Of a stretch of DNA of 64,000 bases, positions 1 to 64,000 are shown one piece after another. The notes below the pieces were generated by a model, which searched no databases, was not told the DNA's origin, and saw only the letters and a list, made by a program, of their open reading frames with translations. A program made the translations under genes and the position numbers. This DNA is from Ignisphaera aggregans DSM 17230 (GTDB lineage: Archaea; Thermoproteota; Thermoprotei_A; Sulfolobales; Ignisphaeraceae), in assembly GCA_000145985.1 (NCBI GenBank), contig CP002098.1, positions 1,344,501 through 1,408,500 of the forward strand, given 5' to 3'. The stretch's first letter is position 1, and the number at the start of each line of letters is the position of its first letter.

Positions 1-981
1 ATTAAGCCATGATACAGCCTCTACAGGGAACTTTCCTACAGCAGTTTCACCAGTAAGCATTAATGCATCTACACCCATCTCAACAGCTACACTAACATCT
101 ACAACCTCAGCTCTTGTAGGAACAGGCTTCTCTGTCATTGACTCTAACAGCTGTGTTGCTACAATAACGGGTTTTCTATTCTCTAAAGCTTTTTCAACAA
201 TATATCTTTGGTGATAGTGTATCTCCTCTAGACCAAAATTCATTCCCAGATCTCCTCGAGCTACTAATATAATATCGCTCTTCTCTAGAATTGAACTAAG
301 ATTTCTTATAGCACTCTTAGTCTCAATTTTAGATATAATACCTATATCCTCTCTACCAGCCCTCCTAAGGATATCTCTTAGCAGATCTATATCTTCGGCT
401 GTTCTAACATAGCTAAGACCTATATAATCAAAGTCATTCTCTATCGCAAACTTAATACTATTAATATCTCTATCGCTTAAAGCAGGCAAATCTAATTCCT
501 TACCTTGTATCGCTATAGCCTTTCTAGAGGTTATAACAGAATCTGTAAGAGCTATAGCCTCTACACTATCAGCTCCCTTATCAACAATCCTAAGCCTTGT
601 TCTTCCATCATCCATAATCAAAATATCTCCAACATCTATATACTCAAAGAATTTTGGAATTGGCATTGGAACATTCTTCTCATTAGAATCCGATACCTCA
701 TTACCATAAATAATCTTTATATGTTCACCCTTTTGAAGCACTATAGGCTTAGATATTTTTCCCAATCTAAGTGAAGGCCCTTCTAAATCGCCTATTAATG
801 CAATTGGTTTTCCAAGCTTTGCTTCAACCTCTCTAACAGCTTCTACATATTTCTTCCACTCACTCTGATCGCCATGAGCAAAGTTTATCCTAAAGCCACG
901 GACACCCTCCTTAACCATATTGCAGATAGTTTCAATATTACCACTAGATGGGCCTATGGAAGCTATAATCTTAACAAACAT
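1..981 (-). CDS. pyk: Pyruvate kinase, C-terminus cut by window edge
   Basis: Glycolytic enzyme making pyruvate and ATP from phosphoenolpyruvate and ADP in the cytoplasm. The reverse strand reads 327 codons from ATG at 981 to the window edge without a stop. It starts MFVKIIASIGPSSGN and contains RINFAHG, a long B-domain region, IISKIETK (active-site Lys and metal-ligand Glu), VARGDLGM and VEMGVDALMLTGETAVGKF, all classic pyruvate kinase signatures in the right order. The C-terminal part (roughly the last 100-150 residues of a normal enzyme) lies outside the window. A TATA-like box is at about 1008-1016 and GAGG at 984-991 precedes the ATG. Confidence 0.95.
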   Translation of the reverse strand, partial: MFVKIIASIGPSSGNIETICNMVKEGVRGFRINFAHGDQSEWKKYVEAVREVEAKLGKPIALIGDLEGPSLRLGKISKPIVLQKGEHIKIIYGNEVSDSNEKNVPMPIPKFFEYIDVGDILIMDDGRTRLRIVDKGADSVEAIALTDSVITSRKAIAIQGKELDLPALSDRDINSIKFAIENDFDYIGLSYVRTAEDIDLLRDILRRAGREDIGIISKIETKSAIRNLSSILEKSDIILVARGDLGMNFGLEEIHYHQRYIVEKALENRKPVIVATQLLESMTEKPVPTRAEVVDVSVAVEMGVDALMLTGETAVGKFPVEAVSWLN

Positions 982-1196
982 ATTAGCCTCAACCACTAGA
1001 TTTCAAAATTTATAGCCTCTATGTAAATTCCCAAGTATATAAGATTATCTGGAAATAGCTATATCTAATATCTTTCTATAGCTTATTTATTGCGATAGTA
1101 TGATCTATCTAACGATTTTGACTAAAACATTGAGTAATGATGATTTAAATTTTAAATATATTGTAACATTAATGATTAAAGCTTGGGCTGGAACAA

Positions 1197-1775
1197 ATGT
1201 CTATAATACCTGAAGATGATGGTATATACGAATATATTTCAAGTGTTTGGCAAAGAGCTGAGTTACGAGGACCTTATGTTCCTAGTGTAGATGGTATATA
1301 TCTTTTGTACTTTAGGAATAGGAGATGTGGTGGTTGTAAAAGTTTTGATAAGGTATTCCTAAGATTTATTGAGGATACGAATTCTAGGAGATGTAATGTG
1401 GCATTGGTACAATGCAATAGTTTCTTCTTTGATTGCGAATCTCAGGATGCTGCTGATACATTTCTCTTCTATCTTGTTTTTGCAACTCCACAGGTTGTTT
1501 TAGTTGTTATTGAAGATGGATTGCCTGTCTATATTGAGAGGGAAATCGGTTTTATTGATGAAGATAGGCTAAAGGATTTTGTATTTAATGTAGATAAGCG
1601 TAGGAGAGAGTATGAGGCATCACTAAGTGAGGAGGAAGGTGGAGAGGGTATATATATAGATTTAAGCTCTAAGGATTGGAAATCCATTGTTGATAAGATT
1701 AGAGATGAGTTATTTAGAGGTAGGAACATACGTGAGGTATGTGATGAACATGGATGTAGAATTATAATAGAATAG
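1197..1775 (+). CDS. Thioredoxin-fold protein with CGGC active site
   Basis: Probable thiol/disulfide protein of unknown partner. The 192-residue product has CGGCK at about residues 45-49, after a hydrophobic beta strand (GIYLLYFRN), the place and context of a thioredoxin CxxC. A strand containing TPQVVLVV near residue 98 supplies the cis-proline region of the fold. The C-terminus carries a second cysteine pair (CDEHGC, residues 182-187) that is not part of the fold and could be a second redox or metal site. There is no signal peptide. The gene stands alone after a TATA-like stretch near 1150-1165. Function beyond the fold is not known. Confidence 0.6.
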   Translation: MSIIPEDDGIYEYISSVWQRAELRGPYVPSVDGIYLLYFRNRRCGGCKSFDKVFLRFIEDTNSRRCNVALVQCNSFFFDCESQDAADTFLFYLVFATPQVVLVVIEDGLPVYIEREIGFIDEDRLKDFVFNVDKRRREYEASLSEEEGGEGIYIDLSSKDWKSIVDKIRDELFRGRNIREVCDEHGCRIIIE

Positions 1776-1916
1776 AAGGATTCTAGATATTATAATGAAT
1801 AGATGTAGAAACCTGTGGATTATTTAGAGAGAATACCCACTATTTAGGTGAGGATGAAGTAAGCTCATTTAGTGTTTTTATTGTTGTCTCCCAATATATC
1901 TTAGGGGTGCAAGGTC

Positions 1917-3173
1917 TTGAAACCTATAGTAGTATTTCCCTTTGCATCAGAACTACATGGAAAAGAGTATTACTTAAATCTATTTGAGATAATTAAAAAG
2001 AAATTCACTCCATATGGTATAGAGATATATAGCGAGGTTATTACCAATGAGACTAGTGCTCTAGAGGCATTGAAAACATACAAGGATTTTATACCGATAG
2101 CCATAGCCTTGACAGGTGGGACAAGTAGACTTATTCATACATTTGTAGAACATGGAAATATAGAGCGATTATTTATATTTGCACACCCTGAGCATAATAG
2201 TCTTGCATCAGCAGTTTCTGCAAGAGCTAGATGTGAACGTGATGGTGTTCTCGTAGGGTTGTACTACTGTAGTAGTATCTATGACTCTAGCTGTGATTAT
2301 AGTATATGGAGACTCATAACAGTTGCTAGAACAGTTTCAAATATTGTTGGATCAAAGGTAGGGGTAGTATCTGAGGAAGCAGATACTGAGATTGAGGAGG
2401 CTGCTAAAGATAGATTGGCATGGGAGATAGAACATATATCATTTACAGAACTACAACAAGTTATTGATAGGATAGATGATACAAGAATACAAGAGTTTAT
2501 GGAGAAGATCGATTCGATTAAGATTGAAGGGGCTAGAGAACCGCTTAGAGCTATAGGAAAGCTTTATTTTGCTCTCAAGGATATTGCTAAGAGTCATAAT
2601 CTTAACTATATAGCTATAGACTGTTTCCCATTTATATTAAAATATGGATATTCTCCATGTATAGCCCTAGCATTACTAAATGCAGAAGGAATTGTAGTAG
2701 CTTGTGAAGCAGATATATCTGCTCTTATAGGTATGATTATAGCAAGAAGTGTTTCTGGGATGAGTGGCTGGATCTCAAATATTGTTAATGTCTTTGGAAA
2801 TAATGGAATTTTTGCACACTGTACAATAGCTATGGACATAGCAAAAGAACTTATAGCTCTAAATCACTTTGAATCAGGGAAACCATATGGTCTAACAGGC
2901 AAGTTTATCGGTAATACAGCCACATTGATATCTATAGATAGAGATCTTACATTAATGACAGTAACACGAGGCAAAGTCAAAGCTTCGGGATCCCTAGGTT
3001 ATCCAGCTTGTAGAACTCAAGCACTAGTAGAATTTGACTATATAGCAGAAGAAATTCCTAGACTAGCTCCAACAAATCATCATGTATTTATCATGGGCGA
3101 TTATATTGATATAGTGAAAGATGTAGGATATATGCTTGGTCTAGATGTTATAGATTATAAAGGACTGGTGTAG
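1917..3173 (+). CDS. FucI-like sugar isomerase family protein
   Basis: Resembles the L-fucose/L-arabinose isomerase-like family. The N-terminal Rossmann-like half has FPFASELHGKEYY and IALTGGTSRLI. The C-terminal half has IDCFPF, PCIALALLN, CEADISALIGM and a late GSLGYPACRTQ segment, an arrangement typical of archaeal FucI-like proteins. The substrate cannot be told from sequence. The start is TTG, with GGGGTG at 1903-1908 eight bases upstream. It is separated by 3 bp from the flavin reductase gene that follows, so the two are almost surely cotranscribed. It might act on a non-sugar substrate, since many members of this family are uncharacterised. Confidence 0.65.
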   Translation: MKPIVVFPFASELHGKEYYLNLFEIIKKKFTPYGIEIYSEVITNETSALEALKTYKDFIPIAIALTGGTSRLIHTFVEHGNIERLFIFAHPEHNSLASAVSARARCERDGVLVGLYYCSSIYDSSCDYSIWRLITVARTVSNIVGSKVGVVSEEADTEIEEAAKDRLAWEIEHISFTELQQVIDRIDDTRIQEFMEKIDSIKIEGAREPLRAIGKLYFALKDIAKSHNLNYIAIDCFPFILKYGYSPCIALALLNAEGIVVACEADISALIGMIIARSVSGMSGWISNIVNVFGNNGIFAHCTIAMDIAKELIALNHFESGKPYGLTGKFIGNTATLISIDRDLTLMTVTRGKVKASGSLGYPACRTQALVEFDYIAEEIPRLAPTNHHVFIMGDYIDIVKDVGYMLGLDVIDYKGLV

Positions 3174-3176
3174 GGT

Positions 3177-3731
3177 ATGGAATATATAAAGCCAAAGAAG
3201 TTTTACTACGTATTACACCCAAGACCTACAGCAGTCATAGTCTCTAAATGCCCTAATATGAAATACAATATTATGTCAGCTTCATGGGTGACACCAGTAT
3301 CAGAGGAACCTCCAACTATAGCTATAGCCATAGATAGAGAAGCCTATACAAATCAATGTCTAGAGTTTCATAGAGAGGCTACTATAAATATACCTACAAT
3401 GGAGCAGATAGATGTGGTATATAGTGTTGGTAGTGTTTCTGGGAGGGAAGTTGATAAGATATCTAAGTATGGAATAGTACTTGAAAACAGTAATAATATA
3501 TCAGTTCCTAGATGGAGAGATGCAGCATGTTGGTATGAAACAAAGATTATAGGTTTTCATGATATTGGTGAAGTAAGATTATATATATTTGAGGTTATTG
3601 ATTATTATTGTAAGAAGGATGTAGCTAATGAATGGGGATGGGATATATATAAAACAAGTCCTGCACTTCATGGTGTTGGAAGAACATTTTATTATGTAGG
3701 AAAATATGCAAGGGCAAAGTCATCAACATAG
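3177..3731 (+). CDS. Flavin reductase-like FMN-binding protein
   Basis: A 184-residue FMN-binding split-barrel protein of the flavin reductase/flavoredoxin type. The N-terminus HPRPTAVIVS followed by NIMSASWVTPVS and PPTIAIAIDR is the usual flavin-binding strand pattern, and FHREATINIP continues the barrel. Such proteins reduce or carry FMN using NAD(P)H or ferredoxin-linked electrons. It begins 3 bp after the stop of the FucI-like gene, and a shared pathway is inferred from that only. The electron donor and acceptor are unknown. Confidence 0.75.
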   Translation: MEYIKPKKFYYVLHPRPTAVIVSKCPNMKYNIMSASWVTPVSEEPPTIAIAIDREAYTNQCLEFHREATINIPTMEQIDVVYSVGSVSGREVDKISKYGIVLENSNNISVPRWRDAACWYETKIIGFHDIGEVRLYIFEVIDYYCKKDVANEWGWDIYKTSPALHGVGRTFYYVGKYARAKSST

Positions 3732-3796
3732 TTAGGTTTAACTATATCAGACCATCTTTCTTTTATGTGTCGAACCTTTGATAATTATCTAATTAG

Positions 3797-4777
3797 CTAT
3801 TCCTTACCTAGAATCTGGCGAACCGTTTTTCTAACTGCTTGTGCTGATGTCATTGATGGTGTCCAGCCAAGGCTTTTAAGTTTCCTAATATCTAAAAGCA
3901 TAAGCTTTACATCCCCTGGCCAACCTCTTCCATCTCTTGTCGTTAGTTTATATATATATTCAACATTTTTAAGATTCATCTCCTCTACAACGATATCTGC
4001 GATTTCCTTAACTGTTATCCAATCTTCATTACCGACATTAAATATCTCATAATCCTTTAGCGCTCCATACAACTTGGTTGTTAGAAACATGGTGGCATCT
4101 ACAGCATCATATACATGGAGATAACTTTTCCTTTGGGTACCATCGCCAAGTATTTCAAGTTTTGTTGGATCTTTTTTAAGCTTATTTATAAAATCTATGA
4201 TGACGCCGTGGTTACTTCTAGGACCTATAATATTTGCATATCGAAGTATGAGGCTTTTTAACCCATATAACTTTGAATACGTTATATAGAGAACTTCTGC
4301 ACAGAGCTTAGCTCCACCATAAACTGATATAGGCTCTAGTGGATGATAATCTTCAGGTGTGGGTATAATTTTTGCATCTCCATATACTGTTGAACTACTT
4401 GCAAATACACCTATTTTCACATCATATATTCTTGATGCTTCAAGAACATTAAATGTTGCAAGTATATTTTCATTGAAATGAATCTCAGGATTAACAACCG
4501 AAAGTCTAACCTCAGGGTTTGCTGCCATATGTATAACAAGATCAGCCTCCCTAAAGCTTCTAGTCCATAGCTCGTCAAATTTCTTAAGATCTGCATTTAT
4601 AAATTCAAAATATTCTTGTCCTATATGGCTAGAGATATTGTTTAAAGAACCACTACTAAGATTATCTATGACAACAACTTTTGCAGATAATCTATGATTC
4701 ACTATATAATCTACAATATGACTACCAATAAAACCTGCTCCACCAGTTACAATAACCTTATTAAATAGATAATTCAT
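3797..4777 (-). CDS. NAD-dependent nucleotide-sugar epimerase (GalE-like)
   Basis: Extended short-chain dehydrogenase, probably a UDP-sugar 4-epimerase or dehydratase supplying sugars for glycosylation. It has the Rossmann motif TGGAGFIGSHIVD near residue 11, DNLSSG for the cofactor ribose, HMAANPEV, and the catalytic YGGAK (YxxxK) near residue 153 preceded by SSSTVYG. Length (326 aa) is normal. The substrate-binding half is present but the exact sugar cannot be read. The 5' end abuts a possible minus-strand C/D box RNA (see 4772-4832), and the same GAGGGG may serve as its ribosome binding site. Confidence 0.85.
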   Translation of the reverse strand: MNYLFNKVIVTGGAGFIGSHIVDYIVNHRLSAKVVVIDNLSSGSLNNISSHIGQEYFEFINADLKKFDELWTRSFREADLVIHMAANPEVRLSVVNPEIHFNENILATFNVLEASRIYDVKIGVFASSSTVYGDAKIIPTPEDYHPLEPISVYGGAKLCAEVLYITYSKLYGLKSLILRYANIIGPRSNHGVIIDFINKLKKDPTKLEILGDGTQRKSYLHVYDAVDATMFLTTKLYGALKDYEIFNVGNEDWITVKEIADIVVEEMNLKNVEYIYKLTTRDGRGWPGDVKLMLLDIRKLKSLGWTPSMTSAQAVRKTVRQILGKE

Positions 4778-4832
4778 TTTGTGGTCCCCTCATCACTATT
4801 CAGCTAGGCATGGACTACACATCATTCAAAAG
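4772..4832 (-). ncRNA. Possible C/D box sRNA overlapping an epimerase start
   Basis: On the reverse strand, C-like ATGATGT is followed by a 15-nt guide ending GCCTAG, then D' CTGA, a 3-nt spacer and a perfect C' box GTGATGA. A 12-nt guide GGGGACCACAAA follows, and then ATGA where a D box CTGA is expected. The D'/C' motif is textbook. The outer C and D boxes each differ by one base, and the D position overlaps the epimerase ATG. It could instead be only an untranslated leader whose GAGGGG is the ribosome binding site. Confidence 0.4.
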
Positions 4833-4887
4833 TTAAAACTTCTGCCTACTTAAATTTTTCTGAGCCATAAATCTATGGGAAGATAAT

Positions 4888-5964
4888 ATGCCTATGATAA
4901 GAGCTTTAGCAATACATATACCTGTAGATAAATGGGATTATGAAAAACTTGTGGAAGACGTGATTAAGACTGTAGATAGGGTTTTAAGCAATGTTAAGAT
5001 ATTTAAAATTGATCCATGGACTTTCCGTATAATACTTCCTCTAATTCCTTCAAATGTTTCCTATACTTTTGTAAAACATTTAATGGCTGATTTATCATCA
5101 GTTTTTGTACATGAGGCTCCTCTAGTTGGTATAAGTTTTGAATATGATCATGATTGTATAAAAGACGTGATTAAGTATTTAGAGGAGTTCAAAAATCTTT
5201 ATATAGCTACAAGATGTGATAGTGATATTTGTATAGATAGAATTGTAAATAACATATACAATGTCAAGGTCTCAAATATAGATATATTTACAAAATTTGC
5301 TGTTCTGTTTGGATACTGGGTTGAAACACCATATTTTCCAGCAACATCAAATGTAAGTAATGCTCTTGGAATATCTATATCTTTAAGATATGTTGATCTT
5401 ATAAGTGATATGATATTAAATAACAGAGTTAATGAATTATTCAACTATATTATTACTGTAAATAGAAATGTACAAGAGTTCTCAAAATACATAAATATTC
5501 CGTTTCTGGGATTTGACTTATCTCTTTCACCATGGAAAAATGAAAGTGTTTGTCTACTCATTGAAAGACTTATCCTAAATAAATTTGGTTATCCAGGAAC
5601 CCTAAATGCTATACACAGTCTTAACATATTGTTAAAGAGTCTTCCTAAGAAAATAGGGATAAAGACTTTAGGTTTTAATGAAGTTATGCTACCTGTAGCA
5701 GAAGATGATTTACTTAATGAACGTGTTAGAGAGGGTGATATTAGGCTTCGAGATCTAATTAATTATGGATTGGTATGTGTTGCTGGCTTAGATATGGTTG
5801 CAATACCAAGAGATATAAATATCAATAGAATTTTAGTAGATATGCTAACAATTTTTAAACGTAAAAATAGTTCTGTAGCTATGAGAATAATACCTACAGA
5901 TCTAGAGGCTGGCAATAGGGTGTATCTAGACCGATTTGGGGAAACCTTTGTAATAAACCCATAG
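4888..5964 (+). CDS. DUF711 (UPF0210) family protein
   Basis: Member of the DUF711/PFL family of unknown biochemical role. Recognised from YFPATSN-NALGISISLRYVDLI near residue 150, GFDLSLSPW-ESV near 210, and the strongly conserved C-terminal GFNEVMLPVAEDDLLNERV followed by LVCVAGLDMVAIP. At 358 aa it matches the shorter archaeal form rather than the bacterial one of about 450 aa. The ATG at 4888 lies 18 nt before NurA's spacer on the downstream side, and the pair is likely one operon. No function should be read from that pairing alone. Confidence 0.8.
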   Translation: MPMIRALAIHIPVDKWDYEKLVEDVIKTVDRVLSNVKIFKIDPWTFRIILPLIPSNVSYTFVKHLMADLSSVFVHEAPLVGISFEYDHDCIKDVIKYLEEFKNLYIATRCDSDICIDRIVNNIYNVKVSNIDIFTKFAVLFGYWVETPYFPATSNVSNALGISISLRYVDLISDMILNNRVNELFNYIITVNRNVQEFSKYINIPFLGFDLSLSPWKNESVCLLIERLILNKFGYPGTLNAIHSLNILLKSLPKKIGIKTLGFNEVMLPVAEDDLLNERVREGDIRLRDLINYGLVCVAGLDMVAIPRDININRILVDMLTIFKRKNSSVAMRIIPTDLEAGNRVYLDRFGETFVINP

Positions 5965-5981
5965 TAAGGGGCGGATTCTTA

Positions 5982-6989
5982 ATGCCGATATATCCTGAGC
6001 TTGAAATACAGTTAATAGAACTTAGGAAGCTTTTTAATAATAGACTTAAAACCACTATATATAAAGTATTACAATCGCTAAATGCTATTGAATGGATAGT
6101 TAATAATGAGGAGGATAAACATCCTGTAGCAGCTGTAGACTCTAGCTTTCTATTAATAGAATCTAGACTTAATGTACTCTATGTTATACAAGGGATAGCC
6201 TCTCTCTATACATTTGATCAAGATAAAATAAAAAATGTTAAATCAAGGAGATATGTAAATTGTGGTATAATTAATGCATCTCCTACAAATCTAAAGCTCT
6301 TAGTTAAGAAGTCTATTTATAAGAAGGCTTTGACACAATATGCATATTTTCTTGAACTTAAGAATTTATTAGAGATAGCATCTCATGATAGTATTGCGTT
6401 AATTGATGGATCCTTGATTTCCTTCCTCATGAGTAGAAAATTTAAAGAATACCAAATAATCTTTATAGAGAATGAAGATGAAATAGACTTGGACAATATT
6501 GTTGAAGAAAAGATAAAACTTATATCTAATCTAAACACAATTTCAACACCAGTATTCATAGCTAAATCAAGTGGTGCAAACTTTTTAACGAATAGTAATT
6601 ATTCTGATATGCATCTCCTTGAATTAGCAAGAATTTTCTCTATAGAACCTTACTATAGAGCAGGTTTTACTAAACCTATTGTGGTGGATCTAGAGAAGCT
6701 TAAGATACATATCGGATCTCTGCACAGTGATATGGTTAAGCTATTTACACTTTCATATATGAGATTTCGTGAAGGAGCGCCAATCTTTCAAGTATCTATG
6801 ATAAGCAAAAAGGATTTTGATGCAGTGTTGAGTATATATAGATGTATCCGAGGTTGGTCTCCCGCGGGATACCCAATACCGTTAGAATATGTCCATAGAC
6901 TCAGTAAATTATCTCGTAGGGAAATTCATAGATTGTTAATAAGGCTGGGAATTCCTATTATGAGTGGAAGAGAAATCATAGAGATTTAG
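5982..6989 (+). CDS. nurA: NurA-domain 5'-3' nuclease
   Basis: NurA nucleases resect DNA ends with the HerA helicase, alongside Mre11-Rad50. The 335-residue protein shows the acidic metal-site motifs AAVDSSFL near residue 50 and ALIDGSLI near 140. It also has the family's FIAKSSGANFL-DMHLLE block and the C-terminal GYPIPLEYVHRLSKLSRRE segment. The start ATG is preceded by GGGGCGG. Usually nurA sits with herA-mre11-rad50, but here the neighbours are DUF711 and thioredoxin, so this is a detached copy. Partners must be elsewhere. Confidence 0.8.
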   Translation: MPIYPELEIQLIELRKLFNNRLKTTIYKVLQSLNAIEWIVNNEEDKHPVAAVDSSFLLIESRLNVLYVIQGIASLYTFDQDKIKNVKSRRYVNCGIINASPTNLKLLVKKSIYKKALTQYAYFLELKNLLEIASHDSIALIDGSLISFLMSRKFKEYQIIFIENEDEIDLDNIVEEKIKLISNLNTISTPVFIAKSSGANFLTNSNYSDMHLLELARIFSIEPYYRAGFTKPIVVDLEKLKIHIGSLHSDMVKLFTLSYMRFREGAPIFQVSMISKKDFDAVLSIYRCIRGWSPAGYPIPLEYVHRLSKLSRREIHRLLIRLGIPIMSGREIIEI

Positions 6990-6999
6990 ATATTATCAT

Positions 7000-7491
7000 C
7001 TATATTTCTCCACACTCAGCATAACTCACTATATCATTTACGTACCTCTTAAAGTGATTATATGGTATATAGCCTAGGATAGCATCTATAGGTCTTTTAT
7101 CAATAATAATAACTGTTGTTGGTGTTGAATATACATTAAATGTTTCAGCTACTTCTGGTACATAATCAGCGTTGGCCTCTATGAATACTGCCTTCCCAGC
7201 AAATTCTCTAGCAACCCTAAAGAATACAGGTTTAAATAGTTGGCAGTATGGACAATATGTAGTTGTTATTAATACAAATGCAACTCTACAGCTATTTATA
7301 AGCTGTATAAATTCGCTATAAGATCTAATAGATATACCACCCTCAATAACAGTATTACAACATTTTGTCTGAATATTGCTAAAGGTCTTATCTCTACTAT
7401 AAGATGTTCTAATTATATTCTGAGCCATAGTATTCAGTATAGAGTCTAGTTCATCTATTTCATTAATAGGATCCTCTTTTATAGGACTCAT
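7000..7491 (-). CDS. Thioredoxin-like protein with CPYC
   Basis: Small redox protein. Residues 70-160 form a thioredoxin domain: FVLITTTYCPYCQLFKPVF with the CxxC active site, ANADYVPEVAETFNVYSTPTTVI with the cis-Pro, then GYIPYNHF. An N-terminal extension of about 60 residues lacks a signal peptide but contains an extra Cys pair (KCCN). CPYC resembles glutaredoxin or protein disulfide oxidoreductase sites rather than classic CGPC. It is convergent with nurA and ends 10 bp from it. Confidence 0.8.
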   Translation of the reverse strand: MSPIKEDPINEIDELDSILNTMAQNIIRTSYSRDKTFSNIQTKCCNTVIEGGISIRSYSEFIQLINSCRVAFVLITTTYCPYCQLFKPVFFRVAREFAGKAVFIEANADYVPEVAETFNVYSTPTTVIIIDKRPIDAILGYIPYNHFKRYVNDIVSYAECGEI

Positions 7492-7562
7492 AATGCTACC
7501 CTTATCCTGGGGAAATACTTAGTAGAACTCTTCTTAAAAATATATGTATTGTGACAGAACTA

Positions 7563-8180
7563 TTAAAATCTAAAGATGGTTCTAGGATTTAGACCTATTG
7601 AATAGAATAGAGATACTACATTATTGATACATCTATTAATATGACAGATACATTTATAGAGATGAGAAACATCGCGTCTTTTATCTGAAGCTCCAAACCT
7701 TGGACAAGCAATAGTGAAACACTCATTATTTAGAACATTATTTGCAAGAATAGATTCATAATCTATCTCAGTACTATTAGTTATAGTTGAATAAATTACA
7801 CCAATAATTTCAACATGTTGTGATGCTGTTAAGTAATCTATATGCCAAAACTTCCTCCTTTTACTCTTATTGAAATGTCTTGTAACTCTACTTTTCAAAC
7901 CCCCAAAATTCTTTGCACTTCCAATATAGATATAGTAACCAGGTGTAAAGCTAATTACACCCAATGAGCCTACAGATATCTCTATAGCTTCCTTTATAAA
8001 TAGTATTAGGGTATATATACCCTTCTCACTAGGTAGATCTATATCGGTTCCATTCATAGCATTCCTACTCCAGTATCTGATTTCCTCTTTGTTCTTAATG
8101 GTGAGGGTTTCCTCAAGAAAATTCATTGATCTAGAGGTACATATCTTTTCATTTCTCTCTGAATTGGGTCTTCGACCCAT
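7563..8180 (-). CDS. DUF123 (GIY-YIG-like) protein
   Basis: DUF123 domain protein related in fold to GIY-YIG nucleases and found in archaea alone or fused to endonuclease III. Seen are KGIYTLILF, the GIY-YIG-like core GYYIYIGSAKNFGGLKSRVTRH near residues 85-105, and WHIDYLT with conserved His-Asp. The C-terminal CFTIACPRFGASD-HLYKC holds several cysteines. It carries about 50 extra N-terminal residues with no visible domain. Nuclease activity has not been established for stand-alone members. Confidence 0.75.
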   Translation of the reverse strand: MGRRPNSERNEKICTSRSMNFLEETLTIKNKEEIRYWSRNAMNGTDIDLPSEKGIYTLILFIKEAIEISVGSLGVISFTPGYYIYIGSAKNFGGLKSRVTRHFNKSKRRKFWHIDYLTASQHVEIIGVIYSTITNSTEIDYESILANNVLNNECFTIACPRFGASDKRRDVSHLYKCICHINRCINNVVSLFYSIGLNPRTIFRF

Positions 8181-8359
8181 TACCCTTGTCCCTAAAGGAT
8201 TCAGATTATGAAATTGAAAGGCATAGTATAGACCATATATTTTAATTGTCTTGCCCCGAGATTCTACCTCATCAAATATATAGGAATCATCACTAGAAAT
8301 AAACTAGAAATTTTGTCTTTAAGGATAAGGCTTTTGATTGTAAGAACAAAGCTATATAA

Positions 8360-9184
8360 ATGTTGAAAAGAGATATATTATTGAGTAATTTTAGCTATAC
8401 GGTAATGACGGCCATGGATATAAATGAAGCGTTTTTAGTGCTAGACAAATTAGTTGCATTAATTGCAGGCTTTAGCGTAACGCAGAAATATATAGAGATT
8501 TCAACTCTTACTAGTAGATACTATGTAACGTTAAATGATCTATTCTTTCCTGTGTTAATTGAGGATGCAGAGTCCATGACTGCAAAAACAGTATTAGAGC
8601 CAACCTCAAGTATATATATACATGAACAAAAGATTTATATAATCTCTAAGGATAGACAATGGTTTCAATCGTTTAATGAAGCCTATTGGAACAAGATTCG
8701 TGCAATAGATATAACTTATAATGAAAAACTTATAGCTCTTGCAGCAACATCTATTGCAGATAAAATCCTTCATTCTCCTAGTGAAAAGGCCATTCTAAAG
8801 ATACTTCCTAGTAATATCCGTACATATGTTGAAGTTGCAATGAATTATATAAGAAATGCTATTAGTAAGAGGGATTCTATAGCAAAACTTCTTCCAAAGG
8901 ATCAATACACCTACAATAAACTAATAGAGGCAGTTTTATGGCTAGATAAAGAGTCTTCTAGTGAGCTAAAAGAGATTGTATATGTAAAAGGTGTTAGTAT
9001 CAAGAATATAAAGCTAGAGTTCAATGGTTATGAAATTAGCGTTTTATCGAAAGTCAGCAACTTTCCAGAAGGTGCATTGTATATATTTACAAGATTGGTT
9101 CCCTCACCAGTAATTACAGCAATAATAAGAAATATAGAGAGATGCGCCTTGGTTTCATCAATAGCTTCACAACTACTAAAATAG
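8360..9184 (+). CDS. Hypothetical protein
   Basis: I do not recognise this 274-residue protein. It is soluble-looking, mixed alpha/beta, with a helical middle (residues 115-205) and no cysteine motif or signal peptide. The annotated ATG overlaps a TATA-like sequence (CTATATAAAT, 8350-8359). If that is the promoter, transcription would start near 8385 and the true start would be ATG 8405 or 8414 (MTAMDINEAF). It is divergent from the DUF123 gene and convergent with the JAMM gene. Confidence 0.6.
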   Translation: MLKRDILLSNFSYTVMTAMDINEAFLVLDKLVALIAGFSVTQKYIEISTLTSRYYVTLNDLFFPVLIEDAESMTAKTVLEPTSSIYIHEQKIYIISKDRQWFQSFNEAYWNKIRAIDITYNEKLIALAATSIADKILHSPSEKAILKILPSNIRTYVEVAMNYIRNAISKRDSIAKLLPKDQYTYNKLIEAVLWLDKESSSELKEIVYVKGVSIKNIKLEFNGYEISVLSKVSNFPEGALYIFTRLVPSPVITAIIRNIERCALVSSIASQLLK

Positions 9185-9207
9185 TAATAGGAAACTATTT
9201 TGACATT

Positions 9208-9663
9208 CTATTTTGACAGATCTATATAGCTACATTCATACTCTCTAACATCTATATCTACTTCTAATAATCTATTCTTCTCCTGATCTAATAACCAAGC
9301 TTTCATTGAGCCAGATATATTGCTGACTATAATCCACACAATAGGCCATTTTTTCATTCCTTCTATATCCTTTTCGCTAGGAAAAGGAGGTGCACTATGC
9401 GAATGAACTATCCCTATGATATCAAGATTCAATTGTTCAATAAATCTTGATATTTTATAGACGCATATTGGATCTGCTATAAATTCTAATGATGGATTTT
9501 GGGCAATATTTTTACACTGGATCAGGCCTTTAACTATAAATTCATCACCGACCTTTGTACCTATGGCAAAGAAAACAATCTCTATTGTTGGATTATTTAG
9601 TACCTTCTCTACGATAACATTATAGCAGGATATGCCTAAGACTATCTTCAATAATACCAACAC
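9208..9663 (-). CDS. JAMM/MPN+ metalloprotease-like protein
   Basis: JAMM proteases are zinc isopeptidases that remove ubiquitin-like modifiers; archaeal ones act on SAMP/Urm-type proteins or in other amidohydrolysis. The motif GIVHSHSAPPFPSEKD near residues 95-110 gives H-S-H, Ser and Asp. The spacing from the second His to Ser is six residues, where the usual motif has seven, and Pro after HSH is replaced by Ser. A Glu near residue 28 (TIEIVFFAIG) can be the catalytic acid. The GTG start directly follows the TGA stop of the nicotinamidase gene, so the two are translationally coupled. Confidence 0.65.
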   Translation of the reverse strand: MLVLLKIVLGISCYNVIVEKVLNNPTIEIVFFAIGTKVGDEFIVKGLIQCKNIAQNPSLEFIADPICVYKISRFIEQLNLDIIGIVHSHSAPPFPSEKDIEGMKKWPIVWIIVSNISGSMKAWLLDQEKNRLLEVDIDVREYECSYIDLSK

Positions 9664-10251
9664 TCAGATAACTATATCATGTTCATCTACAAAGATTATC
9701 CCTAGTTCAAGAAGTTCCTTAATAGCTTTTTCAACAGAGCCTTTAGGAATATCCACCCCCTTAATCCCATCACTCAATACAAAGGTCTCATATCCATATC
9801 TAAATGCATCTATAGCTGTTGCTTTAACACAATAATCTGTTGCTACACCAGCAATAAATACTCTCCTTACACCATACTTCTTCAAAATATTATTTAGCTC
9901 CGTACCATCAAATCCACTGTAAGCTTCCTTCTCCGGGTCTTCAGCCTTAGAGATAATAATTGAATTACTAGGAAGTCTTAGATCCGAAACAAATTCTGCA
10001 CCCTTTGTATTTTGAATACAGTGTGGAGGCCAAGGACCTCCTCTAGTTTTAAATGATATATGATTTGGTGGATGCCAATCTCTTGTTGCAACAATTAATG
10101 CACCATTCTTTGAAAAAATATCAATGTATCTATTTATCTTTGGTATAATTGTTAACGCATTTTCTACAGGGAGAGCACCGCCAGGCATAAAATCATTTTG
10201 CATATCAACAATTATTAGCGAATCCAGTTTACCTATCTTTATTTGTGCCAT
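9664..10251 (-). CDS. pncA: Nicotinamidase, isochorismatase superfamily
   Basis: Converts nicotinamide to nicotinic acid in NAD salvage. It has the IVDMQNDFMPGGAL N-terminus with the catalytic Asp, TRDWHPPNHISF with metal-binding Asp and His, a Lys in ISKAEDPEKEAYSGF, and the nucleophilic Cys in AGVATDYCVKATA. Order and spacing fit PncA. ATG at 10251 is preferred because GGTGA sits eight bases upstream. A GTG at 10266 would add five residues but lies inside that signal. It heads an operon with the JAMM gene. Confidence 0.9.
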   Translation of the reverse strand: MAQIKIGKLDSLIIVDMQNDFMPGGALPVENALTIIPKINRYIDIFSKNGALIVATRDWHPPNHISFKTRGGPWPPHCIQNTKGAEFVSDLRLPSNSIIISKAEDPEKEAYSGFDGTELNNILKKYGVRRVFIAGVATDYCVKATAIDAFRYGYETFVLSDGIKGVDIPKGSVEKAIKELLELGIIFVDEHDIVI

Positions 10252-10442
10252 TTCATATCTCACCACATAATAGACTATACTTTAGGTGCTAATAAATACT
10301 TAATTACTATATAAATCCCCTTCACAATCGTTTTACTGGTTAAAAGACATGATTTTATATTATAGCTTAATCATTAATAGTATTAGGTCTAAATCTTCAT
10401 AATAGTGATGGTTATGGCTATAGTAGGGGTATTAGCAAGAAG

Positions 10443-10451
10443 GTTTATAAG
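10443..10451 (+). promoter_or_regulatory. TATA box of the archease gene
   Basis: GTTTATAAG lies where it would place a transcription start near 10472, just before the archease gene. It is the only clear TATA-like box in the proximal part of the divergent gap 10252-10506. Confidence 0.5.
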
Positions 10452-10506
10452 CCATAGTCTCTACCTTGAAAGATGAAACTTTTAGTTGAATGAAGGTTAT
10501 GAACAT

Positions 10507-10956
10507 ATGTGTGAGAAGGGATTTGAGTTCCTAGATCATACTGCTGATGTGCTTGTAAAAGCATGGGGTAGAACTTTACCTGAAGCTCTTTCAGAGATCG
10601 CTCGTGGAATGTTTGAAATAATGACGGATACTAGCAAAATAGAACCTACTACAGCGATAGAAATAGAGGTATGTGGTTTTGATTTAGAAAACCTAGTATA
10701 TAGATGGTTAGAGGAGTTGCTCTATTATCATGATTCTAAGAATTTGGTATTTGGAGAATTTCAAGTAGTATCTATTGAAGAAAAAAGTTCTGGTGATAAT
10801 GAAAAGAGTATCTGTTTAAAAGCTATAGTAAAGGGTGAAGTATTCAATAGAGATAAACATGAGTCTAGAACAGTGGTAAAGGCAGTAACATATCATAATA
10901 TGTCTGTTATAAGAGAAAACGATAAATGGACAATTACAGTAGTTTTTGATATATAG
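10507..10956 (+). CDS. Archease
   Basis: Cofactor of the RtcB RNA ligase; it speeds guanylylation during tRNA exon ligation. The N-terminus GFEFLDHTADVLVKAWG is the archease signature with its metal-binding Asp residues, followed by WLEELLYYHDSKNLVF, KGEVFNRDKHESRTVVKAVTYH and a C-terminal FDI. The ATG at 10507 gives the usual compact N-terminus. A TTG at 10486 would add seven residues. The link to tRNA splicing is fitting because both tRNAs in this window have introns. RtcB itself is not in the window. Confidence 0.9.
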   Translation: MCEKGFEFLDHTADVLVKAWGRTLPEALSEIARGMFEIMTDTSKIEPTTAIEIEVCGFDLENLVYRWLEELLYYHDSKNLVFGEFQVVSIEEKSSGDNEKSICLKAIVKGEVFNRDKHESRTVVKAVTYHNMSVIRENDKWTITVVFDI

Positions 10957-11093
10957 TTTCTCAAGAAACTAACCAAATTTTAATCTTGGATTCTCTGATT
11001 ATCGTCATCATCTATGTCATTATTATTAGCTATCCATCTAAGTCTACTATTTTCTACTAAATACCTCATATAGCTCTAGGATATGGAATCGGA

Positions 11094-11933
11094 TTATAAT
11101 TGATAGAAGAGGTTGTTAATTAGTTCTCTAATCTTTTCTATTCCAAAATAATCTATGAGTCTACGATCTATAGCATTAAGAATCTCATTTCTATTTGTAG
11201 CATTAGAAAATCCACCGAAATACCATATTATAGCATCTATATGTAGAGGTGGTATCGAGGATGTCTTTCCAATTTCGTTCCATGCTTTAATTATTATTTT
11301 TGGATAGTGTAACACATATTCTATGTTACATGGTTTAAGAGATTCACATTCAATTACTCCAGAGGTGCTAGAGATTCTTGCAACTCTTCTATCGACAGGG
11401 ATTGGAATATCAAATGGAAGTGTATAGTCATATCCTAGAGCTCTTAAGCCATAGTATATCATCTTAATTGAGAAAACAATGGTTTTTGAATCTGGGTCTG
11501 AGTCAAGACATTTTGCAATGTAATTCCTCAGTTCAACTAATTTAACATTGTTAATATAATTAACAATATCTTTGCAATGCATAATCCTATCGAGCCTTCT
11601 AATCTTCTGATTTAACAGATATCTATTGTATATCATTGTGAATTCTTTAACTATTTTCACAATGTCATGAAAACTTTCAATCTCTCTACATCTTAATAAA
11701 ACATATTTAGAAAATTCTTTCCAAAAAATCTCTCCACGCATTGTTAATGAATAGCTAACTAAACTATTTAAAGCTAATAAATATAGAGCATTGTTGGAAC
11801 ACTTTGATACTAATTCTCTGGCGATGTCCATTTGCGGATCTAGAGATTCAAAATACTTTGCACCAATAATGCCAATAGATCTAAGCGTAATACCTATTTC
11901 AATCACACGCTCATTATTTACTCTTGGTTTCAA
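11094..11933 (-). CDS. Archaeal GO glycosylase (AGOG, 8-oxoguanine DNA glycosylase/lyase)
   Basis: Base-excision repair enzyme removing 8-oxoguanine. Recognised as the AGOG family by KTIVFSIKMIYYGLRALG, which contains the presumed catalytic Lys. DIPIPVDRRVARISSTSG, with the helix-hairpin-helix-linked Asp, and PPLHIDAIIWYFGG also fit. Length (279 aa) is close to characterised AGOG proteins of about 250-270 aa. The start is TTG with GAGGT upstream, and a TATA-like CTATAAAAATT lies at about 11975-11985 on this strand. Assignment is from remembered motifs. Confidence 0.75.
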   Translation of the reverse strand: MKPRVNNERVIEIGITLRSIGIIGAKYFESLDPQMDIARELVSKCSNNALYLLALNSLVSYSLTMRGEIFWKEFSKYVLLRCREIESFHDIVKIVKEFTMIYNRYLLNQKIRRLDRIMHCKDIVNYINNVKLVELRNYIAKCLDSDPDSKTIVFSIKMIYYGLRALGYDYTLPFDIPIPVDRRVARISSTSGVIECESLKPCNIEYVLHYPKIIIKAWNEIGKTSSIPPLHIDAIIWYFGGFSNATNRNEILNAIDRRLIDYFGIEKIRELINNLFYQL

Positions 11934-12070
11934 TTGAATCTAACCTCAGCCCTAAACTATTAATGTTAGCACTATAGATAATTTTTATAGATCCATCTAA
12001 CCGTGTATAAATATTGAAATAAATTTATAAACTACTAGAATAGAGAGATAAGAGGAATGATATTACCAAT

Positions 12071-12078
12071 ATTTATAG
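12071..12078 (+). promoter_or_regulatory. TATA box for C/D sRNA at 12101
   Basis: ATTTATAG lies about 25 bases before the inferred 5' end of the guide RNA, the standard archaeal box A distance. Confidence 0.45.
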
Positions 12079-12100
12079 ACCTTTATGATGCTTAGTAACG

Positions 12101-12155
12101 GGAATGATGTTATGTAGCAAATCTGATATGTGATGAAGGGCTCATATCTGATACA
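12101..12155 (+). ncRNA. C/D box guide sRNA
   Basis: Directs 2'-O-methylation with L7Ae, Nop5 and fibrillarin. All boxes are visible: C ATGATGT (12104-12110), 12-nt guide TATGTAGCAAAT, D' CTGA (12123-12126), 3-nt spacer, C' GTGATGA (12130-12136), 11-nt guide AGGGCTCATAT, D CTGA (12148-12151). The only departure is the last base of C. The spacings are those of compact archaeal sRNAs. It lies just past the 3' end of the HIT gene on the opposite strand. I could not assign targets. Confidence 0.8.
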
Positions 12156-12158
12156 ATT

Positions 12159-12665
12159 TTATGTCATTGAGTTCTCTATACATTTTCTAAGCTTATTCCA
12201 TGTGGTATTCAAATCTTCAGGTATTACCTTAGAAAATGCTATTGTGGGCATGAAATTTGTATCTCCAATCCACCTAGGGACTATATGTATATGTACATGA
12301 TGTTCTATACCTGCACCTGCTGCTTTACCAATATTTGAACCTATATTAAAGCCATGAGGATTGTAACACAATCTAATTGCTTTAATAACTAAGGTTATAG
12401 TTTTCATAAGATCTAACAGCTCTTCATCATTAAGCAGTTCTATACTTGGAACATGTCTTATTGGTGCCACCATTACATGTCCATTGTTATAAGGATAACG
12501 GTTTAACATTGCTATACTATATTTACTTCTATATATAACATAATTCGTTTGTTCATCATTATTTACAGCATTACAAAATATACAGTATTTATCATTATTA
12601 TTCTTCGCTACATAAGAGGATCTCCAAGGCGCCCATAGGAGTTCATATGGCATCTTCTTACCCAT
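12159..12665 (-). CDS. HIT family nucleotide hydrolase/transferase
   Basis: Histidine-triad protein acting on dinucleoside polyphosphates or AMP-linked substrates. The N-terminus LLWAPWRSSYV followed by CIFC is the AP4A phosphorylase/FHIT-like form with zinc cysteines, GHVMVAPIRHVPS is mid-protein, and the catalytic triad HVHIHIVPRW lies near residue 122. Length (168 aa) is normal. The start may be either the first ATG or the one four codons later. Substrate is not determinable. Confidence 0.85.
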   Translation of the reverse strand: MGKKMPYELLWAPWRSSYVAKNNNDKYCIFCNAVNNDEQTNYVIYRSKYSIAMLNRYPYNNGHVMVAPIRHVPSIELLNDEELLDLMKTITLVIKAIRLCYNPHGFNIGSNIGKAAGAGIEHHVHIHIVPRWIGDTNFMPTIAFSKVIPEDLNTTWNKLRKCIENSMT

Positions 12666-12761
12666 ACCTAACCTTTAGTTAAATATAATAATATAGCCCT
12701 TATATAATTATGTATTCATAGTTATCTAACTATATCAAAATAAACAATATATTTATTATTT

Positions 12762-13526
12762 TTATATAGAAGAGTGTATTAGCAGTGATGTAACTATGTA
12801 GATCAATATTGATATAGATAGAAATGTAACCATTGGAAGACCCCATGAAATAACCACTACAGTATTTGGCTGAAGATCTACTACTTTCTCTTTCCATTTA
12901 TCAAACTCTTCATCTATATTAAATGTTATTCTATCAACATATCCAGGTATATATATAGGGAAATAAAATTTCTTTCTCAATGCATTTTCTAGATATGTTA
13001 CTCTGTAAAATATTGTGTATAGGATCTTCTTATATAATGGAACTTTCAAATATCCTAATAACCTTATATTAATTAGATTGTTTATTATGTTATAGATTAT
13101 TATAAGGAATACTAAGAAGCAATAAAACAAGAGGATAATAACTATTGGAGGCAATATTGCAATTAATAGGTAGGGTAGATTCACATCTGGACGAATATAT
13201 AGATATAGAGAATTTAGCATTGTACTAAATGGATAATTTAATGAAAATGTTAAGAGAGCTAGAAAATCTGCACCTCCAAATAGCTTTAGCCAAAATGATA
13301 GAATTGCAAATATCATTAACATAATACTTGTAATGGTTATTGAAATAAGATACAGAGCATCATTAAGATTCATGCTAATGAATAGATATGCATTTGATAG
13401 AATTCCTATGGCCATTGAAGGTAGCCATATTTTGGGGGATATTTCACGGTATTTCCAATCCTGAATTCCTGCGACAATAAATGTTAATACGAGTACTATT
13501 GTCTTAATACTCTCAATTTCGTTCAT
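12762..13526 (-). CDS. A24 prepilin peptidase (PibD/FlaK-like)
   Basis: Membrane aspartyl protease that trims type IV pilin or archaellin signal peptides. The two active-site motifs are present: GIQDWKYREIS near residue 20 with the first Asp, and FGGADFLAL near residue 84 with GxxD. About six hydrophobic segments, with a cytosolic stretch at 150-220, fit a polytopic protein. No pilin or archaellum genes are close. It is the next gene downstream of radA on the same strand, 155 bp away. Confidence 0.8.
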   Translation of the reverse strand: MNEIESIKTIVLVLTFIVAGIQDWKYREISPKIWLPSMAIGILSNAYLFISMNLNDALYLISITITSIMLMIFAILSFWLKLFGGADFLALLTFSLNYPFSTMLNSLYLYIRPDVNLPYLLIAILPPIVIILLFYCFLVFLIIIYNIINNLINIRLLGYLKVPLYKKILYTIFYRVTYLENALRKKFYFPIYIPGYVDRITFNIDEEFDKWKEKVVDLQPNTVVVISWGLPMVTFLSISILIYIVTSLLIHSSI

Positions 13527-13681
13527 TGTATTTTCTCCACATATTTACCTTAGTGAAATTTGTTGGCTATTAAAATACTTCTAGTTTTCATTTAAGAGAG
13601 TTAAATATAGTTTTAAATAATCTCTATAATCAAATGGATTAAGGTATTATTTAAATAGTCTTCTATTCTATGATAGATAAT

Positions 13682-14632
13682 CTACTCTGGATCTCTAATA
13701 CCTGCTTCAGTAATGGCAAACACGGCTTCGCTTTCGGGTAGATGTGGAGCATCTACAACTCTAGCTATTCGCCTATTTCCTCTACTCTTCTTTAGTTGTA
13801 CACGTATTCCAGGTGCATGATATAGAACATGACCTCCTATAGCTACTGTTGGATCACCATAGAAGACATCTGGTCTTGCCATAACCTGATTTGTTACAAC
13901 AACAGCAACATCAAAGAGCTCTGCTATTGACATTAATTGATGTAGATGTCTGTTAAGTTTTTGTTGACGAACTGCAAGATTTTCTCTACCTGGGTATTCA
14001 GCTCTAAAATGACCTGTTATTGAGTCTACTACAACAAGACCTATGTTCTCTTTAGGTATTATCTCCTTTAGTTCCTCAGCTATAGCCATCTGATGATCGC
14101 TATTAACAGCTCTTACATAGAGTATGTTTTCCATAGCTTCATCAGGATTCATACCAATTGCTCTAGCCATTGCCTCTATTCTTTCCCATCTAAATGTTCC
14201 TTCAGTATCTATATATATAGCACGTTTAGAAAGACCTCCTTTTTCAGGAGGTAATTGTACATTTACAGCCAACTGATGACAAATCTGTGTTTTTCCACTT
14301 CCAAACTCTCCAAATAATTCCGTTATCGTTTTAACCTCTATACCACCGCCTAGAAGTGTATCAAGGTTTTTACTACCGGTTGTTATCTTTGGTAAAGACA
14401 TTCTCTCCTTCTTTATTTCCAAAGCTGTTTTTAATCCTAAACCTAGTGCATTGCGAGCTTGGCTTATTAATCTCTGAACTGTTTGAAGAGGTATCGCAAG
14501 ATTTTGACTAAGTTCTTGCGCATTTGCTGCTGCTAATGCTTCAACAGTGGTTATACCCATTTCCTGAAGCTTTTTAAGTATAGTACTCGATATGCCAAGC
14601 TCTTCAAGACTTTTAACTTTAGAGCTACTCAT
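13682..14632 (-). CDS. radA: RadA DNA recombinase
   Basis: Archaeal RecA/Rad51 homologue for strand exchange. An N-terminal helix-hairpin-helix domain ([20 protein letters not shown]) precedes the ATPase core with Walker [10 protein letters not shown] near residue 110, Walker [19 protein letters not shown], and loop regions [12 protein letters not shown] and GGHVLYHAP. The ATG at 14632 has GTGGGC eight bases upstream and is preferred over GTG at 14644. It is divergent from thrS. Confidence 0.97.
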
Positions 14633-14725
14633 AGTTAGGCCCACATTCCTATTTATTTAGTGTGTAAATTTCCTAATATGCTCTTCTGGACATAGCTGAA
14701 AATATTAAATTGTGTTTTTCACAAA

Positions 14726-14734
14726 CTTTAAAAT
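14726..14734 (+). promoter_or_regulatory. TATA box of thrS
   Basis: CTTTAAAAT, about 31 bases before a start near 14757. The gene's ribosome binding site GAGGT (14761-14765) follows. Confidence 0.45.
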
Positions 14735-14773
14735 AGATAGTTGCTAAGGAAAATATAGTAGAGGTAATTCATA

Positions 14774-16627
14774 ATGAAATTACTAACAATACATGCTAAA
14801 GAATTTATGTTTAAACCTACTGAAAGAGCATTAGATATATTTGATGAGCCTATAACAAGTGAAAGATATGAAAATGTACTAGTAGCTTTCATAACGGTAG
14901 AGGAAGATGATGAGAAGGATATAGATGGAGTTGTAACTCAGGCAGTAAATGAAATAATTGACATATATAAGAAGGTGGGTGCAAGAGGAATAGTTATCTA
15001 TCCTTATGCACATCTCTCCTCTTCTCTTGCAGCACCATCTGTTGCAAAGGAAATAGTATCTAAGGTTTATGAAGTTTTAAAGAATGAAGGTTTTAATGTT
15101 GTTAAAGCACCTTTTGGATGGTATAAAGAATTTGAGCTTCACTGTTATGGTCATCCTCTAAGTGAGCTTTCTAGAACTATTCGTCCTACTATAAGAGAGA
15201 GGAGAAGAACTATAGAGAAAAAGTATTATATTTTGACACCTGATGGAAATATCTATAAACCTGGGGAGTTCGAGTTTAGTAATGAAAATATAGAGCTAAA
15301 GATATTGGTTGATAAAGAAGTCTTTAAAAAGGAGATTGAAGGAGGTCAAGGAAAGGTTTTACAATATCTTAAGAAATTTGGATTTGAATGGGAAGAATTA
15401 TCAGATCATGGTCATATGAGATATGAACCACATGCCACTGTTATACTTGAAGCAGTTATGCAGTACTCTTGGATTGTTGCAAATTCTCTTAATATTCCCG
15501 TATTTAGGGTAAAAGGAACTAATATGTTTAATGTCAATGCAGAGGCAGTTAAGCAACATGCAGAACTCTTTGGTGAAAGGATGTATGAGGTAAGGATTGA
15601 TAATGATAGATATATTCTAAGATTTGCTGCATGTTATCAGCAATTCTCTATATTAAAGGATTGGGTTCTAAGCTATAGAGATCTTCCAATGGGTATGTTT
15701 GAAATAGCTGATAGTTATAGATATGAACAGAGGGGGGAACTTGTATTAGGATTCAGATTAAGGAGATTCCATATGCCAGATCTACATATTTTAACTAAGG
15801 ATCTTGAAGAAGCAAAGCGTATAGCTATGATCGTAAGGAACAAGATAGTTGAGGAGGCTAGGAAAATTGGACGTGAATATCAGGCTATATACAATATAAC
15901 TGAAGATTTCTTTAATACTAATTTTGAGTACATAGTCGAACTTGTGAGAGCTGAAGGCAAGCCTGTGTTGGTTGTACTCTATCCTCCAGGACTTTATTAC
16001 TGGGTTATAAATGTTGAGTATATCATAATAGATGAGTTGAAAAGACCTCGAGAGATAGCTACATGGCAAATAGATGTTGGAAATGCCAAGAGATTTGGTA
16101 TAAAATATGTAGATGAAAATGGTGTTGAAAGGCATCCCATAATAATTCACACTGCTATACTAGGTTCTGTAGAGAGATATATATACATGGTCTTTGATAC
16201 TGTAGCTCGTAGCGAAAGCGAAAATAAACCACCTACATTACCATTATGGTTGTCACCCATACAAGTCAGGGTAATTCCCATATCTAAGGAAACACTAACA
16301 TATGCTATAAATGTGGCTAAAGAGCTTAGTAGGCATGGAATTAGAGTAGATATTGATGATAGAGATGAAAGTCTTGGTAAGAAAATAAGAGATGCAGGTA
16401 TAGAATGGATACCATATGTTATAGTTATTGGTGAAAGAGAGATGAAGACGGGTACTATCAATGTGAGAATTAGGAAGGATGGTATACAAAGAGTTATGCA
16501 TATTGATGAATTCATAAAGCTTATTAACGAGGAATTAAATGGATATCCTAGGATTGAATCATCTCTACCCATGTTTTTAAGCAAAAGGCCAAGACTCTAT
16601 TATCTACAGCCTACAACTCAAAGCTAA
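14774..16627 (+). CDS. thrS: Threonyl-tRNA synthetase, archaeal type with editing domain
   Basis: Charges tRNA-Thr. The first 140 residues form the archaeal N2 editing domain, related to D-aminoacyl-tRNA deacylase (MKLLTIHAKEF, VIYPYAHLSSSLA, KAPFGWYKEF). The class II core has motif 2 region ADSYRYEQRGELVLGFRLRR, zinc-site Cys (RFAACYQQF) and His (MPDLHI, IIIHTAILG), and motif 3 around LGSVERYIYMVFD. An anticodon-binding domain completes 617 aa. Editing and aminoacylation are in one chain, unlike some crenarchaea that split them into two genes. Confidence 0.95.
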   Translation: MKLLTIHAKEFMFKPTERALDIFDEPITSERYENVLVAFITVEEDDEKDIDGVVTQAVNEIIDIYKKVGARGIVIYPYAHLSSSLAAPSVAKEIVSKVYEVLKNEGFNVVKAPFGWYKEFELHCYGHPLSELSRTIRPTIRERRRTIEKKYYILTPDGNIYKPGEFEFSNENIELKILVDKEVFKKEIEGGQGKVLQYLKKFGFEWEELSDHGHMRYEPHATVILEAVMQYSWIVANSLNIPVFRVKGTNMFNVNAEAVKQHAELFGERMYEVRIDNDRYILRFAACYQQFSILKDWVLSYRDLPMGMFEIADSYRYEQRGELVLGFRLRRFHMPDLHILTKDLEEAKRIAMIVRNKIVEEARKIGREYQAIYNITEDFFNTNFEYIVELVRAEGKPVLVVLYPPGLYYWVINVEYIIIDELKRPREIATWQIDVGNAKRFGIKYVDENGVERHPIIIHTAILGSVERYIYMVFDTVARSESENKPPTLPLWLSPIQVRVIPISKETLTYAINVAKELSRHGIRVDIDDRDESLGKKIRDAGIEWIPYVIVIGEREMKTGTINVRIRKDGIQRVMHIDEFIKLINEELNGYPRIESSLPMFLSKRPRLYYLQPTTQS

Positions 16628-16639
16628 GGTAAAAAAATA

Positions 16640-16697
16640 CAATGATGATCTGTCGCCCAGACTGAGAAGGGGATGATGTAATGAACCTCCTCTGAGT
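16640..16697 (+). ncRNA. C/D box guide sRNA between thrS and mevalonate kinase
   Basis: C box ATGATGA (16642-16648), 13-nt guide TCTGTCGCCCAGA, D' CTGA (16662-16665), 7-nt spacer, C' ATGATGT (16673-16679), 12-nt guide AATGAACCTCCT, D CTGA (16692-16695). The RNA fills the 68-nt gap after thrS, and its D box directly precedes a GTG that could start the mevalonate kinase. No own TATA box is clear, so it may be processed from a thrS-mvk transcript. Targets not identified. Confidence 0.8.
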
Positions 16698-16704
16698 GAG
16701 TCAA

Positions 16705-17748
16705 ATGGATGAAATTATAGTTTCCATCCCAACAAAGGTTACACTATTTGGTGAACATGCTGTTGTCTATGGAAAACCAGCTATAGCTACAACAATCCCC
16801 GTATTCATAGAGATTAGTGGGGTGCTGATAAGAGAACCAGTATTGACGATAAATATGAGAAATCCTATACATATGTATATAGAGAGTATCTCTATAGACA
16901 GAACAACTAATAAATTAAATGTTTCTACAGATAGAAAACATGTTGAACAGTTGATTAGGTATATGGTTACCGCTTTAGAAATTTGCGAAGATGATCTTAA
17001 AACAGATAAGAGGTATGGCTATGTAATAAATATAAATAGTGATTTACCTCCAGGTATAGGTTTAGGAACCTCAGCTGCAATATCTGTAGGTACAATAACA
17101 TTATGTGAACTTCTTAATAATGGTATGACCATAGATTCTATAGAGAAGTCAAAGGAAAGAATTGCTTATTTAGCATGGAAAACAGAACAGAGAGTTCAAG
17201 GAATGGCAAGCCCTATGGACACCTTTACAATTACCTTTGGAGGACTAAGATATATAGATCCAACTACTCTACAAGCAAAACCTATAGATATCAATAAAGA
17301 GATTAACATTCTTGTAGGAGCTACAGAGAGAAAATATACAACAGCAGAATTAGTAAGGAGAGTGAGAATGTTAAAAGAGAAGAATCCGTTATTAATAGAC
17401 TCCATAATGAGTGGTATAGGGTATGTAGTTTCTGAGGCTTATAAGGCATTAATAGACGGTGATTGGGATTATCTAGGAATGCTTATGAATATAAATCACG
17501 GTTTTCTTGAAGCACTTGGCATAGTAGATGAGAAGCATAGCAATATTATTCATATTCTTAGAAAGATGGGAGCTCTGGGTGCAAAAACTAGTGGTGCCGG
17601 TGGTGGGGGAGCATTTATAGCACTTGCAAGGAGTTATGAGGATCTCAACACTATAGAGCTAGTTGCTAAAGCATTGGGAGCCCACGTTGTAGCTAAGAAA
17701 ATACATAGAGATGGTGTTACAGCAAGGGTTTCAAAGGGAGTGGTCTAG
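16705..17748 (+). CDS. mvk: Mevalonate kinase
   Basis: GHMP kinase phosphorylating mevalonate, the first ATP step of the isoprenoid pathway feeding archaeal lipids. It has IPTKVTLFGEHAVVYGKPA at the N-terminus, the ATP loop DLPPGIGLGTSAAIS near residue 115, QGMASPMDTFT, and the C-terminal TSGAGGGGAFIAL. The ATG at 16705 gives the normal N-terminus, while GTG at 16696 would add three residues and touch the D box of the upstream guide RNA. No other mevalonate-pathway gene is adjacent; lipid genes occur at 24-26 kb. Confidence 0.95.
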   Translation: MDEIIVSIPTKVTLFGEHAVVYGKPAIATTIPVFIEISGVLIREPVLTINMRNPIHMYIESISIDRTTNKLNVSTDRKHVEQLIRYMVTALEICEDDLKTDKRYGYVININSDLPPGIGLGTSAAISVGTITLCELLNNGMTIDSIEKSKERIAYLAWKTEQRVQGMASPMDTFTITFGGLRYIDPTTLQAKPIDINKEINILVGATERKYTTAELVRRVRMLKEKNPLLIDSIMSGIGYVVSEAYKALIDGDWDYLGMLMNINHGFLEALGIVDEKHSNIIHILRKMGALGAKTSGAGGGGAFIALARSYEDLNTIELVAKALGAHVVAKKIHRDGVTARVSKGVV

Positions 17749-17945
17749 TCTAATTTTGTACTACACTATAGGTTTGGCAAGGTTTAGAGAATTTTTATAG
17801 ATTGATGTAAATAGTACTTCATTCAAAATAATAAAAAACCGGATGTTGGGGGTGTATAGCTATAAGCTATATATCACTGTATGATATCCTAGAATCGATA
17901 TTTAGATATAGGAAAATCGATGAAGAGCTCATTAGAAATGTAAGG

Positions 17946-18557
17946 TTGGGTGACCGACTTCTAATGGTGTCGATAATAGATAGAGGTATAAGTGAAGGAG
18001 TTCTTCAGTTAAAGGATGGTAAACTAGAGCTTGTTTCACCATTGGATTTTATAATGATATTAGAAGATATGGGCATAGACACTACATACCTAAGTAATTA
18101 TATATCTTGGCAAGAATTTGAAAACTATGTTGCAGATCAATTTACGAGATATGGTTGGGAGACAATTGTAGAATATCACCATAGACGTATAGAGACATTT
18201 CAGGTCGATGTCATAGCAGTGAATATAATTAAAAAACTAGCCTTATTTATTGAATGTAAACATTGGCATAAAGAGATTTTTGGGCAAAGAACTTTGGAAA
18301 ATATAACATTTGATCATATTAGACGTATAGAGAAATACCTTAAGGTGTGTGAATGGGTTGTATTAAATATTCCGTATCTAAGGAAAATTAGATATATTTT
18401 ACCAATGATTATAACCCTTAGAAGATTTTCTACAAAGGTATTTCAAGGGATACCTATTATCTCAATTAGATATCTACATGATTTTATCTTAAATATTGAT
18501 GTATATATAGATTCACTGGATCTTAAGCTATATGAAAATAGATGTTATATAGAATAG
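17946..18557 (+). CDS. PD-(D/E)XK nuclease-like protein, N-terminus uncertain
   Basis: Restriction-endonuclease-fold protein of the Mrr/archaeal type. The core is ISWQEFENYVADQFTRYGWE, then FQVDVIAV with the Asp, then LALFIECKHW with Glu-x-Lys, giving D...ExK, and a conserved QRTLENITFDH helix. Function in vivo is unknown. The only canonical start is TTG 17946, but the frame is open and protein-like back to 17835. A strong GGGGGTG (17848-17854) stands seven bases before an ATA codon at 17862. The real protein is probably about 28 residues longer. Convergent with the MEMO gene. Confidence 0.7.
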   Translation: MGDRLLMVSIIDRGISEGVLQLKDGKLELVSPLDFIMILEDMGIDTTYLSNYISWQEFENYVADQFTRYGWETIVEYHHRRIETFQVDVIAVNIIKKLALFIECKHWHKEIFGQRTLENITFDHIRRIEKYLKVCEWVVLNIPYLRKIRYILPMIITLRRFSTKVFQGIPIISIRYLHDFILNIDVYIDSLDLKLYENRCYIE

Positions 18558-18563
18558 AGAATG

Positions 18564-19472
18564 TTATTTATAGAAAACTATCGATGCATATCCAACAACA
18601 ATATCCTCATCCCCAGTGATATCTGCTGAGTGATAATATTTTAGTAATGATGCACGAGCACCATTTATTTTTGAATACTCCATCAGTATTGCAATAGCGC
18701 CATATCCACATACTGTAGCATTATATTTATCTATTAATGATAAAAACCTCCTTGTATCTAGGTTAACTATTGCTTCAATAAACATAAGATCAAGCTTTCT
18801 AACATTTGCTGCAATATTTTCGTAGAATATTGTATAACCATAGAGATCTCCATGATGTGTAAAATCGGATGAGGCTAAGACAACAAACCTTCTATCATCC
18901 TCATTTATTGCTTTATTTAATGCTTTTGAAAATGTTGTTGCTTCCTCCTCTGTAATATCCCTGACTACTATTGGAACCAAACTAAATTTATTTCCGTATA
19001 AATATTGAAGAAAAGGTAATTGGACCTCTACGGAATGTTCTCTCGTATGGGCAAGAGCATCATCATCTAGATTTGGATAATAATTCTTTAATCTATTTAT
19101 GAAATTAATATCCACATCTATTTCTCCTAGTGGTGTAGACCATCGTTTATAGTAAGTAGTTGTAGTGATTTTACCTCCAAATCCTGTATGATTTGTTCCC
19201 ATAATTACTACAACATCTATATTGTCAATATGTTCTCCTAGCTCCTTATATAGCCAAGCTGCACAAAATCCTGAGTATCCATATCCTGCATGGGGAACAA
19301 CACCCCCGATGATATGTTTTTGTCCTTTTTTTGATCCAACAATAGGTAGCGAACCTGGCCCTTTTGCACTATCTTTAAACATTTTTTCTATTTCCTTTAT
19401 TAGTGATGTTCGTGAAATGGGGTAAAACCCCCATATAGCAGCTTGAGGCTCACGTATCTCCATCAAGGGCAT
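18564..19472 (-). CDS. MEMO family protein (AMMECR1-linked, DUF52)
   Basis: Homologue of human MEMO, a dioxygenase-fold protein whose archaeal role is unknown and which is linked in other genomes with AMMECR1 or radical-SAM partners. It has REPQAAIWGFYP, VVPHAGYGYSGFCAA with a metal-site His, GTNHTGFG, a second His in REHSVEVQLPFLQYL, SSDFTHHG and the final Cys in ATVCGYGAI. These give the His-His-Cys metal triad of the family. Full length at 302 aa. A second gene of the same strand, the aldo/keto reductase, lies 31 bp upstream. Confidence 0.9.
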   Translation of the reverse strand: MPLMEIREPQAAIWGFYPISRTSLIKEIEKMFKDSAKGPGSLPIVGSKKGQKHIIGGVVPHAGYGYSGFCAAWLYKELGEHIDNIDVVVIMGTNHTGFGGKITTTTYYKRWSTPLGEIDVDINFINRLKNYYPNLDDDALAHTREHSVEVQLPFLQYLYGNKFSLVPIVVRDITEEEATTFSKALNKAINEDDRRFVVLASSDFTHHGDLYGYTIFYENIAANVRKLDLMFIEAIVNLDTRRFLSLIDKYNATVCGYGAIAILMEYSKINGARASLLKYYHSADITGDEDIVVGYASIVFYK

Positions 19473-19503
19473 CCCTGTTAGTACTATTGTTCTGTTATAG
19501 AGT

Positions 19504-20322
19504 TTATAATGCTTCTAGAGTCTCTATATCATTTGTTGATAATCTCCAGCCAAGAGCTCCAGCGAATTCTTCTATATGTTGTATTGTCTCAGATTTTGGA
19601 ATTGCTGTGACATATGGTCTTGAAATTAAGTAGTTGAGGGCTACTTGAATAGGGGTCTTTCCATATTTATTTGCTATCCCTATAAGAATAGGATTTCTTG
19701 CTACAGCACCACGTTCAATTGGTGTATATGCTTGTAGTGTAATTCTTTTCTCAATCATAAACTTAAGGAGATCCTTCTCCACCTTTTTATCAATAACACT
19801 ATATTTAACCTGATTTAAAACTATTTCAAATTTTGAAGTACTATGTATAGCTTTTTCAAGTTCTTTTAACTTAAAATTACTTACACCAATATATCTAGAA
19901 AATCCCTTAATTGCTAAGGTCTCGAGATATCTAATTTGAGTTTCAATTGGGATATACTCATTTGGCCAGTGAATTAATACCAAATCTACATAGCTTATGT
20001 CTAATCTTTGTAGACTTCTAGTCATAGCCCTAATCACAGTGTCTTCGTCTGTAAATCGATGTGGTAATAGCTTTGTAATAACAAATACTCTATCACGTCC
20101 AACTTTCTTAATAACTCTTCCTACAAGTTCTTCTGCAAGCCCATCCCCATAAGATTCTGCTGTATCAATAACATTAATCCCTCTTTCAATAGCATAGACC
20201 AGAGCGTCCTCTGCTTTCTTATAGTCACGAATTCCCCATGTTCCAATACCTATTGCAGATATTTTTTCATTGGTATTGCCAAGAGGTTTTAGATCTTCAT
20301 AATCTATAGCAAATTTTGGCAT
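19504..20322 (-). CDS. Aldo/keto reductase
   Basis: NAD(P)H-dependent carbonyl reductase with a TIM barrel. The catalytic tetrad is visible: Asp and Tyr in VIDTAESYGDG near residue 50, Lys in FVITKLLPH, His in LVLIHWPNE. Cofactor residues are in the C-terminal AIPKSETIQHIEEF. Length (272 aa) is that of compact prokaryotic members. Substrate unknown. It is probably cotranscribed with MEMO downstream. Confidence 0.9.
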   Translation of the reverse strand: MPKFAIDYEDLKPLGNTNEKISAIGIGTWGIRDYKKAEDALVYAIERGINVIDTAESYGDGLAEELVGRVIKKVGRDRVFVITKLLPHRFTDEDTVIRAMTRSLQRLDISYVDLVLIHWPNEYIPIETQIRYLETLAIKGFSRYIGVSNFKLKELEKAIHSTSKFEIVLNQVKYSVIDKKVEKDLLKFMIEKRITLQAYTPIERGAVARNPILIGIANKYGKTPIQVALNYLISRPYVTAIPKSETIQHIEEFAGALGWRLSTNDIETLEAL

Positions 20323-20383
20323 ATCTTCTCACAGATTAAAAATTCATAAACTTTAAAAATATTTATATCTATAGATGATTAAT

Positions 20384-20440
20384 ATATGATGAATGGTGAC
20401 GGTAATGACCTTAGGATGATTAAATACGCTTCGCTGATAC
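20384..20440 (+). ncRNA. C/D box guide sRNA
   Basis: C box ATGATGA (20386-20392), 12-nt guide ATGGTGACGGTA, D' variant ATGA, 7-nt spacer, C' variant ATGATTA, guide ending ACGCTTCG, perfect D CTGA (20434-20437). Outer boxes are perfect and inner boxes degenerate, as often in archaeal sRNAs. It lies in the gap between two reverse-strand genes with a TATA-like CTTTAAAAAT at 20351-20360. Targets not identified. Confidence 0.7.
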
Positions 20441-20486
20441 TTTAAACCATTACCCTTTGAATATCCATTTACATATAGAAGATAGT

Positions 20487-21380
20487 TTATTGAATTATTT
20501 TATAATGTTTAAGAGCTTCCCTAAGTCTTATAATTTCCTTAGATACTTCCTCTATACTTGGAGTATGTATAAAATAGTTATCAGTAAGAGCTACAATACA
20601 TGTAATATGTCTATCTAGTTTCTTGGCCATGTTCATGAATTGTGATACATGGCTATATCTCGATATAGCTATGAGTAGGAATGATTTTTTCGTAGCAATA
20701 TCAAATACAAACCTGTCAATTTCTTCTTCTCCTAGAGATATCATGTCTATTCCAATAGAAAGCTTATTGTTAATAGATATAATTTCCTCGACAAGATCTA
20801 ATAACTCTTTTTGAAAGTTTTTTATAAAGAGGATTATAGGTATTTTGATATCGTGGAATAGATAATCAAAAGATTCAACAATATACATTTTCTTATAACC
20901 ATATTTGAATTGCTTTTCGCTGTAAAGGTTTGATAAAATATTATCGATGTACACAATATACTTAGCATTTATTCTATTTGTACCAAAGCTATTGAGAACC
21001 CCTTTATTATAGAATAGCAGTACATTGGCAACATTAGGTAAAGTAAATAGCTCTTTATCCTCATAGTATAGGTGTTTAGCTAAGGATAGGAAGGAAGGTA
21101 TTATAGCTATGTCAACTCTTATTTGATGTATATATTCTAGAAATGCATTACTATAGTAGTCTGGATCCTTGTAAAATATGTCATTGAGGATTTGATATCT
21201 ATTTTCCTTCCTCTCAATTAATCTAAGAATCTCAAGAAACTCTATATAAAACTTCTCTATATCTTTATAGATACACAATGGTATTAATTCAAAAACTTTA
21301 AGATATTCTATATCACTACATGAATCTCTATTATTAGAGATTGGACCGATGTATGTAAGAAGTATATTAGTTGTATTCAT
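20487..21380 (-). CDS. Hypothetical protein in three-gene unknown cluster
   Basis: I do not recognise this protein of about 297 residues. It is rich in Ile, Leu, Tyr and Lys with alternating strands and helices, like an alpha/beta P-loop-type or Rossmann-like fold but without a Walker motif. MNTTNILLTYIGPIS at the N-terminus resembles a first beta strand. ATG 21380 has GAGGT seven bases upstream and removes an otherwise odd overlap with the preceding gene, so it is preferred over ATG 21422. It follows the gene at 21391-22119 by 10 bp and is surely cotranscribed with it. Confidence 0.6.
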   Translation of the reverse strand: MNTTNILLTYIGPISNNRDSCSDIEYLKVFELIPLCIYKDIEKFYIEFLEILRLIERKENRYQILNDIFYKDPDYYSNAFLEYIHQIRVDIAIIPSFLSLAKHLYYEDKELFTLPNVANVLLFYNKGVLNSFGTNRINAKYIVYIDNILSNLYSEKQFKYGYKKMYIVESFDYLFHDIKIPIILFIKNFQKELLDLVEEIISINNKLSIGIDMISLGEEEIDRFVFDIATKKSFLLIAISRYSHVSQFMNMAKKLDRHITCIVALTDNYFIHTPSIEEVSKEIIRLREALKHYKIIQ

Positions 21381-21390
21381 CAGGAATACC

Positions 21391-22119
21391 TCATGTACAA
21401 GTATCATTAATAATGAGCACATATGCTATAGCATCATTAACTTTAATTGTAATAGGAATATATCCTCCGTGTAATACTAGCAATGGTATAGCATTAAAGG
21501 GGCCTATGATCAAGTTGTTTAGTATTCTAATACCAAATATGGATATATTCTGAGTTGGCATTATTATACCTATGGATCTAGAATCTAGCTTTAGATACTC
21601 ATTTACTCTTACTAATAAAATTTCTGTAGGGTTAACTACATATCTACTTTGTTGTGGTATAGATCTAGACACCTTCTTAAGTATCTCTATATTATCTTGT
21701 TCCTCACCAATTTGTACCCCTTCATTAGTTGCCAACATCTTACCTAAGCTAGTAAGATATATCATGTCCTTTAACTCATTAGATAAAGTATCGAATTCTT
21801 TTGCTTTTGTTATGAGTCCCAATACCTCTAGCTTCTGGATTCTGCTATCCAACTCTTTTTCAGCTAAATTAGAGCTCATTGCATTTAATAGTTCCTCAGG
21901 AATAAGATCTCTTACTATTGGAAACATTAATGAAGATTTCCATCGAGGTGCTAATAATGAAATTGATGTGATCACTTTAATTTCATCTAGTGATGCTTTC
22001 CCATGATATTTCTCGTAGATAAACCTAAGAATATGATAGTCAATAGGATCTAACAAAGAGAAGTTTGGTAATATTCCTTCCACTCTATTTAGGGTTAGAA
22101 TTTGTATCTCCATATACAC
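21391..22119 (-). CDS. Hypothetical protein with winged-helix-like N-terminus
   Basis: A 242-residue protein of unknown role. Residues 20-125 contain DPIDYHILRFIYEKYHGKASLDEI, then helices and LEVLGLITKAKEF, a pattern suggesting a winged-helix module. The C-terminal part (IGIIMPTQNISIFGIRILNN, VLHGGYIPITIKV) is strand-rich. This could be a regulator fused to a ligand-binding domain, which is inference from pattern only. It is the middle gene of three unassigned genes read in the same direction. Confidence 0.55.
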   Translation of the reverse strand: MYMEIQILTLNRVEGILPNFSLLDPIDYHILRFIYEKYHGKASLDEIKVITSISLLAPRWKSSLMFPIVRDLIPEELLNAMSSNLAEKELDSRIQKLEVLGLITKAKEFDTLSNELKDMIYLTSLGKMLATNEGVQIGEEQDNIEILKKVSRSIPQQSRYVVNPTEILLVRVNEYLKLDSRSIGIIMPTQNISIFGIRILNNLIIGPFNAIPLLVLHGGYIPITIKVNDAIAYVLIINDTCT

Positions 22120-22221
22120 TTACCCCTAATAACCTTATAATTATAGGTCATCACTCAATGGCTATGTATCCTACTTTAGACTAATGTTTGGAAACCCTTA
22201 ATTAGCTTACCGTTCCTGAAA

Positions 22222-23097
22222 TCAATATATGTATACATATATTTTTTCTATCCTATGGATAATAGGATTGAGAATAGAGCTAAGCCAAACTCTATTGCTA
22301 TTTATTGATCCATATTCAGATAGTCCATTCTTTGGAGATATGATATAGCAAGTCTCTATATACGGAGTCTTCATATACATGATGAATTTTGTTAAAGCTT
22401 CAAAATACTGTCTCTGTGGTATTGGACTCCATAGATAATATGATTGGTTAATCCTACGATGTAATTTAATTGGAGATATACAACTCCATATCTCAATTAT
22501 CATATGTTTCTTCAGCTTAGAATTATCATTTAGAAAACCTAGGAGCTGTTCAACATTAGGAAAAATGAACTCCTTATTTGTTGCGTCATGAGTGGATAAA
22601 CATGTTAATGGATTGCAAATATCATGAGTTTCACAATTTATTTTCATGATAGTATCAGAATCATTTTTAATATTTACATTATTGTTTGGTGAAGGTATTA
22701 ATATCTTAAAAAGATCCTCCACATAGCATGTACTCATTGACATCTTAGTATCTAGTGATAAAATTATGTTATTGTATGGTATAGGGTGATTTCTTGGAAT
22801 AACTATTGTAGGGATATAGAAAATCAATTCCTCATAAAATAGCTCGGTATCAAAAAGAAAGAGAAACTCATATTCATCTTTAAACAGCTTTTTAATTTTG
22901 CTAAAAATTAATAGTACATCATTAACAAAAAGATCAAAGTCTAGGGGATCTGAAGGGTTGATTCTCTCTATAAAAATGAGATATGAGTAAGGGATAAATA
23001 ATAGATTGTAATTTCTTATGAGGAGATAAGGAGCAATACTTATGGGTGGAAACAAAACAGATTCTTTCCTATTATCATGTCTAACAATATTATTCAA
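22222..23097 (-). CDS. Hypothetical protein, first gene of unknown cluster; start unresolved
   Basis: Unrecognised, 291 residues from TTG 23097. It has several Cys (CETHDICNPLTC near residues 155-165) and a C-terminal stretch IEIWSCISPIKLHR...YIISPKNGLSEYG. This faintly recalls the DUF5591 domain of archaeosine-synthase-like proteins, a weak guess. The frame is open upstream to 23244 and reads protein-like (FIIKNLDDLWLFHKIIRQL) with no ATG/GTG/TTG, and no ribosome binding site precedes TTG 23097. The true N-terminus may be longer with a non-canonical start, or the gene may be decaying. Confidence 0.5.
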   Translation of the reverse strand: MNNIVRHDNRKESVLFPPISIAPYLLIRNYNLLFIPYSYLIFIERINPSDPLDFDLFVNDVLLIFSKIKKLFKDEYEFLFLFDTELFYEELIFYIPTIVIPRNHPIPYNNIILSLDTKMSMSTCYVEDLFKILIPSPNNNVNIKNDSDTIMKINCETHDICNPLTCLSTHDATNKEFIFPNVEQLLGFLNDNSKLKKHMIIEIWSCISPIKLHRRINQSYYLWSPIPQRQYFEALTKFIMYMKTPYIETCYIISPKNGLSEYGSINSNRVWLSSILNPIIHRIEKIYVYIY

Positions 23098-23257
23098 TTG
23101 CCGAATAATTTTATGGAATAACCATAAGTCATCGAGATTCTTAATAATGAAATATCTAGAAATCCTATTAGTGCTTAGATTTAGATATCTAGATAATATT
23201 AATGTTGTAGATAGGAGGGATAATTTAGGTAGTATATTAGATCCCTAGATCATCAGG

Positions 23258-23268
23258 ATTTATATAAC
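23258..23268 (+). promoter_or_regulatory. TATA box for C/D sRNA at 23291
   Basis: ATTTATATAAC is centred about 27 bases before the inferred RNA 5' end. The reverse complement also reads as a TATA box, which would place a leftward start near 23238. Confidence 0.5.
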
Positions 23269-23290
23269 GTTAAAACATAATATTAGGGTT

Positions 23291-23345
23291 AGATGATGAA
23301 CAACGGCTGTGAGCTGAATATGATGAGCCGTGTTTAATCTGAATC
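23291..23345 (+). ncRNA. C/D box guide sRNA with four perfect boxes
   Basis: The cleanest guide RNA here: C ATGATGA (23293-23299), 14-nt guide ACAACGGCTGTGAG, D' CTGA (23314-23317), 2-nt spacer, C' ATGATGA (23320-23326), 12-nt guide GCCGTGTTTAAT, D CTGA (23339-23342). It has its own TATA box. The pairing targets would contain CTCACAGCCGTTGT and ATTAAACACGGC; I cannot place them in rRNA or tRNA from memory. Confidence 0.88.
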
Positions 23346-23503
23346 ATATTCTCCATATTAGTTGAATTTCTTGATATTTGATTATTTGATATAGAGTAAT
23401 ATGCTTTTGGAAATAGTAGATACCTTATTTGATTAAGAACCTCTAAAAATGTTTAATGATTTTTAATCTGTGTAGAAGTAATAGAGTGTAGGTGAAGGTT
23501 TCA

Positions 23504-24034
23504 ATGAAGAAGATACACTTTGGTGATGATGGATATACTACTATATGTAATGAAAGAGTACCAAAATACTCGCTTGTTGTAGAATTCATTGGCGGTATAG
23601 ATGAGCTTGTATCGATATTAGGTTTGATTAGAGCATACATAGGGAATTATAGTGAATTAGCTGAAGTTCGAGAAGTTTTGAGGGAGATCCAAGTAAATTT
23701 AATGAATATAGCGAGTTCTGTTGCAACATGTAGTAGGGAGGTGGTATGTAGAGAGCATATCGATAGTATGGAGAGATATATAGAGGTATTGTGGAATAAT
23801 ATCATATCTAGATCAGAACCTAGACTTGTAATTCCTGGAGGAAGTATCGAATCGTCATTGATGCATATTGCTAGAGCTATATGTAGAAGAGTTGAGAGAC
23901 TAGGTGCAAAATTGCTACATGAGGGCCGTTTGGATAAAAATTCTTATATCTATCTCAATAGGTTATCCGATCTATTATATGTATATTCAAGATATATTGA
24001 TTTGATTAAACATGTACAGATAGAGTATCTATAA
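23504..24034 (+). CDS. PduO-type ATP:cob(I)alamin adenosyltransferase
   Basis: Makes adenosylcobalamin. The motifs GDDGYTTICNERVPK (ATP loop) at the N-terminus, VEFIGGIDELVSILGL near residue 25, VIPGGSIESSLMHIARAICRRVERLG near 110 and IYLNRLSDLLYVYSRYID near the end are those of the PduO family. ATG 23504 has GGTGAAGG upstream and is preferred over GTG 23492. The last codons overlap by 6 bp the 3' end of the convergent prenyltransferase gene. Confidence 0.88.
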   Translation: MKKIHFGDDGYTTICNERVPKYSLVVEFIGGIDELVSILGLIRAYIGNYSELAEVREVLREIQVNLMNIASSVATCSREVVCREHIDSMERYIEVLWNNIISRSEPRLVIPGGSIESSLMHIARAICRRVERLGAKLLHEGRLDKNSYIYLNRLSDLLYVYSRYIDLIKHVQIEYL

Positions 24035-24904
24035 CATTCTAGCTATTGCTTCTGCTAAAAAGGCTGAAATACCGATGAAGGCAGAGATTTTTAATATTCT
24101 TGTAGCTCTCCATGCGTCATCACTCTTTAGACTTCGTGCAACATATAGAGATAGTATAATTGTTATATCAACAAATATGGCTAGTACTAGATAATATATT
24201 GAATAGTTTAATATGAGGTATGGAATAAAGCTCAATCCTATTAATAGGAGGTAGATAGCTAGAGATGCATTATATGCGATATAGGGATTAAAAACTGTTG
24301 CCAAGGTCTTTATACCAAGTTTTCTATCACCCTCAACATCTTCTATACCCTTCAGAAACTCTCTCCCCAAGTTTAATAGAGTAGCGTATAGAGATACTAC
24401 TATAATATCCAGTTGTATCATCTTAGAGCTACTTTCAATGCCACTCAGTACACCACCAAATATTATTGCTAGACCAGTTAGGGAAGCAACAACAATATTT
24501 CCAATTAGTAAAACTTTTTTAAGTCTAATTGAGTAGAGATAAGCAAGAATAGAGGCTATAAAAGCTATTAATCCATTTAATGGAGATAAAAAAGCTGAGA
24601 TTATGATGCCTATAGCTGTTGTAAGAATAGCTATATATAAAGCCTCTATAGGGTTTATTATACCCGAGGGAATTGGTCTCCAAGGCTTATTAATCCTATC
24701 TACCTCTCTATCGATATAATCATTTATCGTATTAGCCCCAGCACCAACAAGAAAAGCTGCAATAAATAATAATATTACGCTATAAATACTTCTTCCATTA
24801 CATAGCAAATATCCAACAATAGATGCATAGCCAAGCGCAATATCATTCCCAATACGAAATAGTTTAGCTGTAGCAACAATCTTCCTACTGATATCACTAG
24901 ACAT
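24029..24904 (-). CDS. UbiA family DGGGP synthase
   Basis: Membrane prenyltransferase adding the second geranylgeranyl chain to make digeranylgeranylglyceryl phosphate, the core of archaeal lipids. The two Asp-rich prenyl-PP/Mg motifs are NDYIDREVDRINKPWRPIPSG near residue 62 and GREFLKGIEDVEGDRKLGIKT near 190, between about eight hydrophobic helices. The adjacent upstream gene is geranylgeranyl reductase, which supports a lipid role over quinone or haem prenylation. Confidence 0.9.
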   Translation of the reverse strand: MSSDISRKIVATAKLFRIGNDIALGYASIVGYLLCNGRSIYSVILLFIAAFLVGAGANTINDYIDREVDRINKPWRPIPSGIINPIEALYIAILTTAIGIIISAFLSPLNGLIAFIASILAYLYSIRLKKVLLIGNIVVASLTGLAIIFGGVLSGIESSSKMIQLDIIVVSLYATLLNLGREFLKGIEDVEGDRKLGIKTLATVFNPYIAYNASLAIYLLLIGLSFIPYLILNYSIYYLVLAIFVDITIILSLYVARSLKSDDAWRATRILKISAFIGISAFLAEAIARML

Positions 24905-24953
24905 TAGTTCTACCCTAATTGTTTCACTTCTATATCATAACAGTTATTGAATA

Positions 24954-26312
24954 CTATCCAAATGATTCACTAAGCCATTTCCTAAATTCTGTAAATAGAC
25001 TCTCCTCCTCTGTCTTCCATCTAATATAGTCAGATGGTGCAGAGGGATATCTTAAGTATAGTTCATAGGCTTTATCCATATACTGCTTAAGTCTATACAA
25101 CTTAGAGATAAATGTTGGTCTCCTAGCAAGTGATAGAATTGATTGAACTCTACTGAGTATCGATGATGATAAACTTCCCTTTGATCCAAGATCATAAACT
25201 TCAGAACCATCAATTAGTTTTGATCTAAAGATAAAGTTAAGATCGTTATTATCTAGATGCTGAAGGAACATTCGTGCTATATCCAATGAAGCTTGTTTAG
25301 CTCCATAGGCTCTATGATATCTTATATGATATATCCATAGATTCTCCATTGAGGCATTTCCCTTTTCAAATGCTTCACTAATTGTATCAGCAGCTAGTTT
25401 GGCACTAATCATCGCCGAACCTATTCCTCCACCATGTAGAGGATTAGCTGTTGCTGCTGCATCTCCAATGACTATGAAACCATTCCATACCATACAAGAA
25501 ATTGGTCTTCTAGTAGGAACTAAACCTCCTCCAGCATGGATTACCTCATGTATTCTACCCCCTAGTTTAGTCCTTATGTAGAGATCATAGTTCTTCTTAG
25601 GATTATGCAATAAATCTTTCCATTGAACACCTAGTCCTATATTATATACCCCTCTCTTTTTAGGAAATAACCACCAATAACCCCCGGGTGCAATATCTTT
25701 ATTGAGATATATATAAGCATATTCGTGATCTAAATCAATATCACCACTAACAATCTCTCTATATGTAACATTATAATCTTCTTTCGGTATTATTTCAGAG
25801 ACCCACCATTCCTTTGGTAAAGATCTTCTAACAACTGCTGAAACCCCCGATGCATCTATTACTACCTTTGAGTATAATATATGTTCAGATTCATTTCTAT
25901 TCTTAATAACTATGCCTTTAATCCATGAACCTTCAATTATTGGTTTAACAAAGAAATAACCTAAATACCCTTCAACCCCACTATTTATGGCCATTCTGTA
26001 GAGACGTAATCCAAAATTCTTTCTATTTAATGCATAGCCCTTGCCTATTACTGAGATAACGTGTTTTTCATCAGGTGAAACAATTTTAACACCATTAAAA
26101 ATATTTTCTCCATCAAAACCAATAATAGGTGGATCTAAGCCAAGCTCAATAAAATGGTGTTCTCCAATAGCATCACCACAAACCTTTTCACCAATGCTCT
26201 TTTCATCTTTCATCTCTACTAAGGCAACTTTAAAGCCCATCTTCGAAAGATTATATCCAGCAAAAAGCCCTGCTACACCTCCACCAACTATAACAACATC
26301 ATATGTAGACAC
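24954..26312 (-). CDS. Geranylgeranyl reductase family protein (archaeal lipid saturation)
   Basis: FAD-dependent reductase that saturates the isoprenoid chains of archaeal lipids. The N-terminus YDVVIVGGGVAGLFAGYNL is the dinucleotide-binding GxGxxG. EKVCGDAIGEH, then PKKRGVYNIGLGVQW, and FIVIGDAAATANPLHGGGIGSAM (second FAD motif) near residue 280 follow the GGR pattern. 452 aa. The GTG start is seven bases after GGTG. It lies 49 bp upstream of the DGGGP synthase, so consecutive lipid steps are encoded together. Confidence 0.9.
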   Translation of the reverse strand: MSTYDVVIVGGGVAGLFAGYNLSKMGFKVALVEMKDEKSIGEKVCGDAIGEHHFIELGLDPPIIGFDGENIFNGVKIVSPDEKHVISVIGKGYALNRKNFGLRLYRMAINSGVEGYLGYFFVKPIIEGSWIKGIVIKNRNESEHILYSKVVIDASGVSAVVRRSLPKEWWVSEIIPKEDYNVTYREIVSGDIDLDHEYAYIYLNKDIAPGGYWWLFPKKRGVYNIGLGVQWKDLLHNPKKNYDLYIRTKLGGRIHEVIHAGGGLVPTRRPISCMVWNGFIVIGDAAATANPLHGGGIGSAMISAKLAADTISEAFEKGNASMENLWIYHIRYHRAYGAKQASLDIARMFLQHLDNNDLNFIFRSKLIDGSEVYDLGSKGSLSSSILSRVQSILSLARRPTFISKLYRLKQYMDKAYELYLRYPSAPSDYIRWKTEEESLFTEFRKWLSESFG

Positions 26313-26400
26313 ATTAATACACCTTTTAAGGTAAAGATATGCTGTACGGTATTAAATAGCTTTCTCAAGCTCCTAAAATTCTATTGTATATGATAACATA

Positions 26401-27504
26401 CTAATCATCTTTAATTTTCCTTAAAAGACATATAAAGAAACCCTCCATCATATGTTTATGAGGCCATATCCTAATACATTTCTCTACATCTCTAGCGAAT
26501 TCAATATTTCTAAATGTTCTTAATCCGCTTGACCATAAATTGAATGGAGGGGACTCTATGACAATCTTTGAACCAGCTATACTTAAGACCTTAGAAATTA
26601 CATATTCGTTCTCTTCAGGTGCTATGCTACAAGTAGTATATACTATCCTTCCACCAATTTTTGCTAATTTTAATGCTGATAATAATAAATTTATTTCTCT
26701 AGTAACCAACTTAACTAAATCTCCTTGTGAGGTTTTTCTTTTTCTAGAAGGATCAAACATTATAGCTCCCTCAGCACTGCATGGAGCATCTAGAAAGACA
26801 TAGTCAAATTTATAGTTTAGAATCTTTGGCAAAAGAGTTGCATCATGATTAATAATGATGTATGATTTAAATCCCATTCTATAATAATTGGATATTAAGG
26901 CTTCTAATCTCTTTATACTTATATCGTTTAGTATTAAAAATCCTTCATCTCTAATTAACAATGAGATATGTATTGCTTTACCCCCAGGTGCTGCACACAT
27001 ATCAATGATAGATGAACCCTTGGTTGGATTAAGTATAAGTGGAGGTATTGTTGATGCAGCATCTCTATATACATAGTATAAACCTTTTAGGTATTGATGT
27101 GTAGAACCTATTGATGGATGTTTAGGAGAACTAATAACTCTATAACAATGATGACACCAGCTAACAAGCTCTAATCTAAAATTGAGTCTATATAATTGTT
27201 GTAAAAGTTCTTCACAAGATGTTCGTAGAAAATTACAAATGATAGTCGGTTGTATTTTAAAATTTTCAAAAGCATTTAGTAAAGACTTGGTTTCTTCAAG
27301 TCCTAGTATATCTATATATCTTTGTACCATATAGTCTAAGTATCCATATGTCTTAGCTAATTCTTTAGCTTGAATCGATATGGAGTTAGTTGGTATAATA
27401 ATTTCATTTTTAATATTATTGAAGAATATGGAAGTATAATCAGAATTATATTCTTCAGACGCGGGTTCTAAGATCATCTCCTCACCCCTTGTAAGCTTCA
27501 TCAT
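26401..27504 (-). CDS. NOL1/NOP2/Sun-type RNA m5C methyltransferase
   Basis: SAM-dependent cytosine-5 methyltransferase acting on tRNA or rRNA. The SAM loop GSSIIDMCAAPGGKAIHI lies near residue 165, motif IV FLDAPCSAEGAI with the release Cys near 240, and motif VI YTTCSIAPEENEY with the catalytic Cys near 290. An N-terminal domain of about 150 residues precedes the catalytic fold, with several Cys and His (CNFLRTSCEE, WCHHCYRV). The exact target base cannot be told. Confidence 0.9.
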   Translation of the reverse strand: MMKLTRGEEMILEPASEEYNSDYTSIFFNNIKNEIIIPTNSISIQAKELAKTYGYLDYMVQRYIDILGLEETKSLLNAFENFKIQPTIICNFLRTSCEELLQQLYRLNFRLELVSWCHHCYRVISSPKHPSIGSTHQYLKGLYYVYRDAASTIPPLILNPTKGSSIIDMCAAPGGKAIHISLLIRDEGFLILNDISIKRLEALISNYYRMGFKSYIIINHDATLLPKILNYKFDYVFLDAPCSAEGAIMFDPSRKRKTSQGDLVKLVTREINLLLSALKLAKIGGRIVYTTCSIAPEENEYVISKVLSIAGSKIVIESPPFNLWSSGLRTFRNIEFARDVEKCIRIWPHKHMMEGFFICLLRKIKDD

Positions 27505-27831
27505 CAGCTACATCATTTGAGGTATATCTCAGATATAGGTTCTATGATAGAATACTTAAATATTTCAAATTTCAAATCTAAAGCAATCGTTATTTTAAAG
27601 TCCAATTCTATGTATAATAATGATATTAAAAAGAAAGTTCTATCACCATTTTTGGTGATGCCAATAATCTCGTTTGTTGGTATAGCCCTGTCTTTACTAG
27701 GAGTGTTACTGCTTCACAGATGATAGATGTACTCCTGAATAGATGTGAAAGGAACTAATAAACAAGTCAGGAAATGCTTATCCTTTAGAGTAAGGATGAG
27801 GTTGGAGTAATCAGTAAATAATTAAGGTATT
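27505..27831. other. Intergenic region between methyltransferase and CTP synthase
   Basis: Holds one weak small ORF (27610-27723) and a short perfect hairpin ATCCTT-TAGAGT-AAGGAT near 27779-27796. No guide RNA boxes or tRNA were found. Confidence 0.4.
27610..27723 (+). CDS. Possible small single-pass membrane protein
   Basis: A 37-codon ORF whose product is a short basic head (MYNNDIKKKVLSPF) and one transmembrane helix. The frame is open upstream to TTG 27517 (68 aa). The layout recalls Sec61-beta/SecG, but the conserved cytosolic motif of that family is not visible. No ribosome binding site is clear. It may be chance. Confidence 0.25.
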   Translation: MYNNDIKKKVLSPFLVMPIISFVGIALSLLGVLLLHR

Positions 27832-29430
27832 TTAACTATTTATAATTCTCTCTATAAAATACTTGTAAATAGGCGATGGAGATAGAGGTCTGCTCTTAAA
27901 CTCTGGATGAGCTTGTGTTCCTATAAACAATCTATGGTTCTTAAGCTCCATAAATTCTATTACATCTTCTTCATCGCTAATTCCGCTAACAATGAATCCT
28001 ACAGATTCGAATACATCTAGATATTTATTGTTTACACTGTATCTGTGGCGATGTCTTTCATAGATATATTCAGCTTTATAAGCATCGAAAGCCTTTGTAT
28101 ATTTTAATAATCTTATTTTTCTGCTCCCCAGTCTCATAGTACCCCCCAATACATCTAAATTTCTTTGTGAAGGAAGTAAATCGATTACTGGGTCTGGGGT
28201 ACTAGGATCTAGCTCTGAACTATTGGCTTTGACTATTCCTGCTACATTACGAGCGATTTCTACAACCATTAGTTGAAAACCAAAGCATATTCCAAGAGTA
28301 GGAATGTTATTTTCCCTCAAAAACCTTATAGCTTTAATTTTTCCTTCGCTTCCACGTTTTCCAAAACCTGGTAATATTATGGCACCTTCTATGTCGTGTA
28401 AATACTTAGTAATATCACTATCTATTTCTAAATCTGTTGATTCAATCCATTTTAATACTGGTTTAACACCTAGATAAGCTGAGGCATGTTTAAGAGCCTC
28501 TATAATACTTATATAGCTATCTTTAAGCTTTGTATACTTACCTATCATACCTATCTTTACCTCTCTCGAACTCCTTCTCATTTTTTCAACAAATTCGATC
28601 CACTTTGAAATATCAGTATCTCTTATCTGGACATTTAAACGTTGGGCAAGTAACTCATGTACTTTTTGTGCATATAGTATTAATGGAACTTCGTATATGT
28701 TATCTACATCATGATTAGAAATTACTGCTTGAGGAGAAACATTACTATATAATGCGATTTTTGCTCTAACCTCCTCCGTTAAAGGTTTTTCACAGCGAGC
28801 AACTATTATATCTGGTTGTATACCTATTCTTCGCAATTCTTGAACACTATGTTGAACAGGCTTTGTCTTTTGTTCACCTGTTGCTTTAAGCAATGGAACT
28901 AGAGCAACATGAATAAAAGCTACATTTTCCTGCCCTTCCTCTAATTTCATTTGTCTTGCAGCTTCAAGAAATGGCAACCCCTCTATATCTCCTACGGTTC
29001 CCCCTATCTCTACAAACACTATATCTGCATTAGACTCTGCTGCAACTTCTTTTATTCTTCTCTTAATCTCATTTGTTACATGGGGTATTATCTGAACTGT
29101 AGCACCAAGATATTCTCCTTTGCGTTCATTGGAAATCACAGTAAGATATATTTGTCCAGCAGTTATATTATTTTTCTTACTTAGATCTTTATTTAAAAAT
29201 CTCTCATAATGACCTATATCTAAATCTGTTTCACCACCATCCTCAGTTACAAATACTTCGCCATGTGCATAGGGATTCATGGTACCTGCATCAACATTTA
29301 GATAGGGATCGATTTTAATTATTGTAACATTATATCCCATACTCTGTATGAGCATAGCTAATGATGCTGCAGTTACACCTTTTCCAACACTACTTAATAC
29401 TCCTCCTGTTATAAATACGTATTTTGTCAA
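27832..29430 (-). CDS. pyrG: CTP synthase
   Basis: Aminates UTP to CTP with glutamine. The synthetase half starts [23 protein letters not shown] and has [24 protein letters not shown]. The class I glutaminase half, from about residue 290, has PGFGKRG, nucleophile [11 protein letters not shown], and the His-Glu pair [10 protein letters not shown]. Complete at 532 aa and isolated. Upstream is a 288-bp gap with one hairpin. Confidence 0.98.
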
Positions 29431-29476
29431 TGAGCCCTTAGATAAGTGTATAGCTTTTCAGATATATGAATATTAT

Positions 29477-29502
29477 CGGAAATAGAGACTCAGAGATTTC
29501 CG
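29477..29502. repeat. Inverted repeat upstream of pyrG
   Basis: CGGAAAT (29477-29483) and its perfect reverse complement ATTTCCG (29496-29502) are separated by 12 bases, about 50 bp upstream of the pyrG start. It could be an operator or a leader hairpin; nothing else distinguishes these options. Confidence 0.4.
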
Positions 29503-29718
29503 AAAGTAAGATTTCTACACGTTGGATAGGAAATTTAGGGTGTTTCTATTGAACAAAAGGTATGTAATACATATATAATAAAGCTATGTCTAACTAAAAC
29601 TAATTTATAATTGAGCAAATAAATGTCATACTCTAGTGTTTCTAACATCATACGGTATTACAAGGGGTTATTTTTTATTTAGATAATACTTTTGTAACCT
29701 TAGAATTCGGTTAAAATC

Positions 29719-30009
29719 ATGGATCTGGACATCCTAGTAATAGTCATATCAGTACTCATAGCTACTCTCATAATATCAACAGTATCTACAATTAAACCAT
29801 TTATTAAGAAGGATGATAGAGATAAGACTGATAGTTATAACTATGTATATAACATCTCATCTAATATTAAAAAAGGTTATGCGTATACTGTAGATGTTGG
29901 GGATTCTCTAGTAGTAGTTGCTGTTATAGAGAAGAGAAATAGTAGTGGATTTCTTATGTCACAGGAACAAGAGATTAATGTAGCTTCAATGGTCGATGGA
30001 TATGAATGA
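29719..30009 (+). CDS. Small membrane-anchored hypothetical protein
   Basis: 96 residues: an N-terminal transmembrane helix (LDILVIVISVLIATLIIST) followed by a basic-acidic linker and a small strand-rich domain (YAYTVDVGDSLVVVAVIEKR). I do not recognise it. It overlaps the next gene by 14 bp, so the two are coupled and probably form a membrane complex. Confidence 0.55.
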   Translation: MDLDILVIVISVLIATLIISTVSTIKPFIKKDDRDKTDSYNYVYNISSNIKKGYAYTVDVGDSLVVVAVIEKRNSSGFLMSQEQEINVASMVDGYE

Positions 30010-30808
30010 TAGGAATAGAATCATATTTAGTATCTATACAAAAAACCTCAATATTAAGGTTCTTTCCATATCAACACTACTATTGATATACATATTGAAT
30101 AGCTCCTTAGATATTGTGAAAATGTTCTTCTTGATCTTTACCTCTATTTTCTATATAGTTATTTCAATTACTATAGATCATAGGAGAATATCTTCCTTGC
30201 ATTTACTACTGATAGATTCTATACTAATATACTTTACTATGATTAACTATATCATATTACTGGTTTCTTTTCTTAACATAGGCGACATTATGAGAACATC
30301 ATTATTTATTTATGGGTTAATTGCAATGAATCAAGCTATAGTAATTAAGTTCAGTAAGCATACTCTCTCCTCTAGTGAATTGGTCTTAGGATTTTTAATC
30401 ATTAATATACTTCGATGTATTTTTTATCGAAATTTTAAATTACTACTAGAATTACCTGTAATATTACTACTTTCGGTTTTATGTTATAAAATACTGTCCA
30501 GAGGAAGATATATGGATAGATATGCAGTATTGTATGACACACTATTAGTATTTACGGTATTGCTAATGGATAGGTCTAGTGCTATTTTTTGGTGTATATT
30601 AGTATTGACAGCAATAACTATATACATTATTGAGAATTTTGGCAATGAACCACGTTATAGCGATATTAAATTATTGCTAGTATTTCTAGCTAACATCCTA
30701 ACATCAATATTATTCATTATATATAGAATTGATTATGATTATTTACTTAATATAATGTTGCCTTTGGTATATTTTGACATATTATTGAAGATCTTATTTA
30801 AAACATAA
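29996..30808 (+). CDS. Polytopic membrane protein, unknown
   Basis: 270 residues with roughly eight or nine hydrophobic helices (for example VLSISTLLLIYIL, ILLVSFLNIGDIM, LPVILLLSVLCY) and short loops. The repeated helix pairs could resemble a transporter or energy-coupling subunit, but no family motif was recognised. It starts inside the preceding gene and ends 21 bp before the convergent AAA ATPase gene. Confidence 0.55.
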   Translation: MDMNDRNRIIFSIYTKNLNIKVLSISTLLLIYILNSSLDIVKMFFLIFTSIFYIVISITIDHRRISSLHLLLIDSILIYFTMINYIILLVSFLNIGDIMRTSLFIYGLIAMNQAIVIKFSKHTLSSSELVLGFLIINILRCIFYRNFKLLLELPVILLLSVLCYKILSRGRYMDRYAVLYDTLLVFTVLLMDRSSAIFWCILVLTAITIYIIENFGNEPRYSDIKLLLVFLANILTSILFIIYRIDYDYLLNIMLPLVYFDILLKILFKT

Positions 30809-30829
30809 TTTAATATTATGGATATTACT

Positions 30830-32257
30830 CTATATTTCATATTCGTTTGGAATATAGGTAAGAACTAGATTTGAAAATCTAGTAGCATAATATCTAAGAT
30901 TCTCTTGTATTGTTTTTCTTTCTAATTCATTAATATAAAATCTTTTTAATGCCCATAGAATTGCATCATCATTTACTATGCCATGTCCTTTACTAGCAGC
31001 CATACGTATCAATGAATCAAGTTCTGCAGCATTAAACCATCTTGTTCTTTGAACTATTTCTTCAATTATTTGATCATTTATAGTTATATTATAAGATTCG
31101 CATATTCGCTTAATTATCTTTTTACGCATATACTTATCAGGATAGCCCATAAATATTACTACATCAAGTCTTCCTGGTCTAATTAGGGCTTGATCTATTA
31201 TTTCTGGTACATTTGTAGTCATTATTACTAATGGTCTCAATGGATCTTGAAGTATATTAAGCCATATATTTACCTCAGCTATATATGCTTCATGGATTGC
31301 ATTAAATCTTTGAACAAGAAAATCTGCATCATCAATCAATACAACTATATCCTTTCTCTTCTTCAATGATGCGAATATATTGTTAAGAGTTTTTTCAGTC
31401 ATGCCATACCACATTGATCTATATGTACTTGGTGTTAGCCTTACAATGCCCTTAGTTAGTGCCTGAGCAATTGCCTCTGCTGTTACACTTTTGCCTACTC
31501 CAGGTGGACCTATCAATAATATTCCTCTTGGTGCATATTTAGCTTTAATATTGAGTGGATCTACTATTAATGTCTCTATATCCATTTTTAATTTATCTGG
31601 AAGATCATTAATATTCCATTGTGGAGAAAAGACTGGTAATCGTAGTATTGTTGTTCTTCCATATTCCTCTCTAAGTTTAACTCTAATCACATCTCTATTT
31701 TCTATAGATATTATAATAAACCTTACATCATCGAATATATGAGGATTTAGAGATTTTCTATAAAGTTTTCTGGCATAGGCATTTAACATTTTTTTACTGT
31801 GTTCAATAATAACCTTTGTTTCCTCATTATTACTTAATTTATCAACAATCATAATAGTTAAACAGTTTAGATCACTACTCTCTATAGAATCCTTCGCTCC
31901 ATTCAATATATACGCTAGACCTTCGATCTGCTTATTTCGGATAACTATAAGTGCAAGGGAATCTACATTAAGAAGTCTTACTTCAGTAGCTAAATGTATT
32001 ACTATTTGTTTTAAATGTGACAATATAGTTGAGAGAAGCTTATTTTGGGTTTCGGAGTCCCTTACAAATATCACTTTCCTATTCACACCACTATATATTG
32101 TCGAAATGATCTTGGATATAACTTTTATAACACTCTCATCTGCATCTATATTAGGTATTGATGAAGCTATAAAACCCTGTAAACTTCTAGGAAGGTATTC
32201 ACTTATATCGATTATAGTCATCTTTTTATTTTTTGTCATCTCACTTAAGCGCTCCAT
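30830..32257 (-). CDS. AAA ATPase, CDC48/proteasomal-type single AAA module
   Basis: 475 residues: an N-terminal domain of about 200 residues that I cannot assign, then one AAA module. Walker A is ILLIGPPGVGKSVTAEA near residue 248, Walker B VVLIDDADF near 308, sensor 1 VIMTTNVPE, and the arginine finger region RPGRLDVVIFMGYPD. Walker B has D-D-A-D rather than the usual DEID or DEAD; the second Asp is in the place of the catalytic Glu, which might lower hydrolysis. The target is unknown. Confidence 0.75.
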   Translation of the reverse strand: MERLSEMTKNKKMTIIDISEYLPRSLQGFIASSIPNIDADESVIKVISKIISTIYSGVNRKVIFVRDSETQNKLLSTILSHLKQIVIHLATEVRLLNVDSLALIVIRNKQIEGLAYILNGAKDSIESSDLNCLTIMIVDKLSNNEETKVIIEHSKKMLNAYARKLYRKSLNPHIFDDVRFIIISIENRDVIRVKLREEYGRTTILRLPVFSPQWNINDLPDKLKMDIETLIVDPLNIKAKYAPRGILLIGPPGVGKSVTAEAIAQALTKGIVRLTPSTYRSMWYGMTEKTLNNIFASLKKRKDIVVLIDDADFLVQRFNAIHEAYIAEVNIWLNILQDPLRPLVIMTTNVPEIIDQALIRPGRLDVVIFMGYPDKYMRKKIIKRICESYNITINDQIIEEIVQRTRWFNAAELDSLIRMAASKGHGIVNDDAILWALKRFYINELERKTIQENLRYYATRFSNLVLTYIPNEYEI

Positions 32258-32358
32258 TTAACAACAGCCACAAGTTTCAGATAGGTAGACACCTTTTTAA
32301 CACTTGCTATATATTTTATTGGTATCTTAGTAAAAGTTTCGGGTAGCATCAAAGATAT

Positions 32359-32622
32359 TCACCTTCTACTCCAAACAATAATTCCATCTTTTCTTTCTAT
32401 TCTAACAACACGGTGTATTGGTATTACGGTCTCAAAATCATTAAGATCATTGGAACAGATATCTCTGCACACATACACATAATTATTATCTACACGTCTT
32501 ATATGGCTAAATGAGATATAGGTATAACCAGACGAGCTCATCCTATCAACTATTACTAAGAAATACTCTTCCTTCTTCTCAATACTCCATAGGATTTTAT
32601 TTATAGCCTCCTTTATTCTCAT
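32359..32622 (-). CDS. UPF0248 (DUF504) protein
   Basis: Small archaeal protein of the MJ1316/DUF504 family, thought to bind RNA ends. Recognised from MRIKEAINKILWSIEKK at the N-terminus, FLVIVDRM, and the hallmark VIPIHRVVRIERKDGIIVWSRR at the C-terminus. The family normally begins at the residue chosen here. The frame is open to ATG 32685, which would add 21 atypical residues. It lies upstream of the AAA ATPase on the same strand. Confidence 0.75.
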   Translation of the reverse strand: MRIKEAINKILWSIEKKEEYFLVIVDRMSSSGYTYISFSHIRRVDNNYVYVCRDICSNDLNDFETVIPIHRVVRIERKDGIIVWSRR

Positions 32623-32805
32623 CAACATACACTTAAGGTATAGTGTTTCTGTAGCCGAACTAATAAACATATTTACTCTGAACATTAATAACCATTACGA
32701 ATTACTCATTAGTTAAAGGTTAAAGGACAACATTCTTAATCATAAGTATGTTATACCCATATCAAATAAGATTACGTTATCTGTTTGGGTGTAAACTTTT
32801 GTATC

Positions 32806-32816
32806 TTTATATAAAT
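32806..32816 (+). promoter_or_regulatory. Strong TATA box of the GAPOR gene
   Basis: TTTATATAAAT, with an expected start near 32838 and GTGGGG before the GTG start codon at 32874. The match suggests a well-expressed gene. Confidence 0.55.
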
Positions 32817-32873
32817 TTCTAACCAAATAGATTATTAATTCATCCAAAATAAAATTATTGTGGGGAATCAAAA

Positions 32874-34841
32874 GTGTACTATAGAGTGCTTAGAATCAAT
32901 GTGGAGAATGGAAATTGGTATATAAAGGAATATGATGGAAATGAGATAATAGGACCTGTAGATCTAGGGATACATATTCATGAAGAATTAAAAACATGGG
33001 AGAAAGATGTCTTTGATCCAAGTAACGCTGTAATTATTGGAACAGGGCTTTTTGCAGGTAGCAAGCTCTTTGGCACCCATAGACTTGTGGTTGTGTTTAG
33101 GAGTCCTGAAAGTAGAACTCTACATGTTGCTGCTATGGGTGGAGCAGCATATAGGTTCATTGGGTGTGGAGTTCATGCAATTGTTATCGAGGGAAGAAGC
33201 TCAAAGCCTTCAATAATATTTGTAAAAGGTAACGAAAATGGTGTAGAACATGTTAAGATAGAATATATAGATCCTGAAGAATTAGAGAAGATATATAGTG
33301 GATATGGAGAATATATAGGTGCATATGCATTACAGAAGTACTTAATGGATAAATATTGGGATTATATCTATTCTACAAAGGCAAGACCTCTTGTAGTAGG
33401 TCCTGCAGCACTAAAGACAGTATATGGTGCAATAGTTTCAATAGACATAGACTTCAACAAGAAGTCATTTATTATTGGTAGTGAAGATTTTGCTGCACGA
33501 GGAGGAGCAGGTTCGGTATTGGCACAAGCACATAATGTTGTAGCTATAATAGCTGGAGGCAACTGGAAGCCACAGCTACCTAAGGATTTAATAGAGAGTA
33601 TAGCATTAAATGAACTGTTTAAGAGAATTGCAGGAAAAGACTTTGTATCATTAGTAAATGAAGCAACAGTGAAATATAGATATGATCCAAATATAGGTGC
33701 TGGTGGAACCTTTGGCGTAAACTATCCTCATTATAGAGAGTTGTTACCACTATTCAATTTCAATACAATGTATTTGCCCAAGCACATAAGGAAGAAAATT
33801 ATTGACATACTTCTTGAGAACTTCTGGAAACCATTCAAAGAGGAAACCTATGCAAAAGGAAAATGGACTATGACAACATGTGGTGAGCCCTGTCCTGCAG
33901 CATGCAAGAAGATATGGAGAGGTAAAAAACTTGATTATGAACCAACAAATGGACTTGGACCATATATAGGTGTACTAGAACTTGATAAAACTGCTAAATT
34001 GGTTGATCTAGCTGATCAACTAGGATATGATGCAATAGTGGCAGGTCATTTAGTAGCATGGCTATTTGAAGCAGTTTATAAAGGTCTTCTAGACCCTAGT
34101 GATATAGGTTTAAATGATAGACCTATTATGGATCCAATGATAATGAATATAGAAATACTGTCGAAGAATGCTGAACTAGCTGAAATTCTACTTAAGAATA
34201 TTGTTAATCATTCTACAGAGGTACTAAAGATTATAGCTACAAAAGGCATAAGAATGGCAGCTAAATATCTTGATGAGAAGTATATGGATAGGATTAAGAA
34301 GATTGGAGTGAAATTTGAAGATTTAGTAGTATATCTACCCTATGGAGATCAAGGATATATGACCCCAAACTTCTATTGGACACCAGGATTTCTATTACCA
34401 TTAGCAGTAACAGGCAAGTATTGGACAAACTATACATCCACATTTACTGAACCTGAAGAGTTTGCTAAAACAGTTGCAATAAGAGCTATAAAAGAATACG
34501 AAATTGAAAATGCAGGTCTTTGTAGATTCCATAGGGGCTGGGCAGAGAAGAATCTCAGTCAATTGTATAGCTTAATTGGTATAAATATTGATATTGATAA
34601 ACATGCTAAATCGATGTATCAGAAAATTGCGTTATATAGTATAAAGGCTGGAGCAAAGCCAAGGTTCTTAGAAAGTGAAAAAGCAAAGGACGTAATACTA
34701 ACCCTTTCTGTAGAATTCAATGTATCTGAATGGATGGGTAAATATATAAAGGATAGAGAAGCAACAATAAGAGAATGGTGGAGTAGAGCAGGTAAAGCAT
34801 TTGCACAACAGATGGAATTGTCTCAAGATTGGATAGAGTAA
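32874..34841 (+). CDS. gor: Glyceraldehyde-3-phosphate:ferredoxin oxidoreductase (tungsten AOR family)
   Basis: Oxidises glyceraldehyde-3-phosphate to 3-phosphoglycerate with reduction of ferredoxin in the modified Embden-Meyerhof pathway. At 655 aa it matches the length of GAPOR, longer than plain AOR. SHRLVVVFRSP-type N-terminus, GGAAYRF, SEDFAARGGAGSVL, the Fe-S motif TTCGEPCPAACKK (C-x3-C-x3-C) near residue 340, and GLCRFHRGW with the fourth Cys near 545 match the GAPOR branch as I remember it from Pyrococcus. Pyruvate kinase at the window start belongs to the same pathway. Confidence 0.85.
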   Translation: MYYRVLRINVENGNWYIKEYDGNEIIGPVDLGIHIHEELKTWEKDVFDPSNAVIIGTGLFAGSKLFGTHRLVVVFRSPESRTLHVAAMGGAAYRFIGCGVHAIVIEGRSSKPSIIFVKGNENGVEHVKIEYIDPEELEKIYSGYGEYIGAYALQKYLMDKYWDYIYSTKARPLVVGPAALKTVYGAIVSIDIDFNKKSFIIGSEDFAARGGAGSVLAQAHNVVAIIAGGNWKPQLPKDLIESIALNELFKRIAGKDFVSLVNEATVKYRYDPNIGAGGTFGVNYPHYRELLPLFNFNTMYLPKHIRKKIIDILLENFWKPFKEETYAKGKWTMTTCGEPCPAACKKIWRGKKLDYEPTNGLGPYIGVLELDKTAKLVDLADQLGYDAIVAGHLVAWLFEAVYKGLLDPSDIGLNDRPIMDPMIMNIEILSKNAELAEILLKNIVNHSTEVLKIIATKGIRMAAKYLDEKYMDRIKKIGVKFEDLVVYLPYGDQGYMTPNFYWTPGFLLPLAVTGKYWTNYTSTFTEPEEFAKTVAIRAIKEYEIENAGLCRFHRGWAEKNLSQLYSLIGINIDIDKHAKSMYQKIALYSIKAGAKPRFLESEKAKDVILTLSVEFNVSEWMGKYIKDREATIREWWSRAGKAFAQQMELSQDWIE

Positions 34842-34969
34842 CTAAATATATAAAAACATAATTAAGAATTTGAGTTCAATTATTTTTTAATAATTAAAAT
34901 AAATCTATTCCATCAATATACATAAATTAAACAATAACTTAAAAGATAGAAAGTATAGTACTTATATCT

Positions 34970-36268
34970 TCATAAAGTGAATGTTGATTGAATGTTCATA
35001 CTCTTTAGTAATCTTATACATGTTTTTATAATGGGAATTTTATTCAACAATTCATGAAATTCATTTAAGTTTGCTCTTAGATATAGAAACTTAAGTATTA
35101 ATGGACTAATAAGTACTACTTGTAGGGTATGACCTCTATATTTAAGATCATTATATATAAGCTTTAATACATCAATATCAAAATTATCTTGAGGATCTAA
35201 TACCAGCATAACTAAGCATGGTTCTTTGCAGTATTCTTCAGTAAGATTTCTTGTAAACCATCTTAATATTTTATTTGAACTATAGATATTTCTTATCATC
35301 CTCTCTATATGGCTCCAACTTATAGTTGAGAAAAACTCGTATATATCCTTAACATTATTTTTAGAAATAGCATTACTTATGAATATAGATTCATCAGTTA
35401 TTACTCCCATTCTTATAGACATTCCTAATCTTACGAGACCTAGGGTTAGACCCAAAATACGCTCAACTAAAATTTCAAAAATATCACTATACTCAGTAAA
35501 GAAATCACTATGTATAGAAATTACTATTATCGCATTTCTATGGGTCAAAGCTTCGAATTCTTTTACCATGAGTTTTCCTAACCTAGCTGTATGTTTCCAT
35601 GCTATTTTTCTATATTCATCCCCAGGAATATAGTCTCTTACGCTAAGTATTTCTATTCCAACACCCTTTCTTCTTAATGTTAGCGGTGCATAGGGAATAT
35701 ATTGACGTAGCGTAATAGTGGAAGGAATATATATGACTGAGGATGGTATAATTCTAATTGTGATTTCATCCTTAAATACTATTTTAAATGAAATATCAAA
35801 TATCTGCATTATATCATCGAATTTTATGAGTATACCTCTAATTACATGAGTTCCACTATAGCCATGTATTTTTATGTGGATAGATATAGTATTATTTTTT
35901 AATTCTACCTTATGTAAATGCGATTTCAATCCGGGATCTGTTAATAGAAGAACATTCCTTATCTTTAAAATTGAAAAGAAAACATTAGTAATATGTATAT
36001 AGATATCTAATAAAGTGTCGACCATACCTATGTTTGTAGGTAATTCTATTGATAGATTTACGCTGTTTATATACTTTGCAAATAAAATACTAGCAATGGA
36101 GCAGCTAATTAATGATGATAATGCTATTGAGACAAAACTTATCACAATATTATTACTGTATAGCCATACGACTATAAGTATTGAATACAAAAATACAACT
36201 ATGTACGATAGTTTTTTTGGATTAATACCAACTTCTGTTTTGTTTGGAATAGAAACATGATTTGTCAA
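34970..36268 (-). CDS. DUF58 domain protein
   Basis: Partner of MoxR ATPases. Two N-terminal transmembrane helices (residues 15-60), a beta-rich middle, then the DUF58 core LRRKGVGIEILSVRDYIPGDEYRKIAWKHTARLGKLMVKEF near residue 200 and a von Willebrand-like domain (NAIIVISIHSDFF, CLVMLVLDPQD). The family is thought to act with MoxR in assembling or activating membrane or metal complexes. Its ATG overlaps the moxR stop (ATGA), so they are coupled. Confidence 0.85.
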   Translation of the reverse strand: MTNHVSIPNKTEVGINPKKLSYIVVFLYSILIVVWLYSNNIVISFVSIALSSLISCSIASILFAKYINSVNLSIELPTNIGMVDTLLDIYIHITNVFFSILKIRNVLLLTDPGLKSHLHKVELKNNTISIHIKIHGYSGTHVIRGILIKFDDIMQIFDISFKIVFKDEITIRIIPSSVIYIPSTITLRQYIPYAPLTLRRKGVGIEILSVRDYIPGDEYRKIAWKHTARLGKLMVKEFEALTHRNAIIVISIHSDFFTEYSDIFEILVERILGLTLGLVRLGMSIRMGVITDESIFISNAISKNNVKDIYEFFSTISWSHIERMIRNIYSSNKILRWFTRNLTEEYCKEPCLVMLVLDPQDNFDIDVLKLIYNDLKYRGHTLQVVLISPLILKFLYLRANLNEFHELLNKIPIIKTCIRLLKSMNIQSTFTL

Positions 36269-37224
36269 GGGCGTGGAACCTCTACTTTGCTCAAAATATC
36301 GTTAACTACACGTCTTCCTGTGTATCCTTCTGCAATGTATTCAGGCTTTATGAATATTCTATGTGGTAAAGCATAAATTGCAGCATTTTTGATATCATCA
36401 GGAATTAGATATTTTCTGTTATCTGCCAACGCAAATTCTTTTGATAAAGTAAAAAGATGTAGGGCTCCTCTTGGGGAAACACCTAATTTTGTTGCTGGAT
36501 GTTTATGAGTATATTCAATTATTCGTACTATATATTCTAATATGCTGTCATCAAAGTATACTTCATCTATTTCATTAGAGGAACTAATAATATCATCAGC
36601 ATTAATTATAGGTTTAAGATTCTCAAATTCTTTATTTATAGCTCTATCTCCTTTCTTTAGCAGTATAATAAGTGAATCCCTGTCAAGTTGCGTCATTTCT
36701 AGCTTTATAAAGAATCTATCGAGTTGTGCCTCTGGCAGAGGAAATACACCCTCCATTTCAATAGGGTTCTGTGTAGCAATAACTATAAATGGTCTTGGTA
36801 ATTTTATTGTCTCTCCCTCAATTGTTATTTGTCTCTCCTGCATAGCCTCTAAAAGAGCAGATTGAGTTCTCGGCGAAGCTCTATTAATCTCATCAACTAG
36901 AACTATATTAGCATAGATAGGACCTAATTTAATTTCAAAATCTCCTAGCTTTTGATTATATATTTTAGTACCAATAACATCAGCTGGTAATATATCTAAT
37001 GTACATTGAATTCTAGAAAAAGATAAATTAGTAAGTTTTGCTATAACCTTAGCTGTTAATGTTTTAGCTATACCAGGTACTCCTTCAATGAGTACATGTC
37101 CTTCGGCTATCATTGAAAGTAATAGAAGCATTACATGGGTTTCCCTAGAGACTAATATTTTTGAAGCTTCTTCAACAACTTTTGATACTATACTACCTAG
37201 TTTTGTTGTATACATAATTTTCAC
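36265..37224 (-). CDS. moxR: MoxR-type AAA+ ATPase
   Basis: AAA+ chaperone-like ATPase. Walker A is LIEGVPGIAKTLTAK near residue 45, Walker B IVLVDEINRASPRTQSALLEAMQERQI near 107, sensor 1 IVIATQNPIEMEGVFPLPEAQLDRF and a C-terminal lid with SPRGALHLF. All are characteristic of MoxR. It heads the moxR-DUF58 operon and is divergent, by 49 bp, from the 37274 gene, so one short region drives both arms. Confidence 0.95.
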   Translation of the reverse strand: MKIMYTTKLGSIVSKVVEEASKILVSRETHVMLLLLSMIAEGHVLIEGVPGIAKTLTAKVIAKLTNLSFSRIQCTLDILPADVIGTKIYNQKLGDFEIKLGPIYANIVLVDEINRASPRTQSALLEAMQERQITIEGETIKLPRPFIVIATQNPIEMEGVFPLPEAQLDRFFIKLEMTQLDRDSLIILLKKGDRAINKEFENLKPIINADDIISSSNEIDEVYFDDSILEYIVRIIEYTHKHPATKLGVSPRGALHLFTLSKEFALADNRKYLIPDDIKNAAIYALPHRIFIKPEYIAEGYTGRRVVNDILSKVEVPRP

Positions 37225-37273
37225 AACGATAAGTTAATAATTGTTTCAAACCTTATTATTTTTAGGCGGTTAA

Positions 37274-39010
37274 ATGAAAAACTTTAGTGTTATCATAGTT
37301 TTAATCTTAATGATTTTATTCCTATACCAAGTGGCTAATATACATATATATTCATTAGATAGACACAGCATAGATTTGGAAAATAAGGTTTTAAGCTATG
37401 TATCTGCCATAGATTCGCTATATATTTGGTTTTCTCAATTAAAAACTAATGAAAAACCTATCACACCAGAACAACTATATACAATTTTAAATAATAAGAC
37501 ATATATTTTGAATATAATAGAAAAAATATATGAAGATCCTATAATTGCTATTTTTACGGGTGGAGCTGTCATTAGAATTCTAAAGTTATATGGTATTGGA
37601 AGTCCATATATTGATGAAGAAGATATAATAAGGATAATAAAAACTATAGCATTAAATACAGCTGAATGCAACAGCCTTTTTAACAATAGCAAAGTATTAA
37701 CAAAATTTATTAATAACTTATTTGGCATCGATATAGCTAATTATTCTATTAATGATATAAGGGAATATTCAGAACTAGTATTAAAGCTAGGGATTGAGAG
37801 AGGTATTTCTCAAGAATTTCTATCAGAGATTACCATAAGATTACTTATTTTAGCTCAAGCATTAAAAAATGGATATATAAAGAGAGATACTTTAAACTTT
37901 ATTGTTAGTGATACGAGCTTCAGATACTCCATAATAACAGCGTTATTCATTAGTGATGTAATAGATAAAAATAATATAAAGATTATTAACAATAGCGATG
38001 ATAACAAACAGTTATATAAAATCGCTATGGAAATTCAGGATATAGATATAAGTAAACTATATAAAATAGTTGATCTTGCAATAGCACAACTCAAAAAATC
38101 TTCAAATGAGGTTATACATACATATCAATCCTTGGATATAGAAATACGTGATATTATTAATCAATTATTGGAAGGAGTCAATATAACAGACCAGAGTTTT
38201 AATATTATTGCTAATGAATCTATAGATATATCAAATATTTCATATGCTAACTCAACTCAAGATATATATAGTTTACAAGATTCAAGGAATTATATTGATA
38301 GAATGTCATCTCTAAGATACCCGATGTATTACTATTTTGAGTACTATGAAAATGATAATATTGGTATATCAGATGTTGATATTAACTTTAAGAACATATC
38401 CAGCTCTAAGGTAGATAAATTAAACCTTACTTCTAGTAAACAAATAGATCTATCTAGGCTTAAATCATTATCTATTCAAACAATAGTCAAACAGATTAAT
38501 AGCTATGATATTACTCTAAGAAGAACCTCAAATATTAATGTAGATAAGGAAAAATCAATTATTAGTTTAGTAAACTATAAGATAAGTTTACCCAATATCA
38601 GTACAAATTTAGTAATATCAATGATATTGTTATTAATACCATTATTGATAATATTAATTCACTTTAGGTTCTTCCTTAAAGGGAAACAAAGTAGCATTAA
38701 GACTATTTTTACTGAGCATAAATATGGTTCTACTATTCAAAATGAAGATCCATGGCTAAAAGCATTTATAGAATTTTGGAATACCATATATAAGATTTCT
38801 AAGATATTTAATATTAATATAGAGTTGAGCGACACTCACAGAGAAGTTCATCGTAAAATCTTGGATAAAATCAATGGTAAGAACCAATATATGGTGCTTA
38901 GTGAATTGATAAGATATTATGAGATTGCACGTTTCTCTCAATTTAGAGGAAATATAGATATAGATTTATTTAAATCAAGAATAGAGCTGTTAAAGAGATA
39001 TTTACTATAG
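37274..39010 (+). CDS. Membrane protein with DUF4129-like C-terminus
   Basis: 578 residues: an N-terminal signal-anchor (FSVIIVLILMILFLYQ), about 420 outside residues rich in Ile, Asn and Ser with helical segments, a transmembrane helix (LVISMILLLIPLLIILIHF) near residue 460, and a 95-residue cytosolic tail (THREVHRKILDKI, LSELIRYYEIARFS) resembling DUF4129. In MoxR/DUF58 modules elsewhere, such a protein sits beside a transglutaminase-like or DUF4350 protein. The large extracellular region is not recognised. Confidence 0.6.
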   Translation: MKNFSVIIVLILMILFLYQVANIHIYSLDRHSIDLENKVLSYVSAIDSLYIWFSQLKTNEKPITPEQLYTILNNKTYILNIIEKIYEDPIIAIFTGGAVIRILKLYGIGSPYIDEEDIIRIIKTIALNTAECNSLFNNSKVLTKFINNLFGIDIANYSINDIREYSELVLKLGIERGISQEFLSEITIRLLILAQALKNGYIKRDTLNFIVSDTSFRYSIITALFISDVIDKNNIKIINNSDDNKQLYKIAMEIQDIDISKLYKIVDLAIAQLKKSSNEVIHTYQSLDIEIRDIINQLLEGVNITDQSFNIIANESIDISNISYANSTQDIYSLQDSRNYIDRMSSLRYPMYYYFEYYENDNIGISDVDINFKNISSSKVDKLNLTSSKQIDLSRLKSLSIQTIVKQINSYDITLRRTSNINVDKEKSIISLVNYKISLPNISTNLVISMILLLIPLLIILIHFRFFLKGKQSSIKTIFTEHKYGSTIQNEDPWLKAFIEFWNTIYKISKIFNINIELSDTHREVHRKILDKINGKNQYMVLSELIRYYEIARFSQFRGNIDIDLFKSRIELLKRYLL

Positions 39011-39031
39011 TGTAAATATAGGTAGTTGGTT

Positions 39032-39550
39032 ATGTCGATAGATAGATTTACTTTAATATTAATAATATCATTAATATCATCCATATATACAATCTTACAA
39101 TATCTATTTATTTCGTCAAGTATAGACAAAATTATTAATTTAATTATATGGTGTATTGCTGTGGGTCTTGCTTATCTAACCTATCTTTTATATCTCTGTA
39201 GTAACTGTAGAGAGCTAAAAATAATTTTATTGCCAAGAATCTCAAATTTGCATAAGATACTGGAAAGATTTTTAGTATTCTCAATAGAGTTATTAACAAT
39301 AAGCTTTTTTGTTGAAAATATCTTTATAAAGATAATAGGTCGTAATTTTACTACTATAGCGATATCGTCATTGATGATAATCATTATATGGTTTCTTATG
39401 CAGAGACTATTATCTAGAAACATAAGGTTATTAATTGAGATAGTTCTAATTATAATAACCTATATATACACTCCTTCACTAACTCATGAAATGAAAGGCT
39501 TAGAAGAACAATTCAAGCTTATTGAGGTAATCTTTAATGCAATTGGATAA
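39032..39550 (+). CDS. Polytopic membrane protein of the MoxR module
   Basis: 172 residues with about five hydrophobic helices and one CSNC pair in the second loop. Unknown family. ATG 39032 has GGT eight bases upstream; TTG 39026 would leave no room for a ribosome binding site. It follows the DUF4129-like gene by 21 bp and overlaps the 54-codon gene by 14 bp. Confidence 0.6.
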   Translation: MSIDRFTLILIISLISSIYTILQYLFISSSIDKIINLIIWCIAVGLAYLTYLLYLCSNCRELKIILLPRISNLHKILERFLVFSIELLTISFFVENIFIKIIGRNFTTIAISSLMIIIIWFLMQRLLSRNIRLLIEIVLIIITYIYTPSLTHEMKGLEEQFKLIEVIFNAIG

Positions 39551-39701
39551 TAAAACTCGAAATCTATTAATGTATACTACACTTATACTGATATTTTTAT
39601 CTATAGCACTAGCAGTTCTTCAAAGATATATAGCATCAATAATATCAATATTATCAGCATTAGCATTGCTATCATTTATTAGTGAAGGTGAAGAAAAATA
39701 A
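39537..39701 (+). CDS. Small two-helix membrane protein (54 aa)
   Basis: ATG at 39537, TAA at 39699-39701. The product MQLDNKTRNLLMYTTLILIF continues with two hydrophobic helices separated by LQRYIAS and ends SEGEEK. Its start lies inside the end of the preceding gene and its stop is 23 bp before the next start. It fits tightly into the operon and is likely real despite its size. Confidence 0.6.
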   Translation: MQLDNKTRNLLMYTTLILIFLSIALAVLQRYIASIISILSALALLSFISEGEEK

Positions 39702-39724
39702 GAAGTAGGTATCTATTCATAATA

Positions 39725-40864
39725 TTGATTTTAATCATCCTTATTCTTCAAATATTTGAATACCAAGGCTATGATACATCATACTTTGGTGCATCGCCAC
39801 TAAATAGTGATTGGGATGGTACATCAGAACTCTTAAACATAATTTATCTTAACACATTTAATGTTAATATTGTAACAAATTGGATGGATATGATTGCACT
39901 TAAAAATATACTAAGTTGTAAAAATAAATTGCTTGTTGTAATTTCTCCTGAAAAATCCTATACCTATCTAGATATAATCACTATTAAATCTATATTCAAG
40001 GAGAATTTTAGTATTTTAATAGCTGATGAAGGGCCCTATAGTAATTTCATATTAGAAGCATTGAATATTCCTATAGCAATAGATAGTCTAAACTTTATAA
40101 ATATAAATAATAGTTATATTGTTAATGGAACCATATCTATAGATAATAGAGAATTTCAAATATGGTTTGCATATGCATCGCCCCTAAAGATATATAACTA
40201 TAATGTATGTAAACCCATTGCTTTCATCTCTAATTATATAGTTGGAGTAGAATGTAATATTGATAAAAATATTTCTGCTATAATATTTGGAGATGGCTCA
40301 ATATTCATAAATTCTGTATTACGTGAACGCTCTATCTATAATCCATATAGACAGATAGTAATAGAAATAATGAGAAAACTGTTATTGAATGAACATACTT
40401 GTGTATTTGTTGAGGCATCTAAGTATTGGTTAAGGTTAATGTCTATTGATGAACTATTAAAACAAAATGTCAGTAGTGATAAAATAATAGTTTCATTAGT
40501 ACGTCCTATTAGATATTTAGCTAGTTCTATTAAAAATTTAAATGACGTGTTTTTATTCCCATCTCATGGTACATCAATATTCATTTTTGTTATTATTTTT
40601 GCAATAATTATAGTTTTACTCAATCTCAACAAAATAAAAATGGAATATCGTAGTGGAGTAATAGAAAAAGAGACTATAATAAGACCTTCTATCTGGGAGA
40701 TAACTAAAAGAATTTGTAGATATATTAAAGACTGTCCTAGTGAATGTAAGGCTCAAAAATTGAGTATCACGAGTAGAAAAAGATGTTTGAATTATATTAA
40801 TAATATCAATAATTATGAGTTAGATAAAAAGATAAGTCTTCTTATCCAGTTAATCTTAGACTAA
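39725..40864 (+). CDS. DUF4350-like membrane protein; N-terminus uncertain
   Basis: 379 residues from TTG: an N-terminal transmembrane helix, an outside domain with GASPLNSDWDGTSELLN, KLLVVISPEKSYTYLD and SILIADEGP, which resembles DUF4350 (glutaminase-like fold without obvious catalytic residues). A second helix (IFIFVIIFAIIIVLLNL) near residue 290 and a Cys-containing cytosolic tail follow. The frame is open and basic-hydrophobic (KIRSRYLFII) back to 39692, so the true start may precede 39725. Last gene of the MoxR module. Confidence 0.6.
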   Translation: MILIILILQIFEYQGYDTSYFGASPLNSDWDGTSELLNIIYLNTFNVNIVTNWMDMIALKNILSCKNKLLVVISPEKSYTYLDIITIKSIFKENFSILIADEGPYSNFILEALNIPIAIDSLNFININNSYIVNGTISIDNREFQIWFAYASPLKIYNYNVCKPIAFISNYIVGVECNIDKNISAIIFGDGSIFINSVLRERSIYNPYRQIVIEIMRKLLLNEHTCVFVEASKYWLRLMSIDELLKQNVSSDKIIVSLVRPIRYLASSIKNLNDVFLFPSHGTSIFIFVIIFAIIIVLLNLNKIKMEYRSGVIEKETIIRPSIWEITKRICRYIKDCPSECKAQKLSITSRKRCLNYINNINNYELDKKISLLIQLILD

Positions 40865-40981
40865 CTTCTCTTTACAAGATTTATTAATAGATATGACTAA
40901 TGTTTTGATTTTAAATTCATCTAAAGTTTTATGGAAATACTTATTAGTGTTGCAACAAATAATATACATTGGGATCTATAG

Positions 40982-41386
40982 ATGAGCCAAGAACCAACCA
41001 AAGTAAAACGTGGTATATGGATAGAAGGAGATGTTATGTATGTGGCAGGAGAGGAGTTCATAGAAAAAGTAACAAGTGCTTTAGCCTCTTTAACTAGGTT
41101 AAGAATTCTTGGCCTTACATTTAAAGAAAATATGGGTGTTGAAGATCTTGCAAGTAGATTAAATCAAAGCAAAGCTAATATTAGTACTCATGTGAAGAGA
41201 TTAGAAGAAGCAAATATAGTTAGAGCTTCTTATATACCCGGTCATAGAGGAATAAAGAAGATAGCTAAACCTGTAGTTAAAGAGATAAGAATAATTCTAC
41301 ATACTCTTGCCGAGGAAGTAGAGGAGAGAATGAAGGAAGCTCCATTACCTCCTGAAGAACCTGTGGAAGAGGGGGAAGGAACATAG
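40982..41386 (+). CDS. ArsR-type winged-helix regulator
   Basis: 134-residue DNA-binding protein. Helix-turn-helix MGVEDLASRLNQSKANISTHVKRLEEANIV at residues 54-83 preceded by LASLTRLRILGLTF. A wing (YIPGHRGIKKIAKP) and an acidic C-terminal tail (EEPVEEGEGT) follow. No metal-binding cysteines are present. Target genes unknown; the acidic tail is common in archaeal regulators. Confidence 0.8.
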   Translation: MSQEPTKVKRGIWIEGDVMYVAGEEFIEKVTSALASLTRLRILGLTFKENMGVEDLASRLNQSKANISTHVKRLEEANIVRASYIPGHRGIKKIAKPVVKEIRIILHTLAEEVEERMKEAPLPPEEPVEEGEGT

Positions 41387-41443
41387 GTATATAATATAAT
41401 CATGTAATTGAACATAGATATAGGGTTAGATTTTGATATAGAG

Positions 41444-41629
41444 TCATTGACATGAGTAGCTATCTGGTAGTAGGGCTCTAAACAATTGTCCTGTTTTTGG
41501 ACTTACGAAAACTCCTATCTTTATTGTATTACCTCTATGGTTTTTTATTACATAGACTTTTTTTGGTGCAATACTTATTTCAAGATGTGTTGTAGGATCT
41601 TTAACCTTTACCTCAGTTGTGCACGTCAT
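41444..41629 (-). CDS. creN7: Cren7 chromatin protein
   Basis: Small DNA-binding protein that bends DNA and is conserved in Crenarchaeota. TEVKVKDPTTHLEISIAPKKVYVI, then NTIKIGVFVSPKTGQLFRALLPDSY, aligns along its whole length with known Cren7, including IKIG(V/L)F and the RALLPD end. ATG 41629 has GGTG six bases upstream and is preferred over GTG 41638. It has cysteines (residue 3 and the C-terminal SCQ), unlike the Sulfolobus proteins I recall. Confidence 0.85.
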   Translation of the reverse strand: MTCTTEVKVKDPTTHLEISIAPKKVYVIKNHRGNTIKIGVFVSPKTGQLFRALLPDSYSCQ

Positions 41630-41766
41630 AAGGTTCACCTATAGTATCAACATTATCTGGAGTATATGATGGTGCAGGCTAATAAGCATTGTTCGGGGCG
41701 TGATAAGAAAGTAAAACTATTAAATTGATTTTACAATTTTTTACTGTAGAGGTAAGTGTGATAAGT

Positions 41767-42348
41767 ATGAGCGAACGTATTAGATCTTTTATAGCGATAG
41801 AAATTGAGGAACAAGGGGTTTTAGCAAAAATAATCAGGATAAAGAATTCTATATCAGATCTTGGTTTAGATATTAAACCTGTTGAGGATGAGAATATTCA
41901 TATTACAATAAGATTTCTAGGAGAGATAACTCTTACCACACTTAATGAAATTAAGAATATTTTAAACAATGTAACAAAAATAGTTAAACCATTTACAATA
42001 GGTGTAAAGGGTATTGGAGCATTTCCAAATGCATTACGACCTCGTGTAATATGGGTTGGCATTAGTGAAGGTTTTGATAATCTTGTTGCAATAAGGAAGT
42101 ATGTAGATAATGAAATAATGAGACTAAAGTTAATCGATGTTCATAGAGATGAACATGAGTTCTCACCACATATAACAATTGCAAGAGTAAAAAGCTTAAG
42201 AAATATCAATAAATTCATAGAGTTTTATCAGTCATATAAAGATTTTGAATTTGGTGTATCACCTGTATCCAAGATTAAATTAAAGCAAAGTACCTTAACC
42301 CCAAGAGGACCTATATATAAGGATATTCATGTAGTAAATTTAATGTGA
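41767..42348 (+). CDS. thpR: RNA 2',3'-cyclic phosphodiesterase ThpR (2'-5' RNA ligase family)
   Basis: Two-histidine phosphoesterase acting on RNA ends. The two HxTx motifs are IHITIRFLGEI near residue 47 and HITIARVK near 137. The start MSERIRSFIAIEI at 41767 is the family norm. GTG 41758 is an alternative, while TTG 41725 adds unrelated residues. It is followed 7 bp later by the CCA-adding enzyme, so two tRNA/RNA-end enzymes share an operon. Confidence 0.9.
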   Translation: MSERIRSFIAIEIEEQGVLAKIIRIKNSISDLGLDIKPVEDENIHITIRFLGEITLTTLNEIKNILNNVTKIVKPFTIGVKGIGAFPNALRPRVIWVGISEGFDNLVAIRKYVDNEIMRLKLIDVHRDEHEFSPHITIARVKSLRNINKFIEFYQSYKDFEFGVSPVSKIKLKQSTLTPRGPIYKDIHVVNLM

Positions 42349-42355
42349 TATTGAC

Positions 42356-43780
42356 ATGGATATAGATAAGATAATTAATGATATAATATCTGAAATACTC
42401 AAGTATATAAAACCGACAAAGGAGGAATACGAAAAGCTGTTAGGGATATATGAGTTTGTAAGAGATAGGATTGCAAAATGTATCGAAGGACATTTTGCTG
42501 AGATAACATTGCAAGGTTCTGTAGCAAAGGATACATTTATTAGGGGGGAATCGGATATCGACATCTTTGTTTTATTTAATCCTACTAAATATGAAGATAA
42601 ATGGTTTGAAGAGAACTTTCTTCCCAAAATTGTGAATTGTTTTAAGGAATTCAAGAGCATTATTCAGTATGCTGCTCATCCATATATCACACTATATGTG
42701 GATGGTGTTGAGGTGAATATAGTACCTGCATATAAAGTTTCTTCTCCTCAGCAAATAAAAAGTGCTGTTGACAGAACACCTTTTCATACTAGCTATATAA
42801 ATTCAAAACTTTCAGAGAGACAAAAGGATGAGGTTAGGGTATTTAAGTATCTCTTAAAGTCTTGGAACATATATGGCGCTGAAATTGAAACTAGGGGGTT
42901 CTCAGGCTATCTTACAGAGCTATTAATAGTAGCATATGGATCACTATCTGAACTCCTTAAGGCGGCAACTACATGGATTCCCTTTAAAACATGTATTGAT
43001 ATTGAAAAGTATTATCCTAGTACAAGGGACTGTTTAAGAAAATTTAGAAGGAGTGTGTTCATAGTTGTTGATCCTGTGGATAAGGAGAGAAATGTAGCAG
43101 CAGCTGTATCACTAAAAAGTTTCTCAATATTTAAGCTCCTTGCTAGTGCTTTCTTAAGAAAACCAACAATAGAATTATTCTCATCAGCTCCGAGAGAGAC
43201 TTTAGATACCCAAGAATTAGTTAATTTAGTAAATAAGAGATCTGAGGATATCAACAGTTGTATACTCGGTATAGAATATGAGGTGTTGAATAAAGTACCT
43301 GATATAGTTTGGGGTCAATTAAGACGTGCTGAAAGAGTTTTACGAAATGTTCTCAAATCTTATGGAGAAAAATACATCTATATAGATACTTGGTTAAGTA
43401 AAGATTTGCAAAAGGCTATAATATTTATTGAGATCCTAGGCTGTAAAAACAAATACCACCTTCATATTGGGCCACCAGCTTATGAAACTATAAATGCATT
43501 GAATTTTATTATAAAGAATAGCGATGCTATAGTAGGACCTTGGATAGAAGAGAATGGTAGACTTTATTGCTTAAGGAGAAAACGTTATGACTATGCTACT
43601 ATTATTAGGAATGCATTAGAAAATATCAATTTAACGGCCTTAAAGATGACTAAGATTATTAGTGATGATGAATTAGATTTATTACCTCTAAATGACAATG
43701 AGTTTAGAGTCTGGTTTACAGAATTTTTAATGCGAAAAAAGATTTCAAAGCTTGGAAAGATACCTATCTTGAAACTTTAA
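42356..43780 (+). CDS. cca: Archaeal CCA-adding enzyme (tRNA nucleotidyltransferase, class I)
   Basis: Adds CCA to tRNA 3' ends. Nucleotidyltransferase motif LQGSVAKDTFIRGESDIDIFVLF with GS and DxD near residues 50-70, third Asp/Glu in VDGVEVNIVPAYK, RTPFHTSYI, and FSGYLTELLIVAYGS, then a C-terminal tRNA-binding region. 474 aa is normal. It is relevant here because tRNA-Pro, 0.5 kb away, lacks an encoded CCA. Confidence 0.95.
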   Translation: MDIDKIINDIISEILKYIKPTKEEYEKLLGIYEFVRDRIAKCIEGHFAEITLQGSVAKDTFIRGESDIDIFVLFNPTKYEDKWFEENFLPKIVNCFKEFKSIIQYAAHPYITLYVDGVEVNIVPAYKVSSPQQIKSAVDRTPFHTSYINSKLSERQKDEVRVFKYLLKSWNIYGAEIETRGFSGYLTELLIVAYGSLSELLKAATTWIPFKTCIDIEKYYPSTRDCLRKFRRSVFIVVDPVDKERNVAAAVSLKSFSIFKLLASAFLRKPTIELFSSAPRETLDTQELVNLVNKRSEDINSCILGIEYEVLNKVPDIVWGQLRRAERVLRNVLKSYGEKYIYIDTWLSKDLQKAIIFIEILGCKNKYHLHIGPPAYETINALNFIIKNSDAIVGPWIEENGRLYCLRRKRYDYATIIRNALENINLTALKMTKIISDDELDLLPLNDNEFRVWFTEFLMRKKISKLGKIPILKL

Positions 43781-43955
43781 TTATCACTCTAGAGATATCA
43801 ACACTTGGTTCTATCGGTTTTTTGCAATTGGGACAAACATTTCCCACTTTTACAATAAGTTCTGAGGGTGAAGGCACTCCATAATAGTCTTGACCAGCTC
43901 TCATAAATACATAGATTGTATGATCACATTTGCTACACTTATATATTATAGGCAT
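43764..43955 (-). CDS. Small zinc-ribbon protein overlapping cca
   Basis: 63 residues with YKCSKCDHTIYVF and NVCPNCKKPIEP, a four-cysteine zinc ribbon. Role unknown, and the ribbon may bind RNA, DNA or protein. The last 17 bp overlap the end of cca on the other strand. An ATG start is used and no other partner is nearby. Confidence 0.7.
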   Translation of the reverse strand: MPIIYKCSKCDHTIYVFMRAGQDYYGVPSPSELIVKVGNVCPNCKKPIEPSVDISRVIIKVSR

Positions 43956-44254
43956 AAAGGACTCCTAACAGAAAGTATTAATGTCTTAGATAAATATTTC
44001 CTAACATTGATAGTATTTTACATTACTATTTAAAAATAAATTATTTTAGTTAAAAGTGAACATTTTCAATAAATTATCTAATAATGATAATAGTATTACC
44101 TGTATTACCCTTTTTAAGTAACTTTATTATTGATATTCTATTAAAATTATTAAGATATCAATAACACTCATGATCTATGAGTCATTTAATTTTTCTGAAT
44201 ATATGATTTGTGATGATAATGATTTTTATCAAATAATGAGTGAAATTGAAATAG
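43956..44254. other. AT-rich gap before tRNA-Pro
   Basis: No gene seen. It contains a perfect short hairpin ACTCAT-GATCT-ATGAGT (44166-44182) followed by a T-rich stretch on the plus strand, possibly a terminator, and otherwise low-complexity AT sequence. Confidence 0.4.
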
Positions 44255-44345
<91 letters not shown>

Positions 44346-44370
44346 TATAATATTTCTATATTAAAATTAG

Positions 44371-44380
44371 ATTTATAAAG
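44371..44380 (-). promoter_or_regulatory. TATA box of tRNA-Pro
   Basis: CTTTATAAAT on the reverse strand, 26-35 bases before the tRNA 5' end. Confidence 0.6.
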
Positions 44381-44442
44381 TATTAAAGGTTTTCATGATT
44401 CCTTAATATATCATAATATAATGTATTTTTGTTGTAATCCAT

Positions 44443-44709
44443 CTAGAGTTTTACTATCTTTACATCCTTAGCCGAACTACATTTTTCTAGTTCTCGTTTC
44501 CATAGTAATGATGGAGTCCATATAATCCACGATGGAACTTTTTTTACGAATTCATATGCTTCTTCCCAGCTTTCAAGACCTAGTTCTTCGGCTAATTTTT
44601 CAAGACTCATATCAGTTTTAGCATATACATTTAAGATCTTTACAACCTTATCATCAATTTCTATCTCTTTCTCACCTACTTTTACTATATATTTATAACA
44701 TATGCTCAT
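44443..44709 (-). CDS. Small hypothetical protein
   Basis: 88 residues, charged, with VEELGLESWEEAY-like helical content (MSLEKLAEELGLESWEEAYEF) and a tryptophan-rich WIIWTPSLLWKRE segment. No motif recognised. Reads in the same direction as mcm, 105 bp downstream of it. Confidence 0.55.
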   Translation of the reverse strand: MSICYKYIVKVGEKEIEIDDKVVKILNVYAKTDMSLEKLAEELGLESWEEAYEFVKKVPSWIIWTPSLLWKRELEKCSSAKDVKIVKL

Positions 44710-44814
44710 CTATCTTCACTTCCAAATAATGTGCTTTGGATTCTATATAGTTTAAATAGGTTAGGGCTAGGTATAAAAGTTTTATATTGATCTACAATGA
44801 ACATAATATGATCA

Positions 44815-46878
44815 TTATGTTACTACAGCATAACAACCATCACGAACCTCATATATTATACCTTCTCTTCTCATTTTACTTAATGCTTCTTCAACAAATT
44901 TTTCATCAATCTTTTGTTCTCGGGCTTTAGATAATATATTTTTAATTTTAGCACATCCTTCATCCTTTGAAATACTACGAATAATCTCCTCTATTATAAG
45001 CATTCTCTCTCTTTGTGATTTTGGTTTACCTGTCATAATGGTATCTATATCAACCTCACCACTTTCTACGTCAAGTCCAACACTTTCAAGCATACTTTTC
45101 ATTAATCTAATAGCTTCTGCTGCATCTTCTTCTGTTACTCTATCTTTTAGTGCCATTCTAGCATGTGCTTCAGCTAATCTTATTAATGCTTCTAATTGTC
45201 TTGCTGTAATTGTTATAGGGGAATCAGGAGATTCTAAACTTCGTTTTCTCATTTCTACAAAGAAATCCTCTATCAGTCTACGTGCTTCTTCTGTTAAAAC
45301 AGGTCTAACGAATTTCCTTGCATATGCTATATACTTCCTCAATAGATCTATATCGATAATAGGTCTAATATTTTCTGAGATGCTGTGTACTGTAGCTATA
45401 TGTCTAGCAAGTCTCAGATCATGATCCACATTAGGTATATCTCTTAACACAAATATTAAGTCAAATCTTGAAAGAATGGTTGGCGGAAGATTGACATTCT
45501 CTGTTACAGATCTATTTGGTAAGTATCTTCCATATCTAGGATTTCCAGCAGCTAGTACAGCTGTTCTAGCATTTAATCTAGCTACGATTCCTGCTTTTGC
45601 TATAGAAATAGTCTGTTGTTCCATTGCTTCATGTATTGCTACCCTATCTTCTTCTCTCATTTTATCAATTTCATCAATACATGCAACACCTCCATCAGCA
45701 AGAACTAATGCACCTGCCTCTAAATAGTATTCACCCGTCTGTTTCTCTCTAATTACAGCTGCTGTTAATCCTGCTGCAGTAGCACCCTTACCTGTAGTAT
45801 AGATAGCCCTAGGAGCAAGTCTAGATACATATTGAAGTAATTGAGATTTAGCAGTACCTGGATCACCTATAATAAGTACATGAATATCACCACGAATTCT
45901 AGTATTATCACTTAATACCTTAGGCACTCCGCCAAAGAGTAGAAGTGCTATTGCCTCTTTTATATCCCACATACCATATATTGCTGGAGCTATAGAACTA
46001 ATAATCTTTCTTCTTATTAATGGATCTTTTGAGAGCTCAATAATCTTTTCCTCATCTTCAGGAGTTATCTCTATTTCCTCCAGCATTCTTTGCGATACAA
46101 TTATATTATTAGCTTCGATATATGCATCATAAAGACTTTTTAGCCTACGGGTGGTAGAAGAAGATCGTAATTTCAATATACCAATAACAATAACCCTATC
46201 ACCAGGTCTTGCAATATCTACTAAATCATCATATACATCTACCTCTAATGATCTAGGCATACGACCAGCAGGTATCTCTTCAGGTTTCTCTTGAATTACG
46301 ATTCTTTGAAAGTCTCTAAATCTCGATTTATCTTCTAATAATCTCCATGAACCTGAAGCTCTATTACAAGCTCTACATATTGGAGGTTTTTCAATTGTTT
46401 CACCAATTACAGGTACAGTAACTTGAGCTCCACACTCATGCTCAAAAACAGCTTCAATAAGCTTTTGCTTAGGGGGTGTTGCACGTACAACAATACCTTC
46501 AATAGCAACTAGCTTACCTATCAAAATGCTTTTGATATCCCTGATCTTAAAAAGTATGGGGAGATCTCGAAAACGTGGTAATACTCTAGGAATCTTTTCG
46601 ATATAGTCAGGAGCTTCATTTTCTATTAGTTCTTTTATTACATTAGCAAATCTCTCTATAGCTATCTCGGGATTTTCAACAATAAAATTAGCTAAATCAG
46701 TTGAATAGCTTAAAATATCATTAAAACTTATTTCAATATCATTTTTACCTTCAATAATCATTTTACGAATTGCTTCCCTATACTTTAACACACGATTTTC
46801 GTCCTTAAAATTCTTTATAAAATCGTCAATCATTGAGAGAAAGTCTTGTATAGGAGTGGTTTTAAGTGTTGTAGCCAT
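44815..46878 (-). CDS. mcm: MCM replicative helicase
   Basis: Hexameric DNA helicase of replication forks. The N-terminal domain has a zinc site (HECG...CRAC, about residues 147-170) with a His replacing one Cys, as in crenarchaeal MCMs. The AAA+ core has Walker A VLIIGDPGTAKSQLL near residue 325, Walker B GGVACIDEIDKM, and ILSRFDLIFVLRD with the arginine finger. A C-terminal winged helix ends the 687 residues. It follows gins23 by 17 bp. Confidence 0.98.
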   Translation of the reverse strand: MATTLKTTPIQDFLSMIDDFIKNFKDENRVLKYREAIRKMIIEGKNDIEISFNDILSYSTDLANFIVENPEIAIERFANVIKELIENEAPDYIEKIPRVLPRFRDLPILFKIRDIKSILIGKLVAIEGIVVRATPPKQKLIEAVFEHECGAQVTVPVIGETIEKPPICRACNRASGSWRLLEDKSRFRDFQRIVIQEKPEEIPAGRMPRSLEVDVYDDLVDIARPGDRVIVIGILKLRSSSTTRRLKSLYDAYIEANNIIVSQRMLEEIEITPEDEEKIIELSKDPLIRRKIISSIAPAIYGMWDIKEAIALLLFGGVPKVLSDNTRIRGDIHVLIIGDPGTAKSQLLQYVSRLAPRAIYTTGKGATAAGLTAAVIREKQTGEYYLEAGALVLADGGVACIDEIDKMREEDRVAIHEAMEQQTISIAKAGIVARLNARTAVLAAGNPRYGRYLPNRSVTENVNLPPTILSRFDLIFVLRDIPNVDHDLRLARHIATVHSISENIRPIIDIDLLRKYIAYARKFVRPVLTEEARRLIEDFFVEMRKRSLESPDSPITITARQLEALIRLAEAHARMALKDRVTEEDAAEAIRLMKSMLESVGLDVESGEVDIDTIMTGKPKSQRERMLIIEEIIRSISKDEGCAKIKNILSKAREQKIDEKFVEEALSKMRREGIIYEVRDGCYAVVT

Positions 46879-46895
46879 CTTTATATCACCTCACC

Positions 46896-47444
46896 CTAAA
46901 TTAATGCGAATTTATTGGACCATGTACTGAGGGTAGATTTAATTAAATTAACTAATAATTTTTCCTCTATAGCTAAATTCTTTTCAATTACATCTAGTCC
47001 ACCAAGTTGTACAGCTCTAATAATAAATGATAAGCGTAATCTAGAAATATCAGCAAAGTCTTCTCGCATTTTTTCAACAATCTTTAATAAATTAATATCA
47101 CCTTCTTTTTTAGCTTTGGTTTCTAGATCTTCAATAGTCTTTTTCATCTTTATGTAAAAGAAATCCTCAATTCTTATAATTTGCGACTTTTGCTGCATCT
47201 GAGAAAATTTTATCTTTGATAATTCCTGAGGAGTTATGGTTCTATCTAAAATTTCAACAATACCATTTTTCTCCAATATCTCAGCTATCCATCTAGGTAG
47301 GGAAATTTCTGAGCCTTTTTGTAGTGTTAGATTCATGAAAGGTTCTAAGGAAAAGTATCTTAGCACCATTACTCTAACAGGTTTTAGAATATATAGATTA
47401 TTAAGTAATTCTAGTTCTAGCGTCATTAAATATGCCCTAGCCAC
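46896..47444 (-). CDS. gins23: GINS complex subunit Gins23
   Basis: Subunit of the archaeal GINS complex that binds MCM. The 182-residue protein has GSEISLPRWIAEILEKNGIVEIL near residue 44, typical of the small B domain preceding the helical A domain, as in Psf2/Psf3-type Gins23. Its position just upstream of mcm is the order known from Sulfolobus, where gins23 and mcm share an operon. It is divergent from rfcS. Confidence 0.8.
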   Translation of the reverse strand: MARAYLMTLELELLNNLYILKPVRVMVLRYFSLEPFMNLTLQKGSEISLPRWIAEILEKNGIVEILDRTITPQELSKIKFSQMQQKSQIIRIEDFFYIKMKKTIEDLETKAKKEGDINLLKIVEKMREDFADISRLRLSFIIRAVQLGGLDVIEKNLAIEEKLLVNLIKSTLSTWSNKFALI

Positions 47445-47514
47445 TTCTGATTCAAATTTTATAGTTACAGAGCTAAAAATAGTTAGAGGTTCCTAAAGAT
47501 ATTAAACCTATTTA

Positions 47515-47539
47515 ATTTCATTGGTAATGACAATGAAAT
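47515..47539. repeat. Nine-base inverted repeat between gins23 and rfcS
   Basis: ATTTCATTG (47515-47523) and CAATGAAAT (47531-47539) form a perfect inverted repeat with a 7-bp centre in the 177-bp divergent region. The spacing, about 16 bp centre to centre, would suit a dimeric regulator on one face of DNA. Confidence 0.5.
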
Positions 47540-47621
47540 AATCATTTAATGGCTACACCTTTAAATGTGAATAAATCTATATAGTTTCTCTAAGCCTAAA
47601 TTTTCAATTGGTGCGCTGAAA

Positions 47622-48608
47622 TTGAGCGAAAAGATTATGGAACTACTATGGGCTGAAAAATATAGACCAAAAACGCTAAGAGAGATAGTTAATCAAGAGG
47701 AGATTGTTAATAGATTAATGAAATTTGTTGAAGAGAAAAATATGCCGCATTTACTCTTTGCAGGACCTCCAGGAACAGGTAAGACTACAGCAGCTTTAGC
47801 ATTAGCACACGATCTCTATGGCGATGAATGGCGTAGATATCTATTAGAACTTAATGCAAGTGATGAGAGGGGAATTGCTGTTATTAGAAGTAAGGTTAAG
47901 GAGTTTGCAAGAAGTAAATTACCAGGAGATATTCCTTTCAAAATAGTTATTCTTGATGAAGCAGATAACATGACAGCAGATGCTCAACAGGCACTTAGGA
48001 GAATTATGGAGATGTATGTAGAAACAACAAGATTTATACTAATAGCTAATTATCCGAGTAAGATTATCGATCCAATACAATCTCGATGTGCCTCATTTAG
48101 ATTTACACCGTTAAAAAGAGAAGATGTTACATCGAGATTGAGATGGATTTGTGAGCAAGAGAAAGTAAAATGTGATGAAGATGGACTTGATGTTATATAT
48201 GAATTGAGTGGTGGTGATATGAGGAAAGCAATAAATATACTTCAAAGTGCTTCAGCGTTAGGTGAGGTTACAGTATCAAATGTATATAAAGTTGTAGGTC
48301 TTGCACATCCAAAAGAAGTTAGAGAGATAATTACACTAGCATTGAGTGGAAAATTTATTGAGGCAAGAGACAAGCTACACAATTTAATGATAGTCTATGG
48401 GCTTAGCGGTGTAGATATTATTAAACAGATGCATAGAGAGATATTTTCTGCAGATTTAAAGATTCCAGAGGATATAAGAGTCATATTAGCAGACTATATA
48501 GGAGAGATACAGTTCCGTATAGTAGAAGGCGCTGATGATGAGATTCAATTATCAGCTCTATTAGCTAAAATGGCGTTACTTGGGAAGAAAGAAAATATTA
48601 GGATCTAG
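47622..48608 (+). CDS. rfcS: Replication factor C small subunit
   Basis: Clamp-loader ATPase. LLWAEKYRPKTLREIVNQEEIV, Walker A LLFAGPPGTGKTTAALALA near residue 45, Walker B VILDEADNMTADAQQALRR near 110, and the SRC motif IQSRCASFRF near 155 with its arginine finger. 328 aa. TTG start eight bases after GGTG. RFC large follows 44 bp later in the same operon. Confidence 0.98.
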   Translation: MSEKIMELLWAEKYRPKTLREIVNQEEIVNRLMKFVEEKNMPHLLFAGPPGTGKTTAALALAHDLYGDEWRRYLLELNASDERGIAVIRSKVKEFARSKLPGDIPFKIVILDEADNMTADAQQALRRIMEMYVETTRFILIANYPSKIIDPIQSRCASFRFTPLKREDVTSRLRWICEQEKVKCDEDGLDVIYELSGGDMRKAINILQSASALGEVTVSNVYKVVGLAHPKEVREIITLALSGKFIEARDKLHNLMIVYGLSGVDIIKQMHREIFSADLKIPEDIRVILADYIGEIQFRIVEGADDEIQLSALLAKMALLGKKENIRI

Positions 48609-48652
48609 AGAAAACTATGTATTGAATTTATACTGGATTATGGGGTAAAATT

Positions 48653-50095
48653 TTGAGTTCTCAGTATAGAAATATACCATGGATAATTAAATATAGACCT
48701 AAAACCCTATCAGATATTGTAAACCAAGATGAAGCGAAGAATAAGGTATTAGAATGGCTTAAAAAATGGCCTAATGTTCAGCGAAAAGCATTATTACTCT
48801 ACGGCCCTCCTGGCTGTGGAAAAACTTCACTTGTTGAGGCTATAGCAAATGAATTCAAATATGAATTAATAGAAATGAATGCAAGTGATTTTAGGAGAAG
48901 AAGTGATATCGAAAGAATAGCTATAAGAGCATCTAGTATGCAAAGCATCTTTGGAAAAACAAGAAAGATAATATTATTAGATGAAGTAGATGGTATTTCT
49001 GCGAAGGAGGATGAAGGTGGTATTGAGGCGATAAAACAACTTGTTGAAAAAACATCTGTTCCAGTTATAATGACTGCTAATAATCCATATGATCCAAGTC
49101 TTAGAGTATTACGAGAAATAGCTGAAATGGTTCAGTTTAAAAAGCTTTCTAAAAGCGATATGAGAATGGTATTGAATAAAATTTGTAGGGCTGAAAATCT
49201 CCGATGTGATGAGGAAGCTATTGATTATATAATAGAAAGAGCTGAAGGAGATTTACGAGCAGCAATAAATGATTTACAGGCTGTAGGAGAAGGTTTTGGA
49301 GAGGTAACATTGGATAGAGCGAAGATCTTACTAAGACCCAGAGATAAGGAGAAGGATCCTTTTGAAACTCTAAGAGCTATATTCTCCTCTAATTATGCAT
49401 GGCAAGCAAGAGCTGTAACTAATCAAACTCAGTTGGATCATGAACAACTAAAGCTATGGCTTGAAGAGAATATTCCCATACAATATACAGACATTGAAGA
49501 TATGGCAAGAGCTTTTGATATGCTTAGTAAAGCTGATGTATATCTTGGTAGGATAGTTAGGACAGGGGACTGGGATCTATTAGTATATGCTATAGATTTA
49601 ATGACAGCAGGTATAGCATTATCTGCCAAGAATAATGTCAAGGATAAATATCGATGGAATAAATATAACTTTCCTCGAAGAATACAATTAATGTCGAAAC
49701 TTAAGGATGTTAGAGATCTTAGAGATGATATAGCAAAACTTTTAGCCACAACATTACACATATCCTCAGCTACTGCTATTAACGATGTAATTCCATTTCT
49801 TAGAGCAATATTTCAAGTGAGTCCAGGATATGGAGCAAAAATAGCTTTAGGTCTAGGTCTATCAGAGAAAATGATAGAGTTTTTAGCTGGTGCTAGTAAA
49901 TCTGATGTTTTACAGATGTATAGAGAATTAAAGAAATTACTAAAAGCTTCATCAGAAACAACAATATCTTCTCAGTCTAAGACGGAATTTCTAGGCAAAT
50001 CAGTGTCACAGAAGGATTCTGGGGGTAAAGAAAAAAAGAGTGAGGATAGAAAATCGAAGACAGGTACAAGGGATTTATTATCATTTAAGAAATAG
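48653..50095 (+). CDS. rfcL: Replication factor C large subunit
   Basis: Large clamp-loader subunit. IPWIIKYRPKTLSDIVNQDEAK, Walker A LLLYGPPGCGKTSLVEAIA near residue 45, Walker B IILLDEVDGIS; no SRC motif, as expected for the large subunit. A low-complexity Lys/Ser-rich linker ends in RDLLSFKK, which may be a degenerate PCNA-interacting peptide. The TTG start follows GGGGT. Its last 11 bp overlap the convergent 50085 gene. Confidence 0.95.
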   Translation: MSSQYRNIPWIIKYRPKTLSDIVNQDEAKNKVLEWLKKWPNVQRKALLLYGPPGCGKTSLVEAIANEFKYELIEMNASDFRRRSDIERIAIRASSMQSIFGKTRKIILLDEVDGISAKEDEGGIEAIKQLVEKTSVPVIMTANNPYDPSLRVLREIAEMVQFKKLSKSDMRMVLNKICRAENLRCDEEAIDYIIERAEGDLRAAINDLQAVGEGFGEVTLDRAKILLRPRDKEKDPFETLRAIFSSNYAWQARAVTNQTQLDHEQLKLWLEENIPIQYTDIEDMARAFDMLSKADVYLGRIVRTGDWDLLVYAIDLMTAGIALSAKNNVKDKYRWNKYNFPRRIQLMSKLKDVRDLRDDIAKLLATTLHISSATAINDVIPFLRAIFQVSPGYGAKIALGLGLSEKMIEFLAGASKSDVLQMYRELKKLLKASSETTISSQSKTEFLGKSVSQKDSGGKEKKSEDRKSKTGTRDLLSFKK

Positions 50096-50381
50096 AATTG
50101 AAGAATTTAATAATATCTGTCATCAATTTTGTCAACTTATTATCTTCCTTTAACTTTATCAATCGGAGTCTCCCTATATGTATCTCCTCAATAATACCTA
50201 AAATCTTCATATCTTCAATACACCTTGAGACTGCACTATAGTTACTATTTAGTTTTGATATTAATGCAGTGATATTGATAATTTTATCTTCGGTGCTATT
50301 AAGAATGTGAATTATGGACCATATACATGGCTTTCTAAATATCTTTTTGAGCTCATTATCTTGAGTTATATTTCTATACAT
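50085..50381 (-). CDS. Small winged-helix protein
   Basis: 98 residues with a winged-helix pattern: CIWSIIHILNSTEDKIINITALISKLNSNYSAVSRCIEDMKILGIIEE, then strand RLRLIKL. Probably a DNA-binding regulator. It is downstream of cdc6 on the same strand with a 62-bp gap. Targets unknown. Confidence 0.65.
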   Translation of the reverse strand: MYRNITQDNELKKIFRKPCIWSIIHILNSTEDKIINITALISKLNSNYSAVSRCIEDMKILGIIEEIHIGRLRLIKLKEDNKLTKLMTDIIKFFNSIS

Positions 50382-50443
50382 ATTAATGATCCCAGATATT
50401 AGGGATAGATATAAAAAATGCTATAGACTTAAACATTATTTTA

Positions 50444-51664
50444 TTATTTTCTTCTCTTTTCTATAAGTTCATCAATTCTTCTTTCTAATGGATCCAATGG
50501 TGTTGATATTTTTATTAATGTTGTTCTACCCCTATATCCTTTTCCTGAGACTCTTGCTTGTATTATTTCCATATGCTTTAGATTGTTAATATATTCATAT
50601 ACTTGTGTATGTTTTCTTGGTTCTACTCCATATTGTTGGCATATATATCTGTATTCTTCTTCGACATCACCTATCTTTACCTCAGGCATATTCTTTTCTT
50701 TCAATGTTCTTATAATTGCTTTTAGTAATAATAATTCATGTAGATCAAGATTATTTAGTTCATCGGAAATGCGAACAACATCAGGATGGATTATAGCTAT
50801 AGCTTTTCTGACATGCTCTATAGAAACTCTCTGAGCACCTTCGTTATCAGCAGCCATACCCGCATGTAGTAAAACCTCAATAGCAGATCTAGCATTTCCT
50901 TCACCACCTCTATCAACACCTTCATGTTCTGCTATATACTTTATCACATCATTATCTACTGTACCTTCATAGAATGCAAGATCTCTTCTCTGTATAAGAA
51001 TATCGTATAATTCAACTAATTTATATGGTTCAAACTTGACTAGATGTTTTAACATATAACTTTCTGTTGTGGAATCCAGCATTCCCAATACTGTGATGTC
51101 CCTTGAAATAAATATATAATTAAGTCTCTTTACAGCATCAGGATATTCATCATAGAGTCTTATTAAGAAATATACAGCATCATTACCTGCTGTTCTTATA
51201 AAATAATCGAACTCGTCTAATGTTATAATTACATATTGTTTATGTCTTTCTAAGTGACTTAGTAATGCTAATAACATTTCTCTTGGTGATAATCCTCTCA
51301 ATGGTATTGGTGCACCAACTTGTCTTATAATTTCTGATACGACTTCATATAATGTTCTATCTCTGTGGCAATTAACATGAACATACTTTAAATCAATATT
51401 ATTCTCAAGCGCAAGCTTCTTCATATTTCTGCTAAATACTCTTGCTGTCACAGTCTTGCCTACACCTACACCACCAATAAGCATAGCACGAATAGAAACA
51501 GAACCAGGATCTGTCAACAATGGTTTAAATATTTGTTCTAATAATCTTAATTGGAGCTCCCTATGAGGAAGATACGACGGTACATATTCTGGATAGAGTA
51601 CCTCTATATTCTTAAATACACTTATACCCCTTCCTATACTTTCGTTAATGTTTTCGTTTCCCAT
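50444..51664 (-). CDS. cdc6: Orc1/Cdc6 origin-binding protein
   Basis: Origin recognition ATPase. Walker A AMLIGGVGVGKTVTARVFSRN near residue 62, Walker B ITLDEFDYFIRT, sensor 1 NYIFISRD, helix LVKFEPYKLVELYDILIQRRD, EHEGVDRGGEGNARSAIEVL, and a C-terminal winged helix. 406 aa, starting ATG 51664. Archaeal orc1/cdc6 genes usually adjoin an origin; here the 371-bp upstream region is the candidate. Confidence 0.95.
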   Translation of the reverse strand: MGNENINESIGRGISVFKNIEVLYPEYVPSYLPHRELQLRLLEQIFKPLLTDPGSVSIRAMLIGGVGVGKTVTARVFSRNMKKLALENNIDLKYVHVNCHRDRTLYEVVSEIIRQVGAPIPLRGLSPREMLLALLSHLERHKQYVIITLDEFDYFIRTAGNDAVYFLIRLYDEYPDAVKRLNYIFISRDITVLGMLDSTTESYMLKHLVKFEPYKLVELYDILIQRRDLAFYEGTVDNDVIKYIAEHEGVDRGGEGNARSAIEVLLHAGMAADNEGAQRVSIEHVRKAIAIIHPDVVRISDELNNLDLHELLLLKAIIRTLKEKNMPEVKIGDVEEEYRYICQQYGVEPRKHTQVYEYINNLKHMEIIQARVSGKGYRGRTTLIKISTPLDPLERRIDELIEKRRK

Positions 51665-51690
51665 TTTCAGCTTCGCCCCACTCTAGAATA

Positions 51691-51702
51691 CCTTTATAAA
51701 AG
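51691..51702 (-). promoter_or_regulatory. TATA box of cdc6
   Basis: Reverse-strand CTTTTATAAAGG, 27-38 bases before the ATG, implying a nearly leaderless mRNA. Confidence 0.5.
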
Positions 51703-51790
51703 TTTTTTAATGTGATAGTTTAAAGTAGTTCAAACCACTCCGAAACTTTCGGAAACAATGATATTGCTTAATCAATGAATTAACATTATA

Positions 51791-51799
51791 CTTATAAAT
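51791..51799 (+). promoter_or_regulatory. TATA box for C/D sRNA at 51828
   Basis: CTTATAAAT about 30 bases upstream of the inferred RNA 5' end. Confidence 0.5.
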
Positions 51800-51827
51800 C
51801 ACAACCCTAATATTAGTATAACACAGG

Positions 51828-51892
51828 CTAATGATGAATCCCTCGGCAACAAATGATGTAAAATGATTAAACTAAGGACTACCCGCTGAACA
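51828..51892 (+). ncRNA. C/D box guide sRNA predicted to target 16S rRNA near U801
   Basis: C box ATGATGA (51831-51837) and D box CTGA (51886-51889), with a degenerate inner motif (ATGATGT 51853-51859 or ATGATTA 51863-51869). The guide before D is AAGGACTACCCG, complementary to CGGGTAGTCCT in the universally conserved GATACCCNGGTAGTCC loop of 16S rRNA. By the D+5 rule the methylated base would be U801 (E. coli numbering). It has its own TATA box and lies between cdc6 and psmA. Confidence 0.75.
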
Positions 51893-52035
51893 TCATTTCA
51901 AGATGCAAATAATTATCATATTGGTGAAATACTATAAAGTATTTAAATCCTATATTTCAACCATAACACATATTAACAGTTTAACATTGCTTTTTAGCTA
52001 GTATATAGTAGTATCTATTATGTGGTGAGAAGATA

Positions 52036-52767
52036 ATGTCATTTATGCCTGCATCAATGGGTTATGATAGAGCATTAACAATATTTTCACCAGATGGAAA
52101 GCTCTATCAAGTAGAGTATGCAGCTGAAGCAGTAAGAAGGGGGTGGACATCACTTGGAATTAAATCGGAAAATGGTGTTGTATTAATAGCCGAGAGGAGG
52201 AAGGTAGCACCACTCCATGATGTTATGAATCTTGAAAAGGTATTTGCGGTTGATACTCATATAGGAGCAACATTCTCAGGGCTTGGACATGATGGCAGAA
52301 TATTAATTGATTATGCAAGGCTTATTGCTGTAAGACATAGATTAACATTTGATGAACCTGTAGATGTCGAGCTACTAGCTAGAACTATATGTGATATTAA
52401 GCAAGCATATACTCAGCAAGCTGGTGTAAGACCATTTGGTGTTTCACTAATTATAGGTGGTGTAGATAGAAAGGGAGCAGAACTTGTTAAGACAGAGCCT
52501 AGCGGTCTCTACTTTAAATATTATGCTGTAGCTGCAGGGGCAGGAGAACAAGCTGTGATCAACTATCTTGAGAAATACTATAATGTAAAGACAACAGTTG
52601 AGGAAGCGATAATACTAGGTTTAAGAGCATTAAGGGCAGCATTAGAAGAGCCGCTAAAAGTTGAAAGAGTAGAGATAGGATATGTAGACGTATCATCAAA
52701 ACTATTCAGAAAACTCTCCATTGAAGAGGTACAGAGCTTCCTCGAAAAAGCAGGTGTAACTTCTTGA
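52036..52767 (+). CDS. psmA: Proteasome alpha subunit
   Basis: Outer-ring subunit of the 20S proteasome. The alpha signature YDRALTIFSPDGKLYQVEYAAEAV at residues 9-32, then GVVLIAERR, and RPFGVSLIIGG; 243 aa. Preceded by GGTGAGA. The SBDS gene begins in its stop codon, placing psmA at the head of the exosome superoperon, an order conserved in archaea. Confidence 0.98.
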   Translation: MSFMPASMGYDRALTIFSPDGKLYQVEYAAEAVRRGWTSLGIKSENGVVLIAERRKVAPLHDVMNLEKVFAVDTHIGATFSGLGHDGRILIDYARLIAVRHRLTFDEPVDVELLARTICDIKQAYTQQAGVRPFGVSLIIGGVDRKGAELVKTEPSGLYFKYYAVAAGAGEQAVINYLEKYYNVKTTVEEAIILGLRALRAALEEPLKVERVEIGYVDVSSKLFRKLSIEEVQSFLEKAGVTS

Positions 52768-53462
52768 GTAAAAAGGAACATGTAATAGCTAGGATTATGA
52801 TAAAGGGAAAGAGATTTGAGATTTTAGTAGATCCTGAGAAGGCATATAGATTAAGAGAAGGAGAGGAAATACCTATAGAAGAAGTCGTGATAAGTGACTA
52901 TATATACAAAGATGTTAGAAAGGGGCTCAAGGCATCTCCAAATGAGCTTATAGATGTTTTTGGTACTGATGATATGTATAAGATTTCATTAGAGATAATA
53001 AAAAAAGGAGAACTTCAGCTAACAACTGAACAAAGAAGACAACTTCTAGAAATGAAAAAGAAACAACTTATATATCATATAGCTAGATCAGCTATAGATC
53101 CAAAGACCAAGACACCTATACCACCATCAAGAATAGAAAAAGCTATGGAGGAGGCTAAGGTTAGTGTAGATCTATATAAATCAATTGAAGAACAAGTTCC
53201 ACAAGTTATCAAAGCTATATCAAAAATTTTGCCAATAAAAATTGCTAAAGCATTACTACAAGTATCTATTCCCCCAGAATATGCATCAAAGGTTTCAAAC
53301 CAGATTCGTAGGCTAGGTGATGTAAAAAAGAGTTCTTGGCTTGCCGACGGCTCATTAATTATTGAAATTGAAATTCCTGCTGGAATGCAAAATGATGTTA
53401 TCGAGAAGTTAAATGATATGACTAAGGGTAATGTCAATGTTAAGGTGTTAAGTATTGTATGA
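52764..53462 (+). CDS. SBDS ribosome maturation protein
   Basis: Shwachman-Bodian-Diamond protein homologue involved in 60S/50S subunit maturation with EF-2. MIKGKRFEILVDPEKAYRLREGE, VFGTDDMYKISLEIIKKGELQLT and KIARALLQ-like middle helices identify all three domains; 232 aa. The TTG start overlaps the psmA stop (TTGA). Its end overlaps rrp4 by 8 bp. Its proposed partner EF-2 lies at the far end of the same gene run. Confidence 0.95.
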   Translation: MSKKEHVIARIMIKGKRFEILVDPEKAYRLREGEEIPIEEVVISDYIYKDVRKGLKASPNELIDVFGTDDMYKISLEIIKKGELQLTTEQRRQLLEMKKKQLIYHIARSAIDPKTKTPIPPSRIEKAMEEAKVSVDLYKSIEEQVPQVIKAISKILPIKIAKALLQVSIPPEYASKVSNQIRRLGDVKKSSWLADGSLIIEIEIPAGMQNDVIEKLNDMTKGNVNVKVLSIV

Positions 53463-54216
53463 AAAGGAAGCAATAAGTTTACAGACATCCAAAAGGATTT
53501 TAGTGGTACCAGGAGATTCTGTGCAGATATCTCAGGATGTAGTTATAGATCCCCAACAAATTCTATATCTTTATAAAAAGGATGACAATACATTTATATC
53601 AACAATAACAGCTCTTTTAGATTTTGAGAATATTGATGATAAGAAAAAATTGAGGGTAATTCCTCTTAAGGGACGATATATACCAAGAGAAGGGGATATT
53701 GTAATAGGAATTGTTGTAGATGTAACACTTTCGTCATGGATTATAGATATAAATTCGCCTTATCTTTCAGTATTGAATGCTTCTGATTATCTTGGACGTA
53801 GTTTTAATCCATTGACTGATAATATTCGAAAATATTTAGAGATAGGGGATGTAGTTGTAGGGAAGATAGCTACATTCGATAGATCTCGTGGACCTATATT
53901 GACAGTTCAAGATAAAGGTCTTGGAAAAGTAGTTGACGGTTCTTTAATTGAGATAGAGCCTATAAAAGTAGCGAGAGTTATAGGTAAGAAAAAATCTATG
54001 CTAAATATGTTGATAGAACAGACGAAGTGTGATATACTTGTCGGAAATAATGGTAGAATAATTCTTAGATGTCCAAATCCAGAGTTAGAGTATATAGCTA
54101 TTTTAGCTATAAAGAAGATAGAAAGTGAGGCACATACTACAGGTTTAACCGAGAGGATTAGAGAGTTTATAATTGAAGAAAAAGTTAAGAGGGGATTGAT
54201 AAAATATGAAGTCTGA
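53455..54216 (+). CDS. rrp4: Exosome RNA-binding subunit Rrp4
   Basis: Cap subunit of the archaeal exosome with S1 and KH domains. [10 protein letters not shown] at the N-terminus, S1 region [21 protein letters not shown] near residue 82, and KH region [23 protein letters not shown] near 180. 253 aa; TTG start overlapping SBDS and end overlapping rrp41 by 11 bp. Confidence 0.95.
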
Positions 54217-54934
54217 GAAACCAGCTCTAATAATAGATGGAAGGAGGCATGATGGTAGAAGACCTGAAGACTTAAGACCAATAAGGATGGAGGTAGGAGT
54301 ACTTAAAAACGCAGATGGATCTGCTATTGTTGAAATAGGAAAGACAGTAGTATTAGCAGCTGTATATGGTCCAAGAGAGGTAGTGCCTAGACATGAGGAA
54401 ATAGTAGATAGAGCTGTTATAAGATGTAGATACAGAATGTTATCGTTTTCAACCCTAGGAGAAAGAAAAAGTCCTGCACCAAGTCGAAGGGAAATAGAGT
54501 TATCAAAAGTTATAAGAGAAGCTCTAGAACCCGCCATAATAAGTAGTATGTATCCTAGAACAGCAATAGATATTTTTGTAGAGGTTATAAATGCTAATGG
54601 GGGTACAAGAACGGCAGGAATAACTGCAGCTTCTTTAGCTCTCGCCGATGCTGGTATTCCTTTGGCAGATCTTGTAGCTGCTGTAGCTGTTGGAAAAATT
54701 GATGGTGTCATAGTTCTAGATCTAGATGAATTAGAGGATATGTATGGTGAAGCTGATATGCCTATAGCAGCAATGCCTTCATTAAATAGAATAACAATGT
54801 TACAACTTAATGGTGTATTAACTAAGGAAGAATTCAAAGCTGCACTAAAACTAGGATTACAAGGAATTAAACAGATATATGAGTTACAGAAAGAAACATT
54901 AAGGAGAAAATATGTTGAAGTAGAAACAGAGTAA
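54206..54934 (+). CDS. rrp41: Exosome catalytic subunit Rrp41
   Basis: RNase PH-fold 3'-5' phosphorolytic subunit. [31 protein letters not shown], the phosphate-site region [19 protein letters not shown], and the active-site Asp cluster in [22 protein letters not shown]. 242 aa. Forms the hexameric ring with Rrp42, encoded 13 bp downstream. Confidence 0.98.
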
Positions 54935-54947
54935 GTGGTGGATATAT

Positions 54948-55808
54948 ATGTCGTCAACGCAAGAACAACCAATAATACCAAAGATTAAGTATAATGCTAT
55001 CCTAGGGATACTAAATAAAGGATTCCATGTTGATAGAAGACCATTAACAAGTTATAGATCTTTTGAAGTAAAATTTAATATAGCTCCAAATGCAGATTCA
55101 TCAGTATTATTTAAGCTAGGCAATACACAGATACTTGCTGGAGTAAAACTTGAAGTAGGACAGCCTTTTCCTGATTCTCCTAATGAAGGTATTCTAATTG
55201 TTAATGCTGAATATCTACCTGCAGCATCACCAACATTTGAGCCAGGTCCACCAGATGAAAATGCAATTGAGCTTGCACGAGTTATAGATAGAGGTCTTAG
55301 GGAGGCAAAGGTTATAGCATTAGATAAACTTGTAATAGTCCCAGGCAAAAGGGTATGGATAGTATGGCTAGATATTTATATTCTTGACCATGATGGAAAT
55401 CTTATTGATGCATCAGCAATGGCATCAATGTTGGCTTTAGCAACAACATTTATTCCATACTACGAGGTAGATCCACTTACATCAAATGTTAAGATTGATA
55501 GAACTAGGAAGCTGCAAAGACTACCATTGAATAGATATGTAGTTTCAGTAACCGTTAATAAAATTGGAGATTTATTGGTAATAGATCCAACAGGTGAAGA
55601 AGAGGCTATAGCTTCATCAAAGCTAGCTATATCGATTAGTGAGGAGGGTAATATTGTAGGGATACAGAAGATGGGAATAGGGTATGTTACTGAAGATGAT
55701 ATAAATAAAGCTATAGATATAGCTTTAAGCATTGGAATAGATAATATTGAAAAATTGAAAAAAATCATAAACCAGTGGGAGCAAACCTTTTTAAGTGCCA
55801 CACAGTAA
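54948..55808 (+). CDS. rrp42: Exosome subunit Rrp42
   Basis: Non-catalytic RNase PH-fold ring subunit. GFHVDRRPLTSYRSFEVKF near residue 25, VLFKLGNTQILAGVKLEVG, and ELARVIDRGLREAKVIALDKL. It lacks the Rrp41 catalytic Asp motif, as expected. 286 aa, with a GGTGGATATAT ribosome site before ATG. Confidence 0.97.
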   Translation: MSSTQEQPIIPKIKYNAILGILNKGFHVDRRPLTSYRSFEVKFNIAPNADSSVLFKLGNTQILAGVKLEVGQPFPDSPNEGILIVNAEYLPAASPTFEPGPPDENAIELARVIDRGLREAKVIALDKLVIVPGKRVWIVWLDIYILDHDGNLIDASAMASMLALATTFIPYYEVDPLTSNVKIDRTRKLQRLPLNRYVVSVTVNKIGDLLVIDPTGEEEAIASSKLAISISEEGNIVGIQKMGIGYVTEDDINKAIDIALSIGIDNIEKLKKIINQWEQTFLSATQ

Positions 55809-55835
55809 TTACTAAATCAATAGGATGGTGATATC

Positions 55836-56066
55836 ATGCCAAGAACAAAAGTTGTAGGTATTGCAGGAAGATTTGGTGCACGTTATGGTTCAAGTATTAG
55901 AAAGAAATGGAAGGAAATAATGGAGAGAAGATATGCGGAATATACATGTCCATATTGTGGTAATACTACAATAATTAAGCGAATAGCATTTGGAATATGG
56001 AAATGCCCGAAATGTAATACTATTTGGGCTGGTGCAGCATATACTCCATGGACTATTAAGAAATAG
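55836..56066 (+). CDS. rpl37ae: Ribosomal protein L37Ae
   Basis: Zinc-ribbon protein of the large ribosomal subunit (eL43). GRFGARYGSSIRKKWKEI at the N-terminus, then CPYCGN and CPKCNT as the C2-C2 zinc site, then WAGAAYTPWT. 76 aa is full length. It follows Rrp42 by 27 bp. Confidence 0.97.
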   Translation: MPRTKVVGIAGRFGARYGSSIRKKWKEIMERRYAEYTCPYCGNTTIIKRIAFGIWKCPKCNTIWAGAAYTPWTIKK

Positions 56067-56083
56067 TTTAGGGAAAGGATTAT

Positions 56084-56641
56084 TTGATTAAATTTCTTGT
56101 TACTACTTCACATAGACCTACTAGAAATACACGAAGATTTACAAAATTTATCTCTATGATTTTACCAAATTTTATAAGAGTAAATAGGGGTAAATTAACC
56201 CTATCTATGTTAGCTTTACAAGCAATAGACATGAATATAGATAGGGTTGTAATAATCAGGAATAGAAAAGGAAATCCAGGCTATATAGACATATATAATG
56301 TTGATTATCTGAATAATAGTTTAAGGCTGTTATGCACACTTAAGATATGTGGTTATAGTTTATCTACAACTATTAGAGGTGGATTAGCTAAGAAGCGAAC
56401 TTTTAATGGTATAGTTCTAAATCTAGATATTGAAGAAGACCTAGATAAAAGTGAGATGAATGAAGCTTTAGAGTGTCTAGTTCATTTGTTTCCTTTGACT
56501 ATACAAAGACCTTCTGATAATATGTGTAAACAGGATAATTATTTGTTTGTTAATATTAGGAAAAATGTGGAGAATAGAATATATGAAGTTAAATTTCAGG
56601 ATTGTGCAAGGTTATTGGGGATACTAAGAATATGTACATAG
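56084..56641 (+). CDS. Brix domain protein (Imp4-like)
   Basis: Archaeal Brix/Imp4-type protein implicated in rRNA processing. FLVTTSHRPTRNTRRFTKFISMILP at the N-terminus, RGKLTLSMLALQAIDMNIDRVVIIRNRKGNPG and VNIRKNVENRIYEVKFQDCAR fit a shortened Brix fold. 185 aa. TTG start. It overlaps pcc1 by 10 bp. Confidence 0.85.
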   Translation: MIKFLVTTSHRPTRNTRRFTKFISMILPNFIRVNRGKLTLSMLALQAIDMNIDRVVIIRNRKGNPGYIDIYNVDYLNNSLRLLCTLKICGYSLSTTIRGGLAKKRTFNGIVLNLDIEEDLDKSEMNEALECLVHLFPLTIQRPSDNMCKQDNYLFVNIRKNVENRIYEVKFQDCARLLGILRICT

Positions 56642-56904
56642 ATAAAAGATTTAGAGCTTCAATAAATCTATGTGAGGAAAATGAAGAATACATAAAGGTT
56701 ATAGAGGGAAGTCTATATGCAGAGGTTATAAATCCTGCAAATGTAGGTAAGGTTGCCCTGGGCATAGATTCTAAGAATAACTGTTTAAAGATAACTATAG
56801 AGGCCGATACGTTAAGCCATATGAGAGCATTAATAAACTCTATCCTATATTTAGTGTATGCAGTAAGGGAAACTATCTATATGGTTAAAAGCTTTAGTTC
56901 ATAG
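56632..56904 (+). CDS. pcc1: KEOPS subunit Pcc1
   Basis: Small dimerising subunit of the KEOPS tRNA t6A complex. The 90-residue product has RASINLCEENEEYIKVIEGSL, and the end LKITIEADTLSHMRALINSILYLVYAVRETI is the Pcc1 pattern. ATG 56632, with GGGG upstream, is preferred over TTG 56602, which adds a stretch unlike the family. Its place between Brix and prefoldin is conserved in crenarchaea. Confidence 0.88.
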   Translation: MYIDKRFRASINLCEENEEYIKVIEGSLYAEVINPANVGKVALGIDSKNNCLKITIEADTLSHMRALINSILYLVYAVRETIYMVKSFSS

Positions 56905-56951
56905 ATACTTAATAAGTCTTTTATTAAAAGAATTTAGTAGAGGTTAGAACT

Positions 56952-57311
56952 ATGGCTGAAACACTTCCACCTGAAATCCAACAACAGGTTGTAAAGTATC
57001 AGCAACTTCAAACACAATTAAATCAAGTGTTATCTGAGAAAAGCATTATAGAACAGGAGCTTAGGGAAATAAATAGAGCATTAGATATATTAAAGAATGT
57101 TCCAGACGATGCTGATATATATAGGAGTGCGGGCCATCTATTAGTTAAGATAAATAAGAGTGATGCTGAAAAAGAATTAACAGAGCGTAAAGAGATTCTT
57201 GAGTTAAGGTTAAAGACTTTAGGTAGACAGGAGTCATTGTTACGGCAACAACTTGCGGAAATACAATCGAAACTTAATCAGTATATAGCTTCAACATATA
57301 AACGTATGTAA
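56952..57311 (+). CDS. pfdB: Prefoldin beta subunit
   Basis: Chaperone subunit with two long coiled-coil helices around a beta hairpin: PPEIQQQVVKYQQLQTQLNQVL, hairpin DADIYRSAGHLLVKINKSDAEKEL, and a C-terminal helix rich in Leu, Gln and Arg. 119 aa. Preceded by GAGG. Handles unfolded proteins for the thermosome. Confidence 0.95.
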   Translation: MAETLPPEIQQQVVKYQQLQTQLNQVLSEKSIIEQELREINRALDILKNVPDDADIYRSAGHLLVKINKSDAEKELTERKEILELRLKTLGRQESLLRQQLAEIQSKLNQYIASTYKRM

Positions 57312-57330
57312 TAGTTTGTGGAAAATAAAT

Positions 57331-57657
57331 ATGGTTAAATTTCATAAAGCAATAGATATAGAATACATAGGGCTCGATGAAAGTTTTTTCCAGGACTACG
57401 ACTCACTACTTCTTATTGCTTCACATATCGAGGAAATTGTAAAGGAGGAACTAGAAAAAATATTAAGTCAAAGAACAAATAAATATTATCTAGTTGTAGG
57501 TGTAGAAAATAGCAATGGCTATATTACAGTATCAATAGATCTTGAAGTTGAGGCATACATATTGCCAAAAATAGATTTAGGGAATATAGTAGATAAGGTG
57601 ATAAGAAATGTCTTCGATAGACTCAAGATATTTCTGTCTAGATACAGAAAGGGTTAA
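57331..57657 (+). CDS. DUF3194 protein
   Basis: Small conserved archaeal protein found directly after prefoldin beta. LIASHIEEIVKEELEKIL helix, YITVSIDLEVEAYILPKIDLG strand pair and a C-terminal IVDKVIRNVFDRL helix. ATG 57331 with GTGG upstream is preferred over TTG 57316. The last 50 bp overlap the DHH gene, an unusually long coding overlap for this run. Function unknown. Confidence 0.75.
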   Translation: MVKFHKAIDIEYIGLDESFFQDYDSLLLIASHIEEIVKEELEKILSQRTNKYYLVVGVENSNGYITVSIDLEVEAYILPKIDLGNIVDKVIRNVFDRLKIFLSRYRKG

Positions 57658-58705
57658 GAATATAATTAGGGATTCCCATAGAATCTCAATATATACACAT
57701 AATAATGCAGATCCTGATGGTATAGCTTCTGCTTGTGCTTTTGCATATATTGCAAAGATTTTAAATAATAGAATTAATGTTAAAATTGTTATACCCGAAA
57801 GTGTTGGAATAGAAAGTAGGGATATGGTTAAAATATGTGAAGAATGTGGTATAGAGATAGACATTGTTAAAAAGATAGAAGATGAGAATACAGTTCTGGG
57901 GGATACATGTGTAATAGTTGATGTTGCATCTCTTGATCAATTAAAATTGATAAAGAATACAATTAATAAATGTAACAACATTATTTTGATAGATCATCAT
58001 AGTTATAGGGAGGAAATAGGACAAGACTTATCTAGAGAAACTATAAGTTTCATTGATAGCAAAGCTTCTTCGACATCAGAAATAGTATATAACATTGCTA
58101 GGTGTTTAGGGATATCACTTACAAAGGATATTATGGAGTTATTGATAGCAGGTATTATATGGGATACAAAGAGATTTTTAAGATCGTCAGCAAATACTTT
58201 TAAGGTTGTAGGTGAGCTAATTGAAAATGGTGCTGATTACGAACATGCGCAAGGACTAATTTCTATTTCAAAGCCCAGCTATAGTAGAATTGCAAGGATT
58301 AAATGTATCCTTAGGCATAGGGGTTATAAAATCACAATGCCTAAGGGTGAAGTTTTCATAGCAATATCAGAGATAGGTGCTTATGAATCTGACTGTGCAT
58401 CAACCTTAATAACATTGGGATACGATATAGCACTTGTTGCTACAGAGGATGAATCACTAAATGTTTATAGAGTTGTATATAGGGCTAGAGATGAGGTTGT
58501 AGATAACATGGGGATAGATGTTTATACGACCATATTAAAAAGATTAATATCGACATTTGGAGGTAGTGGTGGTGGTCATAAGGGTGCTGGTGCAGCAATT
58601 TTAAGGACAAATTCTATGTCATTGATATTAAAGGAAGTAATTCGAATATTAAAGGAGATATCAGGTAATAGAGTTGTTGAGTTAGAAGAAGAGAGAGTGA
58701 GTTGA
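57608..58705 (+). CDS. DHH-family phosphoesterase
   Basis: DHH/DHHA1 phosphoesterase related to RecJ and NrnA nucleases. YTHNNADPDGIASA at residues 29-42, VIVDVASLDQL, LIDHHSYREE (DHH) near 127, and a C-terminal DHHA1 with FGGSGGGHKGAGAA. 365 aa. ATG 57608 has GGTGAT upstream. Linked with the exosome run, it may degrade short RNA or work with GINS as archaeal RecJ proteins do; both are inference. Confidence 0.88.
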   Translation: MSSIDSRYFCLDTERVKNIIRDSHRISIYTHNNADPDGIASACAFAYIAKILNNRINVKIVIPESVGIESRDMVKICEECGIEIDIVKKIEDENTVLGDTCVIVDVASLDQLKLIKNTINKCNNIILIDHHSYREEIGQDLSRETISFIDSKASSTSEIVYNIARCLGISLTKDIMELLIAGIIWDTKRFLRSSANTFKVVGELIENGADYEHAQGLISISKPSYSRIARIKCILRHRGYKITMPKGEVFIAISEIGAYESDCASTLITLGYDIALVATEDESLNVYRVVYRARDEVVDNMGIDVYTTILKRLISTFGGSGGGHKGAGAAILRTNSMSLILKEVIRILKEISGNRVVELEEERVS

Positions 58706-58710
58706 TTTAG

Positions 58711-59430
58711 ATGGTAATAGTATATGTAGATGAGAGGGAGAGGAACTCCAGGGTTCCACAGATATTATCTTCCAGGGGTATAACAACTATATTCAAGATG
58801 TTGGATGTAGGTGACTATATAATATCAGAAAAGACAGGTATTGAACGTAAAACTGCAGAGGATTTCATAAAATCTTTACTCGATGGAAGGCTTTTTGATC
58901 AAGCGAGTAGGTTGCAGGAAACATTTGAAAAGCCGATAATTATAATTGAAGGAAATATATTTAAAGCTGATTTAGGTAAAATGAGAAGAAGTTCTATTAC
59001 CGGTGCACTAGTAACTTTGACAATAGATATGAATATAGTGGTTATTCAGACAAGGAATGAATTTGAGACTGCAGAGATTATAAGGCAGATAGCACTTCAT
59101 GATCAACAGAAGAAGAAGGTATCTACAATAGTTAGACCGTCTAAACCAAGATTAAGTACTGTTGAGGAGTGGCAGATTTATATACTTCAGTGTTTTCCAA
59201 ATATTGGACCAAAGATAGCTCTTAGAATATTAGAGGAGTTAGGTTCTATTCATAGATTTTGTAATGCTTCTCTCAGTGAATTAATGAGGATCGAGGGATT
59301 AGGAGAGAAGAAAGCTAGCGAAATTTATCAGATAATTCATGCATTGTATAAGGATAGAAAAGAGAAATCCACATCTAAGACTATTGTTGACTACATGAAA
59401 AACGAAAATGAAGATGCTAATGATCACTAA
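58711..59430 (+). CDS. xpf: XPF-type structure-specific endonuclease (short crenarchaeal form)
   Basis: Cuts branched DNA, working with PCNA. VYVDERERNSRVPQIL with the acidic residue, LDVGDYIISEKTGIERKTAEDF with the catalytic GDxxxERK-x3-D motif, and a C-terminal tandem helix-hairpin-helix (FPNIGPKIALRILEE, IEGLGEKKASEIYQI). 239 aa, without the helicase domain of euryarchaeal Hef. A PCNA box is not obvious at the C-terminus. Confidence 0.93.
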   Translation: MVIVYVDERERNSRVPQILSSRGITTIFKMLDVGDYIISEKTGIERKTAEDFIKSLLDGRLFDQASRLQETFEKPIIIIEGNIFKADLGKMRRSSITGALVTLTIDMNIVVIQTRNEFETAEIIRQIALHDQQKKKVSTIVRPSKPRLSTVEEWQIYILQCFPNIGPKIALRILEELGSIHRFCNASLSELMRIEGLGEKKASEIYQIIHALYKDRKEKSTSKTIVDYMKNENEDANDH

Positions 59431-59477
59431 AATTAATAAGCTTAGAAGTAGAAGGGTTAGACCAAAGGTTTTAGAGA

Positions 59478-61694
59478 ATGAGATATGTAAAGACTGTAGA
59501 CCAAATACTAAGAATTATGAATAACATAGAGCAGATAAGGAACGTTGGGATAATAGCTCATGTAGATCATGGAAAAACTACTACAACTGATAGCCTACTT
59601 GCTGCAGCAGGAATAATATCGCCTAGATTGGCAGGACAAGTTCTAGCTATGGATTTCCTAGACGTTGAGCAAAGAAGACAAATGACAGTCAAAGCAGCTA
59701 ATATAAGCCTGTATCACGAATATGAAGGAAAACCCTATGTCATCAATCTTGTTGATACTCCAGGACATGTAGATTTTACAGGTAAGGTTACTAGAAGTCT
59801 TAGAATGATAGATGGTGCTATAGTTGTAGTAGATGCTGTTGAAGGTGTAATGACCCAGACTGAAACTGTTCTAAGACAAGCTCTTGAGGAAAGAGTAAGA
59901 CCATTGCTATTTATAAATAAGATAGATAGATTGATAAAAGAATTAAGATTAAAACCTGATGAAATTAAACAGCGTTTTATTGAGATTATTAAGGAAGTAA
60001 ATAATCTTATAGAGACTTATGCAGATCCAGAATTTAAGAAGAAATGGATTTTAGATCCATCCCAAGGTATGGTAGCCTTTGGAAGTGCAAAAGATGCTAT
60101 TGGAATAACTGTTCCTATGAGTCGTAAGAAAGGTATAAAGATAGATGATATTATAGAAGCTTATTCTAGTGGAGATAAAGAAGCAATAGAAGAACTTAAA
60201 AAGAAAATACCATTACATGAAGCTCTTTTAGATATGGTAGTAAGATTTGTACCTAATCCAAAAGAAGCACAGATGTATAGAATACCAAAAATATGGAAAG
60301 GAGACATATCAACAGATTTAGGAAAAGCTCTAATGGAGGTAGATCCCGATGGACCATTAGTATTCTTTGTCTGTGACATGAGATGGGATCCTCATGCAGG
60401 GTTTGTAGCTACAGGTAGGATATTCTCTGGAACTCTCTATAGCGGTCAAGAAGTATATTTAGTTAATTCTAAAGCTGTTCAAAAAGTTCTTCAAGTAGGA
60501 CTCTACATGGGACCTTATAGAGAGGTTGTAGATAGAATACCAGCAGGTAATATAGCTGCAGTCCTCGGACCAGATCTTGCTAGATCTGGTGAAACTATTG
60601 TTGATCTAAAGATAAAGGATGTTATAGTACCTTTTGAGAGAATGAGATATATATCAGAGCCTGTAGTTACAATGGCAATAGAGCCTAAGAAGACAACAGA
60701 TTTGACAAAACTTATGGATGCTCTAAAGAAGATGAGTATAGAAGATCCAAATCTTATTGTAAAAATAAATGAAGAAACTGGAGAATACCTAGTATCGGGT
60801 ATGGGACACCTACATCTTGAAATAGTATTAACATTACTTAAGGAGAGATTTGGTCTCGAAGTAGAGACCTCCCCACCAACTGTAGTATATAGAGAGACCG
60901 CTAGGGATAGGAGTCAGATATTTGAAGGAAAATCACCCAATAAGCACAACAGGCTCTATATAAGTATAGAGCCTATGAATGAAGATACTATAAGACTAAT
61001 TCAACAAGGAATAGTAACAGAGGATATGGATCCCCATAAACGAGCTAAGATACTTAGGGATGAAGCTGGCTGGGATTACGATGAAGCGAGAAGAATCTGG
61101 GCTATAGATGAAAACATAAATGTATTTATAGATAAGACATCAGGTATACAATATCTTAGAGAAGTACGAGATACAATAATTCAAGGATTCAGACTTGCAA
61201 TGCGTGAGGGTCCATTAGCTGCTGAGCCCGTTAGAGGATTAAAGGTAATTCTTCATGATGCTGTTATCCATGAAGATCCTGCTCACAGAGGACCTGCACA
61301 AATATACCCTGCTGTAAGGAATCCAATCTTTGCAGCTATACTAACTGCAAGACCTACACTTCTTGAGCCTATACAAAAACTAGAAATAAAGTTCCCAATG
61401 GATTATTTAGGACCTATATCTTCAGTTATTACAAAGAGAAGAGGCAGAATATTAAATGTTGTTCATATGGTTGGCAATCTAGTTAAAATGTTAGCAGAAG
61501 TACCTGTAGCAGAATCTATAGATTTAGCCAATGAGCTTAGAGGTGCAAGTGCAGGTAAAGCTTTCTGGGGAACAGAATTTAGTCGATGGGCACCTGTACC
61601 AGATTCAATGTTATTAGATATTGTTAAGAAAATTAGACAAAGGAAGGGACTTAAACCAGAGCCTCCAAGACCTGAGGACTTTCTATCGCCATAA
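59478..61694 (+). CDS. fusA: Translation elongation factor aEF-2
   Basis: GTPase that moves the ribosome. G1 [15 protein letters not shown] near residue 28, switch [27 protein letters not shown], and domain [19 protein letters not shown], where the His before RG is the diphthamide residue. 738 aa. Last gene of the long co-directional run, 47 bp after xpf; upstream SBDS is a known functional partner. Confidence 0.98.
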
Positions 61695-61769
61695 AGATCT
61701 ATTAGTCGAAAATATATTTTTATTTACTGTAATCTCTATTAATACTTGATAAATTATTGGTTTAATCCT

Positions 61770-62918
61770 ATGTCAAGATCTTTTGATAAAATTTTTAGAC
61801 AGAATACACCTTTAGTACAAACAATAATTAGTAAAATCAGGAATGTTACAGAAGATCTTATTAGCAAAGGTCTACGAAATATCAAAATAATGACATTCTG
61901 TGGAACCCATGAATGGACTACAGTATATTATGGTATTAGATCATTACTACCAAAAAATATAGAACTTGTTGCTGGACCTGGTTGCCCCGTATGTATAACC
62001 CCTAGCGAGGTTATTGAGAACGCCATCAGACTTGCTATGGAGGGAATAAGGATTTATACCTATGGTGATGCTTATAGAGTTCCAATATTAAAGCGAGGCT
62101 TGCCAAGAAGTTTAATGGAGGCAGAAAGCTTTGGAGGTAATGTAAAGAGTGTCTATAGTTTTCTTGATGCTATAAAGGATTCTCGTCTATATGGAAAAGA
62201 ATCGGTCTTTCTTGGTATAGGATTTGAGACTACAGCTCCCGCCTATGCCATTCCATTTGCCCATAATATTGTTCCTAAAAATCTTTCTTTTCTAAGTTCA
62301 CTAAGACTTACTCCACCGATTATGAGATATACCTTAGATTTATATATGAAGAAAGGAATAAAGAGTATTGATGGAGTTATAGCCCCGGGGCATGTATCAA
62401 CAATTATAGGAGCTGAAAGTTGGGAGTTTCTTCCAAGAGAATTTAGTATACCAACTGTTGTTGCAGGCTTTGAGCCTTTAGATGTTTTATTAGCTATAGT
62501 GGAAATCCTTAGAATGATAAATGAAAATAGACCTGGGATTATAATAGAATATAGAAGAGCTGTGACCTGGCATGGCAATTTACAGGCTAAAAAGGTGATA
62601 TATGAAGTATTTAGTATTATTGATGCCGGATGGCGTGGAATAGGTTTTGTACCTAGAAGTGGCTTAGATCTTCAACAAAAATATAGAAATTATAATGCTT
62701 ATGAAATTTATGGACTTAGTAATCATGGTAATAACCATGATGATTTACCACCACTATGTAAATGCAGCGAAGTTGTTCTAGGGATTTTAAAACCAATTGA
62801 TTGTCCACTCTTTATGAAGGTATGCACTCCTGAAAGGCCTTATGGACCATGTATGGTTTCAGAGGAGGGTACGTGTCTAATATGGGCTAAATATGGAGGA
62901 TTTGGAGAAGTTATATAG
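61770..62918 (+). CDS. hypD: Hydrogenase maturation protein HypD
   Basis: Fe-S scaffold for the Fe(CN)2CO group of NiFe hydrogenases. IMTFCGTHEWT, VAGPGCPVCITP, TYGDAYRVP, GIGFETTAPAYA, and the C-terminal cysteine cluster CKCSE...CPLFMKVCTPERPYGPC. ATG 61770 gives the usual distance to the first Cys motif; TTG 61746 would add eight residues. No other hyp or hydrogenase gene is in the window. Confidence 0.92.
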   Translation: MSRSFDKIFRQNTPLVQTIISKIRNVTEDLISKGLRNIKIMTFCGTHEWTTVYYGIRSLLPKNIELVAGPGCPVCITPSEVIENAIRLAMEGIRIYTYGDAYRVPILKRGLPRSLMEAESFGGNVKSVYSFLDAIKDSRLYGKESVFLGIGFETTAPAYAIPFAHNIVPKNLSFLSSLRLTPPIMRYTLDLYMKKGIKSIDGVIAPGHVSTIIGAESWEFLPREFSIPTVVAGFEPLDVLLAIVEILRMINENRPGIIIEYRRAVTWHGNLQAKKVIYEVFSIIDAGWRGIGFVPRSGLDLQQKYRNYNAYEIYGLSNHGNNHDDLPPLCKCSEVVLGILKPIDCPLFMKVCTPERPYGPCMVSEEGTCLIWAKYGGFGEVI

Positions 62919-62926
62919 AGTAGTAG

Positions 62927-63574
62927 TTATATCTTTAGGATCCCTCTATCCTTAAGTATCTTCTCCAGTTCCTTTACAACTTCTGAAGCTTCCTTAGATG
63001 CATCAATTTCTATTAATATTCCTTTTGCTCTATAATACTCTATTACAGGGCTAAAGGTCTGTTTATATATCTCAAATCTCTTCTTAACAACTTCTGGAGA
63101 ATCATCTTCGCGTCTAACGAGTTTTGATCCACAGACATCACATATCCATGGGTTTTTAGGAGGCTTCCAACGTATATGGTAGATAGCTCCACAGTTAGGG
63201 CATATAAGTCTTCCAGAAACTCTCTCTATTATAACATCTAGTGGTGCCTCAAATACTATTGCAGCATCAATTTTAGTTATATTATCTAAAGCAATAGCCT
63301 GATTGATAGTTCTTGGAAAACCATCTAATATGAATCCTTTTTCGCAATCAGGTTTCGATAGACGATGTTTAATTACTTCAATAACGATTTCATCAGGAAC
63401 CAACAAACCTCTTTCAACATAGTACTTCACTTTTTGACCTAGTTCTGATCCTTTAGCAATTTCCTCTCTAAATATATCTCCTGTTGATATATGTGGTATA
63501 CCATATTTTTGATTGAGTATTTTAGCATATGTACCCTTCCCAATACCTGGAGGACCTATGAAGACGATTCTCAT
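62927..63574 (-). CDS. adk: Adenylate kinase with zinc LID
   Basis: Balances AMP, ADP and ATP. Walker A FIGPPGIGKGTYAK at the N-terminus, HISTGDIFREEI, ILDGFPRTINQA, and a long LID with four cysteines (CPNCG...CDVCG). This bacterial-type long form differs from the trimeric archaeal AdkA. ATG 63574 with GGTG six bases upstream is preferred over TTG 63586. Convergent with hypD. Confidence 0.95.
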   Translation of the reverse strand: MRIVFIGPPGIGKGTYAKILNQKYGIPHISTGDIFREEIAKGSELGQKVKYYVERGLLVPDEIVIEVIKHRLSKPDCEKGFILDGFPRTINQAIALDNITKIDAAIVFEAPLDVIIERVSGRLICPNCGAIYHIRWKPPKNPWICDVCGSKLVRREDDSPEVVKKRFEIYKQTFSPVIEYYRAKGILIEIDASKEASEVVKELEKILKDRGILKI

Positions 63575-63700
63575 TAACAGCACCAAACATAATCACAATA
63601 AAAACCTATTTATAACTTTAGATGATACATAGCCGAATTGCTTTTAGTCAGAAAAGTTAGAAGGTAATATTATTTTCAATAAATAGGAACTAGAACGAAA

Positions 63701-63710
63701 AACTTATTAG
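63701..63710 (+). promoter_or_regulatory. TATA box of tRNA-Lys
   Basis: AACTTATTAG, 24-33 bases before the tRNA 5' end. Confidence 0.5.
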
Positions 63711-63733
63711 TAGATCAATCTGAAATGTGAAAA

Positions 63734-63826
<93 letters not shown>

Positions 63827-63882
63827 CATATATTTCATTTAATGTTTTAGAATATCAATAATATGTTAGTGATTAAATAAAG

Positions 63883-64000
63883 TTAGCCTAAGGGAGTTAA
63901 TACAAATCCCTTTCCCGGCTCTATTTCTACTAGAAAAGCTTTTCTCACATGGTTTGTCATTCTCATTTTCTTTATGATCATATATCGTTTTACTTCCTTA
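63883..64000 (-). CDS. C-terminal fragment of an unidentified protein
   Basis: The reverse frame entering from the window edge reads about 38 codons to TAA at 63883-63885, ending in RKAFLVEIEPGKGFVLTPLG. The basic-then-strand pattern could be the end of a winged-helix protein, but too little is visible to identify it. Confidence 0.4.
   Translation of the reverse strand, partial: KEVKRYMIIKKMRMTNHVRKAFLVEIEPGKGFVLTPLG

Follow-up and report, generated by a model that had tools for sequence, protein, structure and literature searches.

A predicted double-guide C/D box sRNA gene beside thrS in Ignisphaera aggregans and related archaea

The window analysed here, a 64,000-nucleotide stretch of the Ignisphaera aggregans DSM 17230 genome, appears to encode a C/D box sRNA of ~58–65 nt with two guides at the 3′ end of thrS. 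In our preferred reading, to which we give a probability of roughly 80%, this sRNA would be cotranscribed with thrS, trimmed from the transcript and used to guide two 16S rRNA methylations, with the mevalonate kinase gene mvk simply following. The RNA would represent a new family of C/D sRNAs, undetected by Rfam, for which targets are predicted.

Boxes, guides and conservation of the sRNA

All four boxes, proposed in a preliminary description of this DNA together with guides of 13 and 12 nt, are in place on the forward strand. The C box ATGATGA (16642–16648), in which TGATG is unvarying across 14 sequences, is followed by the 13-nt D′ guide TCTGTCGCCCAGA (16649–16661), the D′ box CTGA (16662–16665, identified from the sequence and the alignment of relatives), the C′ box ATGATGT (16673–16679, a one-base variant of the C box RUGAUGA), the 12-nt D guide AATGAACCTCCT (16680–16691) and the D box CTGA (16692–16695, invariant among relatives). 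Flanking the boxes, UAC (16638–16640) forms the 5′ strand of a terminal k-turn stem of 3 bp with GUG (16696–16698).

The strict C-D′-C′-D pattern occurs twice in the window (starting at 12104 and 16642) and in none of 100 first-order Markov shuffles. Across 14 relatives, 62% of the terminal stem cells are paired, compared with 45% in shuffles (10 of 500 shuffles reach 62%), and pairing is lower in every slid control; the stem has only three pairs and is weak in several of the 14 sequences. Scanning Rfam 15 returned no family at gathering score for the RNA at 16642–16695, and in a permissive scan of 16550–16800 all 14 sub-threshold matches were to C/D box families, mostly starting at 16638, the best being sR11 (24 bits) and snoPyro_CD (22 bits) over 16638–16698. 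Single-sequence folding of 16632–16704 indicated ordinary stability (z 0.17), a measure uninformative for C/D RNAs, from which unusual folding stability is not expected.

Relatives were gathered by an mvk protein search of 60 related genomes. The same boxes and guides were found upstream of mvk in 15 of 16 genomes of family f1, window genome counted; in the exception (G001) the sRNA lies on another contig (L091), one f1 genome (L015) carries it on the opposite strand, and another (G016, locus L007) has an altered D′ guide. Pairwise identity across 13 family loci is 84% in the C-box/D′ guide part and 87% in the C′-to-D part, with 28% in each 30-nt flank. On these alignments, what is under selection is the RNA itself and not simply a leader. 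A profile built from 14 family sequences recovered strong copies in 17 of 18 f1 genomes (window genome counted; incomplete genomes G013 and G017 left out), consisting of 16 matches and the G001 copy on another contig, and also located the sRNA in families f2 and f4; sequence 3′ of thrS-type genes yielded additional copies in family f8. Drift of the D′ guide is seen in G016 and f8 and in some of the f2 and f4 copies.

These data bear directly on the reading that box motifs match by chance within a leader from which no RNA is produced. The failure to reach any Rfam gathering score fits that reading, but it is already contradicted because only the boxes and guides are conserved, whichever strand they are on and across several gene contexts, and because the pattern is absent from all 100 shuffles; we regard it as extremely improbable. 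The sequence tests applied for membership of the archaeal C/D box sRNAs (boxes, k-turn stem, guides and conservation) were all positive, and we take 16642–16695 to be a genuine archaeal C/D box guide RNA unseen by Rfam, a strongly supported confirmation of what the preliminary description had proposed.

Other C/D-like sequences were also observed. The second strict match in the window (12104–12151, forward strand), itself a candidate C/D box sRNA, reads ATGATGT-TATGTAGCAAAT-CTGA-TAT-GTGATGA-AGGGCTCATAT-CTGA, runs towards the 3′ end of the reverse-strand ORF 12159–12665 and has a D′ guide that forms ten Watson–Crick pairs and one G·U with 23S rRNA (L036, reverse-strand position 4155); TTTATA at 12072–12077, 26 nt upstream, may be its own promoter. 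In family f9, three loci (L113, L116 and L118) share GTGATGAGACCACGGG..TTGA...GATGAGA..ACCTG downstream of the thrS-type gene region, resembling another conserved C/D box sRNA. Matches elsewhere to the GAACCTCC and GCACCTCC patterns of the D guide were set aside, as most were without C and C′ boxes. Possible C′/D halves occur among them in G053, G051 and G032, and a possible D guide copy in G053 (L229), CGTGAACCTCC before CCTGA with ATGATGA upstream, is on the same contig as a thrS-type gene but apart from it.

Predicted targets in 16S rRNA and tRNA-Asn

Because N masking covers the 16S and part of the 23S rRNA in the window genome (L035, 5502–10501), 16S targets were read in complete operons of three same-genus genomes; in the readable rRNA of the window genome, the guide sites found were only weak. 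In rRNA, the D′ guide fits best at 16S GGGCGACAG, to which the guide core CTGTCGCCC is complementary over nine contiguous Watson–Crick pairs. The D guide pairs with 16S AGGAGGUGCAU (best rRNA site AGGAGGUGCAUG), with 7 + 3 pairs and one internal A·G mismatch at G1053. The two sites are 54 nt apart. Either guide alone could match rRNA equally well by chance, with 29% of shuffled guides reaching the D′ score and 14% the D score, which counts against a 16S assignment; both scores were reached within 80 nt of each other in only 2 of 1,500 shuffled guide pairs, which speaks in its favour.

By alignment with Escherichia coli 16S, the D guide covers 1046–1056, and the fifth-base rule gives a predicted Gm1050; the D′ site lies near 986–995, where the numbering is approximate. 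Both sites are invariant in relatives with readable 16S, bar one D′-site substitution in G025, where the site reads GGGAGACAG and no sRNA copy was detected. The D guide retains the A·G mismatch at G1053 in nearly all relatives, and in G018 and G038 it reads ATGCACCTCC, which complements the 16S site perfectly. The retained mismatch is unneeded by a pure 16S guide and also counts against the 16S assignment.

On sequence evidence, 16S methylation is the most likely function of the sRNA. L7Ae, Nop5 and fibrillarin would bind its k-turn and k-loop, and genes for these sRNP proteins are expected in such archaea. The D′ guide would direct 2′-O-methylation within 16S GGGGGCGACAG, near E. coli 986–995, and the D guide 2′-O-methylation at G1050 in helix 34; the D guide may act on the T-arm of tRNA-Asn as well.

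This last prospect rests on the pairing of the D guide with the T-arm GGAGGUUCR (GGAGGUUCG) of tRNA-Asn(GUU), in which eight pairs and a U·G form without mismatch and Gm52 is predicted; in 16S, the second base of GAACCTCC, an A (the third A-side base from the core), faces G1053 as the mismatch. No convincing tRNA target of the D′ guide was found in the tRNAs of 30 loci. It is possible, though we hold it tentatively, that this T-arm is the main target of the D guide and that the 16S fit is secondary or due to chance. The GAACCTCC segment does not vary among 14 family sequences and pairs mismatch-free with GGAGGUUC, the base that follows it is T or C and always pairable with R57, and the relatives with a GAACCTCC guide in full C/D context behind thrS or mvk have the GGAGGUUCR T-arm, while the congeners G018 and G038, with the guide GCACCTCC, have tRNA-Asn GGGGGUUCG instead. 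Against this, the D′ guide points to 16S, only 54 nt from the D site, the G018 and G038 guide is perfect for 16S and the switch is one event in one genus, tRNA-Asn with GGAGGUUC is also present in family f6, where no full copy was detected, and tRNA-directed sRNAs of Pyrobaculum have an empty second guide (PMC7994747).

The co-occurrence of the GAACCTCC guide with the GGAGGUUCR T-arm and of the GCACCTCC guide with GGGGGUUCG is also the pattern expected if a single guide served both RNAs. Under such dual use, one D guide would serve G52 of tRNA-Asn and G1050 of 16S helix 34, beside the decoding site, with the 16S mismatch kept to fit the tRNA and the gene staying adjacent, in four families, to thrS or the editing paralogue; we consider this composite rather unlikely. 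The sRNA nonetheless offers a testable case of whether one guide can serve both tRNA and rRNA.

Gene neighbourhood and the start of mvk

Upstream of the sRNA, thrS (14774–16627, forward strand) encodes an archaeal-type threonine–tRNA ligase of 617 aa (NCBIfam NF003068, 851 bits; cut-off 484) and ends 14 nt before box C. TTTAAA at 14727–14732 (forward strand), a pattern match ~42 nt upstream of the thrS ATG, is a candidate TATA element of the thrS transcript. With this short gap, and because no forward-strand TTTAWA occurs between the matches at 15323–15328 and 17614–17619, a single thrS–sRNA–mvk transcript is the simplest reading and a probable one.

The lasting neighbour of the sRNA appears to be thrS or its editing paralogue, across f1, f2, f4 and f8, because other families keep the sRNA behind one of these genes without mvk and on either strand. 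In f2 (L093, L097 and L098) and f8 (L135, L137 and L138), the sRNA, or at least its C′/D half, lies just 3′ of a ThrRS-type gene on the same strand; this gene matches the ends, not the catalytic middle, of ThrRS and is presumably the editing paralogue. Two f4 loci (L099 and L100) and L015 of f1 have the sRNA just behind a full thrS on the opposite strand; in f4, G030 and G040 carry it at a different location. Mvk is absent from the sRNA locus in f2, f4 and f8 and follows only in f1, and in two genomes of family f11, G027 (L126) and G037 (L128), a ThrRS-type paralogue is directly followed by mvk with no sRNA between them. Linkage to mvk as the driver of sRNA conservation was rejected, given the families that keep the sRNA without mvk. 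The guide RNA gene has kept its place next to thrS through changes of strand and of downstream gene, a notable long-lived attachment.

Most archaeal C/D genes are without promoters of their own, and their flanking sequence is dispensable for maturation (PMC7994747); the strand changes of the sRNA among relatives are in keeping with this. In the lineage of the window, the sRNA gene would be transcribed together with thrS (and mvk) and the sRNA trimmed out of the precursor transcript. Trimming may shorten the mvk leader: excision would separate mvk from thrS and leave the mvk 5′ end near-leaderless, or mvk would rely on read-through. The expected consequence for mvk expression is a side effect at most.

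The mvk gene (16705–17748, forward strand; TIGR00549, 213.5 bits when read from 16696; cut-off 163.05) probably starts at ATG 16705 (MDEIIVS...), 9 nt downstream of box D. The relative best aligned at the N-terminus (L003) reads MDEVTVKVPTK against MDEIIVSIPTK from this ATG and has no in-frame mvk start closer to its D box. The preliminary description had the D box touch the mvk start at GTG 16696; that GTG does directly follow CTGA, but it is a start assigned mechanically, as the earliest start codon in frame. It more likely belongs to the mvk leader and supplies the 3′ strand of the terminal stem of the k-turn, and the conserved start lies 9 nt further on. Among relatives, the likely mvk start is 3 to about 51 nt past box D, a spacing that is not conserved. 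In four of them (L005, L006, L016 and L017), box D continues directly into a Shine–Dalgarno-like GAGG(T/G), 3–9 nt before an mvk ATG. The functions of sRNA and mvk start region do overlap in these relatives, though not as a conserved rule, and the proximity of box D to the mvk start is a matter of packing specific to the lineage, for which archaeal precedents have been described.

It had further been suggested that the sRNA could control mvk translation. As a dual-purpose RNA, it would do so through assembly of the C/D particle on the thrS–mvk transcript or through its excision from it, for example with L7Ae hiding the ribosome-binding site. The sRNA takes up almost all of the 77 nt that separate the thrS stop codon from ATG 16705, the promoter-like motif TTTAWA is missing from the forward strand between 15328 and 17614, and the GAGG(T/G) abutting box D in the four relatives named above would suit such a role; a leader k-turn bound by L7Ae represses translation in Sulfolobus (PMC5539422), and a C/D gene overlapping a 5′ end lowered reporter expression (Tripp 2017, as cited in PMC7994747). 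Comparison speaks against it, through the variable spacing between D box and mvk, the reversed strand in L015, the separate contig in L091, the sRNA loci of f2, f4 and f8 in which mvk is absent, and the adjacency of thrS paralogue and mvk in G027 and G037 without an sRNA. The conserved overlap of a k-turn with the ribosome-binding site or start that would mark an L7Ae-controlled leader was not found, and the conservation needed for a regulatory link to mvk is missing. Control of mvk in the lineage of the window is possible, unsupported by the comparison and, in our judgement, improbable; we prefer the guide RNA of thrS context that mvk simply follows.

Comparison with known systems

The sRNA shares the C-D′-C′-D order, 12–13-nt guides, a k-turn stem and two 16S targets within 100 nt with archaeal C/D box sRNAs (the sR families of Sulfolobus, Pyrobaculum and Pyrococcus), and double guides with targets within 100 nt are described as usual in archaea (Lui 2018, as cited in PMC7994747). 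It differs in its two guides, for which no Rfam 15 family reaches the gathering score.

Overlap with ORF ends also has precedents. According to the summary of Tripp 2017 in PMC7994747, 25% of C/D sRNA genes overlap the 3′ end of an ORF, almost half of those with the stop codon in box C, and 7% overlap a 5′ end, frequently with the start codon located within a guide or 3′ of box D. Likewise, box C contains the thrS stop codon in L009, L010, L011 and L016, and in L008 the last base of this codon is the first of box C. Relative to the overlaps as summarised there, the present case differs in that placement behind thrS is kept across at least four families and in both orientations.

For control of mvk, the L7Ae leader model of Sulfolobus acidocaldarius (PMC5539422) would be the closest precedent. 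The two are alike in having a k-turn near a start region that L7Ae could bind; there, a simple k-turn sits in the l7ae leader, whereas here the element is a full guide RNA and any control of mvk is hypothetical.
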